64,000 bases of DNA from Pyrinomonadaceae bacterium (GTDB taxonomy: Bacteria; Acidobacteriota; Blastocatellia; Pyrinomonadales; Pyrinomonadaceae): contig JAJQRF010000002.1 in NCBI GenBank assembly GCA_021228405.1, positions 620,001-684,000 of the forward strand. The letters run 5' to 3'. The notes below the pieces were generated by a model. That model ran no database searches. It saw only the letters and a program-made list of their open reading frames with translations, and was not told the DNA's origin. Shown piece by piece: positions 1 to 64,000 of this stretch. Position 1 is the first letter of the stretch; each line of letters begins with the position of its first letter. The position numbers and the translations under genes were made by a program.

Positions 1-2
1 CC

Positions 3-1703
3 GATACTACTGAGGCTGTAGAATTTCTTAATTCAGCTGCCAAAATATGGCGTAGCTGTGGCAAATACTGTGCGGCGGGTTTTGCCATGTCAAGATGTTC
101 GATGATTCTTTGGGAGAAGGAAGAAAGATCAATCGAGTATTCTGTTGAGGCTATAAAGGATTATCGGAATTGCATTGAGAATGCTCCTCCAAATATTTTT
201 GAAGGAATAGTGGCTATCCATTGTTGGATACAGCAGCTTAAACAAGTAATGCCTAATGCTTCTAACAGCGGTGATTTAAATGAAACTGTTGGGAAATTAC
301 GTACAAAACTTGCACAGTTACTTACAGAACACTTTCAGCAGTCCGCCGATGCTCAATACTATCTCGTAAAAGGATTTTCTGTCAGAACTAATTTCAAGGA
401 CGATTGGGAAGCTGAATTTAATAACAAAAGCATAAATGACCGTTCTACAACTTGGTCTACTGAATTTTTCAACATAGGATTATCACCAGCCTTTAGTTTG
501 TTTCTTGAGACCGCAGACTATGAAGCAGCTAATAACATAATTATTCAATTTGAAAATTCTTTTGACAATATAAGTTTAAAGGGCTGGCGTTCAGCGGTTC
601 AGGGTTTTGCTAATCCGCAAGCTTCCCCGGAAAAGTTTGCTGAGGCTGCTGATATATTTGCTCAAGATACTCATCCAGGCTTTGAAGAAGTTAGAAAAAG
701 AGGAATGTGGGATTCAACCAATATTGAGTTGTGGGCTAAATACTTCAAAGCACGATCTGAATTGGCTTATGCTATTGAGTTTCCTGAACAAGCGAAAGAA
801 CATATTATTAATGCAGCAAAATGTTTTGAGAACAAAGGTTTAGGCTGGCTCGATCCAAATGTTTCAAGATTCAAAATATTAGTTCAAACGTTAGCCAGAT
901 TAGTAGGCAATGAAGAATCAATAAGTTTTGAAGAAGCAAAAGAGCAACTTTTTCATACCTCTATTTTTCTAGGAGAATACGAAAGCGATGCTTTCACATC
1001 AACCTTTTTAGATTTGTCTTTTCAATCACTAAAAGGATTCGAGACAGACCCTGCAACGGAAATTACCACAGGACGGTTAACAAAAGCGTTGGACGCTTTA
1101 TCCAAAATTCCACTTTTAGGTCAAGATGCGATACAAAGTGCAATTCCTTTTATTGGAAAAAATGCCTTAGAGAAAGTTCTTGGCTTAAATCAAACTTGGA
1201 TTCATCGAACTTTAGAAAATATAACTGATGAAAATTCAGTATTACAAAAAATTATACTCCGCTTGTTGCAAGCTTCAATACCTTCATATGCACAAATTCG
1301 GCAAGGTCCGCTTGAGTATGGAAAGGATATCGTTGTTCTTATAGAGGAAGAAGGAAAATTTACTCTGCGAATGTATCAGGTTAAGTGCGGCGACATCAAT
1401 ATGTCGAAGTGGAGAGAAGCACGTAATGAATTAGAAGAAGCTTTTTTGGTTAAGTTGCCCTCTTTACAGATTAATGAACAAGTAGATAAAACCGAAGTAA
1501 TACTTATTTGTAATGGTCATGCCAAACCTAGTGTTGAACCTGTCATGGATGGTTGGTTTAAAGAACAATCAAAGATTTATGGCAGAGTATTTAGGTTTAT
1601 ACATTTAGATGGTTTTGTTTCTTGGATTTTGAAAGATCGTTTAGTAAGTGAATTTAAATCCGCTTTATCTGAATTAAATTTGAAGCCTTTCATAGAAAAC
1701 TAG
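3..1703 (+). CDS. Partial helical-repeat protein with nuclease-like C-terminal domain
   Basis: The frame is open to the left edge of the window, so the gene starts outside; the first internal ATG (base 87) is not a convincing start. Most of the protein is alpha-helical and looks like degenerate TPR-type repeats. The C-terminal 130 residues change character: a G-K-D motif (about 1318-1328) followed by a Q-V-K motif (about 1378-1386) between predicted beta strands resembles the D...(E/Q)xK core of PD-(D/E)XK nucleases of the Mrr/NERD type. The gene is AT-rich and lies inside the presumed Tn7-like element ending at 2474, where defence genes are common. Function is not recognised; a defence nuclease with a helical sensor is an inference. 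Confidence 0.6.
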   Translation, partial: DTTEAVEFLNSAAKIWRSCGKYCAAGFAMSRCSMILWEKEERSIEYSVEAIKDYRNCIENAPPNIFEGIVAIHCWIQQLKQVMPNASNSGDLNETVGKLRTKLAQLLTEHFQQSADAQYYLVKGFSVRTNFKDDWEAEFNNKSINDRSTTWSTEFFNIGLSPAFSLFLETADYEAANNIIIQFENSFDNISLKGWRSAVQGFANPQASPEKFAEAADIFAQDTHPGFEEVRKRGMWDSTNIELWAKYFKARSELAYAIEFPEQAKEHIINAAKCFENKGLGWLDPNVSRFKILVQTLARLVGNEESISFEEAKEQLFHTSIFLGEYESDAFTSTFLDLSFQSLKGFETDPATEITTGRLTKALDALSKIPLLGQDAIQSAIPFIGKNALEKVLGLNQTWIHRTLENITDENSVLQKIILRLLQASIPSYAQIRQGPLEYGKDIVVLIEEEGKFTLRMYQVKCGDINMSKWREARNELEEAFLVKLPSLQINEQVDKTEVILICNGHAKPSVEPVMDGWFKEQSKIYGRVFRFIHLDGFVSWILKDRLVSEFKSALSELNLKPFIEN

Positions 1704-1880
1704 GCTTCATTAAATTTAAGATTCCCACATTAAGGTTGAGTATTTGATTATAATATTAGACAATAGAGAAACGAATAACTTACCTATAATTAATACCTAA
1801 AAATCGCCCAGTTTTATTTTCCTACAAATTCAACTCCGTATTTTTCTACGGACATTAGAAATCAACGATTTCAATTTAGG

Positions 1881-1915
1881 AATCGCGCTAATTGCATGCG
1901 CGATTATTTTATTTT
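1881..1915 (+). terminator. Intrinsic terminator after the partial nuclease-like gene
   Basis: An 8-bp perfect GC-rich stem (AATCGCGC, 1881-1888, with GCGCGATT, 1898-1905) is followed directly by a T-rich run on the plus strand. It lies 178 bases after the stop codon of the upstream gene. Confidence 0.6.
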
Positions 1916-1923
1916 TATTGGTA

Positions 1924-1956
1924 AAATCCGGGAACTCCACTTAAGTTCCCGGATTT
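1924..1956. terminator. 13-bp hairpin
   Basis: Perfect 13-bp inverted repeat (1924-1936 with 1944-1956) with a 7-base loop. The arms begin and end in A/T runs, so it could act as a terminator in either direction, or as a structural element in the leader of the small peptide that follows. Confidence 0.5.
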
Positions 1957-2058
1957 CATTAGGCAGGTGCCTAATACCGAGTCCAACGGCAAGTCACTGA
2001 TACAAGATAATTTACCGACAGTCAAGTTGTATTTGGCATCTCCCAAGCAGGAGATAAA

Positions 2059-2136
2059 ATGAAAATACTCAAAATTATTTTGAGGTTGCTCGCGGTTATT
2101 CTAACGATTTTGTTTTCAGTTACAATCACAGGCTAA
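2059..2136 (+). CDS. 25-residue hydrophobic membrane peptide, toxin-like
   Basis: An ATG follows a good ribosome site (CAGGAG, 5 bases upstream). The 25-residue product has a Lys-rich N-terminus (M-K-I-L-K) and then a continuous Leu/Ile/Val stretch long enough for one membrane helix, ending T-I-T-G. Directly downstream is a very strong 20-bp terminator hairpin, and upstream are folded leader sequences. Size, composition and architecture match type I toxin peptides such as the Ibs/TisB/Ldr groups, although I recognise no specific family. No antisense antitoxin RNA is proven. It lies within the element that ends at 2474, where a small addiction module would fit. Confidence 0.5.
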   Translation: MKILKIILRLLAVILTILFSVTITG

Positions 2137-2143
2137 TCATCAA

Positions 2144-2187
2144 GATAGCAAAAAGGGCAGAAATACATTTCTGCCCTTTTTGCTATC
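2144..2187. terminator. Strong bidirectional terminator, 20-bp stem
   Basis: Perfect 20-bp inverted repeat (2144-2163 with 2168-2187) around a 4-base loop. Each strand shows a GC-rich core (GGGCAG/CTGCCC) flanked by A5/T5 runs. It starts eight bases after the stop codon of the 25-residue peptide gene and insulates it from the transposon end downstream. Confidence 0.75.
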
Positions 2188-2389
2188 TAAATTGAGAAAA
2201 CTGAATCTTCAACAAAAATTAAACACAGATATTGATCGTTGAACAACTAGAGGTATATAAGTATCGATTATGTAACTATATTTGGTAAATCTTGATTTCC
2301 GAAATACATTTCTTACAAAAACTTGCTTCAATTCTTAGTTTACGAGAATATTAAAAACTCAAATCATTGAAAATAAAACAGTAGTGCAA

Positions 2390-2474
2390 CTTATGGTGTA
2401 TTTCATTTCAACTTATGGTGTATATTTGACCAACTTATGGTGTGAAAATTTCAACTTGTGGTTAATCGTGCACA
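2390..2474. mobile_element. Probable right end of a second Tn7-like element
   Basis: Three direct copies of CAACTTATGGTGT occur within 60 bases (about 2389, 2409 and 2431), followed by a diverged copy (CAACTTGTGG, 2452-2461). The array finishes in ...GTGCACA at 2474, i.e. TGTGCAC read inward on the other strand. Repeated transposase sites next to a terminal TGT/ACA is the organisation of Tn7-family ends, and the complete element at 12,886-42,398 ends the same way. The partner end and the 5-bp duplication (predicted AGGTT, 2475-2479) would lie left of the window. I infer that everything from the left edge to 2474 is cargo of this element. Confidence 0.5.
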
Positions 2475-2541
2475 AGGTTTATCCTGCACCAATAATGATA
2501 TGAAAGTGACAGGAACTTTGAGAAAGGGAGGACTCAAAAAA

Positions 2542-2622
2542 ATGAAAATTGAACTAACAAAAACACAGAAAGAAAAGACGTTTGACTTCAGCATAGCAAA
2601 CAGATTTCACTGGAGTATTTAA
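2542..2622 (+). CDS. Possible 26-residue peptide
   Basis: A short reading frame beginning M-K-I-E-L-T-K with a GGGAGG ribosome site 10 bases upstream. The product is charged, not membrane-like, and no family is recognised. It lies between two repeat arrays and may be chance or the remnant of a longer gene. Confidence 0.22.
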   Translation: MKIELTKTQKEKTFDFSIANRFHWSI

Positions 2623-2750
2623 CATAAACCGTTGTTAATTCTATTTCCAAATAAATTTTGACTTTCGTAATATTTTTGCTACTGTCATCCTATTGAATTA
2701 CCCGTCATGAGGTAGTCAACTATTGAAAATAAAAGGATTACAAAAAGGGA

Positions 2751-2894
2751 GAACTTCAGTTTCCAACTTAATTGCAACACTTAATTTTATGAAAGTTATA
2801 AAAATGAACTTCAGTTTCCAACTTAATTTTAGAAAGGGTAAAAACGGGCTACCTAGAATCAATAACTTACGGGCAGTTCAGTTTCCAACTTAAT
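2751..2894. repeat. Three direct repeats, possible second transposon end
   Basis: TTCAGTTTCCAACTTAATT occurs three times (2755-2773, 2810-2828 and about 2876-2894), with spacers of about 36 and 47 bases. Copies 1 and 2 also share an upstream GAAC. The unequal spacing and lack of cas genes argue against CRISPR. The last copy runs into ...GAAGACA (to 2906), which again reads TGT inward, so this could be the end of another Tn7-like element of a related type; both repeat families contain CAACTTA. Confidence 0.4.
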
Positions 2895-2944
2895 TGCGTG
2901 AAGACAAATTTGTCAATTGCCGAATATTATTTCGAGGATTTAAT

Positions 2945-2980
2945 AAAAAAGTCACCTTATTTGAGGTGACTTTTTTATTT
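2945..2980. terminator. Bidirectional intrinsic terminator
   Basis: Inverted repeat 2945-2957 with 2964-2976 (core GTCACCT/AGGTGAC) with A6 on one side and T6 on the other. It can end transcription of the AAA-ATPase gene arriving from the right (minus strand) and of anything arriving from the left. Confidence 0.7.
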
Positions 2981-3145
2981 AGGATTAGCTTGAATTTGCA
3001 ACATATAGTTAGCCGGCAAAAGTTTATTATTGTCACAAATTAAAATATTAATTTCGCTGAAAGTCAGATCGAACTGCCTTATGCTTATTTATGAAAATTT
3101 GCGGACAGTTTTTACTGCTCCCAAATTCAAGGCAGCTTATCTCTG

Positions 3146-3949
3146 CTAAATGATCGTCGTGACGATTTCCCGAATACTTCTTTGTAATTCGCGGTCGTCA
3201 GTGATCGGGGAACAGAGCGCGACTTCTGCCGCCGCGACGGGTGAAATTCCTTTGGCGATCATTTGGGCGGCGTAAATCAAGAGTCTGGTCGAAACGCCTT
3301 CTTCGAGTCCGTGTCCGCGCAGATTTCTGACCTTTTGACCGATTTTTACGAGGTCTTGCGCAGTTTGCGAATCGATACCGCCTTCTTTGGCGACGATTTC
3401 GGCTTCATCTTCGGCGTTCGGATAATCAAATTCCATGGCGACAAAACGTTGTCTGGTCGATTGTTTCAAATCCTTCAAGATCGATTGATAACCCGGATTA
3501 TATGAAACGACGAGCATAAATTCGGGCGGTGCTTCGATCACCGTTCCACGTTTTTCGATGGGTAAACGGCGGCGGTCGTCGGTCAAAGGATGGATAATAA
3601 CGACCGTGTCTTTGCGCGCTTCGACGACTTCGTCGAGATAGCAGATCGCGCCCGCACGCACAGCGGTCGTGAGCGGTCCGTCGTGCCAGATGGTTTCTTC
3701 GCCTTCGAGCAAAAAACGTCCGACGAGATCGGTCGCCGACAAATCTTCATGGCACGCGACCGTTATCAAAGGACGGTTCATCCGGTGCGCCATATATTCG
3801 ACAAAACGCGTCTTTCCACAGCCTGTCGGACCTTTGAGCATCACAGGCAATTTTGCCGCGTAAGCTGCCTCGAAAAGCTCGACTTCCTGATTGATCGGCA
3901 GGTAATAAGGTTCGTTATCGACTTTGTATTTTTCAACTGCTAGTTCCAT
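3146..3949 (-). CDS. NorQ/CbbQ/MoxR-type AAA ATPase
   Basis: A 267-residue AAA+ ATPase. Walker A is G-P-T-G-C-G-K-T at residues 40-47 and Walker B is A-I-C-Y-L-D-E at about 101-107; the C-terminal half has the helical lid typical of the NirQ/NorQ/CbbQ branch. Members are chaperone-like motors that work with a VWA-domain partner (NorD, CbbO) to activate metalloenzymes such as NO reductase or Rubisco. Length fits the family. No VWA partner or client enzyme lies within the window: downstream is only the terminator and transposon ends. The partner could lie further left, beyond inserted DNA, or the gene may stand alone. The client is unknown. Confidence 0.85.
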
Positions 3950-4095
3950 AGATAGTTTAATTAAATCACAAAAAAATCAGATGAACACTTTTGCATTCAT
4001 CTCTTTATATAAAATTAAATTTGACAAATCCTCTGCAAATGATCGAATTTGTATCGTCAGGATTCAATTATAACTTTGAAGATAAGGACGCAAAA

Positions 4096-4521
4096 ATGAG
4101 AAAAAGTAAAATTTTATTGATCGGTTTGATAAGCTTATGTTTTTTATTCGATGCAGTCGGTGTTTCGGCACAGACAAAGATCGATGTTTTCTGGAAAAAA
4201 TTTAAGGCGGCAGTTACGAAAAAAGATAAATCCGCCGTCGCCGCAATGTCGAAATTACCTGTTTCAATGCCTTACGGCGTGAGATCGGTCAAGACGAAAG
4301 CCGAATTTTTACGGCGTTATAACGAGATATTTTACGGCGAAGCCGATGCCGCGAAATGTTTCAAGACTTCGCCGCTCAACAAAGTTTCGGCGACACGCTA
4401 CGAGGTTTCGTGCGGTTTCCGTAAAGACACGATCGGCGACGGCGGCGAACCTCTCGTTTACACCTTTGAATTAACGAAATCGGGCTGGAAATTTACGAGC
4501 TTCGACAACATTAATGAATAA
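4096..4521 (+). CDS. Secreted NTF2/SnoaL-like hypothetical protein
   Basis: I start at the ATG at 4096 rather than the in-frame ATG at 3991, because it gives a clean signal peptide (M-R-K-S-K, hydrophobic core, cleavage near V-S-A-Q) and follows an AAGGA-like ribosome site. The 141-residue product has a mature part of about 115 residues with the helix-then-curved-sheet pattern of NTF2/SnoaL or DUF4440-type domains. No catalytic residues can be assigned. It is divergent from the AAA ATPase gene and followed by a palindromic repeat. Confidence 0.6.
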   Translation: MRKSKILLIGLISLCFLFDAVGVSAQTKIDVFWKKFKAAVTKKDKSAVAAMSKLPVSMPYGVRSVKTKAEFLRRYNEIFYGEADAAKCFKTSPLNKVSATRYEVSCGFRKDTIGDGGEPLVYTFELTKSGWKFTSFDNINE

Positions 4522-4600
4522 TTGATACCGAATAGTTGATAATTGATAATAAAAAGGAAACTTCTCTTATTTTCAATTATCAATTATTCACTATCAATTC
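4521..4600. repeat. AT-rich palindromic intergenic repeat
   Basis: Imperfect inverted repeat built from ATTGATA/TATCAAT units (GATAATTGATAAT on the left arm, ATTATCAATT on the right). It fills the gap between two convergent genes and can act as a terminator hairpin. Similar palindromes occur at other host intergenic sites. Confidence 0.6.
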
Positions 4601-5630
4601 TCTCTATTCCTTCGATTTCCAGAATCAAATCTGCGCCGTAGCATTTAGCGGGTGTTTGAAAGCCGGGACAGAAATTTCCGTCGAGAATTTTTTCGGCGAT
4701 TTTTAGTGCGGTCAAGGCAGTCATCGTGTAGCCTTCCATTCCGATCTGTTCGGCTTTGACGACGTTTCCGTCTGCGTCGGACGCTTCGCCCCAGAGATAG
4801 GTTTTGCCTTTTTCGCGTTCTTCGTCCGATGGTCCGCCAGACGGAATTTGTCTGATCGCAAAGTTCTTAAAAGATTCGAGCGACATCAGCCAACCGAGAT
4901 AGCGCGAAAGCCTGAGCATCGCGATATTCGATTCGGGTAGAACGGTAAAAACCTCGATGTTCGGAATTCCGGTCGAATAAAATGCCGTCGAAACATCGCC
5001 CCACGGAATAGTGACGGCTTTCATCTTCTTTGCGCCCAGATCGATTTCCTTCGTTTTATAAGCCGCCGGAACGCTTTTTATCGCGCCGTTTTCACGAATC
5101 GCGCCGCCTTTGCCGAGATTCATCGTCATTGTCGCCTGTGTGCCGTGCGAAATCTTGCCCAAACCATAAAATGTCAACGTCAGATTGGTCGCGGACGGCA
5201 GACGGTCTTTTAAATGTTTCGCAAGACAGTCCGACGGCACCACGTCGAACCCGACACCGGACATAATCATAATTCCTTCGGCTTTTGCCTGTGCGTCACG
5301 CGCCGCCATTTCTTCAAAAACCGAGATTTCGCCCGTGATGTCGAGATAATGTTTCCCGTTTCGCAGACACGCTTCGACCATTCGTTGCGAAGTCAGCGAA
5401 AAAGGTCCGGCGCAATGCAGAACGAACCCGACTTCGCCCAAAACTTCGTCGAGCTTGGCGGTTTCTTCCAATGAAAAAACGCGAAACTCGAAACCGTGCG
5501 CGGTTGCGACTTCTTCAACCTTTTTCGCGTTTCTTCCTGCCAGAATCGGTTTCAAACCGCGGTCGGCGGCGAATCTTGCGATCAGTTCACCAGTGTAACC
5601 GTTTGCGCCGTAGATCAGAAAAGTTTGCAT
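4584..5630 (-). CDS. Saccharopine dehydrogenase-like NAD(P) oxidoreductase
   Basis: A 348-residue protein with an N-terminal Rossmann motif (Y-G-A-N-G-Y-T-G near residues 8-15) and the domain layout of saccharopine dehydrogenase-like enzymes, including the trans-acting enoyl reductases. G-R-N-A-K-K after the second strand suggests NADP use. Substrate cannot be read from the sequence: relatives act in lysine metabolism, lipid synthesis or unknown reactions. It is the last gene of a minus-strand run with YwbE, DinB and Aat, only three bases after the YwbE gene. Confidence 0.75.
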   Translation of the reverse strand: MQTFLIYGANGYTGELIARFAADRGLKPILAGRNAKKVEEVATAHGFEFRVFSLEETAKLDEVLGEVGFVLHCAGPFSLTSQRMVEACLRNGKHYLDITGEISVFEEMAARDAQAKAEGIMIMSGVGFDVVPSDCLAKHLKDRLPSATNLTLTFYGLGKISHGTQATMTMNLGKGGAIRENGAIKSVPAAYKTKEIDLGAKKMKAVTIPWGDVSTAFYSTGIPNIEVFTVLPESNIAMLRLSRYLGWLMSLESFKNFAIRQIPSGGPSDEEREKGKTYLWGEASDADGNVVKAEQIGMEGYTMTALTALKIAEKILDGNFCPGFQTPAKCYGADLILEIEGIERIDSE

Positions 5631-5633
5631 AAT

Positions 5634-5840
5634 TTAGTTTTCCTCTTTCTCCAAAATTTCCTGCACACGCCCGACTTGTCCGTCGGTCAGACGCACCTTT
5701 ATGCCATGCGGGTGAAAGTTTGAATTGGTCAGCAAATCTTTGACGATGCCGACGGTTCGTTTGCCGGTGCGTTGGTCTTGTTTCAGAACGATGGCGACTT
5801 TTAAGCCGGCGCGGATATTTTTTCTTTCACGATTGGGCAT
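5634..5840 (-). CDS. YwbE family protein
   Basis: A 68-residue basic protein matching the YwbE (DUF2196) family over its full length: R-K-N-I-R-A-G near the start, then V-A-I-V-L-K-Q-D-Q-R-T-G and H-P-H-G-I-K-V-R-L. The biochemical role of the family is unknown; the fold is a small beta-barrel-like domain that may bind nucleic acid. The start codon lies directly beside the stop codon of the DinB-like gene, indicating co-transcription. Confidence 0.8.
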   Translation of the reverse strand: MPNRERKNIRAGLKVAIVLKQDQRTGKRTVGIVKDLLTNSNFHPHGIKVRLTDGQVGRVQEILEKEEN

Positions 5841-6308
5841 TTATTTTTTCTCCAAAATCCGCATCAAAAATGCGATCTGTCCGAGATGATAAGCGTTATG
5901 ATCGGCGACAAGCATCGCTTCACGAAAAACGGTTTGCCCTTCGCCATGCGGAATTTTCGCCAGCAAATCGGTGTTTTCATCCGCAATCAGATCGCGCATT
6001 TTCCGTAAATCTTTTAAGACTTGCTCGCACGAACGTTTCCAATCTGCGGCGGTTCCCGCCGATCTGTTCCAGTAACCGTCGGGAAATTCGGGTGAAACGT
6101 GTTTTTCGTTATAGCTGAATTCAACGATGTCGTGCTGTGCGATCCGCAGATGCTCCAACAATTCCCAAGCCGTATGCGGTGCGTTTTCGAGGCTTGTATT
6201 GATTTCTTCGAGCGGAAATTCTTCCAGAACCGTTTTCAGATCGATATGTGCCGAGCGTCCTTCAAGCAATTCGCGCAGATGCGCACGTATTTCTTTTTGC
6301 GTGTCCAT
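5841..6308 (-). CDS. DinB-like four-helix protein
   Basis: A 155-residue DinB/YfiT-type protein. It has the four-helix pattern and the usual metal-binding histidines (H-L-R-I-A-Q-H-D in helix 2, A-D-H-N-A-Y-H-L-G in the last helix). Family members include thiol-dependent transferases for bacillithiol or mycothiol, but most are uncharacterised. It lies between aat and ywbE in a tightly packed minus-strand run. Confidence 0.8.
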   Translation of the reverse strand: MDTQKEIRAHLRELLEGRSAHIDLKTVLEEFPLEEINTSLENAPHTAWELLEHLRIAQHDIVEFSYNEKHVSPEFPDGYWNRSAGTAADWKRSCEQVLKDLRKMRDLIADENTDLLAKIPHGEGQTVFREAMLVADHNAYHLGQIAFLMRILEKK

Positions 6309-6313
6309 AATCT

Positions 6314-7003
6314 TTAAAACAATTTCAATTTTCGCGCCTGCGTTTCCGCAAGCTTTTCCAAAAAATCCCGGCGCGGAATTTCCTTTCCGCCGAGAACTTC
6401 AAAATGCGGTGTCATCACCTGTATGTCGAGCCAGGTTGCGCCGCGCGGTCTGAGATATTCGATCAGATGTAAAAGCGCGAATTTTGACGTGTTCGGGCGT
6501 AGATGAAACATACTTTCACCGCAAAAAACGCCGTTCGCATCAACGCCGTAAAGCCCGCCGACGAGCGTTTCGCCTTCCCAAACTTCGACGCTGTGTGCAC
6601 CGCCGAATTCGTGAAATTTTGTGTATGAACGAATGAAATCAGCCGTGATCCACGTTCCGAAACCGTCTTTGCGCCTGGCTTTCGCACAGTTTTTGATGAC
6701 AGCGGAAAAATCTTTGTCGATAGTGAAGTTGAAATTCGTTTTACTCCATTCCCTGCGCAGGCTTTTCGGAATATGAAGCTCGTCAAATTCTAAAATTGCA
6801 CGATACTCGGGACAAAACCAGGGCAATGGCAAACCGTCGATGTGCCACGGAAAAATTCCGCGTGAGTAGGCGTTTTGCAGATTATCGATAGTCAGATCGC
6901 CGCCGAAGCCGATAATATCGTGAGTATCGTAATAATATTCCCCAACCTTGAGCCAGTCGGAAAATTCGTGCGTGCGCGGATCGGGAAAAGTTATTTCAGT
7001 CAT
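6314..7003 (-). CDS. aat: Leucyl/phenylalanyl-tRNA-protein transferase
   Basis: A 229-residue protein matching Aat over its length: G-G-D-L and the G-I-F-P-W motif early, then V-E-V-W-E-G-E-T-L-V-G-G-L-Y-G in the GNAT-like core and the C-terminal H-F-E-V-L-G-G-K-E-I-P-R. Aat transfers Leu or Phe from aminoacyl-tRNA to N-terminal Arg/Lys of proteins, marking them for ClpS-ClpAP degradation. Length is normal (220-235). It is the first gene of the run with dinB-like, ywbE and the saccharopine dehydrogenase-like gene. Confidence 0.93.
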   Translation of the reverse strand: MTEITFPDPRTHEFSDWLKVGEYYYDTHDIIGFGGDLTIDNLQNAYSRGIFPWHIDGLPLPWFCPEYRAILEFDELHIPKSLRREWSKTNFNFTIDKDFSAVIKNCAKARRKDGFGTWITADFIRSYTKFHEFGGAHSVEVWEGETLVGGLYGVDANGVFCGESMFHLRPNTSKFALLHLIEYLRPRGATWLDIQVMTPHFEVLGGKEIPRRDFLEKLAETQARKLKLF

Positions 7004-7445
7004 TTTCGGAGCAAATTCTCAAAGTTTCTGTTTAACCAAAATAACAAATTTAACTAAGTAAAGAAAATGAAAGGATTTATTAACCGCCGATTGCCAATCC
7101 GTTTTTGGATAATTTCAAAATCACTGAATTTTGGCAATTTCGTGCGTGATCCGACTTTGTTCGCAAATCGGCTTTGCTGAAATAATCTGCTCCGGTTTTT
7201 TATCCGGCGAAAACTTTTTTGCGATTTTCCGAAGGTAAATTGCTTTAGCCATCTGTTCTGATTTGTTTTTAATTGAATAATTTAACTTGAAACAAGATAC
7301 AGAGGCAGTTGAACGTTACTGCCCTGATTCTATTGATAGAGTCAGGGCAGTTTATAAAAAAACTCCAGTTTACAAGCGGGTTTCGGAATGGTAAATCCTG
7401 ATCCCGACACTTAAACGCTTCGCGAAGAAAAATCAGGAAAATTAT
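7004..7445. other. Non-coding gap upstream of aat
   Basis: No gene is supported here. The gap holds the aat promoter region (minus strand), a small hairpin CCGG-T6-ATCCGG near 7194-7208, and a strong hairpin at 7318-7351 listed separately. Confidence 0.5.
7318..7351. terminator. 14-bp hairpin, probable terminator
   Basis: Inverted repeat 7318-7331 with 7338-7351 (ACTGCCCTGATTCT with AGAGTCAGGGCAGT, one G-T pair) and a 6-base loop. It lies 95 bases past the end of the carbonic-anhydrase-like gene. There is no good T run, so terminator function is probable but not certain. Confidence 0.5.
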
Positions 7446-8090
7446 CTAAACGGAATTTCCGCATTGCTTGCGGTAGTAATTGATGCTGTAGATTTCGTTT
7501 TGCCTTCGTTGGAAAATATTTTTCTGCAAGTTTAGCTGGTCTGACGATTCGACGGAAAATCCCAAATCCTGAATAGAACCAGAATGCGAATCGTAAAAAA
7601 GTGCCGATATTTTTACCCTTGCACCTTGCTTCCATCGCTTTTTGATTATGGCGGAATCACCGATGTTCAAAACTTGTTTCAAGACATTCAATCTGGAAAT
7701 AAGTTCTAATTGACCCGAAAAATTCAGATCATCCGGCAGAGATTGATTTTGAAAGGCAAAGTGAGAAAGCGGCACCGCCCAATTATTTAGAAAATCAAAT
7801 CTCTTGCCGCTTTCATCCAAACTTAAGCGAAGTATCTGGCATTCGTTGTGTCCGAATACGAAAATGTTTTCCGAATTCTGCACTTCAACCGCAAACTGTA
7901 AAGCAGTTTGAAAGCTTATGTCACTTAAAAGCCCCATATTTCCGGCATTTTTATGTGTAAACTGCTTCAACTCGGAATATGCGGGAGAATATGAACAGTC
8001 AATGCAAGACAACCAGAAATCATTGTTTCGACTATACCTTACCGCAAAATCTTCTTCCGAAACTTTCGTGCTTTTCTTCAAAATATCCAT
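7446..8090 (-). CDS. Beta-carbonic-anhydrase-like protein, altered active site
   Basis: 214 residues that follow the beta-carbonic anhydrase pattern: F-W-L-S-C-I-D (residues 25-31), then H-K-N-A-G-N (46-51), S-I-S-F-Q-type helix and V-F-G-H-N-E-C (78-84). The zinc ligands Cys29, His81 and Cys84 and Asp31 are present. The Arg of the usual C-x-D-S-R motif, which pairs with the Asp to open the active site, is replaced (C-I-D-C-S). The long C-terminal part is diverged. It begins 34 bases after the icd stop and is probably co-transcribed. CO2 hydration is possible but a changed or lost activity is as likely. Confidence 0.6.
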   Translation of the reverse strand: MDILKKSTKVSEEDFAVRYSRNNDFWLSCIDCSYSPAYSELKQFTHKNAGNMGLLSDISFQTALQFAVEVQNSENIFVFGHNECQILRLSLDESGKRFDFLNNWAVPLSHFAFQNQSLPDDLNFSGQLELISRLNVLKQVLNIGDSAIIKKRWKQGARVKISALFYDSHSGSIQDLGFSVESSDQLNLQKNIFQRRQNEIYSINYYRKQCGNSV

Positions 8091-8124
8091 TTCTAAAATT
8101 GCCTCTCCGGAAATTCAAACTAAA

Positions 8125-9585
8125 TTATTGTCCCTGACCGAGCGAATAGCCCTTCTCGCCGTCAAATTCGCAGAGCGTTTCGATCTTGATAAAGTCCAGC
8201 CCGAGCTCGTTGACGCGTCCGAGAAGATTGATAATTTGCGGATGGCGGACAATTTTATTATCGTTTTCCGCTATGAAACGGCAACGCCAATGATCCGTGC
8301 AAAAGGTTTCCGGCAAACCGTTCGGATAAACTTTAACTCCGCGATTTGTAATCATTTGCAGTTTAACTCCGTCACCGTTTACCTTCTCCAGCAGGTTGCC
8401 GAGCTCGTTCGGCGAACCGTATTTCCAATCGAGAAAAACATCAACGCCGACCATTTCCTTCTTCTCGCCGTGCGAATGACCGTTTGTTTTGGAAATCTTC
8501 GGGAGATTCACTGATTTTGCCGAATATTTGACCGGTTTCAGCGTTTCGGGTTTTTGTCCGAGCCGATTCATAACCGCTTCGGCAAATGCACGCGTGCCGA
8601 CTTCTTTTTTACTCACGCCTTCCTTGAAAACATCGTTCGTATGAATCCCGTCCTCGATGGTTTTCAGCCACGCGTTATGAATTCTTTCGGCGGCTTCGGT
8701 TTGATTCAGATGAACCAACATCATAATCGCGCCGTGCAGAAGTCCTGACGGATTTGCGATGTTCTGCCCCGCAATCTTCGGTGCAGAGCCGTGAATCGCT
8801 TCAAACATCGCAATGTTTTCGCCGATATTTGCCGAACCTGCCAGACCGATCGAACCGGCGATCTGCGCCGCGACATCGGAAAGAATGTCGCCGTAGAGAT
8901 TCGGCAGAATAATAACATCGAAATCGTCGGGCGTATCCGACAATTTTGCCGAACCGATGTCAACGATCCAATGTTCGTTTTCGATGTCGGAATACTGGGC
9001 GGCGACTTCGTCAAAAACCTTGTGAAACAACCCATCGGTCATTTTCATAATGTTGTCTTTCGTGAAACACGTAACTTTTTTGCGATTGTGTTGACGGGCG
9101 TATTCAAAGCCGTAACGGATGATCTTTTCGCAACCCGGACGCGTGATGATCTTCAAGCATTGGTAAACCTGCGACGTTTGACGATGCTCGATCCCGGCGT
9201 AAAGGTCTTCTTCGTTTTCGCGAATAATGACCAAATCCATTTTCGGATGTTTCGTATCAACGAACGGTGCGTAGGAAACACACGGACGAACGTTTGCGAA
9301 AAGTCCCAAAGTCTTGCGAACCGTCACGTTCAGCGATTTATAGCCGCCGCCTTGCGGAGTCGTGATCGGTGCTTTCAGAAAAACTTTTGTGCGTCTTAGC
9401 GAATCCCACGATTCAGTTGAGATTCCGGCAGTGTTACCGGAAAGATATACTTTCTCGCCGATCTCAATCATTTCGATGTCGAGTTTTGCGCCGCTCTCTT
9501 CAAGAATATCAAGAGTTGCCGACATAATTTCAGGTCCGATTCCGTCACCGTATGCAACCGTTATTGCGCTTTTTTCGTTTTTCAT
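8125..9585 (-). CDS. icd: NADP-dependent isocitrate dehydrogenase, Thermus type
   Basis: A 486-residue member of the isocitrate/isopropylmalate dehydrogenase family. G-D-G-I-G-P-E-I opens the first strand, R-E-N-E-E-D-L-Y-A-G-I-E-H is the substrate loop, and the N-L-Y-G-D-I-L-S-D and H-G-S-A-P-K-I-A-G-Q motifs hold the Mg2+/cofactor site. The extra C-terminal domain of about 140 residues is the hallmark of the Thermus-type enzyme and explains the length. The enzyme oxidises isocitrate to 2-oxoglutarate in the TCA cycle. A ribosome site (GGATG AAGAAAA region) precedes the ATG. Confidence 0.88.
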   Translation of the reverse strand: MKNEKSAITVAYGDGIGPEIMSATLDILEESGAKLDIEMIEIGEKVYLSGNTAGISTESWDSLRRTKVFLKAPITTPQGGGYKSLNVTVRKTLGLFANVRPCVSYAPFVDTKHPKMDLVIIRENEEDLYAGIEHRQTSQVYQCLKIITRPGCEKIIRYGFEYARQHNRKKVTCFTKDNIMKMTDGLFHKVFDEVAAQYSDIENEHWIVDIGSAKLSDTPDDFDVIILPNLYGDILSDVAAQIAGSIGLAGSANIGENIAMFEAIHGSAPKIAGQNIANPSGLLHGAIMMLVHLNQTEAAERIHNAWLKTIEDGIHTNDVFKEGVSKKEVGTRAFAEAVMNRLGQKPETLKPVKYSAKSVNLPKISKTNGHSHGEKKEMVGVDVFLDWKYGSPNELGNLLEKVNGDGVKLQMITNRGVKVYPNGLPETFCTDHWRCRFIAENDNKIVRHPQIINLLGRVNELGLDFIKIETLCEFDGEKGYSLGQGQ

Positions 9586-9722
9586 TTTTCTTCATCCTTT
9601 GTTAATTTTTTGAATTTCAGACACACTTCTATCACCCCGTCAGGAATAGACCGACAGACTTATAACGTAACCTTCAAATAAGGTTTTGGACTTACTCTGA
9701 CTTATCTTGTGCTGAAAGACCT

Positions 9723-10124
9723 TTAAGCCAATGAAATCATAACTTCGGTTGCCTTAAACAGCGCGGCGGCTCTCATTCCTTTTCTCAATCCCAATTCTTC
9801 GCATCCGCTCCGCGTGATGATCGAAATGATTATCTGACCTCCGACGTTCATTTTGACTTCGGCAAAAAGCCCTTCATACCTTACTTCCAAAACCTCACCG
9901 ACCAGCCTGTTTCGGACACTGATCGGCTCGCTGCTTTTAGAAGAGTTTCCATTCTGTTCAAGCTCCTTTTCGCCCGTGATCCGCCGTATTTCCTCTTCGG
10001 GAATACGATGATGTCCGCCCGGCGTTTTAATTGACTTGATCTTTCCTTCATAAATCCACTGCTTAATTGTTGGATAACTTATACCGATTTGTTCGGCAGC
10101 GTCTTTTGTCTTAAAAGACTTCAC
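9723..10124 (-). CDS. HTH-TOBE (Mop) regulator
   Basis: 133 residues in two parts. Residues 1-55 are a MerR/excisionase-type winged helix (T-K-D-A-A-E-Q-I-G-I-S-Y-P-T-I-K-Q-W, then the G-G-H-H-R-I-P wing). Residues 70-133 are a TOBE/Mop domain (N-R-L-V-G-E-V-L-E-V-R ... V-M-I-S-L-A) that in other proteins binds molybdate or tungstate. This pairing is found in small regulators of molybdate-type genes. Upstream are several ATACGA copies that could be its operator. No molybdenum gene is nearby, so the ligand is inferred from the domain alone. Confidence 0.75.
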   Translation of the reverse strand: MKSFKTKDAAEQIGISYPTIKQWIYEGKIKSIKTPGGHHRIPEEEIRRITGEKELEQNGNSSKSSEPISVRNRLVGEVLEVRYEGLFAEVKMNVGGQIIISIITRSGCEELGLRKGMRAAALFKATEVMISLA

Positions 10125-10280
10125 TAAAACTGTTATACTAATTTATACGAATCTCGTCAAATCTATTACGAAAATATTTGATTTTATATACGATAATATA
10201 CGATTTTATATAAAAATTTCCAAAAATATACGAATCTAGCCGTTTTTCACTTGACAGTAAAAATATTTATTAAATAAAGT
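10125..10280. promoter_or_regulatory. Divergent control region with ATACGA repeats and riboswitch promoter
   Basis: The gap between the HTH-TOBE gene and the riboswitch contains repeated ATACGA units: one near 10145, a pair in a near-palindrome around 10187-10205, and one near 10228. Copies in a short regulator promoter suggest an operator. For the plus strand a promoter fits: TTGACA at 10251-10256, 18-base spacer, TAAAGT at 10275-10280, which would start RNA close to 10287, exactly where the riboswitch begins. Confidence 0.55.
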
Positions 10281-10288
10281 AACGATTG

Positions 10289-10388
10289 TGTGAAAGGGGA
10301 GTAGATCACCCGTGCGGTTTGATGCGATCGTCAATACGTTCAGAGAAATCTGAGCCGGTTCATCAAAAAAGTATCGAGACCTTTCGTA
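10289..10388 (+). ncRNA. yybP-ykoY (Mn2+) riboswitch
   Basis: The conserved opening GAAAGGGGAGTAG (10292-10304) and closing GAGACCTTTC (10376-10385) of the yybP-ykoY class are present; their GAAAGG and CCTTTC ends pair as stem P1. Between them are GTCAATACG and TGAGCCGG segments typical of the internal arms. This RNA class binds Mn2+. Downstream, CTTTCACA (10428-10435), just before the AAAGGATG ribosome site, is complementary to TGTGAAAG (10289-10296) at the 5' strand of P1, giving a plausible switch by alternative pairing. The regulated gene is an outer-membrane barrel. Confidence 0.75.
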
Positions 10389-10448
10389 GGTGTTGTTTAT
10401 TTAAGCAATTTCTGCGAGAGGTTTTTTCTTTCACAGGCAAAGGATGAA

Positions 10449-11126
10449 ATGAAAAAAATAATTTTATTGAGTTTATTGAGTTTACTTTTTTCCGTAGACG
10501 CTTTTTCTCAAACTCGCTATGAAACCGATTTCCAGCTTTGGAACGATACGCAAATAATCGTTCCGCTCAACAAAAAGAAAGACTGGAACTTTGTTATATG
10601 GACGTTTGGGCGTTTCGGAAACAATGTGAAAACGACAACCGATGCACGAATCGGCGGTCTGCTTACGAAAAAAGTTAATAAATATGTCACGCTCGGCGGC
10701 GGGTATCTGTATCGCTACTCAAATCCGACTTTCAAACTGAAACGATATGAAAGCCGTTATCTCGGACTTGCGACTTTTACGGCTCCGCTCAGTAAAGACA
10801 AAAAATGGACTTTGGTAAATCGTAATATGTATCAATACGAAGACCGTTATTCGCGCCCGAATGCGACCGTTATTCGGAATCGTTTCTGGGTAAAACGCGA
10901 AGTTACGATCTCGGAAAAAAAGTTTGAGCCGTTCGTTTCGTTTGAAACATTTTACGATTTTCGTTTGAAAGATTTTGCCCGTTACAGAACGCAGGCGGGA
11001 GTTTCACATAAATTCAATAGCAAATTTTCAGCCGATATTTACTATGTTCGGCAGGACGAAACGGGAAACCGGCTTCGTCCGGGAACACTAAACGGAATCG
11101 GAACCAGTTTCCGTGTAAATCTATAA
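10449..11126 (+). CDS. DUF2490-like outer-membrane beta-barrel protein
   Basis: A 225-residue protein with a signal peptide (M-K-K-I-I-L-L-S core, cleavage near A-F-S-Q). The rest alternates aromatic and polar residues in about ten short strands and ends in a strand with C-terminal N-L, as expected of an outer-membrane barrel; the pattern resembles DUF2490. The start follows an AAAGGA ribosome site. It lies directly behind the putative Mn2+ riboswitch, so a role in metal passage or metal stress at the outer membrane is a reasonable inference, although the family itself has no known function. Confidence 0.7.
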   Translation: MKKIILLSLLSLLFSVDAFSQTRYETDFQLWNDTQIIVPLNKKKDWNFVIWTFGRFGNNVKTTTDARIGGLLTKKVNKYVTLGGGYLYRYSNPTFKLKRYESRYLGLATFTAPLSKDKKWTLVNRNMYQYEDRYSRPNATVIRNRFWVKREVTISEKKFEPFVSFETFYDFRLKDFARYRTQAGVSHKFNSKFSADIYYVRQDETGNRLRPGTLNGIGTSFRVNL

Positions 11127-11166
11127 AAACATAAATTAAAGAGCTAAAAATAGGGAAAATAAAAAA

Positions 11167-11709
11167 ATGAAAAAAATAATTCTGGTTTTAACAATCGTTT
11201 TGGGGCTGTCAACCCTGAGTTTCGGACAAAAGGCTTCGAGCTTTAACATTACTGAACAGATGATCGCCGATGCGCAAAAAGCCTGGTGCGGAGCATTGGT
11301 TCAGATCAATGAGGCGAAGGAAAGAGGAGAAGATTATAAAAAAGTCGCTTCCGACGTTATCGATGCGGCTTATTATTATCAAGCCGGTCCTGTTCTTTTT
11401 AAACCTACTTTGACGAGCGGCGACCAAACTTTCCGAATGGACAAGGAAGGGGCTATGGCTTATTTCGTCGGAGGAAACGATAAATATAAAAACGACAACG
11501 GATTCGCTTTGCGCGGCTGGAAAAAATGCGAAAGCAAACCGAGAGGTTTGATTTTGAACGGCGATATGGCGATTTCTATGGGAAATGTTTATATCTGGAA
11601 TGCCAGAGGCGAGGAAACGGTAGTTGACAAAACCTGGGGCTATAAACTGGACGAGAAAGGCAGTTTAAGGATCATCTTGCATCATTCTTCATTGCCCTTC
11701 AAACCATAA
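11167..11709 (+). CDS. Secreted SnoaL/CaMKII-association-like protein
   Basis: 180 residues with a signal peptide (M-K-K-I-I-L-V, cleavage near S-F-G-Q). The mature part matches a widespread periplasmic group, sometimes labelled phosphoribosyl-AMP cyclohydrolase in databases, with V-L-F-K-P-T-L, Y-F-V-G-G and the C-terminal R-I-I-L-H-H-S-S-L-P-F motif. The fold is SnoaL/NTF2-like; no cyclohydrolase zinc site is visible, so I do not transfer that name. It sits 40 bases after the barrel gene, probably in the same riboswitch-led transcript. Confidence 0.6.
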   Translation: MKKIILVLTIVLGLSTLSFGQKASSFNITEQMIADAQKAWCGALVQINEAKERGEDYKKVASDVIDAAYYYQAGPVLFKPTLTSGDQTFRMDKEGAMAYFVGGNDKYKNDNGFALRGWKKCESKPRGLILNGDMAISMGNVYIWNARGEETVVDKTWGYKLDEKGSLRIILHHSSLPFKP

Positions 11710-11762
11710 ATTAAAGAGGCTGTCATAAAAAAGAACAGCTATCAAAAGCGGTCATTGTGTGA

Positions 11763-11790
11763 AGCCTAAGTCAAATTTAAGACTTAGGCT
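11763..11790. terminator. 10-bp hairpin after the barrel operon
   Basis: Perfect inverted repeat AGCCTAAGTC (11763-11772) with GACTTAGGCT (11781-11790) and an 8-base loop, 54 bases after the stop of the secreted protein. A T run is lacking, so it may be a weak terminator or an RNA 3'-end structure. Confidence 0.45.
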
Positions 11791-11993
11791 CAAACTCTGC
11801 CTTTCGCTCTATCCCTTCATAAACCTGTCATAAACGAACTGGAAGGTTTAGTTATGTATCAGTTGGGAATATATAGAGCAAAACGTTTTGATTGAACAAG
11901 AATTCATCGTTTGAAACGGTTATCCGGTTGGGCTTGGCTTAACTGCCAAATTAATGCTTACTTGTGATTTTAGAACTTCCAAAAAAATCTGAA

Positions 11994-12845
11994 ATGGAAT
12001 CAGCGATTTATGAAGGACGACAAGTTGCTTTGGCGACAAAGCACGGGAAGGAACGCGTTCTCACGCGTCCGATGAAAGCCGCCTTAGGGCTTGAAGTAGT
12101 CGTCCCTGCTAAAATAGAAACAGACGCGTTTGGAACCTTTACCGGGGAAATCGAACGACCGGGAAGTCCTCTCCGTGTTTTGCTATACAAAGCCCGGCTC
12201 GGATTAAAACAAACCGGACTAAAGCTCGGTTTGGCTAATGAGGGAAGTTTTTATCCGCATCCCGCAATGCCGTTCGTTACGGTCGACGACGAATTGATGG
12301 TTTTCATTGACGAAGAGATCGGTTTAAATATTGTCGAACGATTAGTTGCCGCAAAAACTAATTACACCCGGATAAAAGTTCAGTCGATGGAAGAACTTAA
12401 AGACTTTCTGCGGCGCGTTTGTTTCCCTTCGCACGCTGTTATCGTGCGTCCGAACGACCGCCTAACGCCGGATTTTATTTTCAAAGGATTGAACGATTTT
12501 GAAGCCGTAAAGCGCGCGGTAGAAATATGCCTGAAGGCTTCAAACGACCGGACGGCACATATTGAAACCGATATGCGGGCACATTTGAATCCGACAAGAA
12601 TGCGTGTTATCCGTCAGCTTGCATTCAAACTCGCCAGACGCTTGAAATGTCTTTGTCCGATTTGCAGTGCACCGGGTTTCGGATTAATCAAAACCGAATC
12701 CGGATTACCTTGCCGCTCCTGTCAAACTCCAACTGAATTACTAAACTTCGAGATTCACGGATGTCAAAAATGCAGTTACGAAATGAAAAAAATGAATACC
12801 GATCTTAAAGCCGATCGTGCTTATTGCTCAAACTGCAATCCCTGA
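11994..12845 (+). CDS. DUF6671-like protein with C-terminal zinc ribbons
   Basis: The frame can start at GTG 11964, but the ATG at 11994 gives the natural start (M-E-S-A-I-Y-E-G-R followed by V-A-L-A-T-K-H-G-K-E). The product of 283 residues has an N-terminal domain of unknown function, which I associate with DUF6671, and a C-terminal region with four Cys pairs (C-L-C-P-I-C, C-R-S-C, C-Q-K-C, C-S-N-C) arranged as two zinc ribbons. The stop codon lies 40 bp before the left end of the Tn7-like transposon, so its 3' flank is the insertion site. Confidence 0.6.
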   Translation: MESAIYEGRQVALATKHGKERVLTRPMKAALGLEVVVPAKIETDAFGTFTGEIERPGSPLRVLLYKARLGLKQTGLKLGLANEGSFYPHPAMPFVTVDDELMVFIDEEIGLNIVERLVAAKTNYTRIKVQSMEELKDFLRRVCFPSHAVIVRPNDRLTPDFIFKGLNDFEAVKRAVEICLKASNDRTAHIETDMRAHLNPTRMRVIRQLAFKLARRLKCLCPICSAPGFGLIKTESGLPCRSCQTPTELLNFEIHGCQKCSYEMKKMNTDLKADRAYCSNCNP

Positions 12846-12880
12846 AACATACCGACGGAAGAATTTTCCAAAATAAAAAT

Positions 12881-12885
12881 ATAAG
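12881..12885. repeat. Target-site duplication, left copy (ATAAG)
   Basis: ATAAG directly precedes the terminal TGTTAG of the transposon and is repeated directly after the terminal CTAACA at 42399-42403. Five base pairs is the duplication size of Tn7-family transposition. Confidence 0.85.
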
Positions 12886-13018
12886 TGTTAGATCGCTCAT
12901 AAATTGAAAATCGCCTTCTACTAAAATCAACAACTTGGAAAATAAATTCGCGCATAATGTGAAAAAACTGTAGCGCATAATGTGAAAATTTCTGCCATTT
13001 TTAGCGCATAAAATGAAA
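12886..13018 (+). repeat. Transposon left end with four TnsB-type sites
   Basis: Site L1 at the terminus is diverged (TGTTAGATCGCTCATAAATTG). L2 (12950-12965) and L3 (12973-12988) are identical, GCGCATAATGTGAAAA. L4 (13003-13018) is GCGCATAAAATGAAAT. All point inward. Multiple spaced sites at this end match the asymmetric site arrangement of Tn7-family ends. Confidence 0.85.
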
Positions 13019-13053
13019 TTTTCTGAAATAGACGGAATTTTTATTTTTATTGT

Positions 13054-13860
13054 CTAATTTTTATTTGCTTGAATTGTAAACATTAAAGGGAAAAATTCGT
13101 GGTTGGACGGAAAACCCCACATAGAATCTGACCGCTTTTCAAGAAAAGAGTACCGTTGCCAAGTTAAAAAAGGATATTCCTCGAAGGAAATCAGCCTTAA
13201 ACCGCTTTTCAATATTGAATTAATTATACTATCTAAACGATGAAACCATTGATAGGATCGGCTTTCAACTGGCGCAGATCGTAAAGCATAAGAGCCTTGT
13301 TCTATCTTATATGTTGGGGCAATGCTACGGAAATATAATTCACTTAATTCAAGGCTATCTATACTTACCTCTTTATTGAAAAGCAACGCAAATGGATGAA
13401 TATCTTGTATGTAGAAAATTCCGTTAGGTTTTAAAAAATGAGAAACTATCTCAGCCCATTTTTCAAGATTTGGTAACCAGTTAAGGACACCGTTTGAAGT
13501 GAAAATGACGTCAAAATTAGCTTTCAAATTTTCAGGCAGATCGTATAAATTAGATTGAATAAAAGTTGCCGGAATGTCCAACTCTTTAGCCAACTCTTGT
13601 GCAAAATTTATTGATTCTGTGGAAAAATCCACACCAGTTACGTTTGCTCCTTGCCGAGCAAACGAGAGCGTATCAAGTCCAAGATGGCATTGTAAGTGGA
13701 GAAGTGATTTTCCACTTACGTTACATAAAGTTGATTTGGTTATAGGATCAAGAGTATCAATTCCGAACCTAAAACTTTCGATATTGTAAAAATTAGAATT
13801 AATATGAAGTTTAGTCCAACAATTCCATAAATCCTGATTGACTGAAAAATAAGATTCCAT
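13054..13860 (-). CDS. Class I SAM-dependent methyltransferase
   Basis: A 268-residue methyltransferase. The SAM site is visible as L-L-H-L-Q-C-H-L-G-L-D-T (near residues 52-63), followed by the acidic residue of V-T-G-V-D-F-S and the D-V-I-F-T-S-N-G strand. It resembles the Methyltransf_11/UbiE-like group with small-molecule substrates; no target is identifiable. It is the last gene of the minus-strand cargo block that begins at the radical SAM gene, and ends just inside the left transposon end. A role with the neighbouring methyltransferase and STAND ATPase is an inference from position. Confidence 0.8.
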   Translation of the reverse strand: MESYFSVNQDLWNCWTKLHINSNFYNIESFRFGIDTLDPITKSTLCNVSGKSLLHLQCHLGLDTLSFARQGANVTGVDFSTESINFAQELAKELDIPATFIQSNLYDLPENLKANFDVIFTSNGVLNWLPNLEKWAEIVSHFLKPNGIFYIQDIHPFALLFNKEVSIDSLELSELYFRSIAPTYKIEQGSYALRSAPVESRSYQWFHRLDSIINSILKSGLRLISFEEYPFLTWQRYSFLEKRSDSMWGFPSNHEFFPLMFTIQANKN

Positions 13861-13910
13861 ATAACAGACTCAGATGATGAGTAAAAAACAAATTTCTTTT
13901 TTTTATAAAA

Positions 13911-14831
13911 TCAACTTTTTCTCTGACCGATTATTAATATATTTTCTTCTGGAAAATTAACTTTAGGCGTTAAAATTTCAACCCTTTTTTTCCAACTTTC
14001 AATATGTGGAGAAGCACAATCTAAATTTAATATATTAAAATCGAGTTTTTCTAAACATTCAATGAACTCCTTTCTCTTGAAATATTGGTAGCTTTCCCAT
14101 TTTTCAATTTCCCACAAATCACTGTTAATAAATCTTGTTTTTGTAATGTATCTAGTAAAATTATGTACTGATATGTTTACGCAATTATTTTGCTGTGTTT
14201 GATAATAATTTATTTGAAATGCTTTATACTCATCAACAAATTTTCTGAATTCATTAAATGATTCTTTTGACTTAAACCTTATAGTTAATTCAAAAGTCCC
14301 GGGTAGCGAATGGTCAACTCCGTCAAAAATGAGAATATAACCATGCTCTTTAAAGATTGGAAAATTATTACTGATTGCTTCAAAAACTGCTTCTTGACCA
14401 ACAATTTGATTAATTTCCATTAGTTGAGTGGAATATTTTGATGAATATATTTCATGAAGCGTTCCAACAAACATCACTAAATCAAAAGGTTGAAAATCCA
14501 CCGATAAATTCACATAATCTGCGAGTATAAATTCTGTTTGCGGATAGAATTTTTCAGCTTTTTCAATTGCGTCAGGTTGACTGTCAATTCCTACGCTCAT
14601 CTCAATTGGAACATCATCCGCTGCACATAGTTTTAATAAGTCACCTAATATATGCCCTTCACCACAGCCAAGTTCAATTACCCTTAGCGGCTTTTTTTTG
14701 TCTTCATATAAATTTTTAAGTAATTGATTAGCAGCAACTACTGCTCTCATTTTACCTTGAGGATGTTGAAGACTTTTCAGCCTTTCCTGCCAGTAAATAT
14801 CACGTACAATTTTATTATTTTGGATTTTCAT
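13911..14831 (-). CDS. SAM-dependent methyltransferase
   Basis: Start chosen at ATG 14831 (M-K-I-Q-N-N-K), behind an AAGGGG stretch; the in-frame ATG at 14870 would overlap the STAND gene by 23 bases and is possible. The 306-residue product has a clear SAM motif V-I-E-L-G-C-G-E-G-H and motif V-G-I-D-S-Q-P-D-A, and a C-terminal half that I do not recognise. Substrate unknown. Tight spacing to the STAND ATPase gene implies joint expression. Confidence 0.75.
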   Translation of the reverse strand: MKIQNNKIVRDIYWQERLKSLQHPQGKMRAVVAANQLLKNLYEDKKKPLRVIELGCGEGHILGDLLKLCAADDVPIEMSVGIDSQPDAIEKAEKFYPQTEFILADYVNLSVDFQPFDLVMFVGTLHEIYSSKYSTQLMEINQIVGQEAVFEAISNNFPIFKEHGYILIFDGVDHSLPGTFELTIRFKSKESFNEFRKFVDEYKAFQINYYQTQQNNCVNISVHNFTRYITKTRFINSDLWEIEKWESYQYFKRKEFIECLEKLDFNILNLDCASPHIESWKKRVEILTPKVNFPEENILIIGQRKS

Positions 14832-14847
14832 ACCCCTTGCGGTCGCT

Positions 14848-16557
14848 TCACCACTCCCACTGAACTTCATAAAGATGATCTAAGGTCGGATTTTCTATTT
14901 CCCAGTGCAAACTAAGATGGTCTGGAGGTATAACGACATTTCTTCTTTGGTTTTCCGGGACATCCTTTTCTTCATCACTAATTCCGTCATACATAACTAA
15001 TTTAGAATTAATTAAAGGCTTATTCTTGGGAAAGAAAAGCTTAATTGAAAACTTTTGTACGGGAGCAAAAATCTTTGGAGCCACCCAAGTATCATCTTTA
15101 GTTGTTCCATTCCAGAATGTTGCCTCAAGTTTAATAGTAAAAATTTCATCTATTTTGTACTTTGCAACATTGATTACTATTTGGTTTTTTTTCATAAAAA
15201 GCTGTGGAGGATTGTGAGTTGAGTCGTAAGAGGTTTCAATGTGATAATCTTGCCCAGAAACACATCTCGCATCAATTCCCGAACCGTCTGTTTCAAATCT
15301 GAAACGAATCCAGTCACTGTTGGAAGATTTTTTCTTCAACTGAATTTCACGATGCCAGGTAACAGGGCTTATTCTACCTTCCTGTCCTTTTTCGACTGGC
15401 ATCCATTTTCTCAGATCGATTAGTCGTTCATCGCTAATGAATTCAAAATCCGAATATTCAAGTGCAGGTAATGGAGTTACAGATTTTACTTTGTATGAGT
15501 CGGTTGGTGGAACTATATCAAATTCTGTATCAAAAATTTCGGACAATGGATAACTTACTGTATTATTCCATTTACTTTTTTCAACCCATTGATAAAAGGG
15601 GATGGAAAGCAAAAATAAAAGTAACACTAAAATTGTCGCTAGGAATAATTTCTTTCTTAGTGGTTTTTCTCTCTTATTATTAAAATCTGGTTCAAAACCC
15701 CATCTAAGCAAAATATTTTCATGTTTTCCGATGGGAAGTTTCTCCTTATTTAAATCAAACGAAATTTTGTTTATGAGCTCTTTTTCATCCGATATGCTTT
15801 GATTAAGAGAAGCCCTTTTCTTTTTAAAAGCCTCTATTACAGTCAAAACAGTTTCAGATTCATTTTCCGCTAGTATAGTGGCTAACAATATTAGCGCCAT
15901 TGGATTACACCCAGTTAACTCAACTAATTCTTTTGCCCTTCCGTCAAGTTTTTCTTTATCTACAATTTCAAACAGTAGATTTTGTGCCTGATCCGCAGTC
16001 AAATTCTCAACCAAAAGTCTTTTGCTTCCCAAAAAAACAAATGGTTTTGGGGAAGTTATGATAAAACAAGCTTTTGCATCCAATAGGGGTTCAGCAGTTT
16101 GTTTATCTTCTATATTATCTAAAACAATTATCGTTTTGTGGCTTTGAACACATTGAAGATATGTACTTTTGAGCTGATGATCCGAAATATCCGACAAGTT
16201 TGTTTGATCAAACTGTCTAACAATTTCTAACATAACATCCCGAGATAAATCAGAGTCCGGGAGAGAGTTACGCATGCTGATAAATAACTTTGCATCATAT
16301 TCGTTAGAATTATCAGAATTACTAAGGATTTCATTAGCGAATTGGATAGCCAATGCAGTCTTACCAACCCCTTTACTTCCATAAAAAACAAAAGAGCGAG
16401 TATTATCTTTATAAAACTCTCGCAGTTTTTTTAGTTCAGCTTCGCGTCCAAAAAAAATCCTCTTTATCGGAATAGTATTCGGTAAATTAGACTGCTCTCC
16501 CCAAAAACCATTTTGGATGTTTTCAATATAAAATTTAGACCAAATATCTTTACTCAT
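14848..16557 (-). CDS. Membrane-anchored STAND/NB-ARC-type ATPase
   Basis: About 569 residues from ATG 16557; upstream in-frame starts (16587, 16599) are possible, and an AGGAGG abuts the first of these. The N-terminus carries Y-I-E-N-I-Q-N-G-F and then F-F-G-R-E-A-E-L, the usual entry to NB-ARC domains. Walker A is G-S-K-G-V-G-K-T (near residues 58-65) and Walker B I-I-V-L-D-N-I-E-D (about 140-148). A single membrane helix follows at about 300-325, then a beta-rich C-terminal region of some 240 residues. The usual TPR or WD sensor repeats are missing. STAND ATPases switch on effectors after sensing invasion; the membrane helix suggests action or sensing at the envelope. Confidence 0.75.
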   Translation of the reverse strand: MSKDIWSKFYIENIQNGFWGEQSNLPNTIPIKRIFFGREAELKKLREFYKDNTRSFVFYGSKGVGKTALAIQFANEILSNSDNSNEYDAKLFISMRNSLPDSDLSRDVMLEIVRQFDQTNLSDISDHQLKSTYLQCVQSHKTIIVLDNIEDKQTAEPLLDAKACFIITSPKPFVFLGSKRLLVENLTADQAQNLLFEIVDKEKLDGRAKELVELTGCNPMALILLATILAENESETVLTVIEAFKKKRASLNQSISDEKELINKISFDLNKEKLPIGKHENILLRWGFEPDFNNKREKPLRKKLFLATILVLLLFLLSIPFYQWVEKSKWNNTVSYPLSEIFDTEFDIVPPTDSYKVKSVTPLPALEYSDFEFISDERLIDLRKWMPVEKGQEGRISPVTWHREIQLKKKSSNSDWIRFRFETDGSGIDARCVSGQDYHIETSYDSTHNPPQLFMKKNQIVINVAKYKIDEIFTIKLEATFWNGTTKDDTWVAPKIFAPVQKFSIKLFFPKNKPLINSKLVMYDGISDEEKDVPENQRRNVVIPPDHLSLHWEIENPTLDHLYEVQWEW

Positions 16558-16601
16558 CTGATAAAGTTTGAAGCGATAGAGCCGCATCCTCCTGAACAAA
16601 A

Positions 16602-16967
16602 TTAACTAAAGTAACCAGTTTCTATATTTTCAATGTAATATTTCGTATGAATATTACGCCCCTCGTTTTTACTTAAGATTATTGCTAATTCATTAAGTAA
16701 TTCAGAATTATCTTTAATTTTTCTCTCGACTTCCTTTGCAACCTCAGAATTTGATTTGACTAGTTCTAATACTTCCTCAGGCTTTCTATCCTCATTTAAT
16801 CCAAGAGTAATTATTTCTTCGGGCTTAAAAAGATTAACAAAACCATCCTTAATATCTTGCCTTTTTTCCAAAGCAAGCTTAACAGTTTCGGTTGATAAAG
16901 TTTCACCGGCTTTCACAAAAAAAGGTGAAAGAAAGGCTGCAAGTGATGCTATTGAAATAACTTCCAT
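16602..16967 (-). CDS. Small helical adaptor paired with the STAND ATPase
   Basis: Start taken at ATG 16967, which has an excellent GGAGA ribosome site; an ATG at 17000 has none. The 121-residue protein begins with a hydrophobic stretch (I-S-I-A-S-L-A-A-F-L-S-P-F-F) and continues as charged helices. Its last residues, K-Y-Y-I-E-N-I-E-T-G-Y-F, match the segment K-F-Y-I-E-N-I-Q-N-G-F-W near the start of the STAND ATPase encoded next. The shared motif suggests that the two recruit the same partner or arose by splitting of a fused adaptor-ATPase. No named family is recognised. Confidence 0.6.
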   Translation of the reverse strand: MEVISIASLAAFLSPFFVKAGETLSTETVKLALEKRQDIKDGFVNLFKPEEIITLGLNEDRKPEEVLELVKSNSEVAKEVERKIKDNSELLNELAIILSKNEGRNIHTKYYIENIETGYFS

Positions 16968-17014
16968 AAAGTCTCCATGAAAAAGAATATTTTTTTTCAA
17001 TTCTAGTTTATTAT

Positions 17015-17452
17015 TTATACAAATTCTTCATACCATAAAACATCCGTGGCATTGATCAGCGCTTTTCTAACGTACGGTATAGTATTCTCAGGCAACTCCT
17101 GACTTGAAAACCAAGATAAATCATCGCATTTATCCGGCTCCAAATTTTTAGGTTCCCCAGACCAACTTTCAACCTCAATAAAAAAATCTATGCGACCCTC
17201 GGTTGAATATCTGAACATAGTTCCAATTACCTTACATTCTGATAGATCAAAAATTAGTCCGACTTCTTCTTTTCCTTCACGTATTGCCGCTTGTAAAACA
17301 GTTTCCGACTTCAAAACATGCCCGGCAGGAATGCTATACATTCCATCACAAAACCCTGTACCGTTCCGACGCATCATCAATAATTGGTTATCTTGTCGGA
17401 AAATTAAATGAACAGATACTGGAAATAAATCAAATTTCGACTTTTTTGTCAT
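17015..17452 (-). CDS. NUDIX hydrolase
   Basis: A 145-residue NUDIX protein. The complete box is present at residues 44-66: G-H-V-L-K-S-E, then seven residues, then R-E-G-K-E-E-V-G-L. The glutamates bind the metal that drives hydrolysis of a nucleoside-diphosphate-linked compound. Substrate is not predictable. It sits 11 bases after the radical SAM gene and before the adaptor/STAND pair. In a conflict cluster it could process a modified nucleotide made by the radical SAM enzyme or by the methyltransferases. Confidence 0.88.
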   Translation of the reverse strand: MTKKSKFDLFPVSVHLIFRQDNQLLMMRRNGTGFCDGMYSIPAGHVLKSETVLQAAIREGKEEVGLIFDLSECKVIGTMFRYSTEGRIDFFIEVESWSGEPKNLEPDKCDDLSWFSSQELPENTIPYVRKALINATDVLWYEEFV

Positions 17453-17463
17453 ATTAAAAGTTA

Positions 17464-18474
17464 TTATTCTTTATTGGGTAAATGCATAGAATGGGAATCA
17501 ATAACTTCACTTCCTTGTCTAATGCAGCTTTTATCGTAAATACACCGGACAGCGTATCCTTTAGTTGCAGCCTGATTTTGAATAAAAGGATTAACCAAAG
17601 CTATTGCTGGACAATGTGTTAGTGATTCAGATTTGCAAACAGTCGCCTCAGTAAATTTAGATTGATTAGGCACAAGTCCCTCATGTGTCCAAGTAAATGA
17701 ATGGATGTTTTCAATATCAATAAACATAGCGCACATAAACACCTTACCATCAGGAAAAAACATTAAATTACTCTGCTCTCGGACGGCACAGCCTCCAGCA
17801 AATTCTTTATTTGGAGTAAATGTTCTTTCTACACGAACGTCAAGATCAATTAACTTTGATTTTAATTCAATTCTTTTTACGACTGAGAGCCATTCGTCTA
17901 TACTTAAAACTGTTTCTTCAGTAGCAAAACCTCGATTGGTCACATAATGAATGTTTACATACTGAAGACCTAATGTTGTGCATAGTTCAAGAATTCGATC
18001 ACAATCATGTGAGTTTTGTTTATTAATAGAAATAATTCCAGACTTTGTATACCCTTTCTGATTTGCTAAAGAAATACTATTTAATAAATGCTCAAAAGAC
18101 TTTTTTCCTCGGATTGAATCATGGGTATCGGCACTTGCTCCATCAATGCTGAAACAAATGTGAGGTAATTCATCACCATCATAATTATTCAAAAATTTCT
18201 CGAATGACCTATGACCATTCGTGACAATTCTTGCTCGGATGCCTTGATCTTGAACAAGTTTTATTGATTCAGTTAGATATGGATAGAGGGTTGGTTCCCC
18301 TCCTAGAAAAGTAATCTCCTCTGTTCCCCATGAGGAGGCATTTTTTATTAATTTTTGCAGGAGCAGAAAATCGAAATGAGTAGCCTCATTGAGCTTTGTT
18401 CCCAGAAAACAATGCTTACAGCGCAAGTTACACTGATATGTAAGGTAAATATCTATCGATAATATAGAATTCAT
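17464..18474 (-). CDS. Radical SAM protein with SPASM-like C-terminus
   Basis: 336 residues. The [4Fe-4S]-SAM motif C-N-L-R-C-K-H-C is at residues 15-22, followed by F-L-G-G-E-P-T. The C-terminal 120 residues contain several further cysteines (G-G-C-A-V, M-C-A-M, V-C-K, H-C-P, R-C-I-Y-D-K-S-C) that look like auxiliary cluster ligands of the SPASM/Twitch type. Such enzymes modify peptides or small molecules by radical chemistry. It resembles neither a full-length peptide maturase with an obvious substrate gene nor the viperin group, which lacks auxiliary cysteines. It is the first gene of the six-gene minus-strand cluster. Confidence 0.85.
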   Translation of the reverse strand: MNSILSIDIYLTYQCNLRCKHCFLGTKLNEATHFDFLLLQKLIKNASSWGTEEITFLGGEPTLYPYLTESIKLVQDQGIRARIVTNGHRSFEKFLNNYDGDELPHICFSIDGASADTHDSIRGKKSFEHLLNSISLANQKGYTKSGIISINKQNSHDCDRILELCTTLGLQYVNIHYVTNRGFATEETVLSIDEWLSVVKRIELKSKLIDLDVRVERTFTPNKEFAGGCAVREQSNLMFFPDGKVFMCAMFIDIENIHSFTWTHEGLVPNQSKFTEATVCKSESLTHCPAIALVNPFIQNQAATKGYAVRCIYDKSCIRQGSEVIDSHSMHLPNKE

Positions 18475-18768
18475 AAATTTTATCCATTTTCAAATAAGAT
18501 AAAACACCATAAAAATGCAATTCTGAAGATGCCTCAACTTAATAATTGGTTTACCCAATTATTTATATTTAGTTAAAATTAGTTTATGTAACTTATAAAT
18601 AAGCAGAAATAGATTTTACAACTCAACAATCAATTACTGTGTATCTCTGAAGATATATGAAAAAAAATTGCAAAATCTTACATTTTCCTTTTTGAATTTA
18701 TTTAATTGGGGAAACACACTTTTTAATTACTTTTCCAACTCATGCTCGGGAATGGGGATACCCTATCA
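18475..18768. other. Non-coding gap with 9-bp hairpin
   Basis: AT-rich gap between the small EACC1-like gene and the radical SAM gene. It holds the presumed promoter of the radical SAM cluster and an inverted repeat AATAATTGG/CCAATTATT (18541-18549 with 18555-18563), which could be an operator or terminator. No gene is seen. Confidence 0.45.
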
Positions 18769-19059
18769 TTATTCCGACTTCTTCGGTTTCACAAGCCGTA
18801 ATGGTCTCCGTTCAGCCTCAACAATAATTTTCTTGAGAGAACCATCCTTAGAACCGCTAGCAATCTCTTTCATGGAATAACCTATAAAATTTACTTCAAA
18901 GCTCCCATTTTCGTTTCGCTTTACTTGAATATTCTTATCTTTATTTCTTTGTATATAGGCAATTCCAAGCCGAACCAATCCTACAACTAATGATGTTAGA
19001 ACACTAGCAGACCCAAGTATAGAAATTAAGCTTAGTAATTCAGGAGTTAAGAAATTCAT
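18769..19059 (-). CDS. Small membrane protein, EACC1-like
   Basis: A 96-residue protein with a good ribosome site (AGGTG, 6 bases before the ATG). A membrane-type helix covers residues 8-34 (S-L-I-S-I-L-G-S-A-S-V-L-T-S-L-V), followed by a basic stretch and two beta strands (I-Q-V-K-R-N-E-N-G-S-F-E-V-N-F). The order of G-S-x-x-x-L-T helix, basic linker and short sheet is like my recollection of effector-associated constant component 1 (EACC1) in STAND/caspase conflict systems, here lacking the N-terminal region. That link is an inference; a profile search is needed. Confidence 0.5.
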   Translation of the reverse strand: MNFLTPELLSLISILGSASVLTSLVVGLVRLGIAYIQRNKDKNIQVKRNENGSFEVNFIGYSMKEIASGSKDGSLKKIIVEAERRPLRLVKPKKSE

Positions 19060-19599
19060 CTCGCACCTCCATTCACAAATCCGCCGGTGCCGGAAAATAA
19101 ATCAGCGAAATGAAAAAAGTTGAGTCCAATATTTAATCTCAACTCAACCTTTCTAAAATTTTTACTCTTTTTATCCATTTGACTCACCTAACCATTATTG
19201 AATGATTTGAATGAATCAAACTTAAAAAAAGAGTAGCCCTTTTTTGCAAATTAAGTCAAATGAAATACGGATTTTTATTATCTTTTTGCTTTTCTTTCCT
19301 TCCGGAAATATAGTTATTTCAACATTTACCCAATAATAATTTAGCAAGATAAGTTCAACACTAGGTACATTTTCCAATACAAAACAATCTGTGGAAAGAG
19401 TTGTTATTTATTTCATTATCCTGTGGAAAAGTGTATGGATAGAACAAATGATCCTGTGGAAATTTCTGTCGGCGATTTTTTTGAAAAATTATCGCCAAAC
19501 AATAGTTCTCATTTATCATTACCTAATTTCAATAATTAAATATATTAAAGAAAAATTTCGTACTTTACTTTTCAATAAGTTGAATCCTAGTATTTATAA
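19060..19599. promoter_or_regulatory. 540-bp gap with three direct repeats upstream of the DUF4365 gene
   Basis: No gene is supported. CTGTGGAAA occurs three times at 19389, 19421 and 19454, that is every 32-33 bases or about three helical turns. The second and third copies extend to ATCCTGTGGAAA. Regular phasing upstream of the nuclease-like gene suggests an operator or a protein-wrapping site. A hairpin with arms GTTGAGT/ACTCAAC (about 19118-19146) may end the plus-strand side. Confidence 0.45.
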
Positions 19600-20580
19600 A
19601 TGGATTTTCCCGTAGTAAATGATAGCGACTTTCAGGAAGCAATAGGAGTTTACACAGTCGGTTTATTACTGAGTAAATTGGGTCTTGTTTTTCGTCCAAC
19701 GCCTAATAAAGACGTTGGAATAGACGGACAAGTAGAATATATATCTAAAAATAAAGCTATAGGAAAAATTGTGGCTGTTCAGATAAAGTCTGGAAAGTCT
19801 TACCTGCTTGATAGAGGTGATCATTTTGCCTTTTATCCCAAAGAAAGACATAGAAATTATTGGGAAAGTTTTCCATTACCCGTAATTCTTATGCTTCACG
19901 ACCCTGACAACGATAACATCTACTTTACCGATGCTCGATATTATTTAAGTATTCCTGAAAGAGACCGACAGTATAATTATATTCCTGTTCCAAAATCTTC
20001 AATATTGAATGAAAGTGACAAAGATAAACTCTTTACTCAATTAGGAACTTCCGAAGAGGAGTTTCTTCCACTGCCGGATTTACTCAACTTTATTATTCAC
20101 ACAACAAATTTAAATGGATCATTTCCAATAAGTTTTTTCGACCTTTTTATTAATGGGTTGACTAATCTTTGTCGTCATTCATATTTTTCGATGCAGTTGG
20201 CAGAGGAGATTGCAGAAGTTAATTTATCTTACTCGGAGGATGAATTCGGGTTAGAGATTGGTGCTGGAGAGCATGATTTCCTTCATAGCTATGTAAGATT
20301 TTTGATTATACAAAATCTGGTTAAAGTAGATTATTCAGACTACTTGATTGATTGGAATGAGCGACTAATACTGCCTCAACTTTTAGCGCCCCTTACTGCC
20401 AGAGGCAGAGAATTGGTTACTTACATCAGAGAAATAGAAACCGAATTATTCAGTGAAAAGGAAAACGAAATTAGTGTGGCTTGCGAACGCTTCGTAAGAA
20501 TGGTTTTTATGCTATCTGATATATACAGGCTTCAAAAGATTAAAGATTTTTCGGAAAGGTATAATAGGAAATCTATTTGA
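19600..20580 (+). CDS. DUF4365 protein, predicted PD-(D/E)XK nuclease
   Basis: A 326-residue protein whose first 130 residues match DUF4365: K-D-V-G-I-D-G-Q-V-E-Y (residues 37-47) and I-V-A-V-Q-I-K-S-G-K-S-Y (57-68). Asp42 and Gln61-x-Lys63 form a D...QxK core of the PD-(D/E)XK nuclease fold. The C-terminal 190 residues are helical and not recognised. DUF4365 proteins are repeatedly found in defence islands. Here the gene precedes the Vsr and methylase genes of the DISARM-type island, with its own regulatory gap, so it may be a separate defence gene. Confidence 0.75.
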   Translation: MDFPVVNDSDFQEAIGVYTVGLLLSKLGLVFRPTPNKDVGIDGQVEYISKNKAIGKIVAVQIKSGKSYLLDRGDHFAFYPKERHRNYWESFPLPVILMLHDPDNDNIYFTDARYYLSIPERDRQYNYIPVPKSSILNESDKDKLFTQLGTSEEEFLPLPDLLNFIIHTTNLNGSFPISFFDLFINGLTNLCRHSYFSMQLAEEIAEVNLSYSEDEFGLEIGAGEHDFLHSYVRFLIIQNLVKVDYSDYLIDWNERLILPQLLAPLTARGRELVTYIREIETELFSEKENEISVACERFVRMVFMLSDIYRLQKIKDFSERYNRKSI

Positions 20581-20759
20581 GTTAAAATAGGCTTCCTCTA
20601 AATACTTTTGTCAGTAATTTCCACATGAAGCCCTAATCCCATATGGAGCAAAATATGTGCAAACTATGTAGAAATTGGGAGATAAATTCCACATCAAACT
20701 GAACTTTTCTTACTGTTGAGAAACTAATAATTAGCTGAAATTCTCTATTAAATGCGAGA

Positions 20760-21173
20760 CTATTTAAGGAAATTCCTTAAAGTTTGTGGAAGAACTTCTA
20801 TTTGATTTTTTTTGGTCATACATTCCCACACGATTAATATTTCCCAGCCATCATTTTTAAGCTTAATTTCATTTTTTTCGTCTCGTTCTACATTAGACGC
20901 TCTCTTATTTTTCCAGAATTCAGCATTATTTTTTGGGGTAACCTGACCATAGCGACAATTGTGCATGTGAAAAAAACAACCGTGAACAAAAATTATTTTT
21001 TTGCGTGAAGGAAAAACCAAATCTGGCTTACCGGGAAGATCCTTACGGTGCAATCTATATCTGTAGCCCATATTATGTAACAGCTTACGAACAATAATTT
21101 CAGGCTTGGTATTTCTACTTTTAATGCGAGACATATTATAACTTCGTTGTTCGGCTGTATGTACATCAGACAT
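20760..21173 (-). CDS. vsr: Very short patch repair endonuclease
   Basis: A 137-residue Vsr endonuclease, full length for the family. The N-terminal M-S-R-I-K-S-R-N-T-K-P-E motif, Asp51 in L-P-G-K-P-D-L-V-F, His64 and His69 in V-H-G-C-F-F-H, and later W-x-K-N motifs are conserved. Vsr nicks T:G mismatches that arise when 5-methylcytosine deaminates. It is transcribed away from the C5 methylase gene with a 168-bp shared promoter region, the usual partnership. Confidence 0.92.
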   Translation of the reverse strand: MSDVHTAEQRSYNMSRIKSRNTKPEIIVRKLLHNMGYRYRLHRKDLPGKPDLVFPSRKKIIFVHGCFFHMHNCRYGQVTPKNNAEFWKNKRASNVERDEKNEIKLKNDGWEILIVWECMTKKNQIEVLPQTLRNFLK

Positions 21174-21341
21174 AATTCTTATATTACACTACCTTCAACA
21201 TTAAAATCCTGGTATATTTCTTTACAGTAATCGTTAAATTTATTGGTTAAATATGATTCCTATAATGGCAGAAAAGTCCTTAATAACTTAACAACTGTTT
21301 GACTTTTCAAAAAATACTAATTTCAACATTTATTTATATTT

Positions 21342-22910
21342 ATGGTCAAAAATGCAGAAATCTCTGTGATAGATCTCTTTGCCGGTCCGGGAGGGCTTGG
21401 TGAGGGCTTTGAAAGTTTTACTGATACTAATGGACATAAGGTTTTTAGAATTTGTCTGTCGATAGAAATGAATGATGCAGCTCACAGGACATTACTAACA
21501 AGATCTTTTTTTAGACAATTTTCACCGGAAAATGTACCTGATGATTATTATAAATATTTGCGTTCCGAATTAAGTCGAGATCAGCTTTTTGAGAACTACC
21601 CGGAAGAATTTGAAAAAGCAAATGATGTAGCTTGGAAAGCTGAGTTGGGAAAAACTCCTCACAAGATGGTATCAAAAAGGATAAACAGCGCATTGGGGAA
21701 AAATAAAATTTGGGTATTGTTGGGAGGTCCGCCCTGTCAGGCATATTCTCTAGTAGGACGTTCGAGAATGATAAACACGGACAAAGAAAAGTATGAAACA
21801 GATCCGCGACATTACTTATACAAGGAATATGTTCAAATTATTGCCGATCATCGTCCGCCAATATTTATCATGGAGAATGTTAAAGGGCTTTTGTCTTCAA
21901 AGCTAAATGACAAAAATGCTTTTGAACTAATATTGACTGATCTGGGTGATCCAGTAACAGCGGTAAACACTTATGGAAGAAAAAGAAGCAAGGCTGATAA
22001 AAAAGTTTTATATAAAATTTACCCATTGACAAGAAAGTCTGGTTTATTTGCTAATGAACCCCGGGATTATTTGATAGAGGCTGAAAATTTAGGACTGCCA
22101 CAAAAAAGGCATCGTGTTTTTTTATTGGGGATAAGAAGTGATTTAAATATAACTCCAGATGAAATTGAGTCTTTAACAGAAACACAAACAACCGTGAATG
22201 ATGTTATTTGCGATTTGCCTCAAATTAGAAGTGGATTGTCGAAAAACACTGACAATATTGTGAACTGGATTGCTGCAATTCAGAGTATTAAAGAACAATC
22301 TTGGTTTGGTAAAAAACTGCCAGAGAAATCTCGGAGTATTTGGAAAGAAATGAGATCTGTTATTAAAAACATTTCAAAATTAGAATTAGAAAAAGGGGAA
22401 GAGTATTTCAAGTCGATGACCTGTGAAGCAAAAAAATTTTCTGATTGGTTTACAGACAAGAGACTAAATGGTGTCATAAACCATACTAGCCGCTCTCACA
22501 TTATTGAGGATTTGTATAGGTATTTGTTTGCAGCCTGTTTCGCCAAGATTATTGGACGATCTCCTCGTTTGAGAGATTTTCCAAGTGAACTACTGCCTGC
22601 TCATAAGAGTGCAATAAAAGGGGTTAAGGGAGAATTGTTTGCAGATCGGTTTCATGTTCAGCTCCATAATAAACCTTCTTCAACCATTGTTTCTCACATT
22701 TCAAAAGATGGACATTATTTTATACATCCAGATCCCAATCAATGTAGAAGTTTAACAGTAAGAGAGGCAGCAAGGCTACAAACTTTTCCTGACAATTATT
22801 TGTTTGAGGGAGGAAGAACAAATCAATATCAACAAGTTGGTAACGCAGTACCGCCATTACTTGCTAAACAAATCGCGGCAGTTGTTTACAAACTAATTGA
22901 ACAACTATAA
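21342..22910 (+). CDS. drmMII: DNA (cytosine-5-)-methyltransferase, DISARM drmMII-type
   Basis: A 522-residue C5 methylase. Motif I D-L-F-A-G-P-G-G is at residues 11-18, motif IV G-P-P-C-Q-A-Y-S at 129-136 with catalytic Cys132, motif VI E-N-V at 178-180, motif VIII Q-K-R-H-R-V and motif X Q-V-G-N-A-V-P-P near the end. It would mark host DNA. Position beside drmC, drmB and drmA, with which it is convergent, identifies it as the class 2 DISARM methylase; the symbol is given from that context. It could also serve with Vsr as an independent methylase. Confidence 0.85.
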   Translation: MVKNAEISVIDLFAGPGGLGEGFESFTDTNGHKVFRICLSIEMNDAAHRTLLTRSFFRQFSPENVPDDYYKYLRSELSRDQLFENYPEEFEKANDVAWKAELGKTPHKMVSKRINSALGKNKIWVLLGGPPCQAYSLVGRSRMINTDKEKYETDPRHYLYKEYVQIIADHRPPIFIMENVKGLLSSKLNDKNAFELILTDLGDPVTAVNTYGRKRSKADKKVLYKIYPLTRKSGLFANEPRDYLIEAENLGLPQKRHRVFLLGIRSDLNITPDEIESLTETQTTVNDVICDLPQIRSGLSKNTDNIVNWIAAIQSIKEQSWFGKKLPEKSRSIWKEMRSVIKNISKLELEKGEEYFKSMTCEAKKFSDWFTDKRLNGVINHTSRSHIIEDLYRYLFAACFAKIIGRSPRLRDFPSELLPAHKSAIKGVKGELFADRFHVQLHNKPSSTIVSHISKDGHYFIHPDPNQCRSLTVREAARLQTFPDNYLFEGGRTNQYQQVGNAVPPLLAKQIAAVVYKLIEQL

Positions 22911-22970
22911 TAAATTCGATTTGATATGTATTTTTCTGCTTTTCAAATCAAAAATGTAAAGAGTAACAAT

Positions 22971-23483
22971 TTATGGTTTCTTCAGAGAATTAAACTTAAC
23001 AATATTTTTACTATTGAAAAGTTTTTCTAAAGTATTTGCTAACTGTTCAACAGGTTCACCCTTTACATAAGCAGCAACCTCATAGTTTAACAAAAGTCCG
23101 CTCTTGGAAAGATTGGAAGATCCTACAACAGCAGCAAATCTGTCTGCAATTATCATTTTGGCATGTAAATTTGATCGCTTTCCTATAAAATAATAGAGCG
23201 CAAAGTGTTTGTATTTAGTTGCCAGTCTTTCTAATTTATTAACGATAATTGCGGGCTGACTTTCAGGTTTATTAACAATTATTCTAATTTTTATGCCTCT
23301 TTCTAAAGCCACATTGATCCATTTAAACAAAAGATCGGCACCGCTCGTTACTGAATAAGCAGTTATATCGATTTGTTCCTTTGCTTCTCTAATTAACTCT
23401 TCTAAAGAAGTTTCAATAGATCCAATACCGCTGCCAAGCCAATCAACTCCTGTTACAACAATTCTAATATCAGAAGATTTCAT
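22971..23483 (-). CDS. drmC: Phospholipase-D-like protein, DISARM DrmC-type
   Basis: A 170-residue PLD-superfamily protein with a single catalytic motif, H-A-K-M-I-I-A-D (His107, Lys109, Asp114), followed by G-S-S-N-L-S. One HKD motif means it must dimerise to form an active site, as in Nuc-type nucleases. It is shorter than I would expect of typical DrmC. The gene overlaps the drmB stop by four bases, so translation is coupled. In DISARM the role of DrmC is dispensable or auxiliary. Confidence 0.82.
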   Translation of the reverse strand: MKSSDIRIVVTGVDWLGSGIGSIETSLEELIREAKEQIDITAYSVTSGADLLFKWINVALERGIKIRIIVNKPESQPAIIVNKLERLATKYKHFALYYFIGKRSNLHAKMIIADRFAAVVGSSNLSKSGLLLNYEVAAYVKGEPVEQLANTLEKLFNSKNIVKFNSLKKP

Positions 23484-25261
23484 GGAAGATTCTCCCTTAA
23501 AATATTACGATCTAATCTCATATTTCTAAATTCACAGGAAGTTTCTGAGATTAAAGAACAAGCATAACATGCTGCGCCGCTATATTTTCCGGTTTGAAAA
23601 ACTTCTTCACTACAAAGCGGATCATTTGAGCAAATATGTATTGAACCTAAAGCTAAATCAATAACCCTTTCAAATGAAGGCACGAGGGCAATGAGTCCGC
23701 CAAGAGTGCCGTCGCCTCCGGGTTGAGCGGTATATAATAAAACTCCGCCCGTAGCTTGACCCGTTATTGGATCAATGCTGGTATAAACTCTTTCTCTGAC
23801 GGCTGCGGATGAATAACCTGAATCGACAGAGAGCGCTGTAATTAACTTGTGAGAAAAGGTATGCCACCAGACAAATTCAGGATGCAAATGCTCCCGCTGT
23901 TCTCCTAAAAAAACAGGGCTAAAACTACTATTTTGGTGCCATTCATCAAACCAAGTTGATGCTGCCCCAGTAAAATTGGTAAATACATTACCTTGTACAA
24001 AATCAATAAAAATACCTTCACCAAACAACTCGATACCTGGATACCAATCCCTGTGATCAATTGTGAATCGTCTGTCTACAAACTGTGCATTAACAGGATC
24101 AATTCTACGATAGCCTGTCTGTACCATTACTACTCTTAATCTTTCAATAGGAGTAATTCTCAACGATCTTCCGTTAACTGTGGTAATAGATCTAACGTTA
24201 GTTCTTACAACCTGAAACTGCGGAGGTGCGCCGGGAGTAGAGGATGGCTGCGGCGGGGCACCGTACTCAGCGGAGTGTTTTAATGCTTCAAACTCCTGAT
24301 CTCGCAAATCGTTTACATTTTGTGGTAATCCGCCTGACAGAACATCGCCGATAGCATTTAAGATAGTTGGCTCGTCAAACCCATGTATCTCATCAATTAC
24401 TGCTTGAGTTATTAAACCCCGATCTCTTAACCTTTGTAATAACTCAATAAGTGCTGCCTTGTTTGAAGGTTCACTTGCAACCAGAGACGTATGGATTCTA
24501 TCCATTTCCAGTAAACGATGTAATCTGGTTGCGCGCGGGGGAATTGTTAAGGCAGTTTGAATTTCAGCCAAACGTAAGTTGGCTGCGCCACGTTGGATGA
24601 TATTTGCAGAAACGGAGCAACCTGGACGTGTTACTCCGCTTTCAGCAAATCTTCCAGAACACCTCCAAGAACGTGAATATGCCAAACCTAGGTTAATTGA
24701 TCCGTTGCAGGTTGGACATACAATATTTACATGTCGTAAAGCGCCTCCGCCTCCCTGCCATAAAAAATGATTTGGAGCAGTGTGTTGTCTGGTATGATTA
24801 ATAATACCATTCCAATCTACATCATCTATATGTCCATTCTGACAAGCTCGTACAAAACGAATTGATTCTTTTCCTGCTCTAATCCAAGCTTCCGGACGAG
24901 AATTGAAGTTGTTGCATCTCGGGCAAGCTTGATTAGCAGGGGAACTTGTTACTTTTCTATATAAAATTCCATGCCTAACACATAAGGACCAAGTTGGAAA
25001 TCGCGAGGTGTCGTAAATAGATTGGCTATCAGTCACTCCTAATTCAGCATTGGATGGTATTCTTAATATTCCTGCATCATCCAACAATGCGTGTGATAGC
25101 CTTCGATCGGTTATTTCAAAATTAACAGGATTAGATCCTGCGCTAAATATATTTGATCTATCAATAGTAGGAATAATTCGAGGTCCATTCGAGCCTTCTA
25201 AAATAGCCCCCGGACCGTATGTTGTAATGAATTGTGATCGTCTAAGTGATTGGCTTCCCAT
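23480..25261 (-). CDS. drmB: DISARM protein DrmB (DUF1998)
   Basis: 593 residues. The N-terminus shows R-R-S-Q-F-I-T-T-Y-G-P-G-A-I. Cys pairs C-P-R-C and C-P-T-C form zinc ribbons in the first third. The C-terminal DUF1998 region contains H-T-F-S-H-K-L-I-T-A-L, P-G-G-D-G-T-L-G-G-L and a cysteine cluster (C-S-N-D-P-L-C ... A-C-Y-A-C). DrmB forms the core complex with the DrmA helicase that recognises and obstructs incoming phage DNA. It lies 39 bases after drmA and overlaps drmC. Confidence 0.9.
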   Translation of the reverse strand: MGSQSLRRSQFITTYGPGAILEGSNGPRIIPTIDRSNIFSAGSNPVNFEITDRRLSHALLDDAGILRIPSNAELGVTDSQSIYDTSRFPTWSLCVRHGILYRKVTSSPANQACPRCNNFNSRPEAWIRAGKESIRFVRACQNGHIDDVDWNGIINHTRQHTAPNHFLWQGGGGALRHVNIVCPTCNGSINLGLAYSRSWRCSGRFAESGVTRPGCSVSANIIQRGAANLRLAEIQTALTIPPRATRLHRLLEMDRIHTSLVASEPSNKAALIELLQRLRDRGLITQAVIDEIHGFDEPTILNAIGDVLSGGLPQNVNDLRDQEFEALKHSAEYGAPPQPSSTPGAPPQFQVVRTNVRSITTVNGRSLRITPIERLRVVMVQTGYRRIDPVNAQFVDRRFTIDHRDWYPGIELFGEGIFIDFVQGNVFTNFTGAASTWFDEWHQNSSFSPVFLGEQREHLHPEFVWWHTFSHKLITALSVDSGYSSAAVRERVYTSIDPITGQATGGVLLYTAQPGGDGTLGGLIALVPSFERVIDLALGSIHICSNDPLCSEEVFQTGKYSGAACYACSLISETSCEFRNMRLDRNILRENLP

Positions 25262-25300
25262 ATTTTTTTAAGTATTTTTAGATTTCTTATTACATATAAC

Positions 25301-28300
25301 TTACGTTTGAAATCCGGTCGTTTCTTCAACTTCTCGCAAAGACTGCGGTGCATTTTCGTAAGCTTCGCTCAAACCCGCCTGCCGATGGTGTGCATCACCA
25401 AGAACAACATGACGTTGGGGAACGCGTATTAATGATGACTCAGAGTAAACGAAGGCGTCAGTGTTGTAATGTAACGATGCGAGATGCTGCCAGAGATCAA
25501 TTTCGGAGTTTACCTCAACTGCCGTAGTATTGGATAAGGGACGCCGACCTATCGGTTGCTGTTGTGCACGTGTCTCAAATAAGTTCTGTAATTCAGTTAC
25601 CTCTAAATCAAAACGATGATCTCGCATTCTGTTTGCAAGACAATAAAATTGTCCAGACAAACGTTGCTGAATCCTCCAATCTGCATGTACTCTGAGATTA
25701 TTAATATAACTAGCATTACGTAAAAGCGAAACAATTAAAGGACCAATTGCTCTTTCTCTGGCTCTTGGGGAGAACGGTGCAACTGTTACTGGTTCAACGT
25801 ATCTATATAATGATTGATGATAACCGGTAAAAAATTCATAGTGATCTAAATCTCTCGGACGGCTCGCTCTAAAAAAGGCAACAACTAAACCGCCACTCCT
25901 TCGTCCAACTCTACCTGTTGCCTGAATGTAAGAAGCCGTTGTTTTAGGTTGCCCGTTGACTATCATCAAACTGAGTCGATCAATGTCTACGCCTGTCCCA
26001 AACATAGATGTAGCGAAAACAGCGTCTTCTGCCTGTGGAGCATTATTCTCTAAACCTTTCAAAATTGAAGGGAGTGCCAATGAGTTTGCTCGTCCCGAAA
26101 GCTCGACTAAATGATCTGGATTAATTAATCTCCTTGTAGTGCCCCATCTGAACTCTATTCGCTCTGGTATATCTTGCCTATACAAAGAAATTGCACCAGC
26201 CAACTCCCGTGTTGCATTAAAATATCCGACGACTGTATAAAAACTATCTGTATATAAATTGGGATTCCTCAACCAATTTTCATATCCTTTTTGAAGAAGC
26301 ACTGACCAAATGCGAACATTTGGCGTTTGGGCACCTTTACCTGGTGCGCAGATGGCTACATATAGCCTGCCTGGTCTATGACAGTCTAAAGGATGAATAT
26401 TAGCTTCACGTGCAAAAAAGCGATCATTAATGGAAATTCCGGGTGCAGGAAATTGAAAAAGTTGGCGATTGAAAAGAGCTGAGGTTTGTGCTTCTGCTTG
26501 TCTTACGGTAGCCGTTGAGGCAATGTATTTAGGAACAGTTCGACTTCTGCCAGAACCATGACTCGACAACTCGTCAAAAACAGTTTCATATATTCCGACC
26601 ATACTGCCTAGTGGACCTTCAATCAGATGAAGTTCATCTTGAAGGATCAGCTCTGGAGGTTCAAAGCTAGTAACTGCTGTTCTGGCGTTTGCAACTGCTG
26701 GGTGGGCTGCGTAACTTTGAGGAAGATTGCTATTTGTTGATGGAGGGCAGCCTTCACGATAATAACCCCATCTACTATGGTAATGATCAACATTACCGAA
26801 AATTGAAGCCGCTTTAGGCTCAAACGCTAGTCGCGCGAATTTATCAACAGTTGCTATAAGTAGTGAAGGACAACGATGGTAGATTTGATCATCTACGGTC
26901 AAAGCAGGTATCGGAATTCTGCCAGCTATACGATTTACATTCACCCGGTATCTAAAGCAATCGGGAATTGTTTGCCACTGTAAATTATTTACAAGTGGAA
27001 GCGCCGCCGTTTCTGTGGTCGCGGGAAATCCGGTACTACCACCAGTAGCACCATTATCCCGCCTTCGTGGTATTTGTTCTGCCCAAGCCCTCTGATTCAA
27101 CTCACAATCTGGATTTGGACAATAAATGTCAAAGTCACAATTTTGAAATGTGTTTTGTGAAGTTGAATAACCCAAGATAAAGTAACCTGGGCGTGAAGGC
27201 CTTGCAGGAATTAATTGCACATCATTGCCCAGTAATCCTGAAATATTACTGTACCACCACGAATCAACTGAATCGGCTTCAAAATTTTCATTTAATGGAA
27301 TCGTAAAGGTTATAGCTAGGGTATAAAAATCAGAAATATTATGCCTTTCAATCTGAATATTATTGATAATAATTGTTGTTCCGGTTGGAATGAAAGAGGT
27401 GAGTGGAGGATGAGACTGTACCTGTCTTGAACTATAGATGAAATATATAGTGTGTTGTCCACTATCAAATCCGTCCTTTGGTATGGCAAGAACTGAATCG
27501 CAACAAGGACAAGTTAAAACCTGAGCTGGTTCTCCTTCAGCTTCAATCTGTATGCCGTTTAATCTGCGTCTTGTTAATTGAGGATTACTTCCATTATAAC
27601 CGTATCCACTAACAATTCCCTGTAAAATATCGAGCGCCCCAGCAAATAGCTTTAAGTTGGGGGTCGGGATGGGACCGATACTATTTAAACTATTTGGAGT
27701 TACATTGCCCCCGACCCACAAACCAATTGAAAACCTGAATCCCCCCCACAAAAAGGAATCAGTTTTCGTGCAAGTTTGTGGACGCCAGCCAACTGGAGAG
27801 GATGGATTATTTAAACCATCCACTCGTAAAAATTCACATGCAGTAACAAGATTCAAAGCTCGACGAAACTGCTGTATTGTTAACAATCTTAGTGTATACC
27901 TAGAAATTACACTGACTCCTGCTCCAAAATTACTTGTACCCAGTGATATAGCTTTTCTTCGACGCAGAGCAATAGTAAAAGCCGCCAGTCCCAAGTAAGC
28001 TTCTGTTTTACCACCCCCAGTTGGAAACCAGAGTAAATCGCAGACATTGCGATCTGGATGTGAAGGAGTATTGAGAGCAGGAATATTTATTAAAATGAAA
28101 GCCAATTGAAATGGTCGCCAGTTAATTGAGCGCCCCTTCCATCGAGATTGAGTTGCAATTGCTTTATTGGCAAAATTAAATGCAAGCCTAACATTATCAT
28201 CACTCGCAATAAGTTCAATAGCTTCACTTAAGCGGTTCTGTACTCTGTTACATTGATGTAAGTGGTGAAATGCCGTGTCTTGTTGTTCAGGATTTAATGT

Positions 28301-29356
28301 CGAAGCTTCATTAAATTGAGCTTGCAACCAAAGCTGATAGCCATTAAGCAGTGGAATTAACGCATCCCTGATTTCAGACGGTGACCATAGTTCAGCCAGA
28401 ATTTCGGGATTTAATTCAGGAGAAGGAAGACTGCTGTCCCATTCCATAAACGGTGCTTCAATAGGATAGCAAGGAACTAGTTCTGTTCTTATATCTGGTG
28501 GGCTGAAGCGGTTTTGCAGAGCTGTAGTCACTAAATTACCGTCAACCCAGAAAAAGGGGGGCTCATTCGGACTTGTTACAGAATTATGCGGTCTTTCTGG
28601 GTCTATTTCTCTCCACATTGCTGCACATAAATGCCCGCGAGCAAAAGCTGGGTAATTTCTGTACAAAAGAGACAGGGAATTTTCTTCCATTTCCATGGAA
28701 TTTAAATTTGCAGTATTGTTAAATACTGATGAGCGAACGGGCAAAAGTCTGCTTCCTTTACCACAGTTTATACGAATTTGAGGCTGGAAAATGTGTTCTT
28801 GGGTAGAGGCACGTTGGTTATTTAATATTGTTGTTGTATTAATCAAAAAAACTGAAACACGCCACACATTAGGCTGTAATTCTTGGGATCTGATTTGAAT
28901 TGTTACACCATCAGCTGCCGACAATTGTTGATTCTGTGCTGAAATTAATCCGCTATGGAATACAGAAGGATGGCGTTGCCATCCTTGAGGTACTAGATTA
29001 TATCTTGCCCAAGTAGAACAAATCTCAATTTCTGGCATATTATCATCTGTTTCGACGGTAAAGGAAATTCCCAGTGAATGAGGTAATGCTTTTGGATCAA
29101 GGGCTGGTGATACACTACTGGGCATTACAATTATTCCGTCGGAATTGTTATCTTCTTCGGCATATTCTTCCTCAACAATACTGTCTATGTCTGATTCAAT
29201 ATCATCTTGCGGAGGTAACGAATCAACAGGAGATAAAACACCTGTTATAAATTCATCTCTCGGGTCTTGATTTACTGGTAAAATTTCAGCTGAGCCGTTT
29301 CGTGGTCCAAGTACTTCTTTTACAAGATCAATTACAAGTTCTGTCCGTTCTGCCAT
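25301..29356 (-). CDS. drmA: DISARM helicase DrmA
   Basis: A 1,351-residue SF2 helicase. Motif I P-T-G-G-G-K-T-E-A-Y is near residue 447, motif II D-E-L-H near 907, and motif VI Q-A-T-G-R-V-G-R-R near 1148. The interval between motifs I and II is unusually long and includes C-P-C-C and C-P-N-P-D-C zinc-ribbon cysteines. An N-terminal acidic stretch (residues 50-70) matches the DrmA trigger-loop region in character. DrmA with DrmB forms the DISARM core that binds 5'-overhang phage DNA. The gene starts a new transcript or follows the kinase gene after 198 bases. Confidence 0.92.
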   Translation of the reverse strand: MAERTELVIDLVKEVLGPRNGSAEILPVNQDPRDEFITGVLSPVDSLPPQDDIESDIDSIVEEEYAEEDNNSDGIIVMPSSVSPALDPKALPHSLGISFTVETDDNMPEIEICSTWARYNLVPQGWQRHPSVFHSGLISAQNQQLSAADGVTIQIRSQELQPNVWRVSVFLINTTTILNNQRASTQEHIFQPQIRINCGKGSRLLPVRSSVFNNTANLNSMEMEENSLSLLYRNYPAFARGHLCAAMWREIDPERPHNSVTSPNEPPFFWVDGNLVTTALQNRFSPPDIRTELVPCYPIEAPFMEWDSSLPSPELNPEILAELWSPSEIRDALIPLLNGYQLWLQAQFNEASTLNPEQQDTAFHHLHQCNRVQNRLSEAIELIASDDNVRLAFNFANKAIATQSRWKGRSINWRPFQLAFILINIPALNTPSHPDRNVCDLLWFPTGGGKTEAYLGLAAFTIALRRRKAISLGTSNFGAGVSVISRYTLRLLTIQQFRRALNLVTACEFLRVDGLNNPSSPVGWRPQTCTKTDSFLWGGFRFSIGLWVGGNVTPNSLNSIGPIPTPNLKLFAGALDILQGIVSGYGYNGSNPQLTRRRLNGIQIEAEGEPAQVLTCPCCDSVLAIPKDGFDSGQHTIYFIYSSRQVQSHPPLTSFIPTGTTIIINNIQIERHNISDFYTLAITFTIPLNENFEADSVDSWWYSNISGLLGNDVQLIPARPSRPGYFILGYSTSQNTFQNCDFDIYCPNPDCELNQRAWAEQIPRRRDNGATGGSTGFPATTETAALPLVNNLQWQTIPDCFRYRVNVNRIAGRIPIPALTVDDQIYHRCPSLLIATVDKFARLAFEPKAASIFGNVDHYHSRWGYYREGCPPSTNSNLPQSYAAHPAVANARTAVTSFEPPELILQDELHLIEGPLGSMVGIYETVFDELSSHGSGRSRTVPKYIASTATVRQAEAQTSALFNRQLFQFPAPGISINDRFFAREANIHPLDCHRPGRLYVAICAPGKGAQTPNVRIWSVLLQKGYENWLRNPNLYTDSFYTVVGYFNATRELAGAISLYRQDIPERIEFRWGTTRRLINPDHLVELSGRANSLALPSILKGLENNAPQAEDAVFATSMFGTGVDIDRLSLMIVNGQPKTTASYIQATGRVGRRSGGLVVAFFRASRPRDLDHYEFFTGYHQSLYRYVEPVTVAPFSPRARERAIGPLIVSLLRNASYINNLRVHADWRIQQRLSGQFYCLANRMRDHRFDLEVTELQNLFETRAQQQPIGRRPLSNTTAVEVNSEIDLWQHLASLHYNTDAFVYSESSLIRVPQRHVVLGDAHHRQAGLSEAYENAPQSLREVEETTGFQT

Positions 29357-29554
29357 AGGATATTAGTTGGGTGCTTGAAATTTAAAGGTAATCTTAAGCT
29401 TATTAGAAAGATAGTATTACGCTCTGAGTGGAACAATAATAAGTGAAAGATACAAATTTTGTAAAGTTAAATGCTTTTCTAAAAGTGTTTTTGCTGACAA
29501 AGTTGCTGTATCAACATATATCGATCTGATAAAATGCAATTAACGAAATATAAA
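29357..29554. other. Gap between the kinase-ATPase gene and drmA
   Basis: AT-rich 198-bp gap with no gene and no strong hairpin. It leaves room for a separate drmA promoter, so it is open whether the kinase/phosphorylase-like pair and drmABC share one transcript. Confidence 0.4.
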
Positions 29555-32500
29555 TTAATCCTTTCTTTGAACTTTAAAGAATGATGTTTTTAATGCCCCT
29601 CGGGAAAATCTGGTTTTGTCCCAAGTTTTAGGTTTCATATACCAACACTGTGAAACCTTAAATACAGACGAAAAAATGGCTGCTGAAACTGTTTGCAGTT
29701 TTGTACCTGTAAGAGCAAATTCAAAAGGGGAGTTATACTCTACGAAATACGTATAATAGTCCTTGGCTATTGTAGACAATACTTCATTAATATTTGATGT
29801 GGAAACATAGTGTATATCAGCATTATTATACTTACGCAGTGAAAATTCAGCAGATATTTGGGCTAACTTTTCTTTTGGCGATTTTCCGTCAGGGACTATA
29901 ATATTTATTTTTTCATATTCTCTTTCATCCAATAATGTATATAATCTTTCATGTTTTATTGGCGCAAAAGAAAAAAGCACTCTAGCCTCAGAGATGTTTG
30001 TATAATGAGGAAGTAAATTAATCAGAGTATACGGACCCTGTTCTCCTTTAATAAGGTTTGAAATTTCGGTTAAAAGTACAGATTGATCTGCATTTTTTGT
30101 GCGGTCAAAAACATTCTTAATTTCTTCATCTAAGGGGTATTCTATTTCAGGATTGGTGATGGAGAAATAAACGGATTGGTTTGAAGACAATATGTTCCTG
30201 ATGGATTCAAAAATCACAGATTTAGTGAGTCCTGTAATATCGCATAGTATACTGCCTTTAATATTTTCTACCGCTTGAGCAAATGAAGAAGAATGAACAG
30301 TTTGTGATGTATCAAATCCATTAGTTTGAAAATGATCAATAATTTCCTTCCCCTTACCAGGATCGTCAAATTCGACTAGTATTAGATTACCCTTAACTAA
30401 TTTGGAAATTCTTTTAGCTGATTCTAAAGTAGCTTCCTCGAAGCCAAGTCCAACAATTATATTATCAAATTTCAGCTTTTCAATTTCACCTTTGGTAACA
30501 GATGTAACAGTAGGTAACTTTTTAATGATAAAGTCAAAATTAGGTTCAGCAACTTCCGGACCATTCCCTGGATTAATTGAGAATAGTTCCTGCTGAGCGG
30601 GAAAATGCATTACCGCTTCGGGTTTCAATGATTTATTTAGATTGATTTCTTCTAATTCTGATTCTAATTCTTCCTCAGAATATGAATTCAGAGGCTTTAT
30701 CAGTGTCTTTTTTCCATCCTTGGGATTTTTTAACCAGTCGTTAAGATCTTTTCCGGACAATTCAAACCGATCGGCACTGGATAATCCTATATGTTTAGTG
30801 ACGCCATACAACTTTCTAAAAATAAGTTTAAACTGTTGTTGGGGGTTTAACCCCTGTCTGTTTGTTCTTGATGCCTCCGGTCCTCCATGTAAATTAAAAA
30901 TGCCCGCATCGATTAAATCGCGAATCTGTTTGTACTGTTTATCCTTATCTCCAAATGTTATGTTGATAAATATAGATGTATATTGCCTTAGTTTTTTTGT
31001 TTCGCCTTTCGCTTTTTTAATAGCAGATTGAATCAATAAATGATGTGAAGCATCAGCAAAAGACTGAACAAAATCGAGGTATCTTGTATTTTTTCGATTC
31101 AGGTCAAATAATCTGGAATTACATAATTCAAGATAGCATTCGTTTTGGATTTTGGCTGGAACTGGGAAATTCTTTTTACTGTTTCTTTTTAAAATTAATT
31201 CATACAATGTAATTACATCACCTAAATCACCAACGCAAACAGCAGTTAACGCGGAAATCCCCTGATAAATTCCTTTCTTCTCAGAGGCTTTTGTTTCCTT
31301 TACAATATTCTCAGCTATAGAAATTAATGTTTTGTCTCCCAAAATAGAACTTACAGTCAGGTTTTGAGGGTGAAGAGCAAAATATTTTGCTCTTTTTGAT
31401 AAAATCTTTTCAATAAATTCTTTTCCCTCATGATGATTTTCGTGGATTATCTTATTAACTTCGGATCCCAAATCAAAGACTGTGTAATCCCGGCCTATTT
31501 TAGCGTGAGATGTATTTCCGGGAGCCATTATTACCATTTCCAAGGTTTGTGCTTCTGTTGTAAATTTAAATGCACATGTTTCGTCCTGAAATAAAAGTTC
31601 TGATACCAGTTTGAGTATATTTCCATCCGTTAAATAACGAGTAGAAACATCATCCAGTAAAAAATAAATATATGAATTTGAGAAAACATCGGATGCCTTT
31701 TTTATTGCATCAGCTAACTGAGGGAAAGCAATTTTAGGATGAATATTTACCTTATAGGTCGATTTCCCGTCACTTAAAGAGTTCAAATACTTCTTTAAAG
31801 TTTTTTCTAATTCATAGTCACTGGTTACATTAGAGAGGTCAGTTGAATTACTTACAACAGATGTAAGGACATTAATAAGCTCATTGAAGTAATCACCTCG
31901 AACACAACTATTATCAATATCCTTTAAGTGTCTTATAGATTGAATTGCTTGAATTGTATACCCTAAAAAGAGTTTTGAATAAGGCTCAAAAATATCAACT
32001 CTATCCTCAAAATTAGACGCATTAAAATCCAGCAACTTCACGCATGATACATATAAACCGATATAGCCATCATCACTTTTAAGCCGCCTTATTATTTCTG
32101 ATTTTCGCTCCTTTTCTCCTTGATTTTGTGGAACAACCCTCGCGTGAAATTCCAGAGCACGGAGTAACATCGTTTTACCGCAACCCCTCATTCCAGTAAT
32201 AACTTGAGGACCTTTCGTGCTAATACTATTAATCCAAGTATTATTCTGATCAACGAATAAAGTAGGTATATACCATGGTCTGAGGGACTGGGCATTCACT
32301 GAATCATCAAAACTCTTCAGTTTTAATTCCTCCTGCCATGGATTCGAGTGTTGGTAAAAAGTATCTCTGATTTGGTTAATTAAATCGCTATATGAAATTT
32401 GCTTTTGAGATATAACAGAAGGTTTTAGATAATCAGCTTTCTCCTCAAGAAGAAACGCTAGTCTCCAATCTTTTTCATCGTAATACTCAGAATTATCAGT

Positions 32501-33244
32501 TATTTTACGACTTAAAGTATTTAAACACTGAGCAACCCAATGTAAATCGCCAACTCGATTTGTCTCATCATTACTTTTAGTTTGTTGATTTAGAGAACCC
32601 AAATCAATAGCGACAACCTTTATATTCTCATCGATTTCACCCACCCGACGCTTTTGTACTGATAATTCCTCTATTAATAAATTACCCGGATGTAAATCAT
32701 TGTGATATTTTTCATTCCGCCTGAGTTCTTTTAGTATGTTAATTAAATCAACTGAGATTTGTGCAATTGCTGGAGCAGATATACTCTCAGAACTCTCCAG
32801 ATACTGTTTCAATGTTTTGCCTTGAATAAATTCCAGTCCTACAACATGACAATTTACCGTAATTCCGTTTTTGAAAGTAACTGGTAAGTCCTCATAAAAT
32901 ATACTTGAATCGATTTTGACTACGTGATTGGAATTTTGCGAAATTTCTAAATGATATTCACATTCTTTTCTAAAATCTTTATTGTGAGCTTTATACAACT
33001 CAACAGGAACTATTTTAATCGCCTTTTTTATCTTAATTCCTCCGAAAGGAGAAATTTCGCCTATGTACGTTGCGCCATAAAAGCCTCTTGCTAAAGGTGC
33101 TGTAATTGTTATGTCACCGATGCTTGCGGGAGAATCAAACAAGGGAAAACCAAATTCTTCATCACAATGCGGGCAATTATCGGTTAATTCTTTTAATGAG
33201 TAATCTGTGGACGGACAATTAAAACAACTGTATTTTTCCTTCAT
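29555..33244 (-). CDS. Fused zinc ribbon, protein kinase and P-loop ATPase
   Basis: 1,229 residues in several parts. A zinc ribbon (C-F-N-C ... C-P-H-C) covers residues 7-32. A Ser/Thr-kinase-like domain covers about 35-260: A-I-K-I with the ATP lysine, catalytic H-N-D-L-H-P-G-N near 183 (HND in place of HRD), and I-D-L-G near 213 in place of DFG. A P-loop ATPase follows with G-M-R-G-C-G-K-T near 353 and F-L-L-D-D-V as Walker B, resembling the ORC/Cdc6-like group. The last 300 residues contain a Rossmann-like segment (I-I-V-G-L-G-F-E) that I cannot name. Four-base overlap with the upstream phosphorylase-like gene shows coupling. It takes the place where drmE might be expected. Confidence 0.75.
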   Translation of the reverse strand: MKEKYSCFNCPSTDYSLKELTDNCPHCDEEFGFPLFDSPASIGDITITAPLARGFYGATYIGEISPFGGIKIKKAIKIVPVELYKAHNKDFRKECEYHLEISQNSNHVVKIDSSIFYEDLPVTFKNGITVNCHVVGLEFIQGKTLKQYLESSESISAPAIAQISVDLINILKELRRNEKYHNDLHPGNLLIEELSVQKRRVGEIDENIKVVAIDLGSLNQQTKSNDETNRVGDLHWVAQCLNTLSRKITDNSEYYDEKDWRLAFLLEEKADYLKPSVISQKQISYSDLINQIRDTFYQHSNPWQEELKLKSFDDSVNAQSLRPWYIPTLFVDQNNTWINSISTKGPQVITGMRGCGKTMLLRALEFHARVVPQNQGEKERKSEIIRRLKSDDGYIGLYVSCVKLLDFNASNFEDRVDIFEPYSKLFLGYTIQAIQSIRHLKDIDNSCVRGDYFNELINVLTSVVSNSTDLSNVTSDYELEKTLKKYLNSLSDGKSTYKVNIHPKIAFPQLADAIKKASDVFSNSYIYFLLDDVSTRYLTDGNILKLVSELLFQDETCAFKFTTEAQTLEMVIMAPGNTSHAKIGRDYTVFDLGSEVNKIIHENHHEGKEFIEKILSKRAKYFALHPQNLTVSSILGDKTLISIAENIVKETKASEKKGIYQGISALTAVCVGDLGDVITLYELILKRNSKKNFPVPAKIQNECYLELCNSRLFDLNRKNTRYLDFVQSFADASHHLLIQSAIKKAKGETKKLRQYTSIFINITFGDKDKQYKQIRDLIDAGIFNLHGGPEASRTNRQGLNPQQQFKLIFRKLYGVTKHIGLSSADRFELSGKDLNDWLKNPKDGKKTLIKPLNSYSEEELESELEEINLNKSLKPEAVMHFPAQQELFSINPGNGPEVAEPNFDFIIKKLPTVTSVTKGEIEKLKFDNIIVGLGFEEATLESAKRISKLVKGNLILVEFDDPGKGKEIIDHFQTNGFDTSQTVHSSSFAQAVENIKGSILCDITGLTKSVIFESIRNILSSNQSVYFSITNPEIEYPLDEEIKNVFDRTKNADQSVLLTEISNLIKGEQGPYTLINLLPHYTNISEARVLFSFAPIKHERLYTLLDEREYEKINIIVPDGKSPKEKLAQISAEFSLRKYNNADIHYVSTSNINEVLSTIAKDYYTYFVEYNSPFEFALTGTKLQTVSAAIFSSVFKVSQCWYMKPKTWDKTRFSRGALKTSFFKVQRKD

Positions 33245-34458
33245 GATACTTCCTCAAAATCATATTTCTGAGATATATAAGGTTTTATTGCAAAACATTC
33301 ACTTAAAGTAGGTTGAAATTTATCTAATAAAAAACTATCACATCTGAAAGAGCAAATGGGTTCACCTTTTTCTACATAATCCTGCGAATTTTTCTTTAGC
33401 ATTACTCCACAAGGGTCTGGAAACTTCACATTTTTTAATTCATTTTGGATGGTTATGATGGCGCTTCTGATCTTCCTTAAATTTATACTAAGAAACCCCT
33501 TGTTTGAAGCCTGTATATAATGAATATGTTTATTTTCAATATTTTGCACTACATCTTTAAAGTCAGAATAACTTGAGCCCTGTAATTTAAGATTTGAAAT
33601 AAATGCATTTTTATAATTTTCTTTTGAAACTGTGTCGGAATCTTTTTTTCTTTTAGTTAACGAGATTGCCATCGAATAACATTTATAAAAATGGTTTCTT
33701 AATAATTTACATTCTAATCCATTAAATATTTTGTCTAAAGCAAGAAGAGCTTCTCCTCTACCCAGATAAGGCTGTTGTAGAATAAAGCCATTAGTGATAA
33801 AACACTTTGACTTTATTCCAATTAAATTCGCTACTTTATTAAATAATTGGCAATTAGCTCTTGCCTCACTCCAAGTCGCGCCAAAATTACTGAACTCAGA
33901 AACTCTTACGTCAAGCCCGACATGAGAAACACCTAAAACAAGCTTCTTTGCAAGTATTGAAGCAATGACCAAATTAGGAACTGAAAGATTGTTTGTTTCT
34001 TTTCTGTAGGTAAATAATTTACTGTCAAGAGGAGCAAAAATATTACTTGCAATAATATGGATATAAAAACTTTTATTTAGCCAAGTATTTAGTTCATTTA
34101 GAGATGGCTCAATATTGTATTTTTTGATTTGTGCAAGACAATCGATGCCTCCCGCGGGTCTTCCTGGCACTCCTAATTTAAAAACCTTCTTACCCAATGC
34201 TGTTAAAATTAGCGGTGTTAAAAGTGTTGAAAGGGATCCAGGTCCACCTGTAGATGGTAAATCAAAGATTTCCTGATTTTTATCAAATTTTATAATTTGA
34301 CCAGATCCAGCTAATGTTTGGGCTAATTCTGCAATATCAAAGATATTTATCTGTGAACTTTTGAAAACTTCAATTAAAGCATTTGTGTTTAGCTCATCCG
34401 GATTCTGAGCAAATTCTTTAATTATAGGATTTCCAAATTGGGGTAGCGGTAAACTCAT
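33241..34458 (-). CDS. Thymidine-phosphorylase-like protein with altered active site
   Basis: 405 residues resembling the catalytic part of pyrimidine nucleoside phosphorylases: D-L-P-S-T-G-G-P-G (about 67-75), P-L-D-S-K-L-F-T-Y-R-K-E and I-A-S-I-L-A-K-K-L. The Arg, Ser and Lys that contact the base in E. coli DeoA (R171, S186, K190) are kept. The Lys-His before the S-T-G-G phosphate loop (K84-H85 in DeoA) is replaced by Leu-Pro, so phosphorolysis may be lost and only nucleoside or nucleotide binding kept. First gene of the island's minus-strand operon, coupled to the kinase-ATPase. A sensor or a nucleoside-depleting effector are both possible. Confidence 0.7.
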   Translation of the reverse strand: MSLPLPQFGNPIIKEFAQNPDELNTNALIEVFKSSQINIFDIAELAQTLAGSGQIIKFDKNQEIFDLPSTGGPGSLSTLLTPLILTALGKKVFKLGVPGRPAGGIDCLAQIKKYNIEPSLNELNTWLNKSFYIHIIASNIFAPLDSKLFTYRKETNNLSVPNLVIASILAKKLVLGVSHVGLDVRVSEFSNFGATWSEARANCQLFNKVANLIGIKSKCFITNGFILQQPYLGRGEALLALDKIFNGLECKLLRNHFYKCYSMAISLTKRKKDSDTVSKENYKNAFISNLKLQGSSYSDFKDVVQNIENKHIHYIQASNKGFLSINLRKIRSAIITIQNELKNVKFPDPCGVMLKKNSQDYVEKGEPICSFRCDSFLLDKFQPTLSECFAIKPYISQKYDFEEVS

Positions 34459-34609
34459 ACGCTTGGCTGTTATTTAATGAAAAGCCATCATAACATTATC
34501 TGAAATTAAAGAAAATGATAATTAGAAGTTACACAGTTGGAATCAACAAACATAGTTGATTAACTTAAAGAAATTATCCTGTTACTAAATCCATATCACT
34601 TTAGCGTGA

Positions 34610-35998
34610 TTAATTTTTGTAAAGAATTAACAGATCTTTCTCACTAAATAAAAATCTATGTAATCCTTTTGCATTAAGATCTTCATAGCAAAACTGTATT
34701 TGCCCTTTAAAGACGAAGCTTAAAAATTTCTGTAATTTAATTCCAGATTTTGATAAAAATTCATTGATTTGCGTCAAATTTATTATGCGCTCTTCTTTAT
34801 CCGCTGAAATATGTTTTTTTTGAGAACGAATTTTGTTCATTATTCTGTAAAATTCATCTCCTTCAAAGCAACAAATTTCACCATATTTTCCCGGCTTTAT
34901 TTTAACTTGAAGGAAGTCTCCGTTATCAATTAGTTCGTAGATGACTTGGTTTTCTATATTTAACTGATAGGCTAAGTTAGACGCAGAGATTGATTTTGAG
35001 TTCGTAGTTTGACTAACGTTTCTTTTATATTTTGCAGCAATTAAAGGAAAGTTTTCATCAAAAGTTTTAAATAAAAGGGTAATTAAGCTGTTTGGAATTG
35101 TATGGTAAAAATTATTATAGTCTGGAGCAAAAAAAAGATGCCAAAGATTCTTATTAAAAAAGGACTTATGTTGTATTAATCTCTCCAGATAGGAGAGATA
35201 ATTCTTAGGATAATTTTCAAAAATTGAGAACGCCTTAACTACTAATTGATGCAGATCTTCTTGGATTATCAATTTACCAAAAGAAAAAGAAGATTCAAAA
35301 CGAAGCGTAAAAAATCTCTTGATAAAATGATAGATGACAGTGAATATCTCGTCTAAAGGATGATTAATCAAAGGATTATTTAAGGAAAGACTAAATCGAT
35401 TACTTTCCCATAAACCTGTCATGCAGTAAATATACTTTGTTAGATGCGTATCAGCTTCTGGAATCAAGGTAGGCTCCATATCTCGAAAATCAAAATTGCA
35501 TTCACATTTACAAACGAATCTTCTGGATGGTTTAAGTAACTTCTTACAGTTAGGACAAATGTTCTTAATGGTGCAATTATGAATTGGACACACGGTGACA
35601 AGAAGCAAATCCCATATCTTTCGGTGATAATTTTCTTCTCTTATACAAACCGGGCAAAACTTTTGAAATCCTGTATGAAGAAATTTCCGATTATTTTTTA
35701 TTAACGACTTATCACTCTTTTCAAATGGAAATGCAGTTAGATCAAGTAAAATCTGAAGATTCTTTTTACAGAAATTTTCCAAATGCTGTAATAAGTCTTG
35801 GGAGGGATTGATAAACTTTTCAATTCTTGTGCTTTTACGTATCAGGGTATTATTTGAATTTGGTAAAAGATGCAAAAAATCGCCGGGAGATTCATAACCG
35901 TTTTGTTCAGTAAGTCGGATTATGTATCCCAGAAAACTTTCGTCGAAAAATGGATTAGGTCTTACTAAAAGTTTATCAGTCATAAATTCCTTAATCAT
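34610..35998 (-). CDS. tniQ: TniQ/TnsD-family target-selection protein
   Basis: 462 residues with the TniQ layout: N-terminal P-N-P-F-F-D-E-S-F-L-G-Y-I-I-R-L and a zinc-finger array (F-C-P-V-C, V-C-P-I-H-N-C, I-C-P-N-C) at about 117-160, followed by helical DNA-binding segments. In Tn7-like elements this protein binds the attachment site and recruits TnsC. At 462 residues it is between short TniQ and long TnsD (about 500), and with no Cas genes present it is likely the sequence-specific DNA-binding targeting factor. Its start overlaps the tnsC stop. Confidence 0.9.
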   Translation of the reverse strand: MIKEFMTDKLLVRPNPFFDESFLGYIIRLTEQNGYESPGDFLHLLPNSNNTLIRKSTRIEKFINPSQDLLQHLENFCKKNLQILLDLTAFPFEKSDKSLIKNNRKFLHTGFQKFCPVCIREENYHRKIWDLLLVTVCPIHNCTIKNICPNCKKLLKPSRRFVCKCECNFDFRDMEPTLIPEADTHLTKYIYCMTGLWESNRFSLSLNNPLINHPLDEIFTVIYHFIKRFFTLRFESSFSFGKLIIQEDLHQLVVKAFSIFENYPKNYLSYLERLIQHKSFFNKNLWHLFFAPDYNNFYHTIPNSLITLLFKTFDENFPLIAAKYKRNVSQTTNSKSISASNLAYQLNIENQVIYELIDNGDFLQVKIKPGKYGEICCFEGDEFYRIMNKIRSQKKHISADKEERIINLTQINEFLSKSGIKLQKFLSFVFKGQIQFCYEDLNAKGLHRFLFSEKDLLILYKN

Positions 35999-36960
35999 TA
36001 AACAAAGGGATTTTTTGAGGAATCTTCTGAAAAGATTCTTTCGTATGCCCTTTTTAATAGTTCATTGGTAACTTTTTCTTCACTGCTTTTCAGAGCTGAC
36101 TTTGCGGCATAACGAACTAATTTCATTGTTCTATTTACATTACCGCTGGTTGCTTTCCATATTCGGTAGGCAATAGGGGCACCGGCTAAATGCGAGTTGT
36201 CAGCTAGAGGTAGAGTTTCATCCAGTATTTTCAGAAAGGCTTTGAAGTCGTTATCGCTTTCAGTTTCAGGCGTACTCGCTGTTTCTTCATCTGTATCAGT
36301 TTCTTCGTGGTTATCATCCCTTTTAGAACCTTTACCTTTAACCCATTTAAAGTTGGATAATTCCTCCCGCATTGCAAAACGACGTTTAAGTTGAGGATTT
36401 GCCTCAAGAATTTTTATAGAATGGGGTAACCCAACTAAAATTATTGGAAGTTTCGCTTCATTTATAAGCTGTTTTAGCCAATCAGATACCGTATAGAGAA
36501 CTTTGTCAGAATCTCCATCTATAACATGGTGAAATTCGTCTATAATAATTATCTCAACTTGGCACTGCCTCAATAAATTAAACAATCTAAGCGTTTTGCT
36601 GTAAGTTGTTCCCTTATCCGCTAAGGGATCACCTAAGGCTGAAAGCAGAGCGGTTACCATATTTTTAGGAGTAGCAGGAACGGGTATTCTAGCGACTAAT
36701 ACGGGAACCTTAGTTTTTTCTTCTAATTCGACCCTAGGATACATTTTTTCGTATTTTTCACAGAGAGTAGTTTTTCCAACGCCAGGTTCTCCAGTGATTA
36801 GCGCACAAAGCGGTTCGACTGATAGTTTGGAGTGCTCATGGCACTCCTTAATCGTATTAAAACACCGTTCAAAAGAAGGGTGCATAATAAAGAGTTTCTC
36901 GATTAGCTCAATACGATTTTCGATACTAATATTTCGATATTTTTTGCGATCACTTTTCAT
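35998..36960 (-). CDS. tnsC: TnsC/TniB-family AAA ATPase
   Basis: A 320-residue AAA+ ATPase with Walker A G-E-P-G-V-G-K-T (57-64) and Walker B I-I-I-I-D-E-F-H-H (137-145). It regulates the transposase by linking the target-bound TniQ to TnsB. An acidic low-complexity insert (D-D-N-H-E-E-T-D-T-D-E-E-T-A, about 215-240) is unusual. Length is short, like TniB, compared with 555 for Tn7 TnsC. It lies 26 bases after tnsB and overlaps tniQ. Confidence 0.9.
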   Translation of the reverse strand: MKSDRKKYRNISIENRIELIEKLFIMHPSFERCFNTIKECHEHSKLSVEPLCALITGEPGVGKTTLCEKYEKMYPRVELEEKTKVPVLVARIPVPATPKNMVTALLSALGDPLADKGTTYSKTLRLFNLLRQCQVEIIIIDEFHHVIDGDSDKVLYTVSDWLKQLINEAKLPIILVGLPHSIKILEANPQLKRRFAMREELSNFKWVKGKGSKRDDNHEETDTDEETASTPETESDNDFKAFLKILDETLPLADNSHLAGAPIAYRIWKATSGNVNRTMKLVRYAAKSALKSSEEKVTNELLKRAYERIFSEDSSKNPFV

Positions 36961-36986
36961 TTTGATTTCTCCTTTTAACTTTATCC

Positions 36987-39062
36987 TTAGTTACCTAAAC
37001 TAAAATCGCCCCTCCACCCAGATGTATCAATATCATTCTCGTCATAATCGAATTCATTGAAGTCTTCGATTTCAATAAATTCTCCGAGGGCATTTATTTC
37101 CGATTCCGATTGATTACTTGGAGATATTTGGATGGATGAGTTTTCTACAAAAAAGTTTTGTTGCTCATTGCTTTCGCTGGGATTAAGCAAAAATTGAAGA
37201 TAATTACCGCCATAGTTAATGAACTTAGCTATGCGGCGTCGATACCCAGTTTTGCCTTTTTCGAGCCAAGCTTCCCGAACAATCTGTCTGATGAGCTCCT
37301 TTGCACGGCAAATTGAAGCGAAGTTGTAATCTTTTTTGAGTTGAATGCGGTTATAACGTTGAATAACGGTATGTTGCCATAAGGTTAATCCTGCCGCATA
37401 TTCTTGCCACAACGCAGGAACCGTGATGTATTGGTCATTCTCCGGGTCAGCAACATAAATAACTGAAATATTGAGCGGATTGTACTTGAGCGAAACCTTC
37501 TGCCCTTTTTTCAGTTTTCTCCTGATCAGTCCTAATTCATCGCTATTATATTGCAGATTGTTCCAAGCAATTCCTTTTTTTGAAACAGTCCTGAAATCAA
37601 TTGCCCCCAGCAATATATCTAAAGCTGTGCCTCTTGAAGGTAAAAGCGGAGGATACAGGGCAGTCAGCTTATTCCACTTTCTTGCAGGGATGTCGTTTAT
37701 TCCGCGATGTATCTGCTGTTGATAAACATCAACAATGAAAACATGGATTATCTCTATGAGAGTTGAAAGAGAAATGACGGCGTTCTTTTTGGGATCATAA
37801 TCTCCTCGGTCAAAAATATTTGAAAAGGTAGTTCCAGGCTGATTATGCAGCAACTGCTGGTTAAGGGTGCGGAAGAATCTCTCAATTATTCCTTTATAGT
37901 TTGGGTTTCTTGGGGGATGGTATTGTATGACTATTCCTAATTGCAGGCAGGCATCCTCAAAGTCTCTACTATAAAACTCTGGTCCATTATCAACCAAAAT
38001 AGTTTCTGGTACTCCATAAACGTCCCACTCATTCTCCACTTTAGGAAAAAATTCTTTAAGATATGTTTTAGGCTTAATCCCAGGGAGAAGACAATTCATC
38101 ACGGATACGTAGCTTGGTGGGTAAAAGCTCAAGTAGAAGCCATGCAGAGAATCTGTTGCCGCATCGATTGAACCTGAAAAAGTTGCTCGCCCTATAGGCA
38201 GTCCAACTTCGTCATCGATTACCAACAAATCTGTGGGAAAGTGATCCATTTGGATCTCTTCAAGCGGGCGCTTCGGTCTTTCCCGATGTTTTACGACCTT
38301 ATACTTCTGGTCGGCGAAACGTTTCCCATACCGCTTTAGGTCAACAAAATATGGATCCAGCTTTTTAAGATTGCGGTATATCGTCATTAAACTGGGAGCT
38401 GTTAATTTTTCATAGACAGAAAAAGACTGATTTTCATCTTCGATCCTTACTACAATTCTGGAGTGAAGTTCAGGAATACTTGGTCTTTCGGTAGTTAGGT
38501 AGAAAACGTCGAATTCCTCATTAATAATTTGCTGAACAGCTCTTGCCTTTAAAACATCCTTTGATAACTTATTGTTTCGGTTGCCGCGGTGAGGAACATG
38601 TGGAACCAAACTACGAATATCGTTCGATGATTCAATGTATCTCTTGTGCCACCTGTAGATTGAAGTAAGGGAGGGCGGATTAGCGTCCTTAATTTTTTTC
38701 GCAACTTCTTTTATCAGAGGTAGAATTGTTTCTTCAGTTATAACTTGGAGTCCTTTGTTGATTATTTCAGCTACATAGCGATACCGTCGAAGTGCTTCTT
38801 TTCTAAGTGCTGGAGGTGCAAATTCAATAAAGGAAAACGCGAATTGACGCTTTTGTATTGATTCTGAGGATTTATCGTAAATTACCTCTATTACACCATC
38901 GATAATTCCCGCGACAAACTTTTCCTCTGAAATAGAAAAGAATTCGTGATTTGATGTCCTAAAGAGTTGTATCTCACCGTTTGATAAGCGAGCATGAACT
39001 ATGCTTTCACCATATGGTTCAATATTTAATTTTAATCCTTTTGCAATTCTAAAATTGGGCAT
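36987..39062 (-). CDS. tnsB: TnsB-family DDE transposase
   Basis: A 691-residue Mu/TnsB-type integrase. An N-terminal helix-turn-helix region of some 250 residues binds the end repeats. The rve core shows the first Asp in G-S-I-D-A-A-T (about 298), the second in I-L-V-D-N-G-P-E-F (about 357) and the Glu in G-I-I-E-R-F-F-R-T (about 391). It performs 3' end cutting and strand transfer. Gene lies 12 bases after tnsA. Confidence 0.93.
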   Translation of the reverse strand: MPNFRIAKGLKLNIEPYGESIVHARLSNGEIQLFRTSNHEFFSISEEKFVAGIIDGVIEVIYDKSSESIQKRQFAFSFIEFAPPALRKEALRRYRYVAEIINKGLQVITEETILPLIKEVAKKIKDANPPSLTSIYRWHKRYIESSNDIRSLVPHVPHRGNRNNKLSKDVLKARAVQQIINEEFDVFYLTTERPSIPELHSRIVVRIEDENQSFSVYEKLTAPSLMTIYRNLKKLDPYFVDLKRYGKRFADQKYKVVKHRERPKRPLEEIQMDHFPTDLLVIDDEVGLPIGRATFSGSIDAATDSLHGFYLSFYPPSYVSVMNCLLPGIKPKTYLKEFFPKVENEWDVYGVPETILVDNGPEFYSRDFEDACLQLGIVIQYHPPRNPNYKGIIERFFRTLNQQLLHNQPGTTFSNIFDRGDYDPKKNAVISLSTLIEIIHVFIVDVYQQQIHRGINDIPARKWNKLTALYPPLLPSRGTALDILLGAIDFRTVSKKGIAWNNLQYNSDELGLIRRKLKKGQKVSLKYNPLNISVIYVADPENDQYITVPALWQEYAAGLTLWQHTVIQRYNRIQLKKDYNFASICRAKELIRQIVREAWLEKGKTGYRRRIAKFINYGGNYLQFLLNPSESNEQQNFFVENSSIQISPSNQSESEINALGEFIEIEDFNEFDYDENDIDTSGWRGDFSLGN

Positions 39063-39074
39063 ATTTTCCTCCTT

Positions 39075-39749
39075 TTAATTAAAATCTCCAATAGAGATCA
39101 GCGATTCTCCAGTTATCGGCTTCTCAATATCAGTCAACAAATACCCATGAAAGAGTAATGCGTAAATCAGTTCTTTCTGTTCTCCGGATCGAGAGAGGAA
39201 AAGGCATAGTTCTGAAAATGAAATACTCGATAAATCACCAAGTAATTCTTGAATTAAAACTTCAGTTCTTGTTGTGATTGGAATTCGTGCGTAGCGCCAG
39301 AATAGTTTGGTGTTTGCAAGTCTGGGCTGGCGTCTGATAGTTAAATCAGTAACTACGAGATATTCGTATCCTTCTCCTGCAAGAAAGGCTTTTATCTGAG
39401 TCGAGAATTTGATGAATTCCTCGTTTTCAATTTTGTGTTGTGGTTTTACCTCAACTATTTCCTTTTTGTCTTGTCTTTTAATAAGAAAATCAGGCGTGTA
39501 TTGACGAATCTTTCCATTCAGTAAGTATTTCACTTTGAAGGGTTGTTCTTGGTACTTGATTACATTTTTATCGAATTCAGTCAGGTAAATGAAATCGCGC
39601 TCAAGATGCGATTCAAACCATACAGTTGATTTATTTTTTAAGCTGGGAAATTTTCCAATGTTTTTCAAGGTTCCTGTGTTTTTAGGTGTTCTCACTCGCA
39701 TAATATGTTTAGAAATAAATGTATTTACTACTTGGTTTTTCAACTCCAA
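39075..39749 (-). CDS. tnsA: TnsA-family endonuclease
   Basis: A 224-residue TnsA. W-F-E-S-H-L-E-R-D-F (residues 44-53) supplies the first acid, Y-T-P-D-F (84-88) the Asp, and V-E-V-K (99-102) the E-x-K of the PD-(D/E)XK-like nuclease. TnsA cuts the 5' ends so that transposition is cut-and-paste, which fits the clean 5-bp duplications seen. First gene of the tnsABC-tniQ operon. The C-terminal winged-helix part is present. Confidence 0.92.
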   Translation of the reverse strand: MELKNQVVNTFISKHIMRVRTPKNTGTLKNIGKFPSLKNKSTVWFESHLERDFIYLTEFDKNVIKYQEQPFKVKYLLNGKIRQYTPDFLIKRQDKKEIVEVKPQHKIENEEFIKFSTQIKAFLAGEGYEYLVVTDLTIRRQPRLANTKLFWRYARIPITTRTEVLIQELLGDLSSISFSELCLFLSRSGEQKELIYALLFHGYLLTDIEKPITGESLISIGDFN

Positions 39750-40554
39750 GTATCAAAAGGCTGCGTCTGCATATGTGGTTTAACTGCGCAACTAGCCGAT
39801 TATTGAATTGATTTGAGTGAACTTTATCTCTTTTAGAAAGTGCGGCAATAGGAGTTACTTCTCTGACGTTGAAAAAATATTCCAATTTCTTGACAGCCGT
39901 ATAAATTATGGTGTACAAAAGAAATAGAGACAGAGATGTCCTATGACGGCGCAATTTCTATATGCTTGCAGGCTCGAAAATTGCGTTCGCTCAGATAAAA
40001 AGGTATTAAAACGATTGTTGACGCAATCGTTTTATTTTTTTTGGTTTTGTGGAGGGTCTTTGTTTTTCATAAATCACCTAATGCAGATATTATCTGCTTC
40101 AAATAAAAAAACACCTTCAAAAAGCTGAAGTATAAGCAGCTCTCCTGAAAGTTTTTAGCTGTTAAAGATGGTTCTATCTTTCTTTAGATAGAAGACCCCT
40201 CTTTTGATGATTTATGAAAAGTTTTCTTGGAAAACTCAATAATAGAATACATTTGCATTTGCTGTAAGTCAAAAAGATTCTTGATTTACAGCATTTACAG
40301 CATTTTCTGAAAGTTCTTTAATTTTGGTAAGCAATTATGAGGTTCAACTTACAATTTTTATAAACCAATCCCTTCTTTATTAATAAAAGTGTTTTGGGTT
40401 ATTTAGGCTTCTCAATATGGAACTAAAACCTAAATCTGGCAAAATAGGTTGTCATATAAATAAACATTAATTTTATTAAATTTAAAAGTCGTTTTCGCGA
40501 AGTTTCCCTGAGGTTTATAAAAGCAAATTTTTGGTCAAATTTAAGCGGACGGAT
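39750..40554. other. 805-bp region upstream of tnsA
   Basis: No protein gene is convincing. The tnsA promoter must lie at its left edge. It contains a candidate small RNA on the plus strand (39,920-40,041, listed separately), a hairpin TCTATCT/AGATAGA near 40,175, and inverted GCTGTAAGTCA/TGATTTACAGC with an extra ATTTACAGC at about 40,261-40,302. No CRISPR array or Cas gene is present. Confidence 0.5.
39890..40041 (+). ncRNA. Candidate small RNA divergent from tnsA
   Basis: A promoter-like TTGACA (39890-39895), with TACAAA 18 bases later, precedes a short segment that ends in a textbook terminator: 11-bp stem TAAAACGATTG/CAATCGTTTTA (40007-40017 with 40024-40034) followed by a run of eight T. 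Inside are complementary GCGCAATTT and AAATTGCG segments. The product would be about 120 nt. An ATG at 39943 opens a frame that runs across the terminator, so a protein is unlikely. Confidence 0.4.
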
Positions 40555-40803
40555 TTACTCCTCATTATTATGCCATTTGGTAATAATCCACTCAGCAGTT
40601 GAATTTGGATGTTGTGTTTCATAATCAAAAACCAATTGCTCCAGTAAAAGCTCGAAAAATTTTGAGCGGTTAAGCTTACGTCGTTTATCACTAGGTAAAC
40701 CGCGTTTCAAATCGTGAATCATATCGTCGGTTTTTTCAATAAGTGTGTTACTAAGATTCACATAATAGGGAGCTTTTTGAATGCTTTCTTTTTGTTCTTT
40801 CAT
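40555..40803 (-). CDS. Small protein, possible ribbon-helix-helix type
   Basis: 82 residues, charged. The segment Y-V-N-L-S-N-T-L-I-E-K followed by N-R-S-K-F-F-E-L-L-L-E-Q-L has the strand-helix-helix spacing of small DNA-binding ribbon-helix-helix proteins. No specific family is recognised. The gene follows the lipoprotein gene by 17 bases on the minus strand, so they are probably co-transcribed. Confidence 0.45.
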   Translation of the reverse strand: MKEQKESIQKAPYYVNLSNTLIEKTDDMIHDLKRGLPSDKRRKLNRSKFFELLLEQLVFDYETQHPNSTAEWIITKWHNNEE

Positions 40804-40820
40804 TATTTTTTATGTCTGAA

Positions 40821-41597
40821 TTAAAATAGTCCAAGAGAAGTTAACCGCCAACCATCATCATATTTCTGAAACATTGCTTTGCCTTGCCGCGACTTATCAG
40901 GCTCCCAAGAATAAAATCTTTCGGGAGAAATATACGGATTCACTTCATTAAGATTCTTTTTCAGGTTTTCTGGAAGCTTTTTGTATTCTTCGGTGGATTG
41001 ATCGAGTGATTGCCCGATCTCATTCGGATTCCATTTCCATTTAAATTCAACTATGGAATTGTTTTCGCCCTGCTTTGTGATTCCGGTTATTTCAAGAAAA
41101 TCGTGAGCTGCCAATGGCACTGCCGTTTCGTTAATCGGAAGACCTAAATTTTCCCACATCTTTCTACCTTTTTCCGTAACGACGTAACGTTCGTTAAAAT
41201 TCCAGTAGCCTCTCAAAGAGGAAGGCTTATAAGGCTTATCGTTTATTCTCTTGAGCTCCGGTTTGACCAGTCCGAAATAATCCGCAACGCCTACTTGCGG
41301 AGCTTCCCCAAAGTATTCCTGGATTCTTCTTTGAATTGCCTCTGATTCCGGTTCGTCGTCGGATTTGGCTTCGGTCGTACCCTGACCATCCTTAATATAC
41401 ATCTGGATGAATTCGAGGGTTAAAGGCTGTTTGAATTCATTTGACTCGACAATCATTTTCTGCGCCTTGGCGCGGGTTAGTTCCTGAGATGAGGCACAGG
41501 AATTTAATATAAAAATATGTGTTAAAACTAGTAAGCCTATCAAAAAAGCAGGTGGCAAAAAACGAATCAAAAAATATAATTGGGTAATATTTGTCAT
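40821..41597 (-). CDS. Predicted lipoprotein of unknown function
   Basis: 258 residues. A hydrophobic signal region (residues 10-31) ends in a lipobox-like I-L-N-S-C, predicting a lipid-anchored protein. The mature part is soluble and mixed alpha/beta, with R-Y-V-V-T-E-K-G-R-K-M-W and a C-terminal domain ending W-R-L-T-S-L-G-L-F. Base use is closer to the host than to the defence cargo. Not recognised. It lies in the 2.6 kb between tnsA and the right transposon end, with an HTH gene divergent. Confidence 0.55.
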   Translation of the reverse strand: MTNITQLYFLIRFLPPAFLIGLLVLTHIFILNSCASSQELTRAKAQKMIVESNEFKQPLTLEFIQMYIKDGQGTTEAKSDDEPESEAIQRRIQEYFGEAPQVGVADYFGLVKPELKRINDKPYKPSSLRGYWNFNERYVVTEKGRKMWENLGLPINETAVPLAAHDFLEITGITKQGENNSIVEFKWKWNPNEIGQSLDQSTEEYKKLPENLKKNLNEVNPYISPERFYSWEPDKSRQGKAMFQKYDDGWRLTSLGLF

Positions 41598-41874
41598 AAT
41601 AATTATTGGGTTTTCACTTCAATTTTCCGGGCCGAGCACATCAATAAATGACGGTCAGCATAATTTCTGGTAAATTAGGCATTAACTCGCATCAGCGAAA
41701 CAAATCATGCGTAGTGCGGTCGCAAAAGCCTAATGCATTACGTTGACCGGAGAGAAATTTCAAATACTTCTCCGGCGACTTTATCAAACAAGAGCATTAT
41801 AGGGATTGTTGTCCCTAGAAACAACTGTTTGCCACTCCTTTTCCGGTCCGTTACCTGTCAGTCAGAGGTGATTA
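41598..41874. other. Structured gap before the HTH gene
   Basis: A 277-bp gap with several inverted repeats, including CCGGAGAG/CTTCTCCGG (about 41748-41776) and TTAGGCATTA with GCCTAATGC, so its transcript would be folded. An AGAGGTG ribosome site ends it, 5 bases before the HTH start. This gap is the divergent promoter of the lipoprotein and HTH genes. Confidence 0.45.
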
Positions 41875-42171
41875 ATGGGTAATGCGCGACCCAGACCACG
41901 TAGGCTGGCTGAAAAATTATTACTTATTCGTAGTCAGCTGGATGGAGGACTTTCGCAGACCGAAATGGCTTTACGATTAGGACTAAGTAGCGATGATCGC
42001 GAGAGAATATCTAAATATGAACGGGACATACTCGAACCGCCGCTTCATATAATAGTTGCATATAGTAAGGTTAGTAATGTTTTTGTCGAGGCGATAATAA
42101 TAGACGAATTAAATTTACCTGAAGAACTTCCCAGTAAAATAAAGAGTGTAGGTATTCCAGTCAAAAAATAA
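41875..42171 (+). CDS. XRE-family HTH protein
   Basis: A 98-residue protein with a strong AGAGGTG ribosome site. Residues 10-65 form a Cro/CI helix-turn-helix: L-A-E-K-L-L-L-I-R, then L-S-Q-T-E-M-A-L-R-L-G-L and I-S-K-Y-E-R with P-P-L-H-I-I-V-A-Y-S-K. It is the last gene before the right transposon end and may regulate it or the neighbouring lipoprotein gene; the target is unknown. Confidence 0.75.
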   Translation: MGNARPRPRRLAEKLLLIRSQLDGGLSQTEMALRLGLSSDDRERISKYERDILEPPLHIIVAYSKVSNVFVEAIIIDELNLPEELPSKIKSVGIPVKK

Positions 42172-42350
42172 AGTATTTGGGTATTATTTACTACAGAAAT
42201 TTACTGTCAATATAGCGTTATAAAATTTCGCAACCAAAGGTGGTTTGACTAAAACCTTTCATAATTAAAAGTGAGATTTCTTTTGATTAGGTCGAAAACT
42301 TTTTTGCTACTATCACAAAACATAAAAGTTGTCATATCGCTCCACTGCTT

Positions 42351-42398
42351 AATTTTCATTTTATGCGTTAAAAATTTCACATTATGCGTTAACTAACA
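42351..42398 (-). repeat. Transposon right end with two TnsB-type sites
   Basis: R1 (42375-42398) reads inward TGTTAGTTAACGCATAATG and carries the terminus; R2 (42351-42370) reads TAACGCATAAAATGAAAATT. Their cores equal the left-end sites (CGCATAATGTGAAA and CGCATAAAATGAAA). I see only two clear copies against four at the left end. Confidence 0.85.
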
Positions 42399-42403
42399 AT
42401 AAG
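42399..42403. repeat. Target-site duplication, right copy (ATAAG)
   Basis: ATAAG follows the terminal CTAACA and equals the five bases before the left terminus at 12886. Removing the element and one copy rebuilds the host gap between the DUF6671-like gene and perR. Confidence 0.85.
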
Positions 42404-42427
42404 CAAAAGAAAAATTTCAGCAGGTGC

Positions 42428-42458
42428 TTGACAAAAATTAGAATTAGAATTATTCTAA
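42428..42458 (+). promoter_or_regulatory. perR promoter with PerR box
   Basis: TTGACA (42428-42433), a 17-base spacer and TATTCT (42451-42456) form a near-consensus sigma-70 promoter. The palindrome TTAGAATTATTCTAA (42444-42458), a 7-1-7 Fur/PerR-type box, covers the -10 element, so bound repressor would block RNA polymerase. The same 15-mer precedes the catalase gene. The right transposon end is only 29 bp upstream. Confidence 0.8.
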
Positions 42459-42477
42459 ATCTAACTTGGGACGAATA

Positions 42478-42879
42478 ATGAGTATTACAGTAGATATAAA
42501 AGAATTGGGGTTAACGAAACAGCGTGAGGTTGTCTTACAGGTTATTCGGGAAGAACTTGAGCATTTGACGGCAAATGAAGTTTTTGACAAAGCAAAGCAA
42601 ATCTTGCCGAGCATTTCTTTTGCGACCGTGTATAATTCCCTGCGTTATCTGAAGGATTCAGGGCTTATTGCGGAAATCAGTTTCGGAAACGGTGCGAGCC
42701 GTTTTGATTCGATGACTTCGCGGCACGATCACGCGATTTGCACAAAGTGCGGAAAACTCGTTGATATGGAGTTAGAACTGCCTGACGAAATAGTTAATCA
42801 GGCGGCGGAATTTTCCAGATTCAAACCCGAATCTTTAGAACTTACTTTGCGCGGACTTTGTCCTGATTGCAATCAATAA
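42478..42879 (+). CDS. perR: PerR/Fur-family peroxide repressor
   Basis: Start taken at ATG 42478, about 8 bases after TTGGGA, rather than the in-frame TTG at 42466. The 133-residue product has the Fur-family winged helix (T-K-Q-R-E-V-V-L-Q-V-I ... S-F-A-T-V-Y-N-S-L-R-Y-L) and the structural zinc site C-T-K-C ... C-P-D-C, with regulatory residues in S-R-H-D-H-A-I-C. Neighbouring peroxiredoxin and catalase and the shared operator make PerR the best call over Fur. It most likely represses its own promoter until peroxide oxidises its metal site. Confidence 0.88.
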   Translation: MSITVDIKELGLTKQREVVLQVIREELEHLTANEVFDKAKQILPSISFATVYNSLRYLKDSGLIAEISFGNGASRFDSMTSRHDHAICTKCGKLVDMELELPDEIVNQAAEFSRFKPESLELTLRGLCPDCNQ

Positions 42880-42967
42880 TTTTTCGATAAATCCGATTTC
42901 AAAAGTTAATAATTTAAGAAAACTTGAAATCAAAAAAATAATAAAACTTAGGGAGATAAATATAATT

Positions 42968-43555
42968 ATGTCAACAGCTACAGGAACAGCTACAGAAAAC
43001 AAAGCAGAAGTTACGCTTGCCAAAGTCGGTAAACCGGCACCGGATTTTAACTTGCCTTCGACCAAAAATATGGAAACGTTGGGCGAAAACATCAGCCTTT
43101 CGGATTACAAAGGCAAATGGTTGATCTTGCTTTTCTATCCGCTCGATTTTACCTTTGTTTGCCCGACCGAATTGACGGCTTTTTCGGATCGCCTTGACGA
43201 ACTCAACGGCATCGGCGCAGAAGTTCTCGGCGTTTCGACTGATTCGGTTCACTCGCATCGCGCCTGGATCAAAACCCCGCGCGACCAGAACGGCATCGAA
43301 GGACTTGCATATCCTTTGATTTCGGACGTTGGCGGCAAATTGGCGGCAAAATACAACATCCTGGTTGAAGAAGCCAACATTGCACTGCGCGGGCTGTTCA
43401 TCATCAACCCCGAAGGCATTTTGCAATATGCAGTCGTTCACGATCTGAACATCGGACGTTCGGTCGATGAAACTCTGCGTGTTCTGCAAGGTTTGCAGAC
43501 CGGCGGACTCTGCTCGGCTGACTGGAAACCGGGTCAGGAAAATTTGAAAGTATAA
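42968..43555 (+). CDS. Typical 2-Cys peroxiredoxin
   Basis: 195 residues of the AhpC/Prx1 group. The peroxidatic Cys65 sits in F-V-C-P-T-E-L and the resolving Cys182 in G-L-C-S-A-D-W-K-P. It reduces H2O2 and organic peroxides with thiol electrons. A GGGAGAT ribosome site precedes it by several bases. It lies 88 bases after perR, without a PerR box of its own, and is likely read through from the perR promoter. The thioredoxin-like gene next door could be its electron donor. Confidence 0.9.
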   Translation: MSTATGTATENKAEVTLAKVGKPAPDFNLPSTKNMETLGENISLSDYKGKWLILLFYPLDFTFVCPTELTAFSDRLDELNGIGAEVLGVSTDSVHSHRAWIKTPRDQNGIEGLAYPLISDVGGKLAAKYNILVEEANIALRGLFIINPEGILQYAVVHDLNIGRSVDETLRVLQGLQTGGLCSADWKPGQENLKV

Positions 43556-43576
43556 GGTTTTAAATATTTAATTTTA

Positions 43577-43668
43577 GATTGCCGATTTTGGATTTTGGAT
43601 TATGAGAAAACAGGAAATCTTGTTTTCCAATCCAAAATCCAAAATCTAAAATCCAAAATCGGAGATTA
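43577..43668. repeat. Palindromic repeat of GATTTTGGATTTTGG units
   Basis: The left arm (CCGATTTTGGATTTTGGATT, 43582-43601) is complementary to the right arm built from AATCCAAAATCC units, with one extra unit on the right. It fills the gap between the peroxiredoxin and thioredoxin-like genes and would fold into a long stem in the transcript. Confidence 0.65.
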
Positions 43669-43673
43669 AAGAT

Positions 43674-44147
43674 ATGCCAATGAGAATCGGAGATGCAATT
43701 CCGAAGTTTGAAGGCGCAACCGAATGGTTGAACGAATTGCAACACACTGCCGACGATTATGTTCAAGGAAGTCCGACGCTTGTTTATTTCTGGGCGACAA
43801 GCTGCGGAATCTGCAAAGACAATATGCCCAAATTGCAGGAATTGAAAGCGAAATATAAAGACAAAGGCTTGAAAACCGTGGCGATCCATATGCCGCGTTA
43901 CGAGGCTGATACGAATCTCGATACGGTTAAGGAAACCGTCGAAAAATTTTGCATCGACGACGTTTGCGCGATCGACAATCAGCATAAATTGAAGGACGCA
44001 TTTTTGAACGAGCAAGGCTGGGTTCCCGTCTATTATTTGTTCGATGCGGATGGAAAACTGAAATCGCGCGCCGCCGGAGAATTCGGTGTCGGAGTTTTGA
44101 CCACCGCTTTGGAAAAAATGTTTCCCGCGCAGAGTGCCGCCGCCTAA
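43674..44147 (+). CDS. Thioredoxin-like redoxin
   Basis: 157 residues with a thioredoxin fold. The redox motif is C-G-I-C (Cys44, Cys47) in F-W-A-T-S-C-G-I-C-K, and the cis-Pro loop is G-W-V-P-V-Y-Y-L-F. There is no signal peptide, so it is cytosolic and belongs to the TlpA/redoxin rather than the exported group. A GGAGATTAAAG ribosome site precedes the ATG. Position between peroxiredoxin and catalase suggests it reduces the peroxiredoxin. Confidence 0.85.
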   Translation: MPMRIGDAIPKFEGATEWLNELQHTADDYVQGSPTLVYFWATSCGICKDNMPKLQELKAKYKDKGLKTVAIHMPRYEADTNLDTVKETVEKFCIDDVCAIDNQHKLKDAFLNEQGWVPVYYLFDADGKLKSRAAGEFGVGVLTTALEKMFPAQSAAA

Positions 44148-44162
44148 AAGTTAATTGAAAAC

Positions 44163-44223
44163 AGAATAAAAGCGTTCGGGATTTGATCGAGTAAAAAATA
44201 TCTAATCCGAACGCTTTTATTCT
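44163..44223. terminator. 17-bp hairpin between the redoxin gene and catalase
   Basis: AGAATAAAAGCGTTCGG (44163-44179) pairs with CCGAACGCTTTTATTCT (44207-44223) around a 27-base loop. The T-rich 3' arm can end the perR-prx-redoxin transcript. Confidence 0.6.
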
Positions 44224-44232
44224 AATCAGGAT

Positions 44233-44247
44233 TTAGAATTATTCTAA
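44233..44247 (+). promoter_or_regulatory. PerR box upstream of catalase
   Basis: TTAGAATTATTCTAA, identical base for base to the box in the perR promoter. It lies 21 bases before the catalase ATG, followed by TATAA and a CGAGGAG ribosome site, so the promoter must overlap it. Confidence 0.8.
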
Positions 44248-44268
44248 TTATAAACGAGGAGAAAAAAT

Positions 44269-45759
44269 ATGAGCGAAGAAAACAAAAAACCGGAAGAAAA
44301 ATCAACAACTTTAACAACATCAGCTGGAGTTCCCGTTGCCGATAATCAAAATTCGATCACCGCCGGTGAACGCGGTCCGCTTTTGATGCAGGATTTTCAT
44401 TTGTTGGAAAAACTCGCCAATTTCAACCGCGAACGTATTCCCGAACGCGTCGTTCACGCGAAAGGTTCGGGAGCTTACGGCACGTTGACGATCACGAACG
44501 ACATCACGAAATATTCCAAAGCGAAACTATTTTCGGAAGTCGGCAAACAAACGCCTTTACTTCTGCGTTTTTCGACCGTTGCAGGCGAGCGCGGCGCGGC
44601 TGATGCCGAACGCGACGTGCGCGGTTTTGCGATCAAATTTTACACGGAAGAAGGCAATTGGGATATGGTCGGCAACAACACGCCTGTTTTCTTTGTCCGC
44701 GACCCGCTCAAATTTCCCGATTTCATTCACACACAGAAGCGCGACCCGAAAACGAATATCCGAAGCGCGACGGCGATGTGGGATTTTTGGTCTTTAAGCC
44801 CTGAATCCTTGCACCAGGTCACGATTCTTTTCTCCGACCGCGGCTTGCCGAAATCGCTTCGGACGATGCACGGTTTCGGTTCGCACACATACAGTTTTAT
44901 CAACGCCGACAACGAACGTTTCTGGGTAAAATTCCACTTCAAATCACAGCAGGGAATCGAAAATCTTTTGAACGAAGAAGGCGAAAAAATCATCGGAACC
45001 GACCGCGAATCGCACCAGCGCGATCTTTTTGAAGCCATCGAAAAAGGCAATTTTCCGAAATGGAAATTTTACGTTCAGATTATGAACGAAGAAGATGCCG
45101 ACAAGCAGGAATTCAACCCGTTCGACCTGACGAAAGTTTGGTATCACAGCGATTTTCCGCTCATCGAAGTCGGCGAGATCGAATTAAATCGTAATCCGGA
45201 AAACTATTTTGCAGAGATCGAACAGTCGTCTTTCGCGCCGTCGAACATCGTTCCCGGGATCGGACATTCGCCCGACAAAATGCTTCAATCGCGCATTTTT
45301 GCTTATGCGGACGCGGCGCGTTATCGTTTGGGTGTCAATCACGAACAGCTTCCCGTCAATCGTCCGCACGTCGAAGTTCACAACTATCAGCGCGACGGAA
45401 TGATGCGCGGCGACGGAAATTTCGGCGGAAAATTGAACTACGAACCGAATTCGTTCAACGGACCGAAGGAAGATAATTCCGTTAAAGAACCGCCTTTGAA
45501 AATTTCGGGCGATGCCGACCGCTACGATCACCGCATCGGGAACGACGATTATACGCAACCCGGAAAGCTTTTTCGTTTAATGAATGACGATCAAAAACAA
45601 CAGCTTTTCAAAAATATCGCGGCGGCGATGGATGGCGTTCCGCAATTTATTATCGAACGTCAATTAGAGCATTTCACGAAAGCCGATGAAGCTTACGGCG
45701 CGGGCGTTCGCAAGGCTCTGGAAGAAGGAAAAGCGAAAGCCGCAAATCCCAATTCATAG
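44269..45759 (+). CDS. katA: Monofunctional heme catalase
   Basis: A 496-residue small-subunit catalase. Catalytic His63 is in [11 protein letters not shown], the Asn in [10 protein letters not shown], and the heme-ligand Tyr in the [14 protein letters not shown] signature. It disproportionates H2O2 to water and oxygen in the cytoplasm. Length is typical of clade 3 enzymes. A strong GAGGAG ribosome site and a PerR box precede it. Confidence 0.95.
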
Positions 45760-45765
45760 TTGATT

Positions 45766-45892
45766 TTGCCCGCGAAAGGCACGAAAATTAATTTGTAAAT
45801 TGATGATGGTTAATTGTTAATTGGTTTATTCTTTCATTAACAATTAACCACTTACCATTGTCAATTATCTTTTTCGCTCTTTTCGCAGGCAA
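45766..45892. repeat. Long palindromic repeat, TTGCCYGCGAAA family
   Basis: Outer arms TTGCCCGCGAAA (45766-45777) and TTTCGCAGGCAA (45881-45892) are complementary, and inner arms built from GTTAATTGTTAAT and ATTAACAATTAAC add a second stem. The same outer arms appear at about 55,749 and 56,677. Confidence 0.65.
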
Positions 45893-45898
45893 TAATCC

Positions 45899-47239
45899 TC
45901 AACAATCGCAACTGCAACAATCGCCGCAATCACATCCGTCACAACAACTTCCGCAATCGCAACTATCACACTCACAACAACAGTCTTCGCAATCGCAACA
46001 GCAACATTCACACCAATCGCACCAACCGCTCTCTTCATTATCGCCGTTTGCCGCCGCTTGTGCGGCTTTTTTGCGCCTGCCCTTTTTCGTCAAAAGTTCT
46101 TCAGGATTTTCAACCCGCAAAGATTTTGGAAAAGCCAAAACCGAGCCGAAAATTGCGCCGAGAAACATCAGATTAAAACTCAGATCGAAACATTCACGTG
46201 CCGATTTCGCTTCCCGCGATTGAGCGGGTGCAACGAGCGCGAAAACGAAAATAAATAAAAAAACGAGCGGCATTTGCCAGCGATATTGACGCGCCAGACT
46301 TCGCGCTTTTTCCGTTGCGTTCTGCCATCTTTGCGCGAAAGTTTGGCGCGGCTTCAGAGCGCAGACTTTTGGCGTTTTCAAGACGGGAAGATTTGTTTGC
46401 AGTTTTCGGTGAAGGTTTTGCGAAAGTCTTGAAATGAAAAGCGTTTTTTGATTTTCCGAAATCGGCAGTTCGTTGATTTCTGCAATTGTTTTTCTTTCAC
46501 ATTCGTGCAAAATCAAGCTGATCTTTCGCTTAATTTCTGATGAAAGTTTGCTTTCTTTTAATCCAAAAAACGCACGAAAAGCATTGAACCGTTTTTTGTG
46601 AAAATCCTTTTCATAATCCTCAAACGCATCGAGCAAATAAACCAATTTTCCGAACTCGAAACCTAAAGCGAACGCAGTTTTTTCAGATGTGTGCTTGCCT
46701 ATCCGCTTTACGCCTTCGCGAAAAAAAACGGCGGTCGTCTGCGCGGTCGGAAAAGCTAAATCTTCCAAGGATTTACATTTACCTTCGCGCGAGTTTTGCG
46801 AACTCAAAACTTCCTTGATTTCACCGAGCGGAAAATTCCATTCGTTCAGAAGATTTGCGGCTGTTTGAAACTCCTTTGAAAAAGCATTTCGGGCAAATTT
46901 ATGACGGCGTTTGTTTTCGTCGGAAATATGATCGTCGAGTTTGAATTCGGTAAGAATAATGTTGGTCGTCGCGGCAAATTGCAGAGCTTTCGGCAGTTCA
47001 TCTTTCGGCAGATTCAGACAATTAAAGGATCGATAAGACTTTTGCCATTCGGAAACGTTTTCGCCGCTCAAAGCCGATAAGATTTCGGCAAGAAAAACCG
47101 TATCGTGGTTGAGCAAAAGCCGTGATTTCTGCCCGTAAAGACTGCCGATGGTCTTACAGGTTCCGCAGTAATTCAGTCGGCGAAATTCCTTTTCCTCACC
47201 GGACATTCCGCATTTTTTCACCCGCATCAAGCCGAACAT
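45899..47239 (-). CDS. DUF5685-like protein with extreme cysteine tail
   Basis: 446 residues. The N-terminus (M-F-G-L-M-R-V-K-K-C-G-M-S, then Y-C-G-T-C-K-T-I-G) matches my recollection of DUF5685, followed by an all-helical region and two membrane helices (about 325-345 and 360-378). The last 40 or so residues hold about 21 Cys mixed with Asp, Glu, Gly and Ser. Such a tail could bind several metal ions. The repeated code for it (gcaatcgcaac-type on the plus strand) makes a Gln/Ser-rich shadow frame opposite. The function is unknown. Confidence 0.6.
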   Translation of the reverse strand: MFGLMRVKKCGMSGEEKEFRRLNYCGTCKTIGSLYGQKSRLLLNHDTVFLAEILSALSGENVSEWQKSYRSFNCLNLPKDELPKALQFAATTNIILTEFKLDDHISDENKRRHKFARNAFSKEFQTAANLLNEWNFPLGEIKEVLSSQNSREGKCKSLEDLAFPTAQTTAVFFREGVKRIGKHTSEKTAFALGFEFGKLVYLLDAFEDYEKDFHKKRFNAFRAFFGLKESKLSSEIKRKISLILHECERKTIAEINELPISENQKTLFISRLSQNLHRKLQTNLPVLKTPKVCALKPRQTFAQRWQNATEKARSLARQYRWQMPLVFLFIFVFALVAPAQSREAKSARECFDLSFNLMFLGAIFGSVLAFPKSLRVENPEELLTKKGRRKKAAQAAANGDNEESGWCDWCECCCCDCEDCCCECDSCDCGSCCDGCDCGDCCSCDC

Positions 47240-47264
47240 AATTTTTGCAATTCCCCGAAAATCT

Positions 47265-48629
47265 TTATCGAATCAAACTTTGCGCCGCCGCTTCTCCGGT
47301 TTCGATTGCGCCTTCCATAAATCCTTGCCAATCGGCGAGATGCTCGCCCGCAAACAAAACTTTTAAGTGCGGTTTGCGCAAGATAGGGCGAATTCCAAAC
47401 CATTGACCGGGACGATAAAGGGCGTATGCGCCTTCGGTAAATTTATCGCGTTGCCAGGCGTAAGATGCGATGCCTTTTGCCAGTTTCGGCGCGTCTTTGT
47501 CGAAATCCGTCAGATCGTTAGTAATGATCTTCATTTTTCTCTGATCGCTTTGCGACGCTAAAACGTCGGCTTTTTCGCCAATCGCATAAGCTGTCAAAAT
47601 TCCTTCCTTGCCTTGCTGATTTTGCGTGCTGTGAAAATAAAAATGCGAAGTCGCATCTGAAACCATCGAAAAACTTTCGTCCTTCCAAAAACGGTTTTCA
47701 TACAAAATACTGTTTTTGATGATGCGCGAATAGATAAGTTTTTGTGCGGCTTCGGCTTGTGCGGTCGGAAGCGGCGGGTTAAATTTTATCTTGTTCAGGC
47801 TCGCAATCGGCGCGGTGCAGATGCAGGCATCGGCTTTGAAATCGTCAGTTTCGGTTTTGACGGTGACGATGCCGGCGCGTTGGTTAATTTCCGTAACCAA
47901 AGTATTTAGTTTGATATTTTCCGTCCCGATCCGTTTCGCAAATTCCTGCGCGAGTCTTGAATTTCCGCCCGTCATTTTATAATCCATTTCATTTTTCGGG
48001 CTTGATTCGGCATATTCCGCTAACGCGCCGAAAGCCGAAACGTGACGAATCGATTCACCGAAATCGGTGCTGTCCATTAAATCGCGAAGAATCAGATCGT
48101 CCTGCGAATAACCGATCTTTTCGAGATACGTCCACCAATCGAGCTTGTCGAGATTTCGTTGTTTAATGTCGGTCAATTTCGGATAATCCGCCTTGATCTT
48201 AGCGAAAGCGGCTTTCGCTTTTTCGGAAAAACCCCATTCGTTCGGACGCGAAACTTTTCCGTTTTGCAGAAGATAATCGTCGAATTGATGTTTTTGCAGA
48301 GTAATTTTGAAATCATTACAGAGTGCTTTGATTCTTTCGTGGCTTTCGCCGACCCATTCCGCGCCGAGTTCGCAAATTAAATTCGTATTTTGCGGCAGAG
48401 AATGTGAAAAAACGCGTCCGCCGATGCGGTCACGCGCTTCTAAGATCGTGACGTTCCAACCCGCACTTTTCAGTTTGAAGGCGGCTGACAAACCTGCAAA
48501 TCCCGAACCGATTATGACACAAGTTTTTTTACGCTTTTGAGCGAAAAGATTTTGGGAAGTAACGGCAATTCCGACGGAACTTGCACCTAAAATCTTCAAA
48601 AATTGACGACGGTTTGTTTTTTCTGACAT
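47265..48629 (-). CDS. Tat-exported flavin amine oxidase
   Basis: 454 residues. A Tat signal is present (N-R-R-Q-F-L-K-I-L-G, then a hydrophobic stretch to L-F-A-Q). The FAD site is V-I-I-G-S-G-F-A-G-L-S-A-A, the second motif G-R-V-F, and the C-terminal L-F-A-G-E-H ... G-F-M-E-G-A-I-E-T-G-E-A-A is typical of monoamine oxidase-like enzymes. It is folded with FAD in the cytoplasm and exported. Substrate amine unknown. It ends 25 bases before the DUF5685-like gene. Confidence 0.85.
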   Translation of the reverse strand: MSEKTNRRQFLKILGASSVGIAVTSQNLFAQKRKKTCVIIGSGFAGLSAAFKLKSAGWNVTILEARDRIGGRVFSHSLPQNTNLICELGAEWVGESHERIKALCNDFKITLQKHQFDDYLLQNGKVSRPNEWGFSEKAKAAFAKIKADYPKLTDIKQRNLDKLDWWTYLEKIGYSQDDLILRDLMDSTDFGESIRHVSAFGALAEYAESSPKNEMDYKMTGGNSRLAQEFAKRIGTENIKLNTLVTEINQRAGIVTVKTETDDFKADACICTAPIASLNKIKFNPPLPTAQAEAAQKLIYSRIIKNSILYENRFWKDESFSMVSDATSHFYFHSTQNQQGKEGILTAYAIGEKADVLASQSDQRKMKIITNDLTDFDKDAPKLAKGIASYAWQRDKFTEGAYALYRPGQWFGIRPILRKPHLKVLFAGEHLADWQGFMEGAIETGEAAAQSLIR

Positions 48630-48637
48630 CGGTTCGG

Positions 48638-49171
48638 CTAAAATTTAAGTAAATCCCAAAAACCCTTGAAAATTGCTCCTAAAATTAACACACTTACTAA
48701 AATCGAACCAAGCAAAATTCCGATCAAAACCAAAATTATTGCGAAAACGAAAATATAATCGCCCGTCGTGCCGACATTTTTTCCCGTCGCACGTTCGCGG
48801 ATCAAGTCCATATTTTGTTTGTTCGCCTTCCAGAAAAAGTCGAACGCGTCGCCGATGACAGGAATCGTGCCGACGAGATAATCCAGACCGATGTTGAAAG
48901 CCATCCGCAAAAGCGTGATTTTCGGCACGCCGTAACGAACGCCCGCAATCAGAATATAAAAAGACATCAGCGAAGTCAGCGAATCGCCGACGTTTGGAAC
49001 CAAGCCGATCAGCGAATCCAGCCCGAAACGCCAACCCGTTCCCGGAACTCTGAAAAGTCCGTCGAGATAGGTCGAAAGCGTTTCGAGGCTTTCTTCGATC
49101 TCGACTTCTCTGTATTTGCGGTTTTCCATTCCGAAAATTCCACGTTTTTGTTCAAGTTCAAGATTTTCCAT
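48638..49171 (-). CDS. DUF4112 membrane protein
   Basis: 177 residues. The core shows R-F-G-L-D-S-L-I-G-L-V-P-N-V-G-D and G-T-I-P-V-I-G-D-A-F-D-F-F-W-K-A-N, the two repeat-like G-x-P-x-x-G-D motifs of DUF4112, followed by hydrophobic C-terminal helices (about 135-177). A membrane protein of unknown role. Its start overlaps the end of the preceding gene by 14 bases. Confidence 0.8.
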   Translation of the reverse strand: MENLELEQKRGIFGMENRKYREVEIEESLETLSTYLDGLFRVPGTGWRFGLDSLIGLVPNVGDSLTSLMSFYILIAGVRYGVPKITLLRMAFNIGLDYLVGTIPVIGDAFDFFWKANKQNMDLIRERATGKNVGTTGDYIFVFAIILVLIGILLGSILVSVLILGAIFKGFWDLLKF

Positions 49172-49625
49172 TCAGTTTTTCTCTCAATTTTCCGATCGCT
49201 TTCAAGATTTCGTCACGATTCTTTGCCTGTTTTATCCAACCAGGTAAACGGCTTGCCAAAGATTTATTGACAAAAGGTTTGCGTTCACGGAGTTTTGCGC
49301 CGACGTAATCTTCGATAAATCCGAGATGTTTTTCGTTGTAAGCCCAGAGCATTTTGCCGCAACACGAAATTTCGAGCCACAAAGGAAGCCGAAAATACCA
49401 ATCGAAACCGCCGCCGATGCCGATCTGTCCGCCGTTCCATTCGTGCCGGTAAACGCACGAAAGACAAACTAATTTACGCGGCGCAAAAAGCTGTTCACTC
49501 AACTTTTCCGATTCCGTTTCGACTGCAAAAACCCGCGCTTTTCCTGCGCATCGCGGACAGACGACCAAAAATTCGTCACCGAATTCGTAAACGAGTTCGC
49601 CATTGTCGGAAAATCGTTCATTCAT
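49158..49625 (-). CDS. Hypothetical zinc-finger-like protein
   Basis: I place the start at ATG 49625, immediately after the stop of the secreted protein gene, instead of the longer frame to 49787, which would overlap that gene by 160 bases. The 155-residue product has C-P-R-C and C-L-S-C pairs, a possible zinc ribbon, followed by Y-R-H-E-W and a basic C-terminus (R-L-P-G-W-I-K-Q-A-K). No family name is recognised. Confidence 0.55.
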   Translation of the reverse strand: MNERFSDNGELVYEFGDEFLVVCPRCAGKARVFAVETESEKLSEQLFAPRKLVCLSCVYRHEWNGGQIGIGGGFDWYFRLPLWLEISCCGKMLWAYNEKHLGFIEDYVGAKLRERKPFVNKSLASRLPGWIKQAKNRDEILKAIGKLREKLNGKS

Positions 49626-49630
49626 AGAAA

Positions 49631-50290
49631 TTACTGCACGCTGATACAGCGCAAAGCACCGACGGAAACTTCTTTTTTCGTCAGCAAATCCAATCTCTTC
49701 GTTTGTAGCCAACCAATGCCTAAACCTTGTTTTTTCCATTGTTTGGCTTGCGCGCAATTTTTCAGCAAACCGTCTTTTTTCGACCATTGGCGGTAATTCA
49801 AAAATTTAGCGTTCGTGATGTTCATATCATAACCGTCCCACTCGGAAAATTCGGTCGTGAAGACGACTTTGCCCGTTTTCAGATCGTAAACGTCCAAATC
49901 TCCGCCGTCGGGAAAAACGTTTCGTCTGACAAAGAACAGATCGCCGAGCACTCCGCCGGGTTCGTTTCCTTCGACGTTTTTCAGATTCAGCAAAGCATCG
50001 GCGGAAGCTTCACAGCTTTTCTTTAATTCGCCTTTCGCGTCGCGCCTAAAAATTTCGATCTCATAACCTTCACCGGTGCCGATGTCCTCTTTTTCGTTCG
50101 TTTTCAGATAAGTTTTGACGACGTATTTATTGAAAACGTAGCATTGCGCTTTTTCGTCAGTTTCGGATTTATAAAGCGGTCTTTCGGAATTTTTGATAAA
50201 TCCCGCACTCTGCGCCGAAGCCGACAAATTAAAAACAAAAATTGCCGCGACAGGGAGAATCAGAAATTTTATTTTGTTAATTTTGGTCAT
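49631..50290 (-). CDS. Secreted hypothetical protein
   Basis: 219 residues with a signal peptide (hydrophobic core residues 8-22, cleavage at A-S-A-Q). The mature part is beta-rich (K-A-Q-C-Y-V-F-N-K-Y-V-V-K-T-Y, D-L-D-V-Y-D-L-K-T-G-K-V-V-F) with four cysteines that may form disulfides. Not recognised. It lies five bases before the next gene in the minus-strand run to DUF4112. Confidence 0.6.
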   Translation of the reverse strand: MTKINKIKFLILPVAAIFVFNLSASAQSAGFIKNSERPLYKSETDEKAQCYVFNKYVVKTYLKTNEKEDIGTGEGYEIEIFRRDAKGELKKSCEASADALLNLKNVEGNEPGGVLGDLFFVRRNVFPDGGDLDVYDLKTGKVVFTTEFSEWDGYDMNITNAKFLNYRQWSKKDGLLKNCAQAKQWKKQGLGIGWLQTKRLDLLTKKEVSVGALRCISVQ

Positions 50291-50311
50291 AAATTTCTAC
50301 TAAAATTCAAT

Positions 50312-52549
50312 CTATTTTTTACGAACTGCTTTTACCTCAATGATCTTTACACTTAAAATCCGGTCGCCGCGCACGATTGAATCTACGATTTTCATATCGG
50401 ATTCGTTCACTTTTCCGAAAACCGTGTAGCCGCCGTCGAGATGCGGTTGCGGGCTATGCGTGACGAACCATTGCGAACCGCCCGTATCTTTGCCCGAAAG
50501 TGCCATTCCGACCGCGCCGCGTTCGTATTCGAGCATATTTATTTCACAGCGAATCTGCCAACCCGGACCGCCGTTTCCATCGCCGCGCGGATCGCCGTCC
50601 TGCATCACGAAATTCGGGACGACACGGTGAACCGCAAGACCGTTAAAATAGTTGGATTTCGCCAGTTTGATAAAATTATCAACCGTCAAAGGCGCATCTT
50701 CGGGCACAAGATCGATCGTAAAATTTCCCTTTTCGGTCGTGAAAATTGCTTTGACCGTTCCGTTTTTGCGCGAAACGGCGCGCACGTAATCGGCGTTTGA
50801 ATTCAAAATTTGTCCGAGTTTTGTTCCTGATTTCGGCTGATAAGGAAAGAGATGACTCTTATTTATTAAACTCTCAATGTATTTCTGAACTTCTGTTTCG
50901 GATTCATTTTCCTCCCGCAAAATCTCAAAATTTCTATCGCTCAAAAGGTCGAAAGCCTTTTTACGAACCAAATAATCGGACGCATTCAGGGCAGTTAAAA
51001 GAATTCCGCCCGATTCTTTTTTGTCGATTTTGAAAAGCGCGTCGAGAATTGCAAGTTGAGCGTCGTTATAATTTTTATCTTTGAGAAGCGCAGAATTGAA
51101 TGCTTTTTTCAGCGCGTCGAAGTTTTCTTTGGACGGGGTTTGATCGCCCAAAATTTCGGCGATTGCGGCACGAATGAAAAGATCGTTTTCGGCTTCAAGA
51201 ATCGGACGTAAAATTCCTGACGTATTTTCCGATTTGAAAGCGGCAAAAGCGCGAAACAGATCGGGAATCGCAAGATTCATTTTACCGTCTTTCTGCTCGT
51301 GCGTCAGCCAAATGCTGATGAGCTGAACAAGCAAAAGCCGCGTTTGCGATTTCAGCGCGTCATTTTCCTTATTCGATTCGAGCGCGGCAATTTCGCCAAG
51401 CCCTTGAAAAACTGCCGAAGCCGTCCGCCAATCTTCCGTAAAAATAACTTCTGCGCCGGATGAAAATGTTTCAAAATAATCTTTCGGAGCGATTCGTGCC
51501 AAAGCAATTTCAGTTTCAGGCGATAAATAATTATCTAGTTTACGTAGTGTTTTGATAAAAGAAACCGCTTTCGCATCATTTGAAAATGCCAGAAGTCTGC
51601 CCAAAACCGTCGCGATTTCAAAAAGCTCGTTTTTTTCCGAAGGACTTCCTTTTTTCGGCGCAAATGTCGGCGCACCGTAAAGTGAACTGTAAATGAAATT
51701 TCCGCGTTCAATCAGTTTTTCGGCGGCTTTTTTATCTTTCAGGCTTCCCAAAGCGCGAATCGCCGAAATGCGCACCCGCGAATCGCTGTCTTTAACGACC
51801 GCTGTGAGCAAAATTTCCAACGAATCTTTGTCTTCCGCCGCGCCGAGAACCCGCGCCGCGTTTGCCCGAACAACCGCGTCCGTGTCCTTTTGGAGCATTG
51901 TGCGAAGCGTTTCGTTCGCATTTTTGGCGCGAAGTCTGGCAAGCGTATTTCCCGCGTCGGCACGAACCCGCGCATTGCCGTAAGTCAAAAATTCGGCAAC
52001 AACCTTTTCTCCTTTTTCGGGACGAACACGCAAAACGGCAGTCAATCCTTTCAGGATCGCTTCAATATTAGGTGCGGAACGCCGTCCTACTTCAAATTCG
52101 AGCGCGCCGACGATCGCTTTGCTCAATTCTTTCGACCTTTCGTCATTCGCATTCGCGGCGGCGATCTTTCCTGCCGCTTCGATTGATTTTGCACGCAAAG
52201 TTCCGTCATTTTTTATATTTCCCAAAACGCTCAGGATCGCATCGGCGGCTTTCATAGATTCGATTTCGCCGAGCGCAAACGCCGACATTGCGCGAACTTC
52301 GGTGTCCTTGTCGCTTTGCAGAAGCGAAACAAGTTGCGGAATCGCCGTTTCGTTTCCGATACGTCCCGCCGCCAGCGCAGAACGGGCACGGATTTTCGGA
52401 TTTGGGTTTTTCAGCAAATTTTCCAGAGTTTTGTCGAAACGAAGTTCGTCTTCGGCTTTGGAAATCTGCACCAAAGTTTGAACGGGAATTTGTGCGAAAA
52501 TCGAAACGGAAAAACAGAGAACGAAGCAAAGAATTAAGATTTTTTTCAT
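50312..52549 (-). CDS. Secreted HEAT-repeat protein fused to a cyclophilin
   Basis: Start at ATG 52549 gives a signal peptide (M-K-K-I-L-I-L-C, cleavage I-F-A-Q) behind an AAAGG ribosome site; the longer frame adds an unlikely basic leader. Residues 30-580 are some 14 HEAT/PBS-lyase-type helical repeats (A-R-S-A-L-A-A-G-R-I-G, V-R-A-M-S-A-F-A-L-G-E-I). The last 145 residues are a cyclophilin-type peptidyl-prolyl isomerase (F-V-M-Q-D-G-D-P, G-S-Q-W-F-V-T). A periplasmic folding factor with a scaffold is inferred. Confidence 0.85.
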   Translation of the reverse strand: MKKILILCFVLCFSVSIFAQIPVQTLVQISKAEDELRFDKTLENLLKNPNPKIRARSALAAGRIGNETAIPQLVSLLQSDKDTEVRAMSAFALGEIESMKAADAILSVLGNIKNDGTLRAKSIEAAGKIAAANANDERSKELSKAIVGALEFEVGRRSAPNIEAILKGLTAVLRVRPEKGEKVVAEFLTYGNARVRADAGNTLARLRAKNANETLRTMLQKDTDAVVRANAARVLGAAEDKDSLEILLTAVVKDSDSRVRISAIRALGSLKDKKAAEKLIERGNFIYSSLYGAPTFAPKKGSPSEKNELFEIATVLGRLLAFSNDAKAVSFIKTLRKLDNYLSPETEIALARIAPKDYFETFSSGAEVIFTEDWRTASAVFQGLGEIAALESNKENDALKSQTRLLLVQLISIWLTHEQKDGKMNLAIPDLFRAFAAFKSENTSGILRPILEAENDLFIRAAIAEILGDQTPSKENFDALKKAFNSALLKDKNYNDAQLAILDALFKIDKKESGGILLTALNASDYLVRKKAFDLLSDRNFEILREENESETEVQKYIESLINKSHLFPYQPKSGTKLGQILNSNADYVRAVSRKNGTVKAIFTTEKGNFTIDLVPEDAPLTVDNFIKLAKSNYFNGLAVHRVVPNFVMQDGDPRGDGNGGPGWQIRCEINMLEYERGAVGMALSGKDTGGSQWFVTHSPQPHLDGGYTVFGKVNESDMKIVDSIVRGDRILSVKIIEVKAVRKK

Positions 52550-52654
52550 TTTTGACCTTTTCAGAACAGATTCAGAAGATTTTACGCGACAACGAAAGTT
52601 ATTTCCAAATCTTTCGGCAAGCAATTTCGGCGCAAAATGTTTATAATCGCGGAA

Positions 52655-52737
52655 TGAATCGCAGATTTTACGGCTTTGGCGGATTTTTACAGATCAATTT
52701 TTGAAAAATCCGTGTAGATTTCGGTAAATCTGCGTTC
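52655..52737. repeat. Imperfect palindrome, CAGATTTTACGG family
   Basis: GCAGATTTTACGG and GCGGATTTTTACAG units on the left are complementary to GTAGATTT/GGTAAATCTGC units on the right, with central AATTTTTGAAAAAT. A related stretch (GCGGATTTTACGGATT) lies at 56,649. It sits between two divergent genes. Confidence 0.45.
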
Positions 52738-52754
52738 AATTCGTCTTCAAAATT

Positions 52755-54491
52755 ATGTTCAAAAAATTAATCGCAATCTTATTTGTTTTGATAATCGGCT
52801 TGCCGAATTTCGCTTTGGCGCAAACGAAACAGAAAGTTTCACTTCTTCTTTTTAACGGAAAAATCTTTACGGCTGATGAGAAATTTTCGACCGCCGAAGC
52901 CGTTGCAATTGACGGCGAAAAGATCGTTGCGGTCGGAAAAACTGCGGATTTGATGGCAAAATACCAGGCTTCGCGTGAAATCGATTTGCAGGGAAAGCTC
53001 GTCACGCCCGGATTTAACGACGCGCATATCCATTTTGCGGGTGTCGGGCTTGCGCTTTTGCAGGTTGATCTAAACGGTTCAAACACTTTGGAAGAAGCGA
53101 GGCGCAGGATCGCGGCAAAAGTTAAGGAAACGCCCAAAGGTCAATGGATCGTCGGACGCGGTTGGGATCATACTTTGTGGAATAATCGTCTTCCGACGAA
53201 ACAGGATTTGGACGACATTGCGCCCGAAAATCCCGTTTTTCTGCAAAGAGTTGACGGACATATAGCGTGGGCAAATTCAAAAGCGTTCGAGCTCGCAAAA
53301 ATAACGAAATCAACGCCGAATCCCGAAGGCGGCGAGATTGTCCGCGATGCAAACGGCGAAACTGCGGGAGTCGTGAAGGAAACCGCACAAGGTTTGATCG
53401 ACAGAATCATTCCGCCGCCGTCGCCTGAAATGATTTACAAAGGCTTACTTCTCGCGCTCGACGAAGCGAAAAAATTCGGGCTGACAAGCGTTCAAGGCGG
53501 CGAAGATGCGGCGGCGATGCCTGTTTATGCTAGGCTTCTTTCGGAAAATAAATTGTCTGCACGAGTCGCGATCTGGCAGGATTTCGATAAATCGGTTGCC
53601 GATCTGAAAAAAGAACGCGAAGATTTCAACTCGCTGAAATTAAACCCGTCGCATTTGAAATTCAGTATGCTGAAAGGCTATCTCGACGGTTCGCTCGGCT
53701 CGCGCACTGCGGCAATGCTCGCGCCTTATTCGGACGATCCGGCAAACAGCGGAATTCCGCGCCGTTCTGAAGAAGAAATGATAAAAATGATCGTCGAACG
53801 TGACGCGGCAGGCTTTCAAATGGGACTTCACGCGATCGGCGACAAATCGAATCGGATTGCTTTAGATGGATTTACTCAAACTCAAAGCTATGCAGTTATT
53901 CAACAACAATGGAATAAAACCGAAAAAGGTTTAGTAGATTCATGGAAAGTTATTCAAGATAAAGATTCTCGCCGCCACCGCATTGAACACGCGCAAGTCG
54001 TTGCGCCGTCGGATTTTAAGCGTTTTGCGGAACTCGGCGTGATCGCTTCGATGCAGCCGACGCACGCGATTTCGGATAAGCGTTGGGCGGGCGAACGGCT
54101 TGGTGAATACCGCGTTCTGGGCGCGTATGCGTGGCATTTGTTTGAATCATACGGTGTTCACGTCGCTTTCGGAACCGATGCGCCGGTCGAATTATTGAAC
54201 ACTTACCAAACGCTCTACGCCGCCGTTTCGCGACAGGATTTGGAAGGAAATCCCGCAGGCGGTTGGCAGCCGCAGGAAAAACTGCCGATGGCGCAGGCGA
54301 TTCGTAATTATACTTATGAATCGGCTTATGCCGAATTTGCGGAAAAGGAAAAAGGCACAATTGCAGTCGGAATGTTTGCCGATCTCGTTGTTCATTCAAA
54401 AGATTTGCTGACGATTCCGCACAAGGAAATCTTAACGACCGAACCCGTTTTCACTATCTTTAACGGCAAAGTCATCTACGAGAAGAAGTAA
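52755..54491 (+). CDS. Secreted amidohydrolase, YtcJ-like
   Basis: 578 residues with a signal peptide (cleavage near A-L-A-Q). The metal site of the amidohydrolase superfamily is visible: N-D-A-H-I-H-F (H-x-H), later R-H-R-I-E-H and the F-G-T-D-A-P-V-E Asp. Similarity is to the YtcJ/AepA branch (amidohydrolase 3), whose substrates are mostly unknown. One-base overlap (TAATG) couples it to the acetyltransferase gene. Confidence 0.88.
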   Translation: MFKKLIAILFVLIIGLPNFALAQTKQKVSLLLFNGKIFTADEKFSTAEAVAIDGEKIVAVGKTADLMAKYQASREIDLQGKLVTPGFNDAHIHFAGVGLALLQVDLNGSNTLEEARRRIAAKVKETPKGQWIVGRGWDHTLWNNRLPTKQDLDDIAPENPVFLQRVDGHIAWANSKAFELAKITKSTPNPEGGEIVRDANGETAGVVKETAQGLIDRIIPPPSPEMIYKGLLLALDEAKKFGLTSVQGGEDAAAMPVYARLLSENKLSARVAIWQDFDKSVADLKKEREDFNSLKLNPSHLKFSMLKGYLDGSLGSRTAAMLAPYSDDPANSGIPRRSEEEMIKMIVERDAAGFQMGLHAIGDKSNRIALDGFTQTQSYAVIQQQWNKTEKGLVDSWKVIQDKDSRRHRIEHAQVVAPSDFKRFAELGVIASMQPTHAISDKRWAGERLGEYRVLGAYAWHLFESYGVHVAFGTDAPVELLNTYQTLYAAVSRQDLEGNPAGGWQPQEKLPMAQAIRNYTYESAYAEFAEKEKGTIAVGMFADLVVHSKDLLTIPHKEILTTEPVFTIFNGKVIYEKK

Positions 54492-55057
54492 TGATCGAAA
54501 CGAAAAAACTTCCGGCGATCGAAGCGTCGAGAATTTGTCTGCGGCATCTCGAAGAGAGCGATATTGATTCGCTTTTCGAGATTTTTTCCGACGAAGAAAC
54601 GATGCGTTATTGGAGTTCTCTGCCGTTTCAAACCCGCGCCGACGCGGAAAAATATCTTGCCGATATTCTTAAGCTTTTTCACCAAAAAACGCTTTTTCAA
54701 TGGGGAATTTCACTCAAGGAAAACGGTAAAATTATCGGAACTTCGACGCTTTTTCATCTCGATATGAGAAATCGGCGCGCCGAGATCGGTTATATCCTGA
54801 ATCGAAAATTTTGGAAACAAGGCTTCGTCAATGAAGCCTTAAATTCCCTGTTGAAATATGCTTTTGAAGAACTGAATCTGCACCGCATCGAAGCCGATGT
54901 TGACCCGGAAAATGCCGCTTCGATTCGGGTTGTCGAAAAACTCGGGTTTCAAAAAGAAGGCTATCTGCGCGAACGCTGGCACATTGCGGGAAAGATATGC
55001 GACACGGTTTTTTACGGACTTTTGAGAAGCGACTGGGAAAAAACTATTCGGTCTTGA
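54491..55057 (+). CDS. RimJ/RimL-type GNAT acetyltransferase
   Basis: 188 residues in the GNAT fold: I-C-L-R-H-L-E-E-S-D at the start, the acetyl-CoA region R-R-A-E-I-G-Y-I-L-N-R-K-F-W-K-Q-G and N-A-A-S-I-R-V-V-E-K-L-G-F. Members acetylate N-terminal residues of ribosomal proteins or small amines. Overlaps the amidohydrolase stop by one base, and its 3' end overlaps the convergent phosphatase gene by 14 bases. Confidence 0.85.
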   Translation: MIETKKLPAIEASRICLRHLEESDIDSLFEIFSDEETMRYWSSLPFQTRADAEKYLADILKLFHQKTLFQWGISLKENGKIIGTSTLFHLDMRNRRAEIGYILNRKFWKQGFVNEALNSLLKYAFEELNLHRIEADVDPENAASIRVVEKLGFQKEGYLRERWHIAGKICDTVFYGLLRSDWEKTIRS

Positions 55058-55739
55058 AGTTTTCCAGTTTCAACGCACAATTTACGCCTTCAAACTCGTA
55101 AGAAGTGACCGCACAATTTGAAATATCGCGGGCACGGTCGATTTCGAGAATTTCGGCTTCGGTCAGATTTTCCAGAATATATCTGAAACAATGAACGACA
55201 ACTTCGTGCGTGACGATCAGAACCTTTTCGTCAGTTAATTTGGATAAATCCGTTTCGATAAAGCTGCGCAGACGAAAAACGACATCGACCCAACTTTCGC
55301 CGCCTGGCGGACGATAATAAAATTTTCCCGTAAATTTCCGTTTCGTCATTTCTTCGGGAAATTTTTGTTCGCTTCCGAGCCACGTCAGACGGTCGAAAAT
55401 TCCCATTTCGCGTTCACGAAGCCGTTCATCAAGCTTCAAAGCAACATCTTTCAAATCCGCAGTTTCCTGAATGATTTTTGCCGTGTGAAATGTTCGCAAA
55501 AAAGGCGAAGCGTAAATTACGGTCGGTTTTATATCGAGCGAAGCAATCCATTTTCCGACGGCGACAGATTGAGTTTTTCCCAAATCCGACAGCGGCACAT
55601 CGGCTTCGCGTTCGGGAAAATCGATCGTCAGCAAGCCGTTTGATTCGGCTGTGTGCCGCGCAATATTCGACGTGCTTTCGCCGTGACGCACAAGCCAGAG
55701 CGATTTGGGAATGCGGATTGTGGATGGCGGATTTTTCAT
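55044..55739 (-). CDS. Histidine phosphatase family protein
   Basis: 231 residues. Phosphoacceptor motif L-V-R-H-G-E-S (Arg18-His19-Gly20), the acid in L-R-E-R-E-M-G, and the second His in I-V-T-H-E-V-V-V match the phosphoglycerate-mutase-like phosphatases. Cytoplasmic. Substrate cannot be told between phosphosugars, phosphoproteins or others. Confidence 0.85.
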   Translation of the reverse strand: MKNPPSTIRIPKSLWLVRHGESTSNIARHTAESNGLLTIDFPEREADVPLSDLGKTQSVAVGKWIASLDIKPTVIYASPFLRTFHTAKIIQETADLKDVALKLDERLREREMGIFDRLTWLGSEQKFPEEMTKRKFTGKFYYRPPGGESWVDVVFRLRSFIETDLSKLTDEKVLIVTHEVVVHCFRYILENLTEAEILEIDRARDISNCAVTSYEFEGVNCALKLENFKTE

Positions 55740-55748
55740 AAGGATTTA

Positions 55749-55816
55749 CCTGCGAAAGAAAAGAAAGAAATAAAACAAAAATATTTTTGTTTTATTTCTT
55801 TCTTTTCTTTCGCAGG
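55749..55816. repeat. Perfect 34-bp inverted repeat
   Basis: Bases 55749-55782 are the exact reverse complement of 55783-55816 with no loop base between. Ends are CCTGCGAAAG/CTTTCGCAGG, related to the repeats at 45,766 and 56,677. It fills the 84-bp gap between two minus-strand genes and would form an extremely stable RNA stem, or a cruciform. Confidence 0.8.
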
Positions 55817-55823
55817 CAGAAAA

Positions 55824-56594
55824 TTAAATATTAAATTCTGCGACGACGGGCGTGTGATCGCTGGGACGTTCCCACGTTCGCGGATTTTTGTCGATCCAAC
55901 AGCCGACGCATTTTTCGGCTAAAGATTTGCTCGTCCAGATGTGATCGATGCGCAGACCCTGGTTTTTCGGAAATGCGCCTTCGCGGTAATTCCACCACGA
56001 AAATTCCTGAACATCGCCGTTATGCTGGCGGAAAACGTCTACAAAACCCCACTGTTTGACGTGATGGATCGCGGCGCGTTCAGGTTTGGAAAAATGGAGC
56101 TTTCCTTCCCACGCTTTCACGCTCCAAACGTCCAATTCCCCGGGCGCGACGTTGAAATCGCCGCACAGCAGAACGTGACCGTTTTTATCGCACGTGTCAT
56201 CGAACATTTTCCGGAGCCGCTGTAGCCAATCGAGCTTAAACGTGAATTTATCCGTCCAAAGCTCGGTTCCGTTCGGGATGTAAGTATTGACGATGCGAAC
56301 GCCGTTGATCGTCGCGGCGATCAGTCTTTTCGGCGATTCGTCGTCGTCGTCGAGAAAATTTTTCTGAACGTCCGAAATCTCGTGTTTCGACAGGATCGCC
56401 ACGCCGTTATATGATTTCTGCCCGATAAACGCGGCGTGATAACCGAAATCATTGATCGTTTGAAGCGGAAATTTTTCGTCCGTGCATTTTGTTTCCTGCA
56501 AACACACAACGTCCGTGTTCGTATCGCTGATCCATTTCAAAACCGCTTCGAGCCGAATGGCGATTGAGTTTACATTCCAGGTTGCAACTTTCAT
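55824..56594 (-). CDS. xthA: Exodeoxyribonuclease III
   Basis: Start at ATG 56594 (M-K-V-A-T-W-N-V-N-S), the normal start of the family; a longer frame to 56669 is an upstream extension. The 256-residue product has Q-E-T-K (metal Glu), Y-N-G-V-A-I-L-S, C-G-D-F-N-V-A-P and the S-D-H-T-P-V catalytic His. It cuts at abasic sites and degrades 3' ends in base-excision repair. Confidence 0.92.
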   Translation of the reverse strand: MKVATWNVNSIAIRLEAVLKWISDTNTDVVCLQETKCTDEKFPLQTINDFGYHAAFIGQKSYNGVAILSKHEISDVQKNFLDDDDESPKRLIAATINGVRIVNTYIPNGTELWTDKFTFKLDWLQRLRKMFDDTCDKNGHVLLCGDFNVAPGELDVWSVKAWEGKLHFSKPERAAIHHVKQWGFVDVFRQHNGDVQEFSWWNYREGAFPKNQGLRIDHIWTSKSLAEKCVGCWIDKNPRTWERPSDHTPVVAEFNI

Positions 56595-56676
56595 AAAAAG
56601 AAATATTTTACCCCCAAAAGGCAGGAAGATGAAATAGATCGCGGATGATGCGGATTTTACGGATTTCAATCAGGAT

Positions 56677-56784
56677 TTGCCCGCGAAAAAACGCGAAAAA
56701 ACGCGAAAGTTAAATCAAAAAAGTTGAATAAAAATTTCTTCTTGCTTCTTTTTTTCGTGTCTTTTCGCATTTATTCGTGGGCAA
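56677..56784. repeat. Palindromic repeat, TTTGCCCGCGAAAA family
   Basis: TTTGCCCGCGAAAAAACGCG at the left is complementary to the right end (CGCATTTATTCGTGGGCAA), with an AT-rich centre. Left arm holds three CGCGAAA units. It lies between the xthA start and the fhs end. Confidence 0.6.
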
Positions 56785-56799
56785 TTTTCCGAAAATTAT

Positions 56800-58500
56800 T
56801 TAAAAAAGCCCGACTACGTTTCCGTTGTCGTCAATGTCGATGCGTTCAGCCGCCGGATGTTCGGGCAGAGCTGGCATCGTGCGCATATCGCCGCAGACAG
56901 GATAAATAAAACCCGCACCAACCGAAGCGCGGACTTCACGAATCGGCAATATAAAACCCGTCGGCGCACCTTTGAGCGTTGCGTCGTGACTCAAACTGAG
57001 ATGCGTTTTTGCCATACAGATCGGCAGATTCCCGAAGCCGTTCGTTTCATAATCTTTGATCTGTTTTGCGGCTTGCGTGGAAAATTCCACGCCGTTTGCG
57101 CCGTAGATTTTCGTGGCAATAGCTTCGATTTTTGCTTTGATCGGCTGTTCCAGATCGTATAAAAATTTGAATTCGCTCGGTTCTTCAGCCGCCGCAACGG
57201 TCATTTCGGCGAGTTCGATCGCGCCTTTTCCGCCGTCTGCCCAATGGCGCGAAACCGCCGCGCCGATTGCGCCCGCTTCGACCGCGATTCGTTTGATCGC
57301 ATCGATCTCTTCGGCGTGGTCGGTTTCAAAAGCATTGATGGCGACAACAGGCGTTACGCCGTGAATTTTGATGTTTTCGATCTGTTTTCGCAGATTCGAC
57401 GCGCCGGCTTCCACGTCCGCAACGTTTTTCTCCAGCATTTCAGGCGGCAAAGGCTTGCCCGCGACGACCTTGTATTTTCCGCTGTGCGCTTTGAGTGCGC
57501 GAACCGTGACGACCAGAACGCACGCGTCGGGTTTCAACCCGCTGTAACGGCATTTGATATTGAAGAATTTTTCCGCGCCGATGTCCGCGCCGAAACCCGA
57601 TTCGGTAAAGAGATAGTCGGCGCATTTTATTCCGATCAGATCAGCCAGAATACTGCTGTTTCCGTGCGCGACGTTCGCAAAAGGTCCGGCGTGAACGAGC
57701 GCGGGCGTGTTTTCCAAAGTTTGCATCAGATTCGGGCGAATCGCATCGCGCATCAAAACCGCCATCGCGCCAGCCGCGCCGATCTCTTCTGCCGTCACGG
57801 GCGTTTTGTCGTTTTTCAACCCGACCACGATTCTGCCGAAACGTTCGCGCATATCTCTGAGCGAAGTCGTCAGAGCGAGAATCGCCATTACTTCCGACGC
57901 AACCGTTATATCGAAACCCGTTTCGCGCGGTATGCCGCCTTCGTTTTTGCCGCCAAGACCGATGACGATATGCCGCAAAGCGCGGTCGTTGACATCCAAA
58001 ACGCGTTTCCAGGTTATGCTGAAAGGATCGATATTCAGCGGATTTCCGCGCATCAGATCATTGTCGATCATTGCCGCGAGCAGATTATTTGCCGCGCCGA
58101 CGGCGTGAATGTCGCCTGTCAGGTGCAGGTTAAAAGTTTCCATCGGCACGACCTGCGCATAGCCGCCGCCTGCCGCGCCGCCTTTGATGCCGAACGTCGG
58201 ACCTTGCGAAGGCTGGCGCAAAGTTATCACGGCGCGTTTGCCGATCAATTTCATCGCTTCGCCGAGCCCGATCAGGGTGGTCGATTTTCCTTCGCCGAGC
58301 GGTGTCGGCGTGATCGCGGAAACGTCGATATATTTTCCGTTCGGGCGCGTTTTTACTTTTTCGAGAACGCTCAAACGGATTTTGCCGATATGTTCGCTGC
58401 CGTAAAGATCGAAATCTTCAGGCGATAAATCCATTTGTTCGGCAATTTCGGAAAGATTTTTCAGGTCTGCTTTTTGAGCAATTTGTAAGTCGGAAAGCAT
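56800..58500 (-). CDS. fhs: Formate-tetrahydrofolate ligase
   Basis: 566 residues, normal for the family. ATP loop P-T-P-L-G-E-G-K-S-T-T (near residues 67-77), G-P-T-F-G-I-K-G-G-A-A-G-G-G-Y, and D-I-H-A-V-G-A-A-N-N-L-L are signatures. It makes 10-formyl-THF from formate, ATP and THF, feeding purine synthesis or formate use. Stands as a single gene. Confidence 0.95.
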   Translation of the reverse strand: MLSDLQIAQKADLKNLSEIAEQMDLSPEDFDLYGSEHIGKIRLSVLEKVKTRPNGKYIDVSAITPTPLGEGKSTTLIGLGEAMKLIGKRAVITLRQPSQGPTFGIKGGAAGGGYAQVVPMETFNLHLTGDIHAVGAANNLLAAMIDNDLMRGNPLNIDPFSITWKRVLDVNDRALRHIVIGLGGKNEGGIPRETGFDITVASEVMAILALTTSLRDMRERFGRIVVGLKNDKTPVTAEEIGAAGAMAVLMRDAIRPNLMQTLENTPALVHAGPFANVAHGNSSILADLIGIKCADYLFTESGFGADIGAEKFFNIKCRYSGLKPDACVLVVTVRALKAHSGKYKVVAGKPLPPEMLEKNVADVEAGASNLRKQIENIKIHGVTPVVAINAFETDHAEEIDAIKRIAVEAGAIGAAVSRHWADGGKGAIELAEMTVAAAEEPSEFKFLYDLEQPIKAKIEAIATKIYGANGVEFSTQAAKQIKDYETNGFGNLPICMAKTHLSLSHDATLKGAPTGFILPIREVRASVGAGFIYPVCGDMRTMPALPEHPAAERIDIDDNGNVVGLF

Positions 58501-58560
58501 AAGTTTTCTCCGTGGTTTCTAATATTTTTACTGCCCTGAATCGTTCTCCGGTTTAACCTG

Positions 58561-59772
58561 TCAACTGGCGCGTTCAAAAGAAAATATCTGTGCATCCCGA
58601 TTCTTTTTTCCAATCGCTTCGTCACGGATGATTTCGGCGGCAATCTGGCTGAAAGTGATGCCGTTTCCGCCGAAACCGAGCGCGAAGATCGTGTGCGGAA
58701 GCTGTTTGATCGAGCCGATATACGGCAAACCGTCTTCCGTTTCGGCAAAAGTTCCCGCCCAGGTGTAGTCGGGAATTAAATCTATTCCGGGAAATTTTCT
58801 CTTGAATGAATCGACGATCTCACGCGTTTTTCGATTCAATAATCTGTCGCGCTTCGTCGGACTCTGAAAAGGTTCGTCCTTTCCGCCGACGATGATGCGG
58901 TTATCGGAAGTCACGCGCATATACAGATACGGTCGCGCCGTTTCCCAGATCAGCGCGTTTTTATACCATAGTTCTTTCTTTCCAAAAGGTTCGCCCGCCA
59001 GCGCAAACGTCGAATGAAGCCGCACAATGTGAAAAGGCAAATAATTTACCGACTCGTAGCCGCAAGCGATAATTAATTTTTTGGCTTTAATCTCGAAACC
59101 GTTTTTGGTTTTCAGGACAACGCCGCGTTTTTTCGGTTCGATTTCGGCGATTTCGGTTTTGTCGAAAACTTTCGCGCCCGCTTTTATCGAATCCTGATGA
59201 AGCGCGTGCGTAAGTTTATAAGCGTCGGTCTGCGCGGCATCCTTCGGCGAATAAAGCGCGGCGGGCGCGGCGAACGAAAATCTTCCGGTAACGTCTTTTT
59301 CGCTCCAAATCTCGACATCGATCCCGTGTTTACGGCGGATTTTGTATTCTTTTTCGATCTGGTCGGGAACGTCTTTTTTGCGCGAAGCGTAGCAAAAACT
59401 CGGTTTTCGTTCAAATTCTGCAAGTTTTAGCTTTTTCGAGATTTTTTCGAGCGCATTGATCGATTCGACGCATAACTGATAACTGCGCGCCGCATTTTTT
59501 TCGCCGACCATTTCCTTTAATTGAAAAAGCGGCGTGTCGATCTCGTATTGCAAAAGCGCGGTGCTCGCGCAAGTGCTTCCCATTCCGATGTGTCTGCGGT
59601 CGAAAACCGCCGTATCGATTCCGGCTTGCGACAAATACCAGGCGATCAATGCGCCCGTAATGCCGCCGCCGATGACCGCGTAATCGGTTGAAAAATCTTC
59701 TTTGAGCGAAGGATAAATTTCTAAAAATCCGCTTTTCATAAGCCAAAACGGATTATCGGTTCTGATGTCCAT
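58561..59772 (-). CDS. FAD-dependent oxidoreductase, DAO family
   Basis: 403 residues. FAD motif Y-A-V-I-G-G-G-I-T-G-A-L-I-A-W-Y-L (about 32-48), F-D-R-R-H-I-G, and the C-terminal P-Y-I-G-S-I ... F-A-L-G-F-G-G-N-G-I-T-F-S place it in the D-amino-acid-oxidase/glycine-oxidase-like group with no extra Rieske domain. It oxidises an unknown amine or amino acid. Confidence 0.85.
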   Translation of the reverse strand: MDIRTDNPFWLMKSGFLEIYPSLKEDFSTDYAVIGGGITGALIAWYLSQAGIDTAVFDRRHIGMGSTCASTALLQYEIDTPLFQLKEMVGEKNAARSYQLCVESINALEKISKKLKLAEFERKPSFCYASRKKDVPDQIEKEYKIRRKHGIDVEIWSEKDVTGRFSFAAPAALYSPKDAAQTDAYKLTHALHQDSIKAGAKVFDKTEIAEIEPKKRGVVLKTKNGFEIKAKKLIIACGYESVNYLPFHIVRLHSTFALAGEPFGKKELWYKNALIWETARPYLYMRVTSDNRIIVGGKDEPFQSPTKRDRLLNRKTREIVDSFKRKFPGIDLIPDYTWAGTFAETEDGLPYIGSIKQLPHTIFALGFGGNGITFSQIAAEIIRDEAIGKKNRDAQIFSFERAS

Positions 59773-59835
59773 AACAATTAAATATCTAAATATAATTGTC
59801 GTTCATTAAGTCTTGTTTTTCAATTACTTGAATTA

Positions 59836-60780
59836 TTATGATTTGGCGTTTCTTTCCCAGAAAACTCCGTCGGAAAAACCCTGAATGGTTTTGTCCCTGT
59901 CTGCGAGTGTAAGACGCTTTTGGGTGAGCAGGCAGTAACGCTCGTCACATTCTATGACACAAAAATCGCGATCGAGTTTTTTGGCAACGACTGCCGTCGT
60001 GCCGCTGCCGCCGAAAGGATCGAGCACGACATCACCTTTATTTGTCGAGGCGAGAATGATCTTGGCAAGAAGTTTTTCGGGTTTTTGGGTCGGATGGTCG
60101 GTGTTTTCGGGCATCGACCAGAAGGGAACGGTCAGATCTGTCCAGAAATTTGACGGATGCGTTAAGCGAAAATTTCCGTCCGCGCTTTTTTCCCAATCCT
60201 TCGGCGAACCGTTTTCGGTATAAGGCGCGAGGACTTTGCGCTTCATTTTGACGGATTCGGTGTTGAAAACGAATTTGTCGGAAACCGTGAAAAACCAGAT
60301 GTCTTCCGAAGCGTTTTTCCAGTTCGCCTTTGCGCCGCGACCTTTTTCGCGTTCCCACGTAATGCGGTTTTGCAAACGGAAATATTTCATCCCGACGCGC
60401 TGAATCGCCGAAGCCGAACGCCAATCGCCGCAAATGTATATCGAAGCCGTTTTTTTCAAAAGTTTGGCGCAGGTTTTAAGCCACGAATCGAGCCACGTTT
60501 CGTATGTGTCGAGCGAAGTTTGTTTGAATGAATTTTCGCCGAAATTTTTGGTCAGGTTATAGGGCGGGTCGGCAAAAAGCAGATCGAAAGCGTTTTCGGG
60601 AAGTTTTTTTAAGATTTTGAACGTGTCGCCGCAAATTGTTTGATTTTGAAAATCCGCCGTTTTCTGCAAATCCTTTTCAAAAAGAATCCGTGCGCGGTAA
60701 AGCTCGGTTTCTTCATCTGTGAGAGTTATCGTGCGGTTGCGCGGGGCGCGGATTTTGCCGAAATTTTGGTCTGCGGACAT
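59836..60780 (-). CDS. Orphan DNA methyltransferase (N6-adenine or N4-cytosine)
   Basis: 314 residues. Catalytic D-P-P-Y (in L-L-F-A-D-P-P-Y-N-L) precedes the SAM motif V-L-D-P-F-G-G-S-G-T-T near the C-terminus, the order of beta-class DNA methylases. No restriction enzyme gene is adjacent, so it may be a solitary epigenetic methylase. The base type cannot be told from D-P-P-Y alone. It is host-like in base use, unlike the drmMII gene. Confidence 0.85.
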   Translation of the reverse strand: MSADQNFGKIRAPRNRTITLTDEETELYRARILFEKDLQKTADFQNQTICGDTFKILKKLPENAFDLLFADPPYNLTKNFGENSFKQTSLDTYETWLDSWLKTCAKLLKKTASIYICGDWRSASAIQRVGMKYFRLQNRITWEREKGRGAKANWKNASEDIWFFTVSDKFVFNTESVKMKRKVLAPYTENGSPKDWEKSADGNFRLTHPSNFWTDLTVPFWSMPENTDHPTQKPEKLLAKIILASTNKGDVVLDPFGGSGTTAVVAKKLDRDFCVIECDERYCLLTQKRLTLADRDKTIQGFSDGVFWERNAKS

Positions 60781-60887
60781 AGCGATTTTGTGAAAACTTT
60801 AACATAATCTGCCGTTTCCGAAAAATCGCAGGCGAAATAAAGCGCAAAGCCATTTAAAATCAAAGGATTTTACCGTCAAAACCTTGC

Positions 60888-60916
60888 TTGACCGCCAATT
60901 TTTAGCGTGATATTCT
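60888..60916 (+). promoter_or_regulatory. Promoter of the ATP synthase operon
   Basis: TTGACC (60888-60893), a 17-base spacer and TATTCT (60911-60916) fit a sigma-70 promoter. The first ATP synthase gene begins 75 bases downstream. Confidence 0.6.
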
Positions 60917-60990
60917 TATATCTTTTGAATTAACGGCGATTTTTCGTCTTTTTTATCAAGCATTTTATAATATTTTTTAACCAAAATAAT

Positions 60991-61437
60991 ATGTTTCTTT
61001 TAGCCTTAGCGGAAGTTCAACTGGTGCCGGACGGCACGGTTATAATCCACGTTGCGTTGATCCTGATAATGATCTTTATCCTGAACCGCACGTTTTTCCG
61101 TCCGATCAACCGCATTCTCGAATCGCGTGATAAAAACCGGGGCGGACGTTTCGGCGAAGCCGAAGGCATTCTGAGCGAAGTCAGCGAAAAACAATCGAAA
61201 TACGATCTGGCGATGCGCGAAGCACGTAGCGAAGGTTACGGAATGATCGAAAAAGAGCGTGCTGAAGCCGTTGCCAAACGCGAAGCCGCGCTTGCGACGG
61301 TTAAGGAAGAGGTCGCGCAAAAGTTTGCTTCTGAAAAGAGCGAATTGGAACAGCAAACTGCACAGGCTCGCGCCGCGATTGCCGCCGAAGCCGAAAAAAT
61401 GGCGGAAAAGATCAGTTCAAATATTTTAAGAGCCTAG
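60991..61437 (+). CDS. atpG: ATP synthase F0 subunit b' (b-type)
   Basis: 148 residues: a short N-terminal membrane helix (residues 14-34, V-I-I-H-V-A-L-I-L-I-M-I-F-I-L-N) then a charged coiled coil rich in Ala, Glu and Lys. This is the peripheral stalk b-type subunit; because a second b subunit follows, the pair probably forms a b/b' heterodimer linking F0 to delta. The symbol follows the usage for b' and is uncertain. Ribosome site is weak. Confidence 0.75.
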   Translation: MFLLALAEVQLVPDGTVIIHVALILIMIFILNRTFFRPINRILESRDKNRGGRFGEAEGILSEVSEKQSKYDLAMREARSEGYGMIEKERAEAVAKREAALATVKEEVAQKFASEKSELEQQTAQARAAIAAEAEKMAEKISSNILRA

Positions 61438-61440
61438 TTT

Positions 61441-61518
61441 ATTGCGAATTCCAAATTTCAAATTCTCAACTTTGATCGATTAAGTTTGAAATTTGAAGTC
61501 CGAAATCTGAAATTTTTA
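61441..61518. repeat. Palindromic repeat within the ATP synthase operon
   Basis: CCAAATTTCAAATTCTCAACTT is partly complementary to AAGTTTGAAATTTGAAG downstream; a third GAAATCTGAAATTT unit follows. A hairpin between two cistrons could adjust relative expression. It ends at the start of the b gene. Confidence 0.5.
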
Positions 61519-61519
61519 T

Positions 61520-62086
61520 ATGTTAGCCTTTTTTTACAGTGTTATTTTAATTTTTGCGGGCGGCGGCGAAGGTAAGGGTTGGTTTGCGCCATACGAACCG
61601 TATCTCAATTATCCGGGCTTTGAAGCGTGGAAATTTATCAATTTGGGAATTTTCGTCGGTATTCTGGTTTACCTTTTGAAAAAACCTTTGAGCAATGCCT
61701 TCAAGACAAAACGCGAAGCGATTCGTGAAGAACTGATTAAAGCCGAAGAGGAAAAACAAGCCGCTCTAGCGAAACTGACTTCGATGGAAGCCAGATTAGC
61801 CGCGCTCGATGCTGAAAAATCGGCAGTTTTGCAAAAAGCGCAGGAAGAAGCCGAAGCCGAAAAACTTCGCCTGACGACGCAGACCGAATTTGAAGTCGGC
61901 AGACTGCGTGAGCAAACCGAAAACGAAATTTCGCGGTTGGGTCAGCAGGCAAAAGCCGAGCTTCGCAGATTTTCGGCGGAAGAGAGCATCCGGCTTGCGG
62001 AAGAAAAACTCAAAGCGCAAATGAACGCGGAAAAAGACGCGCAGCTTGTCAAAGCAAATATTCAGCAAATCGGAGGTTTGAACTAA
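61520..62086 (+). CDS. atpF: ATP synthase F0 subunit b
   Basis: 188 residues. The N-terminus has a membrane helix (L-A-F-F-Y-S-V-I-L-I-F-A) and then W-K-F-I-N-L-G-I-F-V-G-I-L-V-Y-L-L, followed by a long charged coiled coil. It is the second b-type subunit of the stator stalk. One base separates its stop from the atpH start. Confidence 0.88.
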   Translation: MLAFFYSVILIFAGGGEGKGWFAPYEPYLNYPGFEAWKFINLGIFVGILVYLLKKPLSNAFKTKREAIREELIKAEEEKQAALAKLTSMEARLAALDAEKSAVLQKAQEEAEAEKLRLTTQTEFEVGRLREQTENEISRLGQQAKAELRRFSAEESIRLAEEKLKAQMNAEKDAQLVKANIQQIGGLN

Positions 62087-62087
62087 A

Positions 62088-62630
62088 ATGAGTAACGAAA
62101 CAGTTGCCCGCCGTTATGCGTCCGCGCTGGCTGATGTCGTCATCAAAAGCGGCGAAACCGAAAATGTCAGAAACGAACTGAAAACCTGGGAAGAAATGGC
62201 GGAAACTAACGGCGATCTGCTCAATGCTTTTCGCAATCCGGCGATTCCGCATCTGAGCAAGGAAAAGGTTTTGGAAAGTCTGCTTGCCAAAGCAAATCCT
62301 TCAAAAACGACCGCAAACTTTCTGCGTATTCTGCTTCGCAACAGCCGCTTGACCGATCTACGTGAGATAAACGAAAAATTCGCTTCGGTTCTGGAAGAAA
62401 GAAGCGGTGTCGTTTCGGCAAACATCACCTCGGCTCGCGGACTTTCCGACGCGGAAAAAGCGGAACTCCAAACGAAATTGGAAAAACTGACGGGCAAAAA
62501 AGTAAATTTAAATTTTGATATTAAAGAAGAAATTATCGGCGGAGTCGTCACGCGCATCGGTTCGACGGTTTACGACGGCTCGGTAAAAACGCAATTAGAG
62601 AATTTAAAACAACAATTGATTGGAAATTAG
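62088..62630 (+). CDS. atpH: ATP synthase F1 subunit delta
   Basis: 180 residues matching OSCP/delta: A-R-R-Y-A-S-A-L-A-D at the N-terminus, then the C-terminal signature region D-I-K-E-E-I-I-G-G-V-V-T-R-I-G-S-T-V-Y-D-G-S-V. It joins the b stalk to the alpha3beta3 head. Length normal. Confidence 0.93.
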   Translation: MSNETVARRYASALADVVIKSGETENVRNELKTWEEMAETNGDLLNAFRNPAIPHLSKEKVLESLLAKANPSKTTANFLRILLRNSRLTDLREINEKFASVLEERSGVVSANITSARGLSDAEKAELQTKLEKLTGKKVNLNFDIKEEIIGGVVTRIGSTVYDGSVKTQLENLKQQLIGN

Positions 62631-62697
62631 TGGATAACTGATAGTGGATAACTGATAACTTTCACTATCCACTATCAGTTATCAGTTATCAACTAAA
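62627..62697. repeat. Palindromic repeat between atpH and atpA
   Basis: GTGGATAACTGATA units on the left are complementary to TATCAGTTATC units on the right, giving an imperfect stem of about 30 bp that ends five bases before the atpA ATG, where it could affect translation. Confidence 0.6.
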
Positions 62698-62701
62698 TTA
62701 T

Positions 62702-64000
62702 ATGGAAGCAATTAAAGCCAACGAAATTAACGAAATTATTCGTCAACAGATTGAAAATTTTGACGCTGGAATGACCGTTGCGGAAGTCGGCACGGTTATC
62801 AAAGTCGGCGACGGTATCGCGGAAATTCACGGACTCGAAAAGGTTATGGCGGGCGAATTGCTCGAATTTCCGCACGAAGTTCGCGGACTCGCGCTCAACC
62901 TTGAAGAAGATAAGGTCGGATGCGTGCTTTTCGGCGATTTCCAGAAGATCAAAGAAGGCGACGAAGTTAAGCGCACCAAACGCATTATGAGCGTTCCGGT
63001 CGGCGACGCGATGATCGGTCGCGTGGTTGACGCGCTCGGAAACGCGATCGACGGAAAAGGCGACATCATTACCGACACGTTTAATCCGGTCGAGAAGATC
63101 GCGCCCGGCATTATCGACCGTCAGCCCGTTAAAGAACCGCTTCAGACCGGTTTGAAGGCAATCGACGCGATGGTTCCTATCGGTCGCGGACAGCGCGAGC
63201 TTATCATCGGCGACCGTCAGACGGGTAAAACCGCCGTCGCAATCGATACGATCATCAATCAGAAAGGCAAAGACGTTATCTGTATTTATGTGGCGATCGG
63301 TCAGAAAGCTTCGACCGTGGCTCAGGTTGTGAAAAAACTCGAAGATTACGGCGCAATGGATTACACCATCGTTGTTTCGGCGACGGCTTCCGACCCGGCG
63401 GCGATGCAGTTTTTGGCTCCGTATTCGGGCGTTGCGATCGGCGAATATTTCCGTGATAACGGTCGTCACGCATTGACCATTTACGACGATCTTTCAAAAC
63501 AAGCGGCGGCATACCGCGAAATTTCTCTGCTTCTGCGCCGTCCGCCGGGTCGTGAGGCTTACCCGGGCGACGTTTTTTATCTCCACTCAAGACTTCTCGA
63601 ACGTGCGGCGAAAATGTCGGATGCACGCGGCGGCGGTTCTTTGACCAGCTTGCCGATCATCGAAACGCAGGCGGGCGACATTTCGGCTTACATTCCGACG
63701 AACGTGATTTCGATCACCGACGGGCAGATTTTCCTTGAATCCGACCTTTTCAACTCGGGTGTTCGTCCGGCGATCAACGTCGGAAACTCGGTTTCGCGCG
63801 TCGGCGGTTCGGCTCAGATCAAAGCGATGAAGCAGGTCGCTGGAACGCTCCGTATCGACCTTGCGCAGTTCCGCGAATTGGCGGCTTTCGCGCAGTTCGG
63901 TTCGGATTTGGACAAATCGACGCAATCGCAACTCGAACGCGGTCGCCGTTTGACCGAGATTCTGAAACAAGGTCAATATCAGCCGCTCGAAGTCGAAAAA
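62702..64000 (+). CDS. atpA: ATP synthase F1 subunit alpha (partial)
   Basis: The frame starts at ATG 62702 (M-E-A-I-K-A-N-E-I) and is open to the window edge, giving 433 of about 505 expected residues. Beta-barrel domain, then P-loop G-D-R-Q-T-G-K-T (about 170-177) and the [15 protein letters not shown] segment identify the alpha subunit. The last visible part enters the C-terminal helical domain. The gamma and beta genes presumably follow outside. Confidence 0.96.

Follow-up and report, generated by a model that had tools for sequence, protein, structure and literature searches.

What kind of gene regulation a manganese-type RNA would exert in front of an outer-membrane protein gene, rather than the exporters or transporters usually led by yybP-ykoY riboswitches, is the question raised by a locus of the acidobacterium Pyrinomonadaceae bacterium (assembly GCA_021228405.1, contig JAJQRF010000002.1, positions 620,001 to 684,000 of the forward strand, a 64,000-nucleotide stretch referred to here as the window). 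A sequence-only reading of positions 10289-11709 had proposed a Mn2+-type riboswitch preceding a DUF2490-like barrel and a secreted SnoaL-like protein, with a helix acting as a switch at the ribosome site, and had suggested an outer-membrane step in manganese handling. The observation itself has been confirmed, with each of the elements described being found in the sequence. Its interpretation is supported only in part: the RNA class and the prediction of an outer-membrane barrel, though not settled at the level of its fold, are supported, while the switching mechanism and the identity of the second protein are not, and the role in manganese handling is possible but received no specific support.

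A search with the Rfam covariance model RF00080 had been put forward in advance as the means of verifying the RNA, and a score below threshold as grounds for discarding it. This search was negative, with no hit at the gathering score in the window, none at E<=10 on 10200-10500 (where the five Rfam matches are all far below their gathering scores), none in the organism's own genome, and none above the cut-off in 118 genomes of the family, where 14 sub-threshold matches lie at other places than the sites described below. Nonetheless, the test is unreliable for this class and does not separate members from non-members, since in Escherichia coli K-12 the same model scores mntP at 41.6 bits (significant, E 1e-8, but under the cut-off of 45) and does not list alx at E<=10. 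A covariance model was built from 25 relatives (termed R1), which scores the window at 91.8 bits, although the window is part of its training set. With filters off, R1 ranks E. coli alx (29.8 bits, E 1.9e-6) and mntP (20.0 bits, E 8.5e-4) first and second of 8 kb, followed by a hit with E 0.61; these E-values come from a short calibration and are rough, but the homology to proven members is statistically significant. In Acidobacteriota, R1 finds 66 sites, with 60 of these in 48 of the 118 family genomes.

Covariation provides further support for the RNA. The initial alignment was drawn from 28 aptamers, after removal of the duplicate loci L001, L035 and L037, of which 25 were used (L012 and L018, near copies, and the second site of L038 were left out). 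On this alignment, which was not fitted to the model and for which the structure was drawn by us from folds of these sequences, the covariation score was 0.443 against 0.208 in shuffles. On the alignment of 66 sequences, which is fitted to the model, 93.0% of cells were paired against 76.5%, with a score of 0.550 against 0.213 and at most 0.158 in slid controls.

The aptamer occupies 10292-10385 on the forward strand, and comprises helix P1.1 (10292-10297 with 10380-10385), loop L1 GGGGAGUAG (10296-10304), P1.2, a short P2 and P3 with its loop L3. The sequence GGGGAGTAG is present in 63 of 66 sites, the L3 motif UCAxxAC in 63 of 66 and the CA of L3 in 66 of 66. The adenosine at 10333, in the UCA of L3, is the candidate Mn2+-contacting residue, being by its position in the motif the counterpart of A41 of Lactococcus lactis and A48 of Xanthomonas oryzae (PMC6754395). 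When compared to the riboswitches of E. coli alx and mntP and of L. lactis, this RNA shares the L1 sequence, the L3 motif with its invariant adenosine, a 3' GAGACC and the P1.1 switch helix, as well as, in the case of alx, a downstream TerC-family gene. It differs in falling below Rfam detection, in its tiny P2 and in the organization of the junction: the four-way junction P1-P4 is not formed, as P4 is absent here and in 47 of 66 sites in all, and present in 19. A three-way-junction member of the class has, however, been reported for Streptococcus mgtA (PMC9495176), such that P4 is not strictly defining and its absence is not considered new. That RNA is reported to bind Ca2+ more tightly than Mn2+ and is associated with different genes, whereas ligand binding by the present RNA was not assayed.

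Upstream of the aptamer, a sigma-70-type promoter-like site (10251-10280, TTGACA-18-TAAAGT) matches 10 of 12 positions and would start the RNA just before the aptamer. A best match of at least 9 of 12 was observed in the 60 nt upstream of 57 of 66 sites, with a mean of 9.35 against 7.13 in mononucleotide shuffles; in that survey a tied alternative -10 was picked for the present site. Downstream, an intrinsic terminator spans 10376-10432, its 5' arm beginning with GAGACCUUUC, the 3' strand of P1, and its U-rich tract covering 10422-10432. The fold of 10376-10435 has an energy of -25.7 kcal/mol (z -6.8), and the same arrangement was detected in 53 of 59 sites, against a shuffle mean of 7.2 and a maximum of 13. 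One site, L116, excluded from this count by a GTAG filter, was later restored, so that the terminator count refers to 59 sites and those of promoters, motifs, outer helices and downstream genes refer to 66. In a recount with a wider loop range, which had no shuffle control of its own, the terminator pairing was seen in 64 of 66 sites. P1.1 therefore competes with an expression platform in a transcriptional ON layout, an arrangement described for the L. lactis Mn2+ riboswitch (PMC11087558).

The outer helix on which the ribosome-site switch had been based is also present, with TGTGAAAG (10289-10296) and CTTTCACA (10428-10435) being exact 8-base complements. A full 8-pair match (G-U allowed) in the corresponding stretch occurs in 9 of 66 sites, with 2.1 expected; of these, 5 are among the 9 sites linked to carbonic anhydrases and 4 among the other 57. 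Nevertheless, CTTTCACA overlaps the end of the U-rich tract and is transcribed at or after that end, too late to steer termination. This pair has been rejected as the main mechanism, and a switch at the ribosome site is unlikely.

The first gene of the operon (10449-11126, forward strand) encodes a DUF2490 protein (PF10677, 67.5 bits against a gathering score of 29.8) with a signal-peptide-like N terminus, as judged by eye. This family is listed as putative porin family TC 1.B.81 (PMC4827864), and the protein is predicted to be an outer-membrane beta-barrel or porin. Its AlphaFold model has a mean pLDDT of 81.8 and is all beta after residue 25. A Foldseek search gave four matches at E<=0.001, two porins (Omp32 and OmpC) and two mitochondrial TOM chains ranking as high, with most of the 50 matches shown being membrane barrels; TM values are only about 0.4, which does not settle the fold as an outer-membrane barrel one way or the other. 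The pairing of the riboswitch with DUF2490 in related genomes had also been named for a survey: only 7 of 111 DUF2490 matches in the family lie in operons with an R1 site, and 104 do not.

The second gene (11167-11709, forward strand) encodes the protein taken for SnoaL-like, which is instead a homologue of the COG4337-type iota-carbonic anhydrases, a group including Anabaena all2909 and Bigelowiella Bn86287 (PDB 7c5v-7c5y). Homology extends over the whole domain, with E 4e-76 to 7c5x over three repeats and E 5.6e-42 to 7c5v over residues 27-179. Residues T81, Y99, H172, H173, S174 and S175 are invariant in 12 of 12 aligned sequences, with T81, Y99, H172 and S174 having the same spacings as the catalytic Thr106, Tyr124, His197 and Ser199 of all2909, and the HHSS motif is kept. 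The NCBIfam model NF047901 gives 176 bits, below its equivalog cut-off of 350, and CO2 hydration by the protein was not measured; the protein is homologous, but not certified as an equivalog. It differs from the characterized enzymes also in being placed behind a riboswitch. It has a signal-peptide-like N terminus, again by eye, and is predicted to be periplasmic.

The genes led by the other sites place this operon in context. Of 66 sites, 57 lead metal-export-type genes (TerC in 50, a P-type ATPase in 6 and CNNM in 1), including the other site found in the window's own genome, which has a TerC-family gene downstream; the TerC-family Alx of E. coli is annotated as a Mn2+ exporter. These classes rest on BLAST to representatives (E<=1e-6), with Pfam confirming 56 of 57: 49 of 50 TerC, 6 of 6 ATPases and the CNNM. 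The likely miss is a 54-aa fragment at a contig end, at site L043. In 5 sites a Usp gene comes first, and in 6 a TerB/DUF533-like gene. The remaining 9 sites, including the present one, lead carbonic anhydrases, 7 of the iota class and 2 of the beta class. DUF2490 is the first gene in 4 of these 9, constituting an optional partner, and what the nine operons share is a carbonic anhydrase. The presence of a beta enzyme in the same position in two genomes points to carbonic anhydrase activity itself as what is regulated. A gene for an Sbt_1 bicarbonate transporter follows in 4 of the 9 operons (family genomes G007, G034, G044 and G080), as well as in a TerC operon of genome G047, but was not found in the window's own genome. 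This is reminiscent of cyanobacteria, where an external carbonic anhydrase is combined with SbtA bicarbonate uptake, although here the genes lie behind a Mn2+-type riboswitch in Acidobacteriota; Rubisco and carboxysomes were not looked for.

In the reverse direction, 7 of 7 iota-carbonic anhydrase genes found at E<=1e-10 in the 118 family genomes have the riboswitch upstream. The nine carbonic anhydrase sites may go back to one or a few recruitments, and 7 of 7 does not represent seven independent events: FastTree groups these sites at zero support with L043, which resembles them but leads TerC, while IQ-TREE does not, leaving a single origin undecided. Outside the family the link was not found, with 0 of 9 iota-carbonic anhydrase loci in other Acidobacteriota families (396 phylum genomes; about 1.5 kb on each side of the nine loci) and 0 of the 74 non-family loci among 80 from all bacteria. 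These 80 are the best of at least 518 confirmed relatives; 65 hold 4000 nt upstream, while L172 (482 nt) and L239 (27 nt) hold too little to tell. Scans of over 40 genomes used stricter filters (35 candidates scored per genome in the family scan, 10 in another), such that absence of R1 outside the family is a weak statement. Of 17 beta-carbonic anhydrase matches above 150 bits, 15 are not in R1 operons; this count and that for DUF2490 were judged by the R1 sites of the family scan. A riboswitch was also sought with filters off at an Sbt_1/beta-carbonic anhydrase/DUF2490 cluster of genome G045 and at four other beta-carbonic anhydrase loci, where the best hits, of 12.5-15.2 bits, were not accepted.

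Taken together, the explanation considered best, and held with moderate confidence, is that 10251-10432 comprises a promoter, a P4-less aptamer of the yybP-ykoY class and an overlapping terminator. In this view, without ligand the 3' strand of P1.1 is taken by the terminator and transcription stops before the operon, while Mn2+ bound between L1 and L3 would hold P1.1 and allow RNA polymerase to read into the DUF2490 porin-like gene and the gene for the secreted iota-carbonic anhydrase homologue. The enzyme is probably made under Mn2+ excess together with cytoplasmic alkalinity, and would hydrate CO2 in the periplasm to H+ and HCO3-, countering alkalinity; in some relatives the Sbt_1 transporter would take up the bicarbonate. 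It has been reported that alkaline pH and Mn2+ act together on E. coli mntP and alx riboswitch reporters (PMC9603457). The computations establish the RNA class, the covariation, the terminator overlap, the operon content, the homology to carbonic anhydrases and the linkage across the family, whereas the ligand, the ON direction, the periplasmic location, the enzyme activity and the role in pH and bicarbonate are inferences, made without binding or expression data.

Other explanations are all less likely. The first of these, itself unlikely, is detoxification, in which the secreted enzyme raises (bi)carbonate at the cell surface so that exported excess Mn2+ is precipitated or complexed as carbonate, with the DUF2490 pore exchanging ions. 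This would work with either carbonic anhydrase class, both having signal-peptide-like N termini by eye, and with co-regulation of Mn2+ exporters, but no direct evidence exists, and an Sbt_1 importer would work against extracellular carbonate. Slightly less likely is a metal-proof backup, in which Mn2+ excess mis-metalates the cell's zinc carbonic anhydrases and a metal-independent one replaces them. COG4337 enzymes act without metal and the window's genome has three beta-carbonic anhydrase-like matches at E<=1e-10 elsewhere, yet two operons use a beta enzyme instead. It has also been considered, with similarly little confidence, that the enzyme requires Mn2+ and is made only when the ion is plentiful, with TerC loading Mn2+ into it during export. 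A diatom iota-carbonic anhydrase of the COG4875 type has been reported as Mn2+-reactivated (PMC8132391), TerC proteins are reported in a preprint to metalate Sec-exported Mn enzymes (PMC10246235), and 8 of the 9 carbonic anhydrase-linked genomes also have a riboswitch site whose operon contains TerC. However, the protein is of the COG4337 type, active without metal in the two members tested, with the four catalytic residues kept, and in two genomes its place is taken by a beta enzyme, a class with Cys/His metal ligands (PMC8132391). The metal of that class is usually Zn. Less likely still, the clade may sense something other than Mn2+, for example Ca2+ or mainly pH, with TerC, ATPase and carbonic anhydrase following that signal; the Streptococcus RNA reported to bind Ca2+ more tightly and the frequent lack of P4 are in line with this, but the L1/L3 core and the adenosine are kept, and 50 of 66 sites lead operons with TerC. 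An outer-membrane manganese-handling step with an incidental carbonic anhydrase-like protein is very unlikely: DUF2490 is a predicted porin, but in the nine operons the carbonic anhydrase is always there and DUF2490 is not.

The analysis also shows a lineage of this riboswitch, in 48 of 118 family genomes, that RF00080 does not call. No paper with both yybP-ykoY and carbonic anhydrase was found in the library searched, and no such report was recognized in broader but partial searches, with the gene tables of the two 2015 papers on the class not having been checked. If true, the proposed reading extends the Mn2+ riboswitch from metal export to CO2/bicarbonate chemistry, and gives a physiological handle on iota-carbonic anhydrases, whose metal dependence differs between reports (Mn2+ for a diatom enzyme, none for COG4337 proteins). 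In its boldest form, which is considered about as likely as not, a cation riboswitch class known for metal export has been taken over in one acidobacterial family to run inorganic-carbon chemistry, with Mn2+ plus alkaline pH, read by RNA, turning on a secreted carbonic anhydrase (iota, or beta in its place), an outer-membrane pore and, in relatives, a bicarbonate transporter. This would constitute a Mn2+/pH-bicarbonate regulon and a case of riboswitch control of a carbonic anhydrase.

The sequence-only reading placed a yybP-ykoY-like RNA at about position 10289 of the window, followed by a DUF2490-like barrel and a SnoaL-like secreted protein, and put forward a TGTGAAAG/CTTTCACA pair as the switch. 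The observation itself held, with both the sequence and the open reading frames found as described, while its interpretation was supported only in part, as detailed below. A match to the Rfam family RF00080 had been proposed in advance as the test of the RNA, and its outcome was negative: no match was detected at gathering in the window, none to RF00080 at E<=10 on 10200-10500, and none in the genome from which the window derives. A nucleotide search of 119 family genomes, most of the genomes used being draft assemblies, returned many chance-level matches at the threshold of E<=10, as well as clear relatives, down to E 1e-44. A pattern scan of these loci revealed one shared layout, consisting of AAGGGGAGUAGAU, a very short hairpin, a long arm with CGUCAxxACG, then AUC[G/A]AGACCUU, followed by a hairpin and a U-run. 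Twenty-five of these were aligned, and for a structure drawn from the folds 92.5% of cells pair against 80.4% in shuffles, 15 of 27 pairs show changes on both sides, and the covariation score is 0.443 against 0.208, with slid versions reaching at most 0.142. A covariance model built here, designated R1, detected 60 sites in 48 of 118 family genomes and six more in other families of the phylum. On all 66 sites, in an alignment fitted to the model, the score is 0.550 against 0.213.

In order to place this RNA in a class, R1 was run with filters off on 8 kb of Escherichia coli K-12 around alx and mntP. The two known Mn2+ riboswitch leaders ranked first and second (29.8 bits, E 1.9e-6, and 20.0 bits, E 8.5e-4, respectively), with the next hit at E 0.61. 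RF00080 itself assigns mntP 41.6 bits, which is significant but under its cut-off of 45, and does not list alx, so the negative outcome that had been named as refuting the RNA does not decide the matter. As Rfam 15 RF00080 calls neither of these leaders at its gathering cut-off, surveys that rely on it may undercount Mn2+ riboswitches. Loop L3 reads UCAxxAC in 63 of 66 sites, and its adenosine, whose counterpart contacts Mn2+ through N7 in the solved structures (PMC6754395), is kept in 66 of 66. Judged by the length of the junction, helix P4 is missing in 47 of 66 sites, including all nine carbonic anhydrase (CA) sites, and is present in 19. A member with a three-way junction has been reported in Streptococcus (PMC9495176), so the RNA constitutes a variant and not a new class. 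The identity of the riboswitch is held with high confidence.

Regarding the mechanism, the 10 bases from GACCUU, which form the 3' strand of P1, pair with a downstream arm followed by a U-rich run in 53 of 59 sites, whereas 7.2 are expected from mononucleotide shuffles and the highest shuffle is 13. In the window, the terminator folds at -25.7 kcal/mol, with a z of -6.8. This is the layout described for the L. lactis Mn2+ riboswitch, where Mn2+ holds P1.1 and prevents the terminator (PMC11087558), and a transcriptional ON mechanism is considered likely, although somewhat less certain than the identity of the riboswitch. A promoter-like TTGACA-18-TAAAGT ends 11 nt before the aptamer in the window, and 57 of 66 sites score at least 9 of 12 (mean 9.35 against 7.13 shuffled). 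The outer helix formed by the TGTGAAAG/CTTTCACA pair brackets both aptamer and terminator. An 8-pair match is found in 9 of 66 sites (2.1 expected), five of them among the nine CA sites, and the 3' half of this helix is made only as polymerase leaves the U-rich tract. It may add stability, but it is unlikely to decide termination.

The first open reading frame encodes a DUF2490 protein (67.5 bits). AlphaFold on seven relatives gives an all-beta protein with an N-terminal signal-like helix (pLDDT 81.8, pTM 0.73), and a Foldseek search has four PDB matches at E<=0.001, comprising two porins and two mitochondrial TOM chains. Most of the 50 matches shown are membrane barrels, at modest TM scores, with a few unrelated proteins among them, and the family is listed as putative porins (PMC4827864). 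The second open reading frame, described as SnoaL-like in the sequence-only reading, encodes an iota-carbonic anhydrase homologue, matching 7c5x at E 4e-76 over its three repeats and 7c5v at E 6e-42. In a further alignment, it has the same T-Y, Y-H and H-S spacings as the catalytic Thr106, Tyr124, His197 and Ser199 of all2909 (PMC8132391), but it falls under the NCBIfam 'metal-independent carbonic anhydrase' cut-off (176 of 350 bits). Downstream of the operon, at 11765-11791, a 10-bp inverted repeat AGCCTAAGTC/GACTTAGGCT was observed by eye, without a clear U-run. A divergent gene just upstream, at 9723-10124 (-), encodes an HTH_17/MerR-like domain plus a TOBE domain, as in molybdate-responsive proteins, and its relation to the operon is unknown. 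About 2.2 kb upstream of the riboswitch, at 7446-8090 (-), lies a gene for a Pro_CA-like protein (72 bits) which is below the NCBIfam cut-offs.

Each of the 66 sites has, within 3.5 kb downstream on its strand, a gene of one of two kinds. In 57 it is of metal-export type, namely TerC in 50 (eight of them behind an M48 peptidase), a P-type ATPase in six and CNNM in one, with Pfam in agreement for 56 of these 57. Representative M48, Usp and TerB/DUF533-like neighbours were also checked by Pfam. A recurring TerB-TerC-type set occurs under this riboswitch, as the operons at four loci (L106, L107, L111 and L125) follow the order c1-TerC-c6, where c1 of L125 is TerB/DUF533-like and c6 of L107 has no Pfam match at E<=0.001. 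In the remaining nine sites the gene is a carbonic anhydrase, iota in seven and beta with a signal-like N terminus in two. With RS denoting the riboswitch and G numbers the family genomes, the nine are RS-DUF2490-iotaCA (window and G029), RS-DUF2490-iotaCA-Sbt_1 (G034), RS-iotaCA (G045 and G057), RS-iotaCA-RidA-Sbt_1-RidA (G044 and G080), RS-DUF2490-betaCA with RidA further on (G069), and RS-betaCA-Sbt_1 with DUF2490 copies further on (G007). A TerC operon in G047 continues into DUF2490 and Sbt_1. Eight of the nine genomes have a further riboswitch site whose operon contains TerC, the exception being G080. In G034, a Pro_CA beta-carbonic anhydrase (126.8 bits) sits about 160 nt upstream of the riboswitch that leads DUF2490-iotaCA-Sbt_1 (locus L160, 2214-2828 (-), corresponding to G034:C6:128213-128827).

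The linkage was also examined in the reverse direction. An iota-CA is found at E<=1e-10 in seven of 118 family genomes, and all seven genes lie under the riboswitch, although the CA-linked riboswitches may descend from few events. Outside the family, 0 of 9 iota-CA loci in the phylum has R1, and none has any Rfam match at E<=1, within flanks of about 1.5 kb. Among 80 loci from all bacteria, the best of a longer list of relatives, the six with the riboswitch are family members and the other 74 show none, with 65 of the 80 including 4000 nt upstream and two including under 500. For Sbt_1, five of 15 full-length genes are in riboswitch operons, while this is the case for two of 17 beta-CA matches above 150 bits and for seven of 111 DUF2490 matches, two of the latter lying about 3 kb downstream in G007. 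In one locus of G045 (L155, G045:C1, about 1000-9200), Sbt_1, beta-CA and DUF2490 genes lie within about 8 kb on one strand without an accepted riboswitch, although the same genome has riboswitch-iotaCA elsewhere, which suggests that the CA/bicarbonate/porin set may travel together. The tight link is thus that of the riboswitch to iota-CA, with the other partners being optional.

As to why a manganese switch should act on a carbonic anhydrase, it has been reported that in E. coli alkaline pH and Mn2+ together give full activation of mntP and alx riboswitch reporters, that Mn2+ stress itself alkalinises the cytoplasm, and that Mn2+ binds the mntP leader 17- to 22-fold tighter at alkaline pH (PMC9603457). 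A secreted enzyme that hydrates CO2 releases protons and bicarbonate, and Sbt_1 would take bicarbonate up. The two COG4337 enzymes tested were reported to hydrate CO2 without metal and not to run the reverse reaction (PMC8132391). All of the evidence obtained here is comparative, and bicarbonate transport by Sbt_1, the pore function of DUF2490 and secretion are inferred from family annotations or judged by eye. Carbonate precipitation, a metal-proof backup and a Mn-cofactor role remain as rival explanations; for the last, TerC proteins are reported to metalate Sec-exported Mn enzymes (PMC10246235, a preprint). The presence of a beta-CA in the place of iota-CA suggests that CA activity is what matters. 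The preferred explanation, held tentatively for this physiological step alone, is therefore that the manganese switch on the carbonic anhydrase serves pH/bicarbonate homeostasis.
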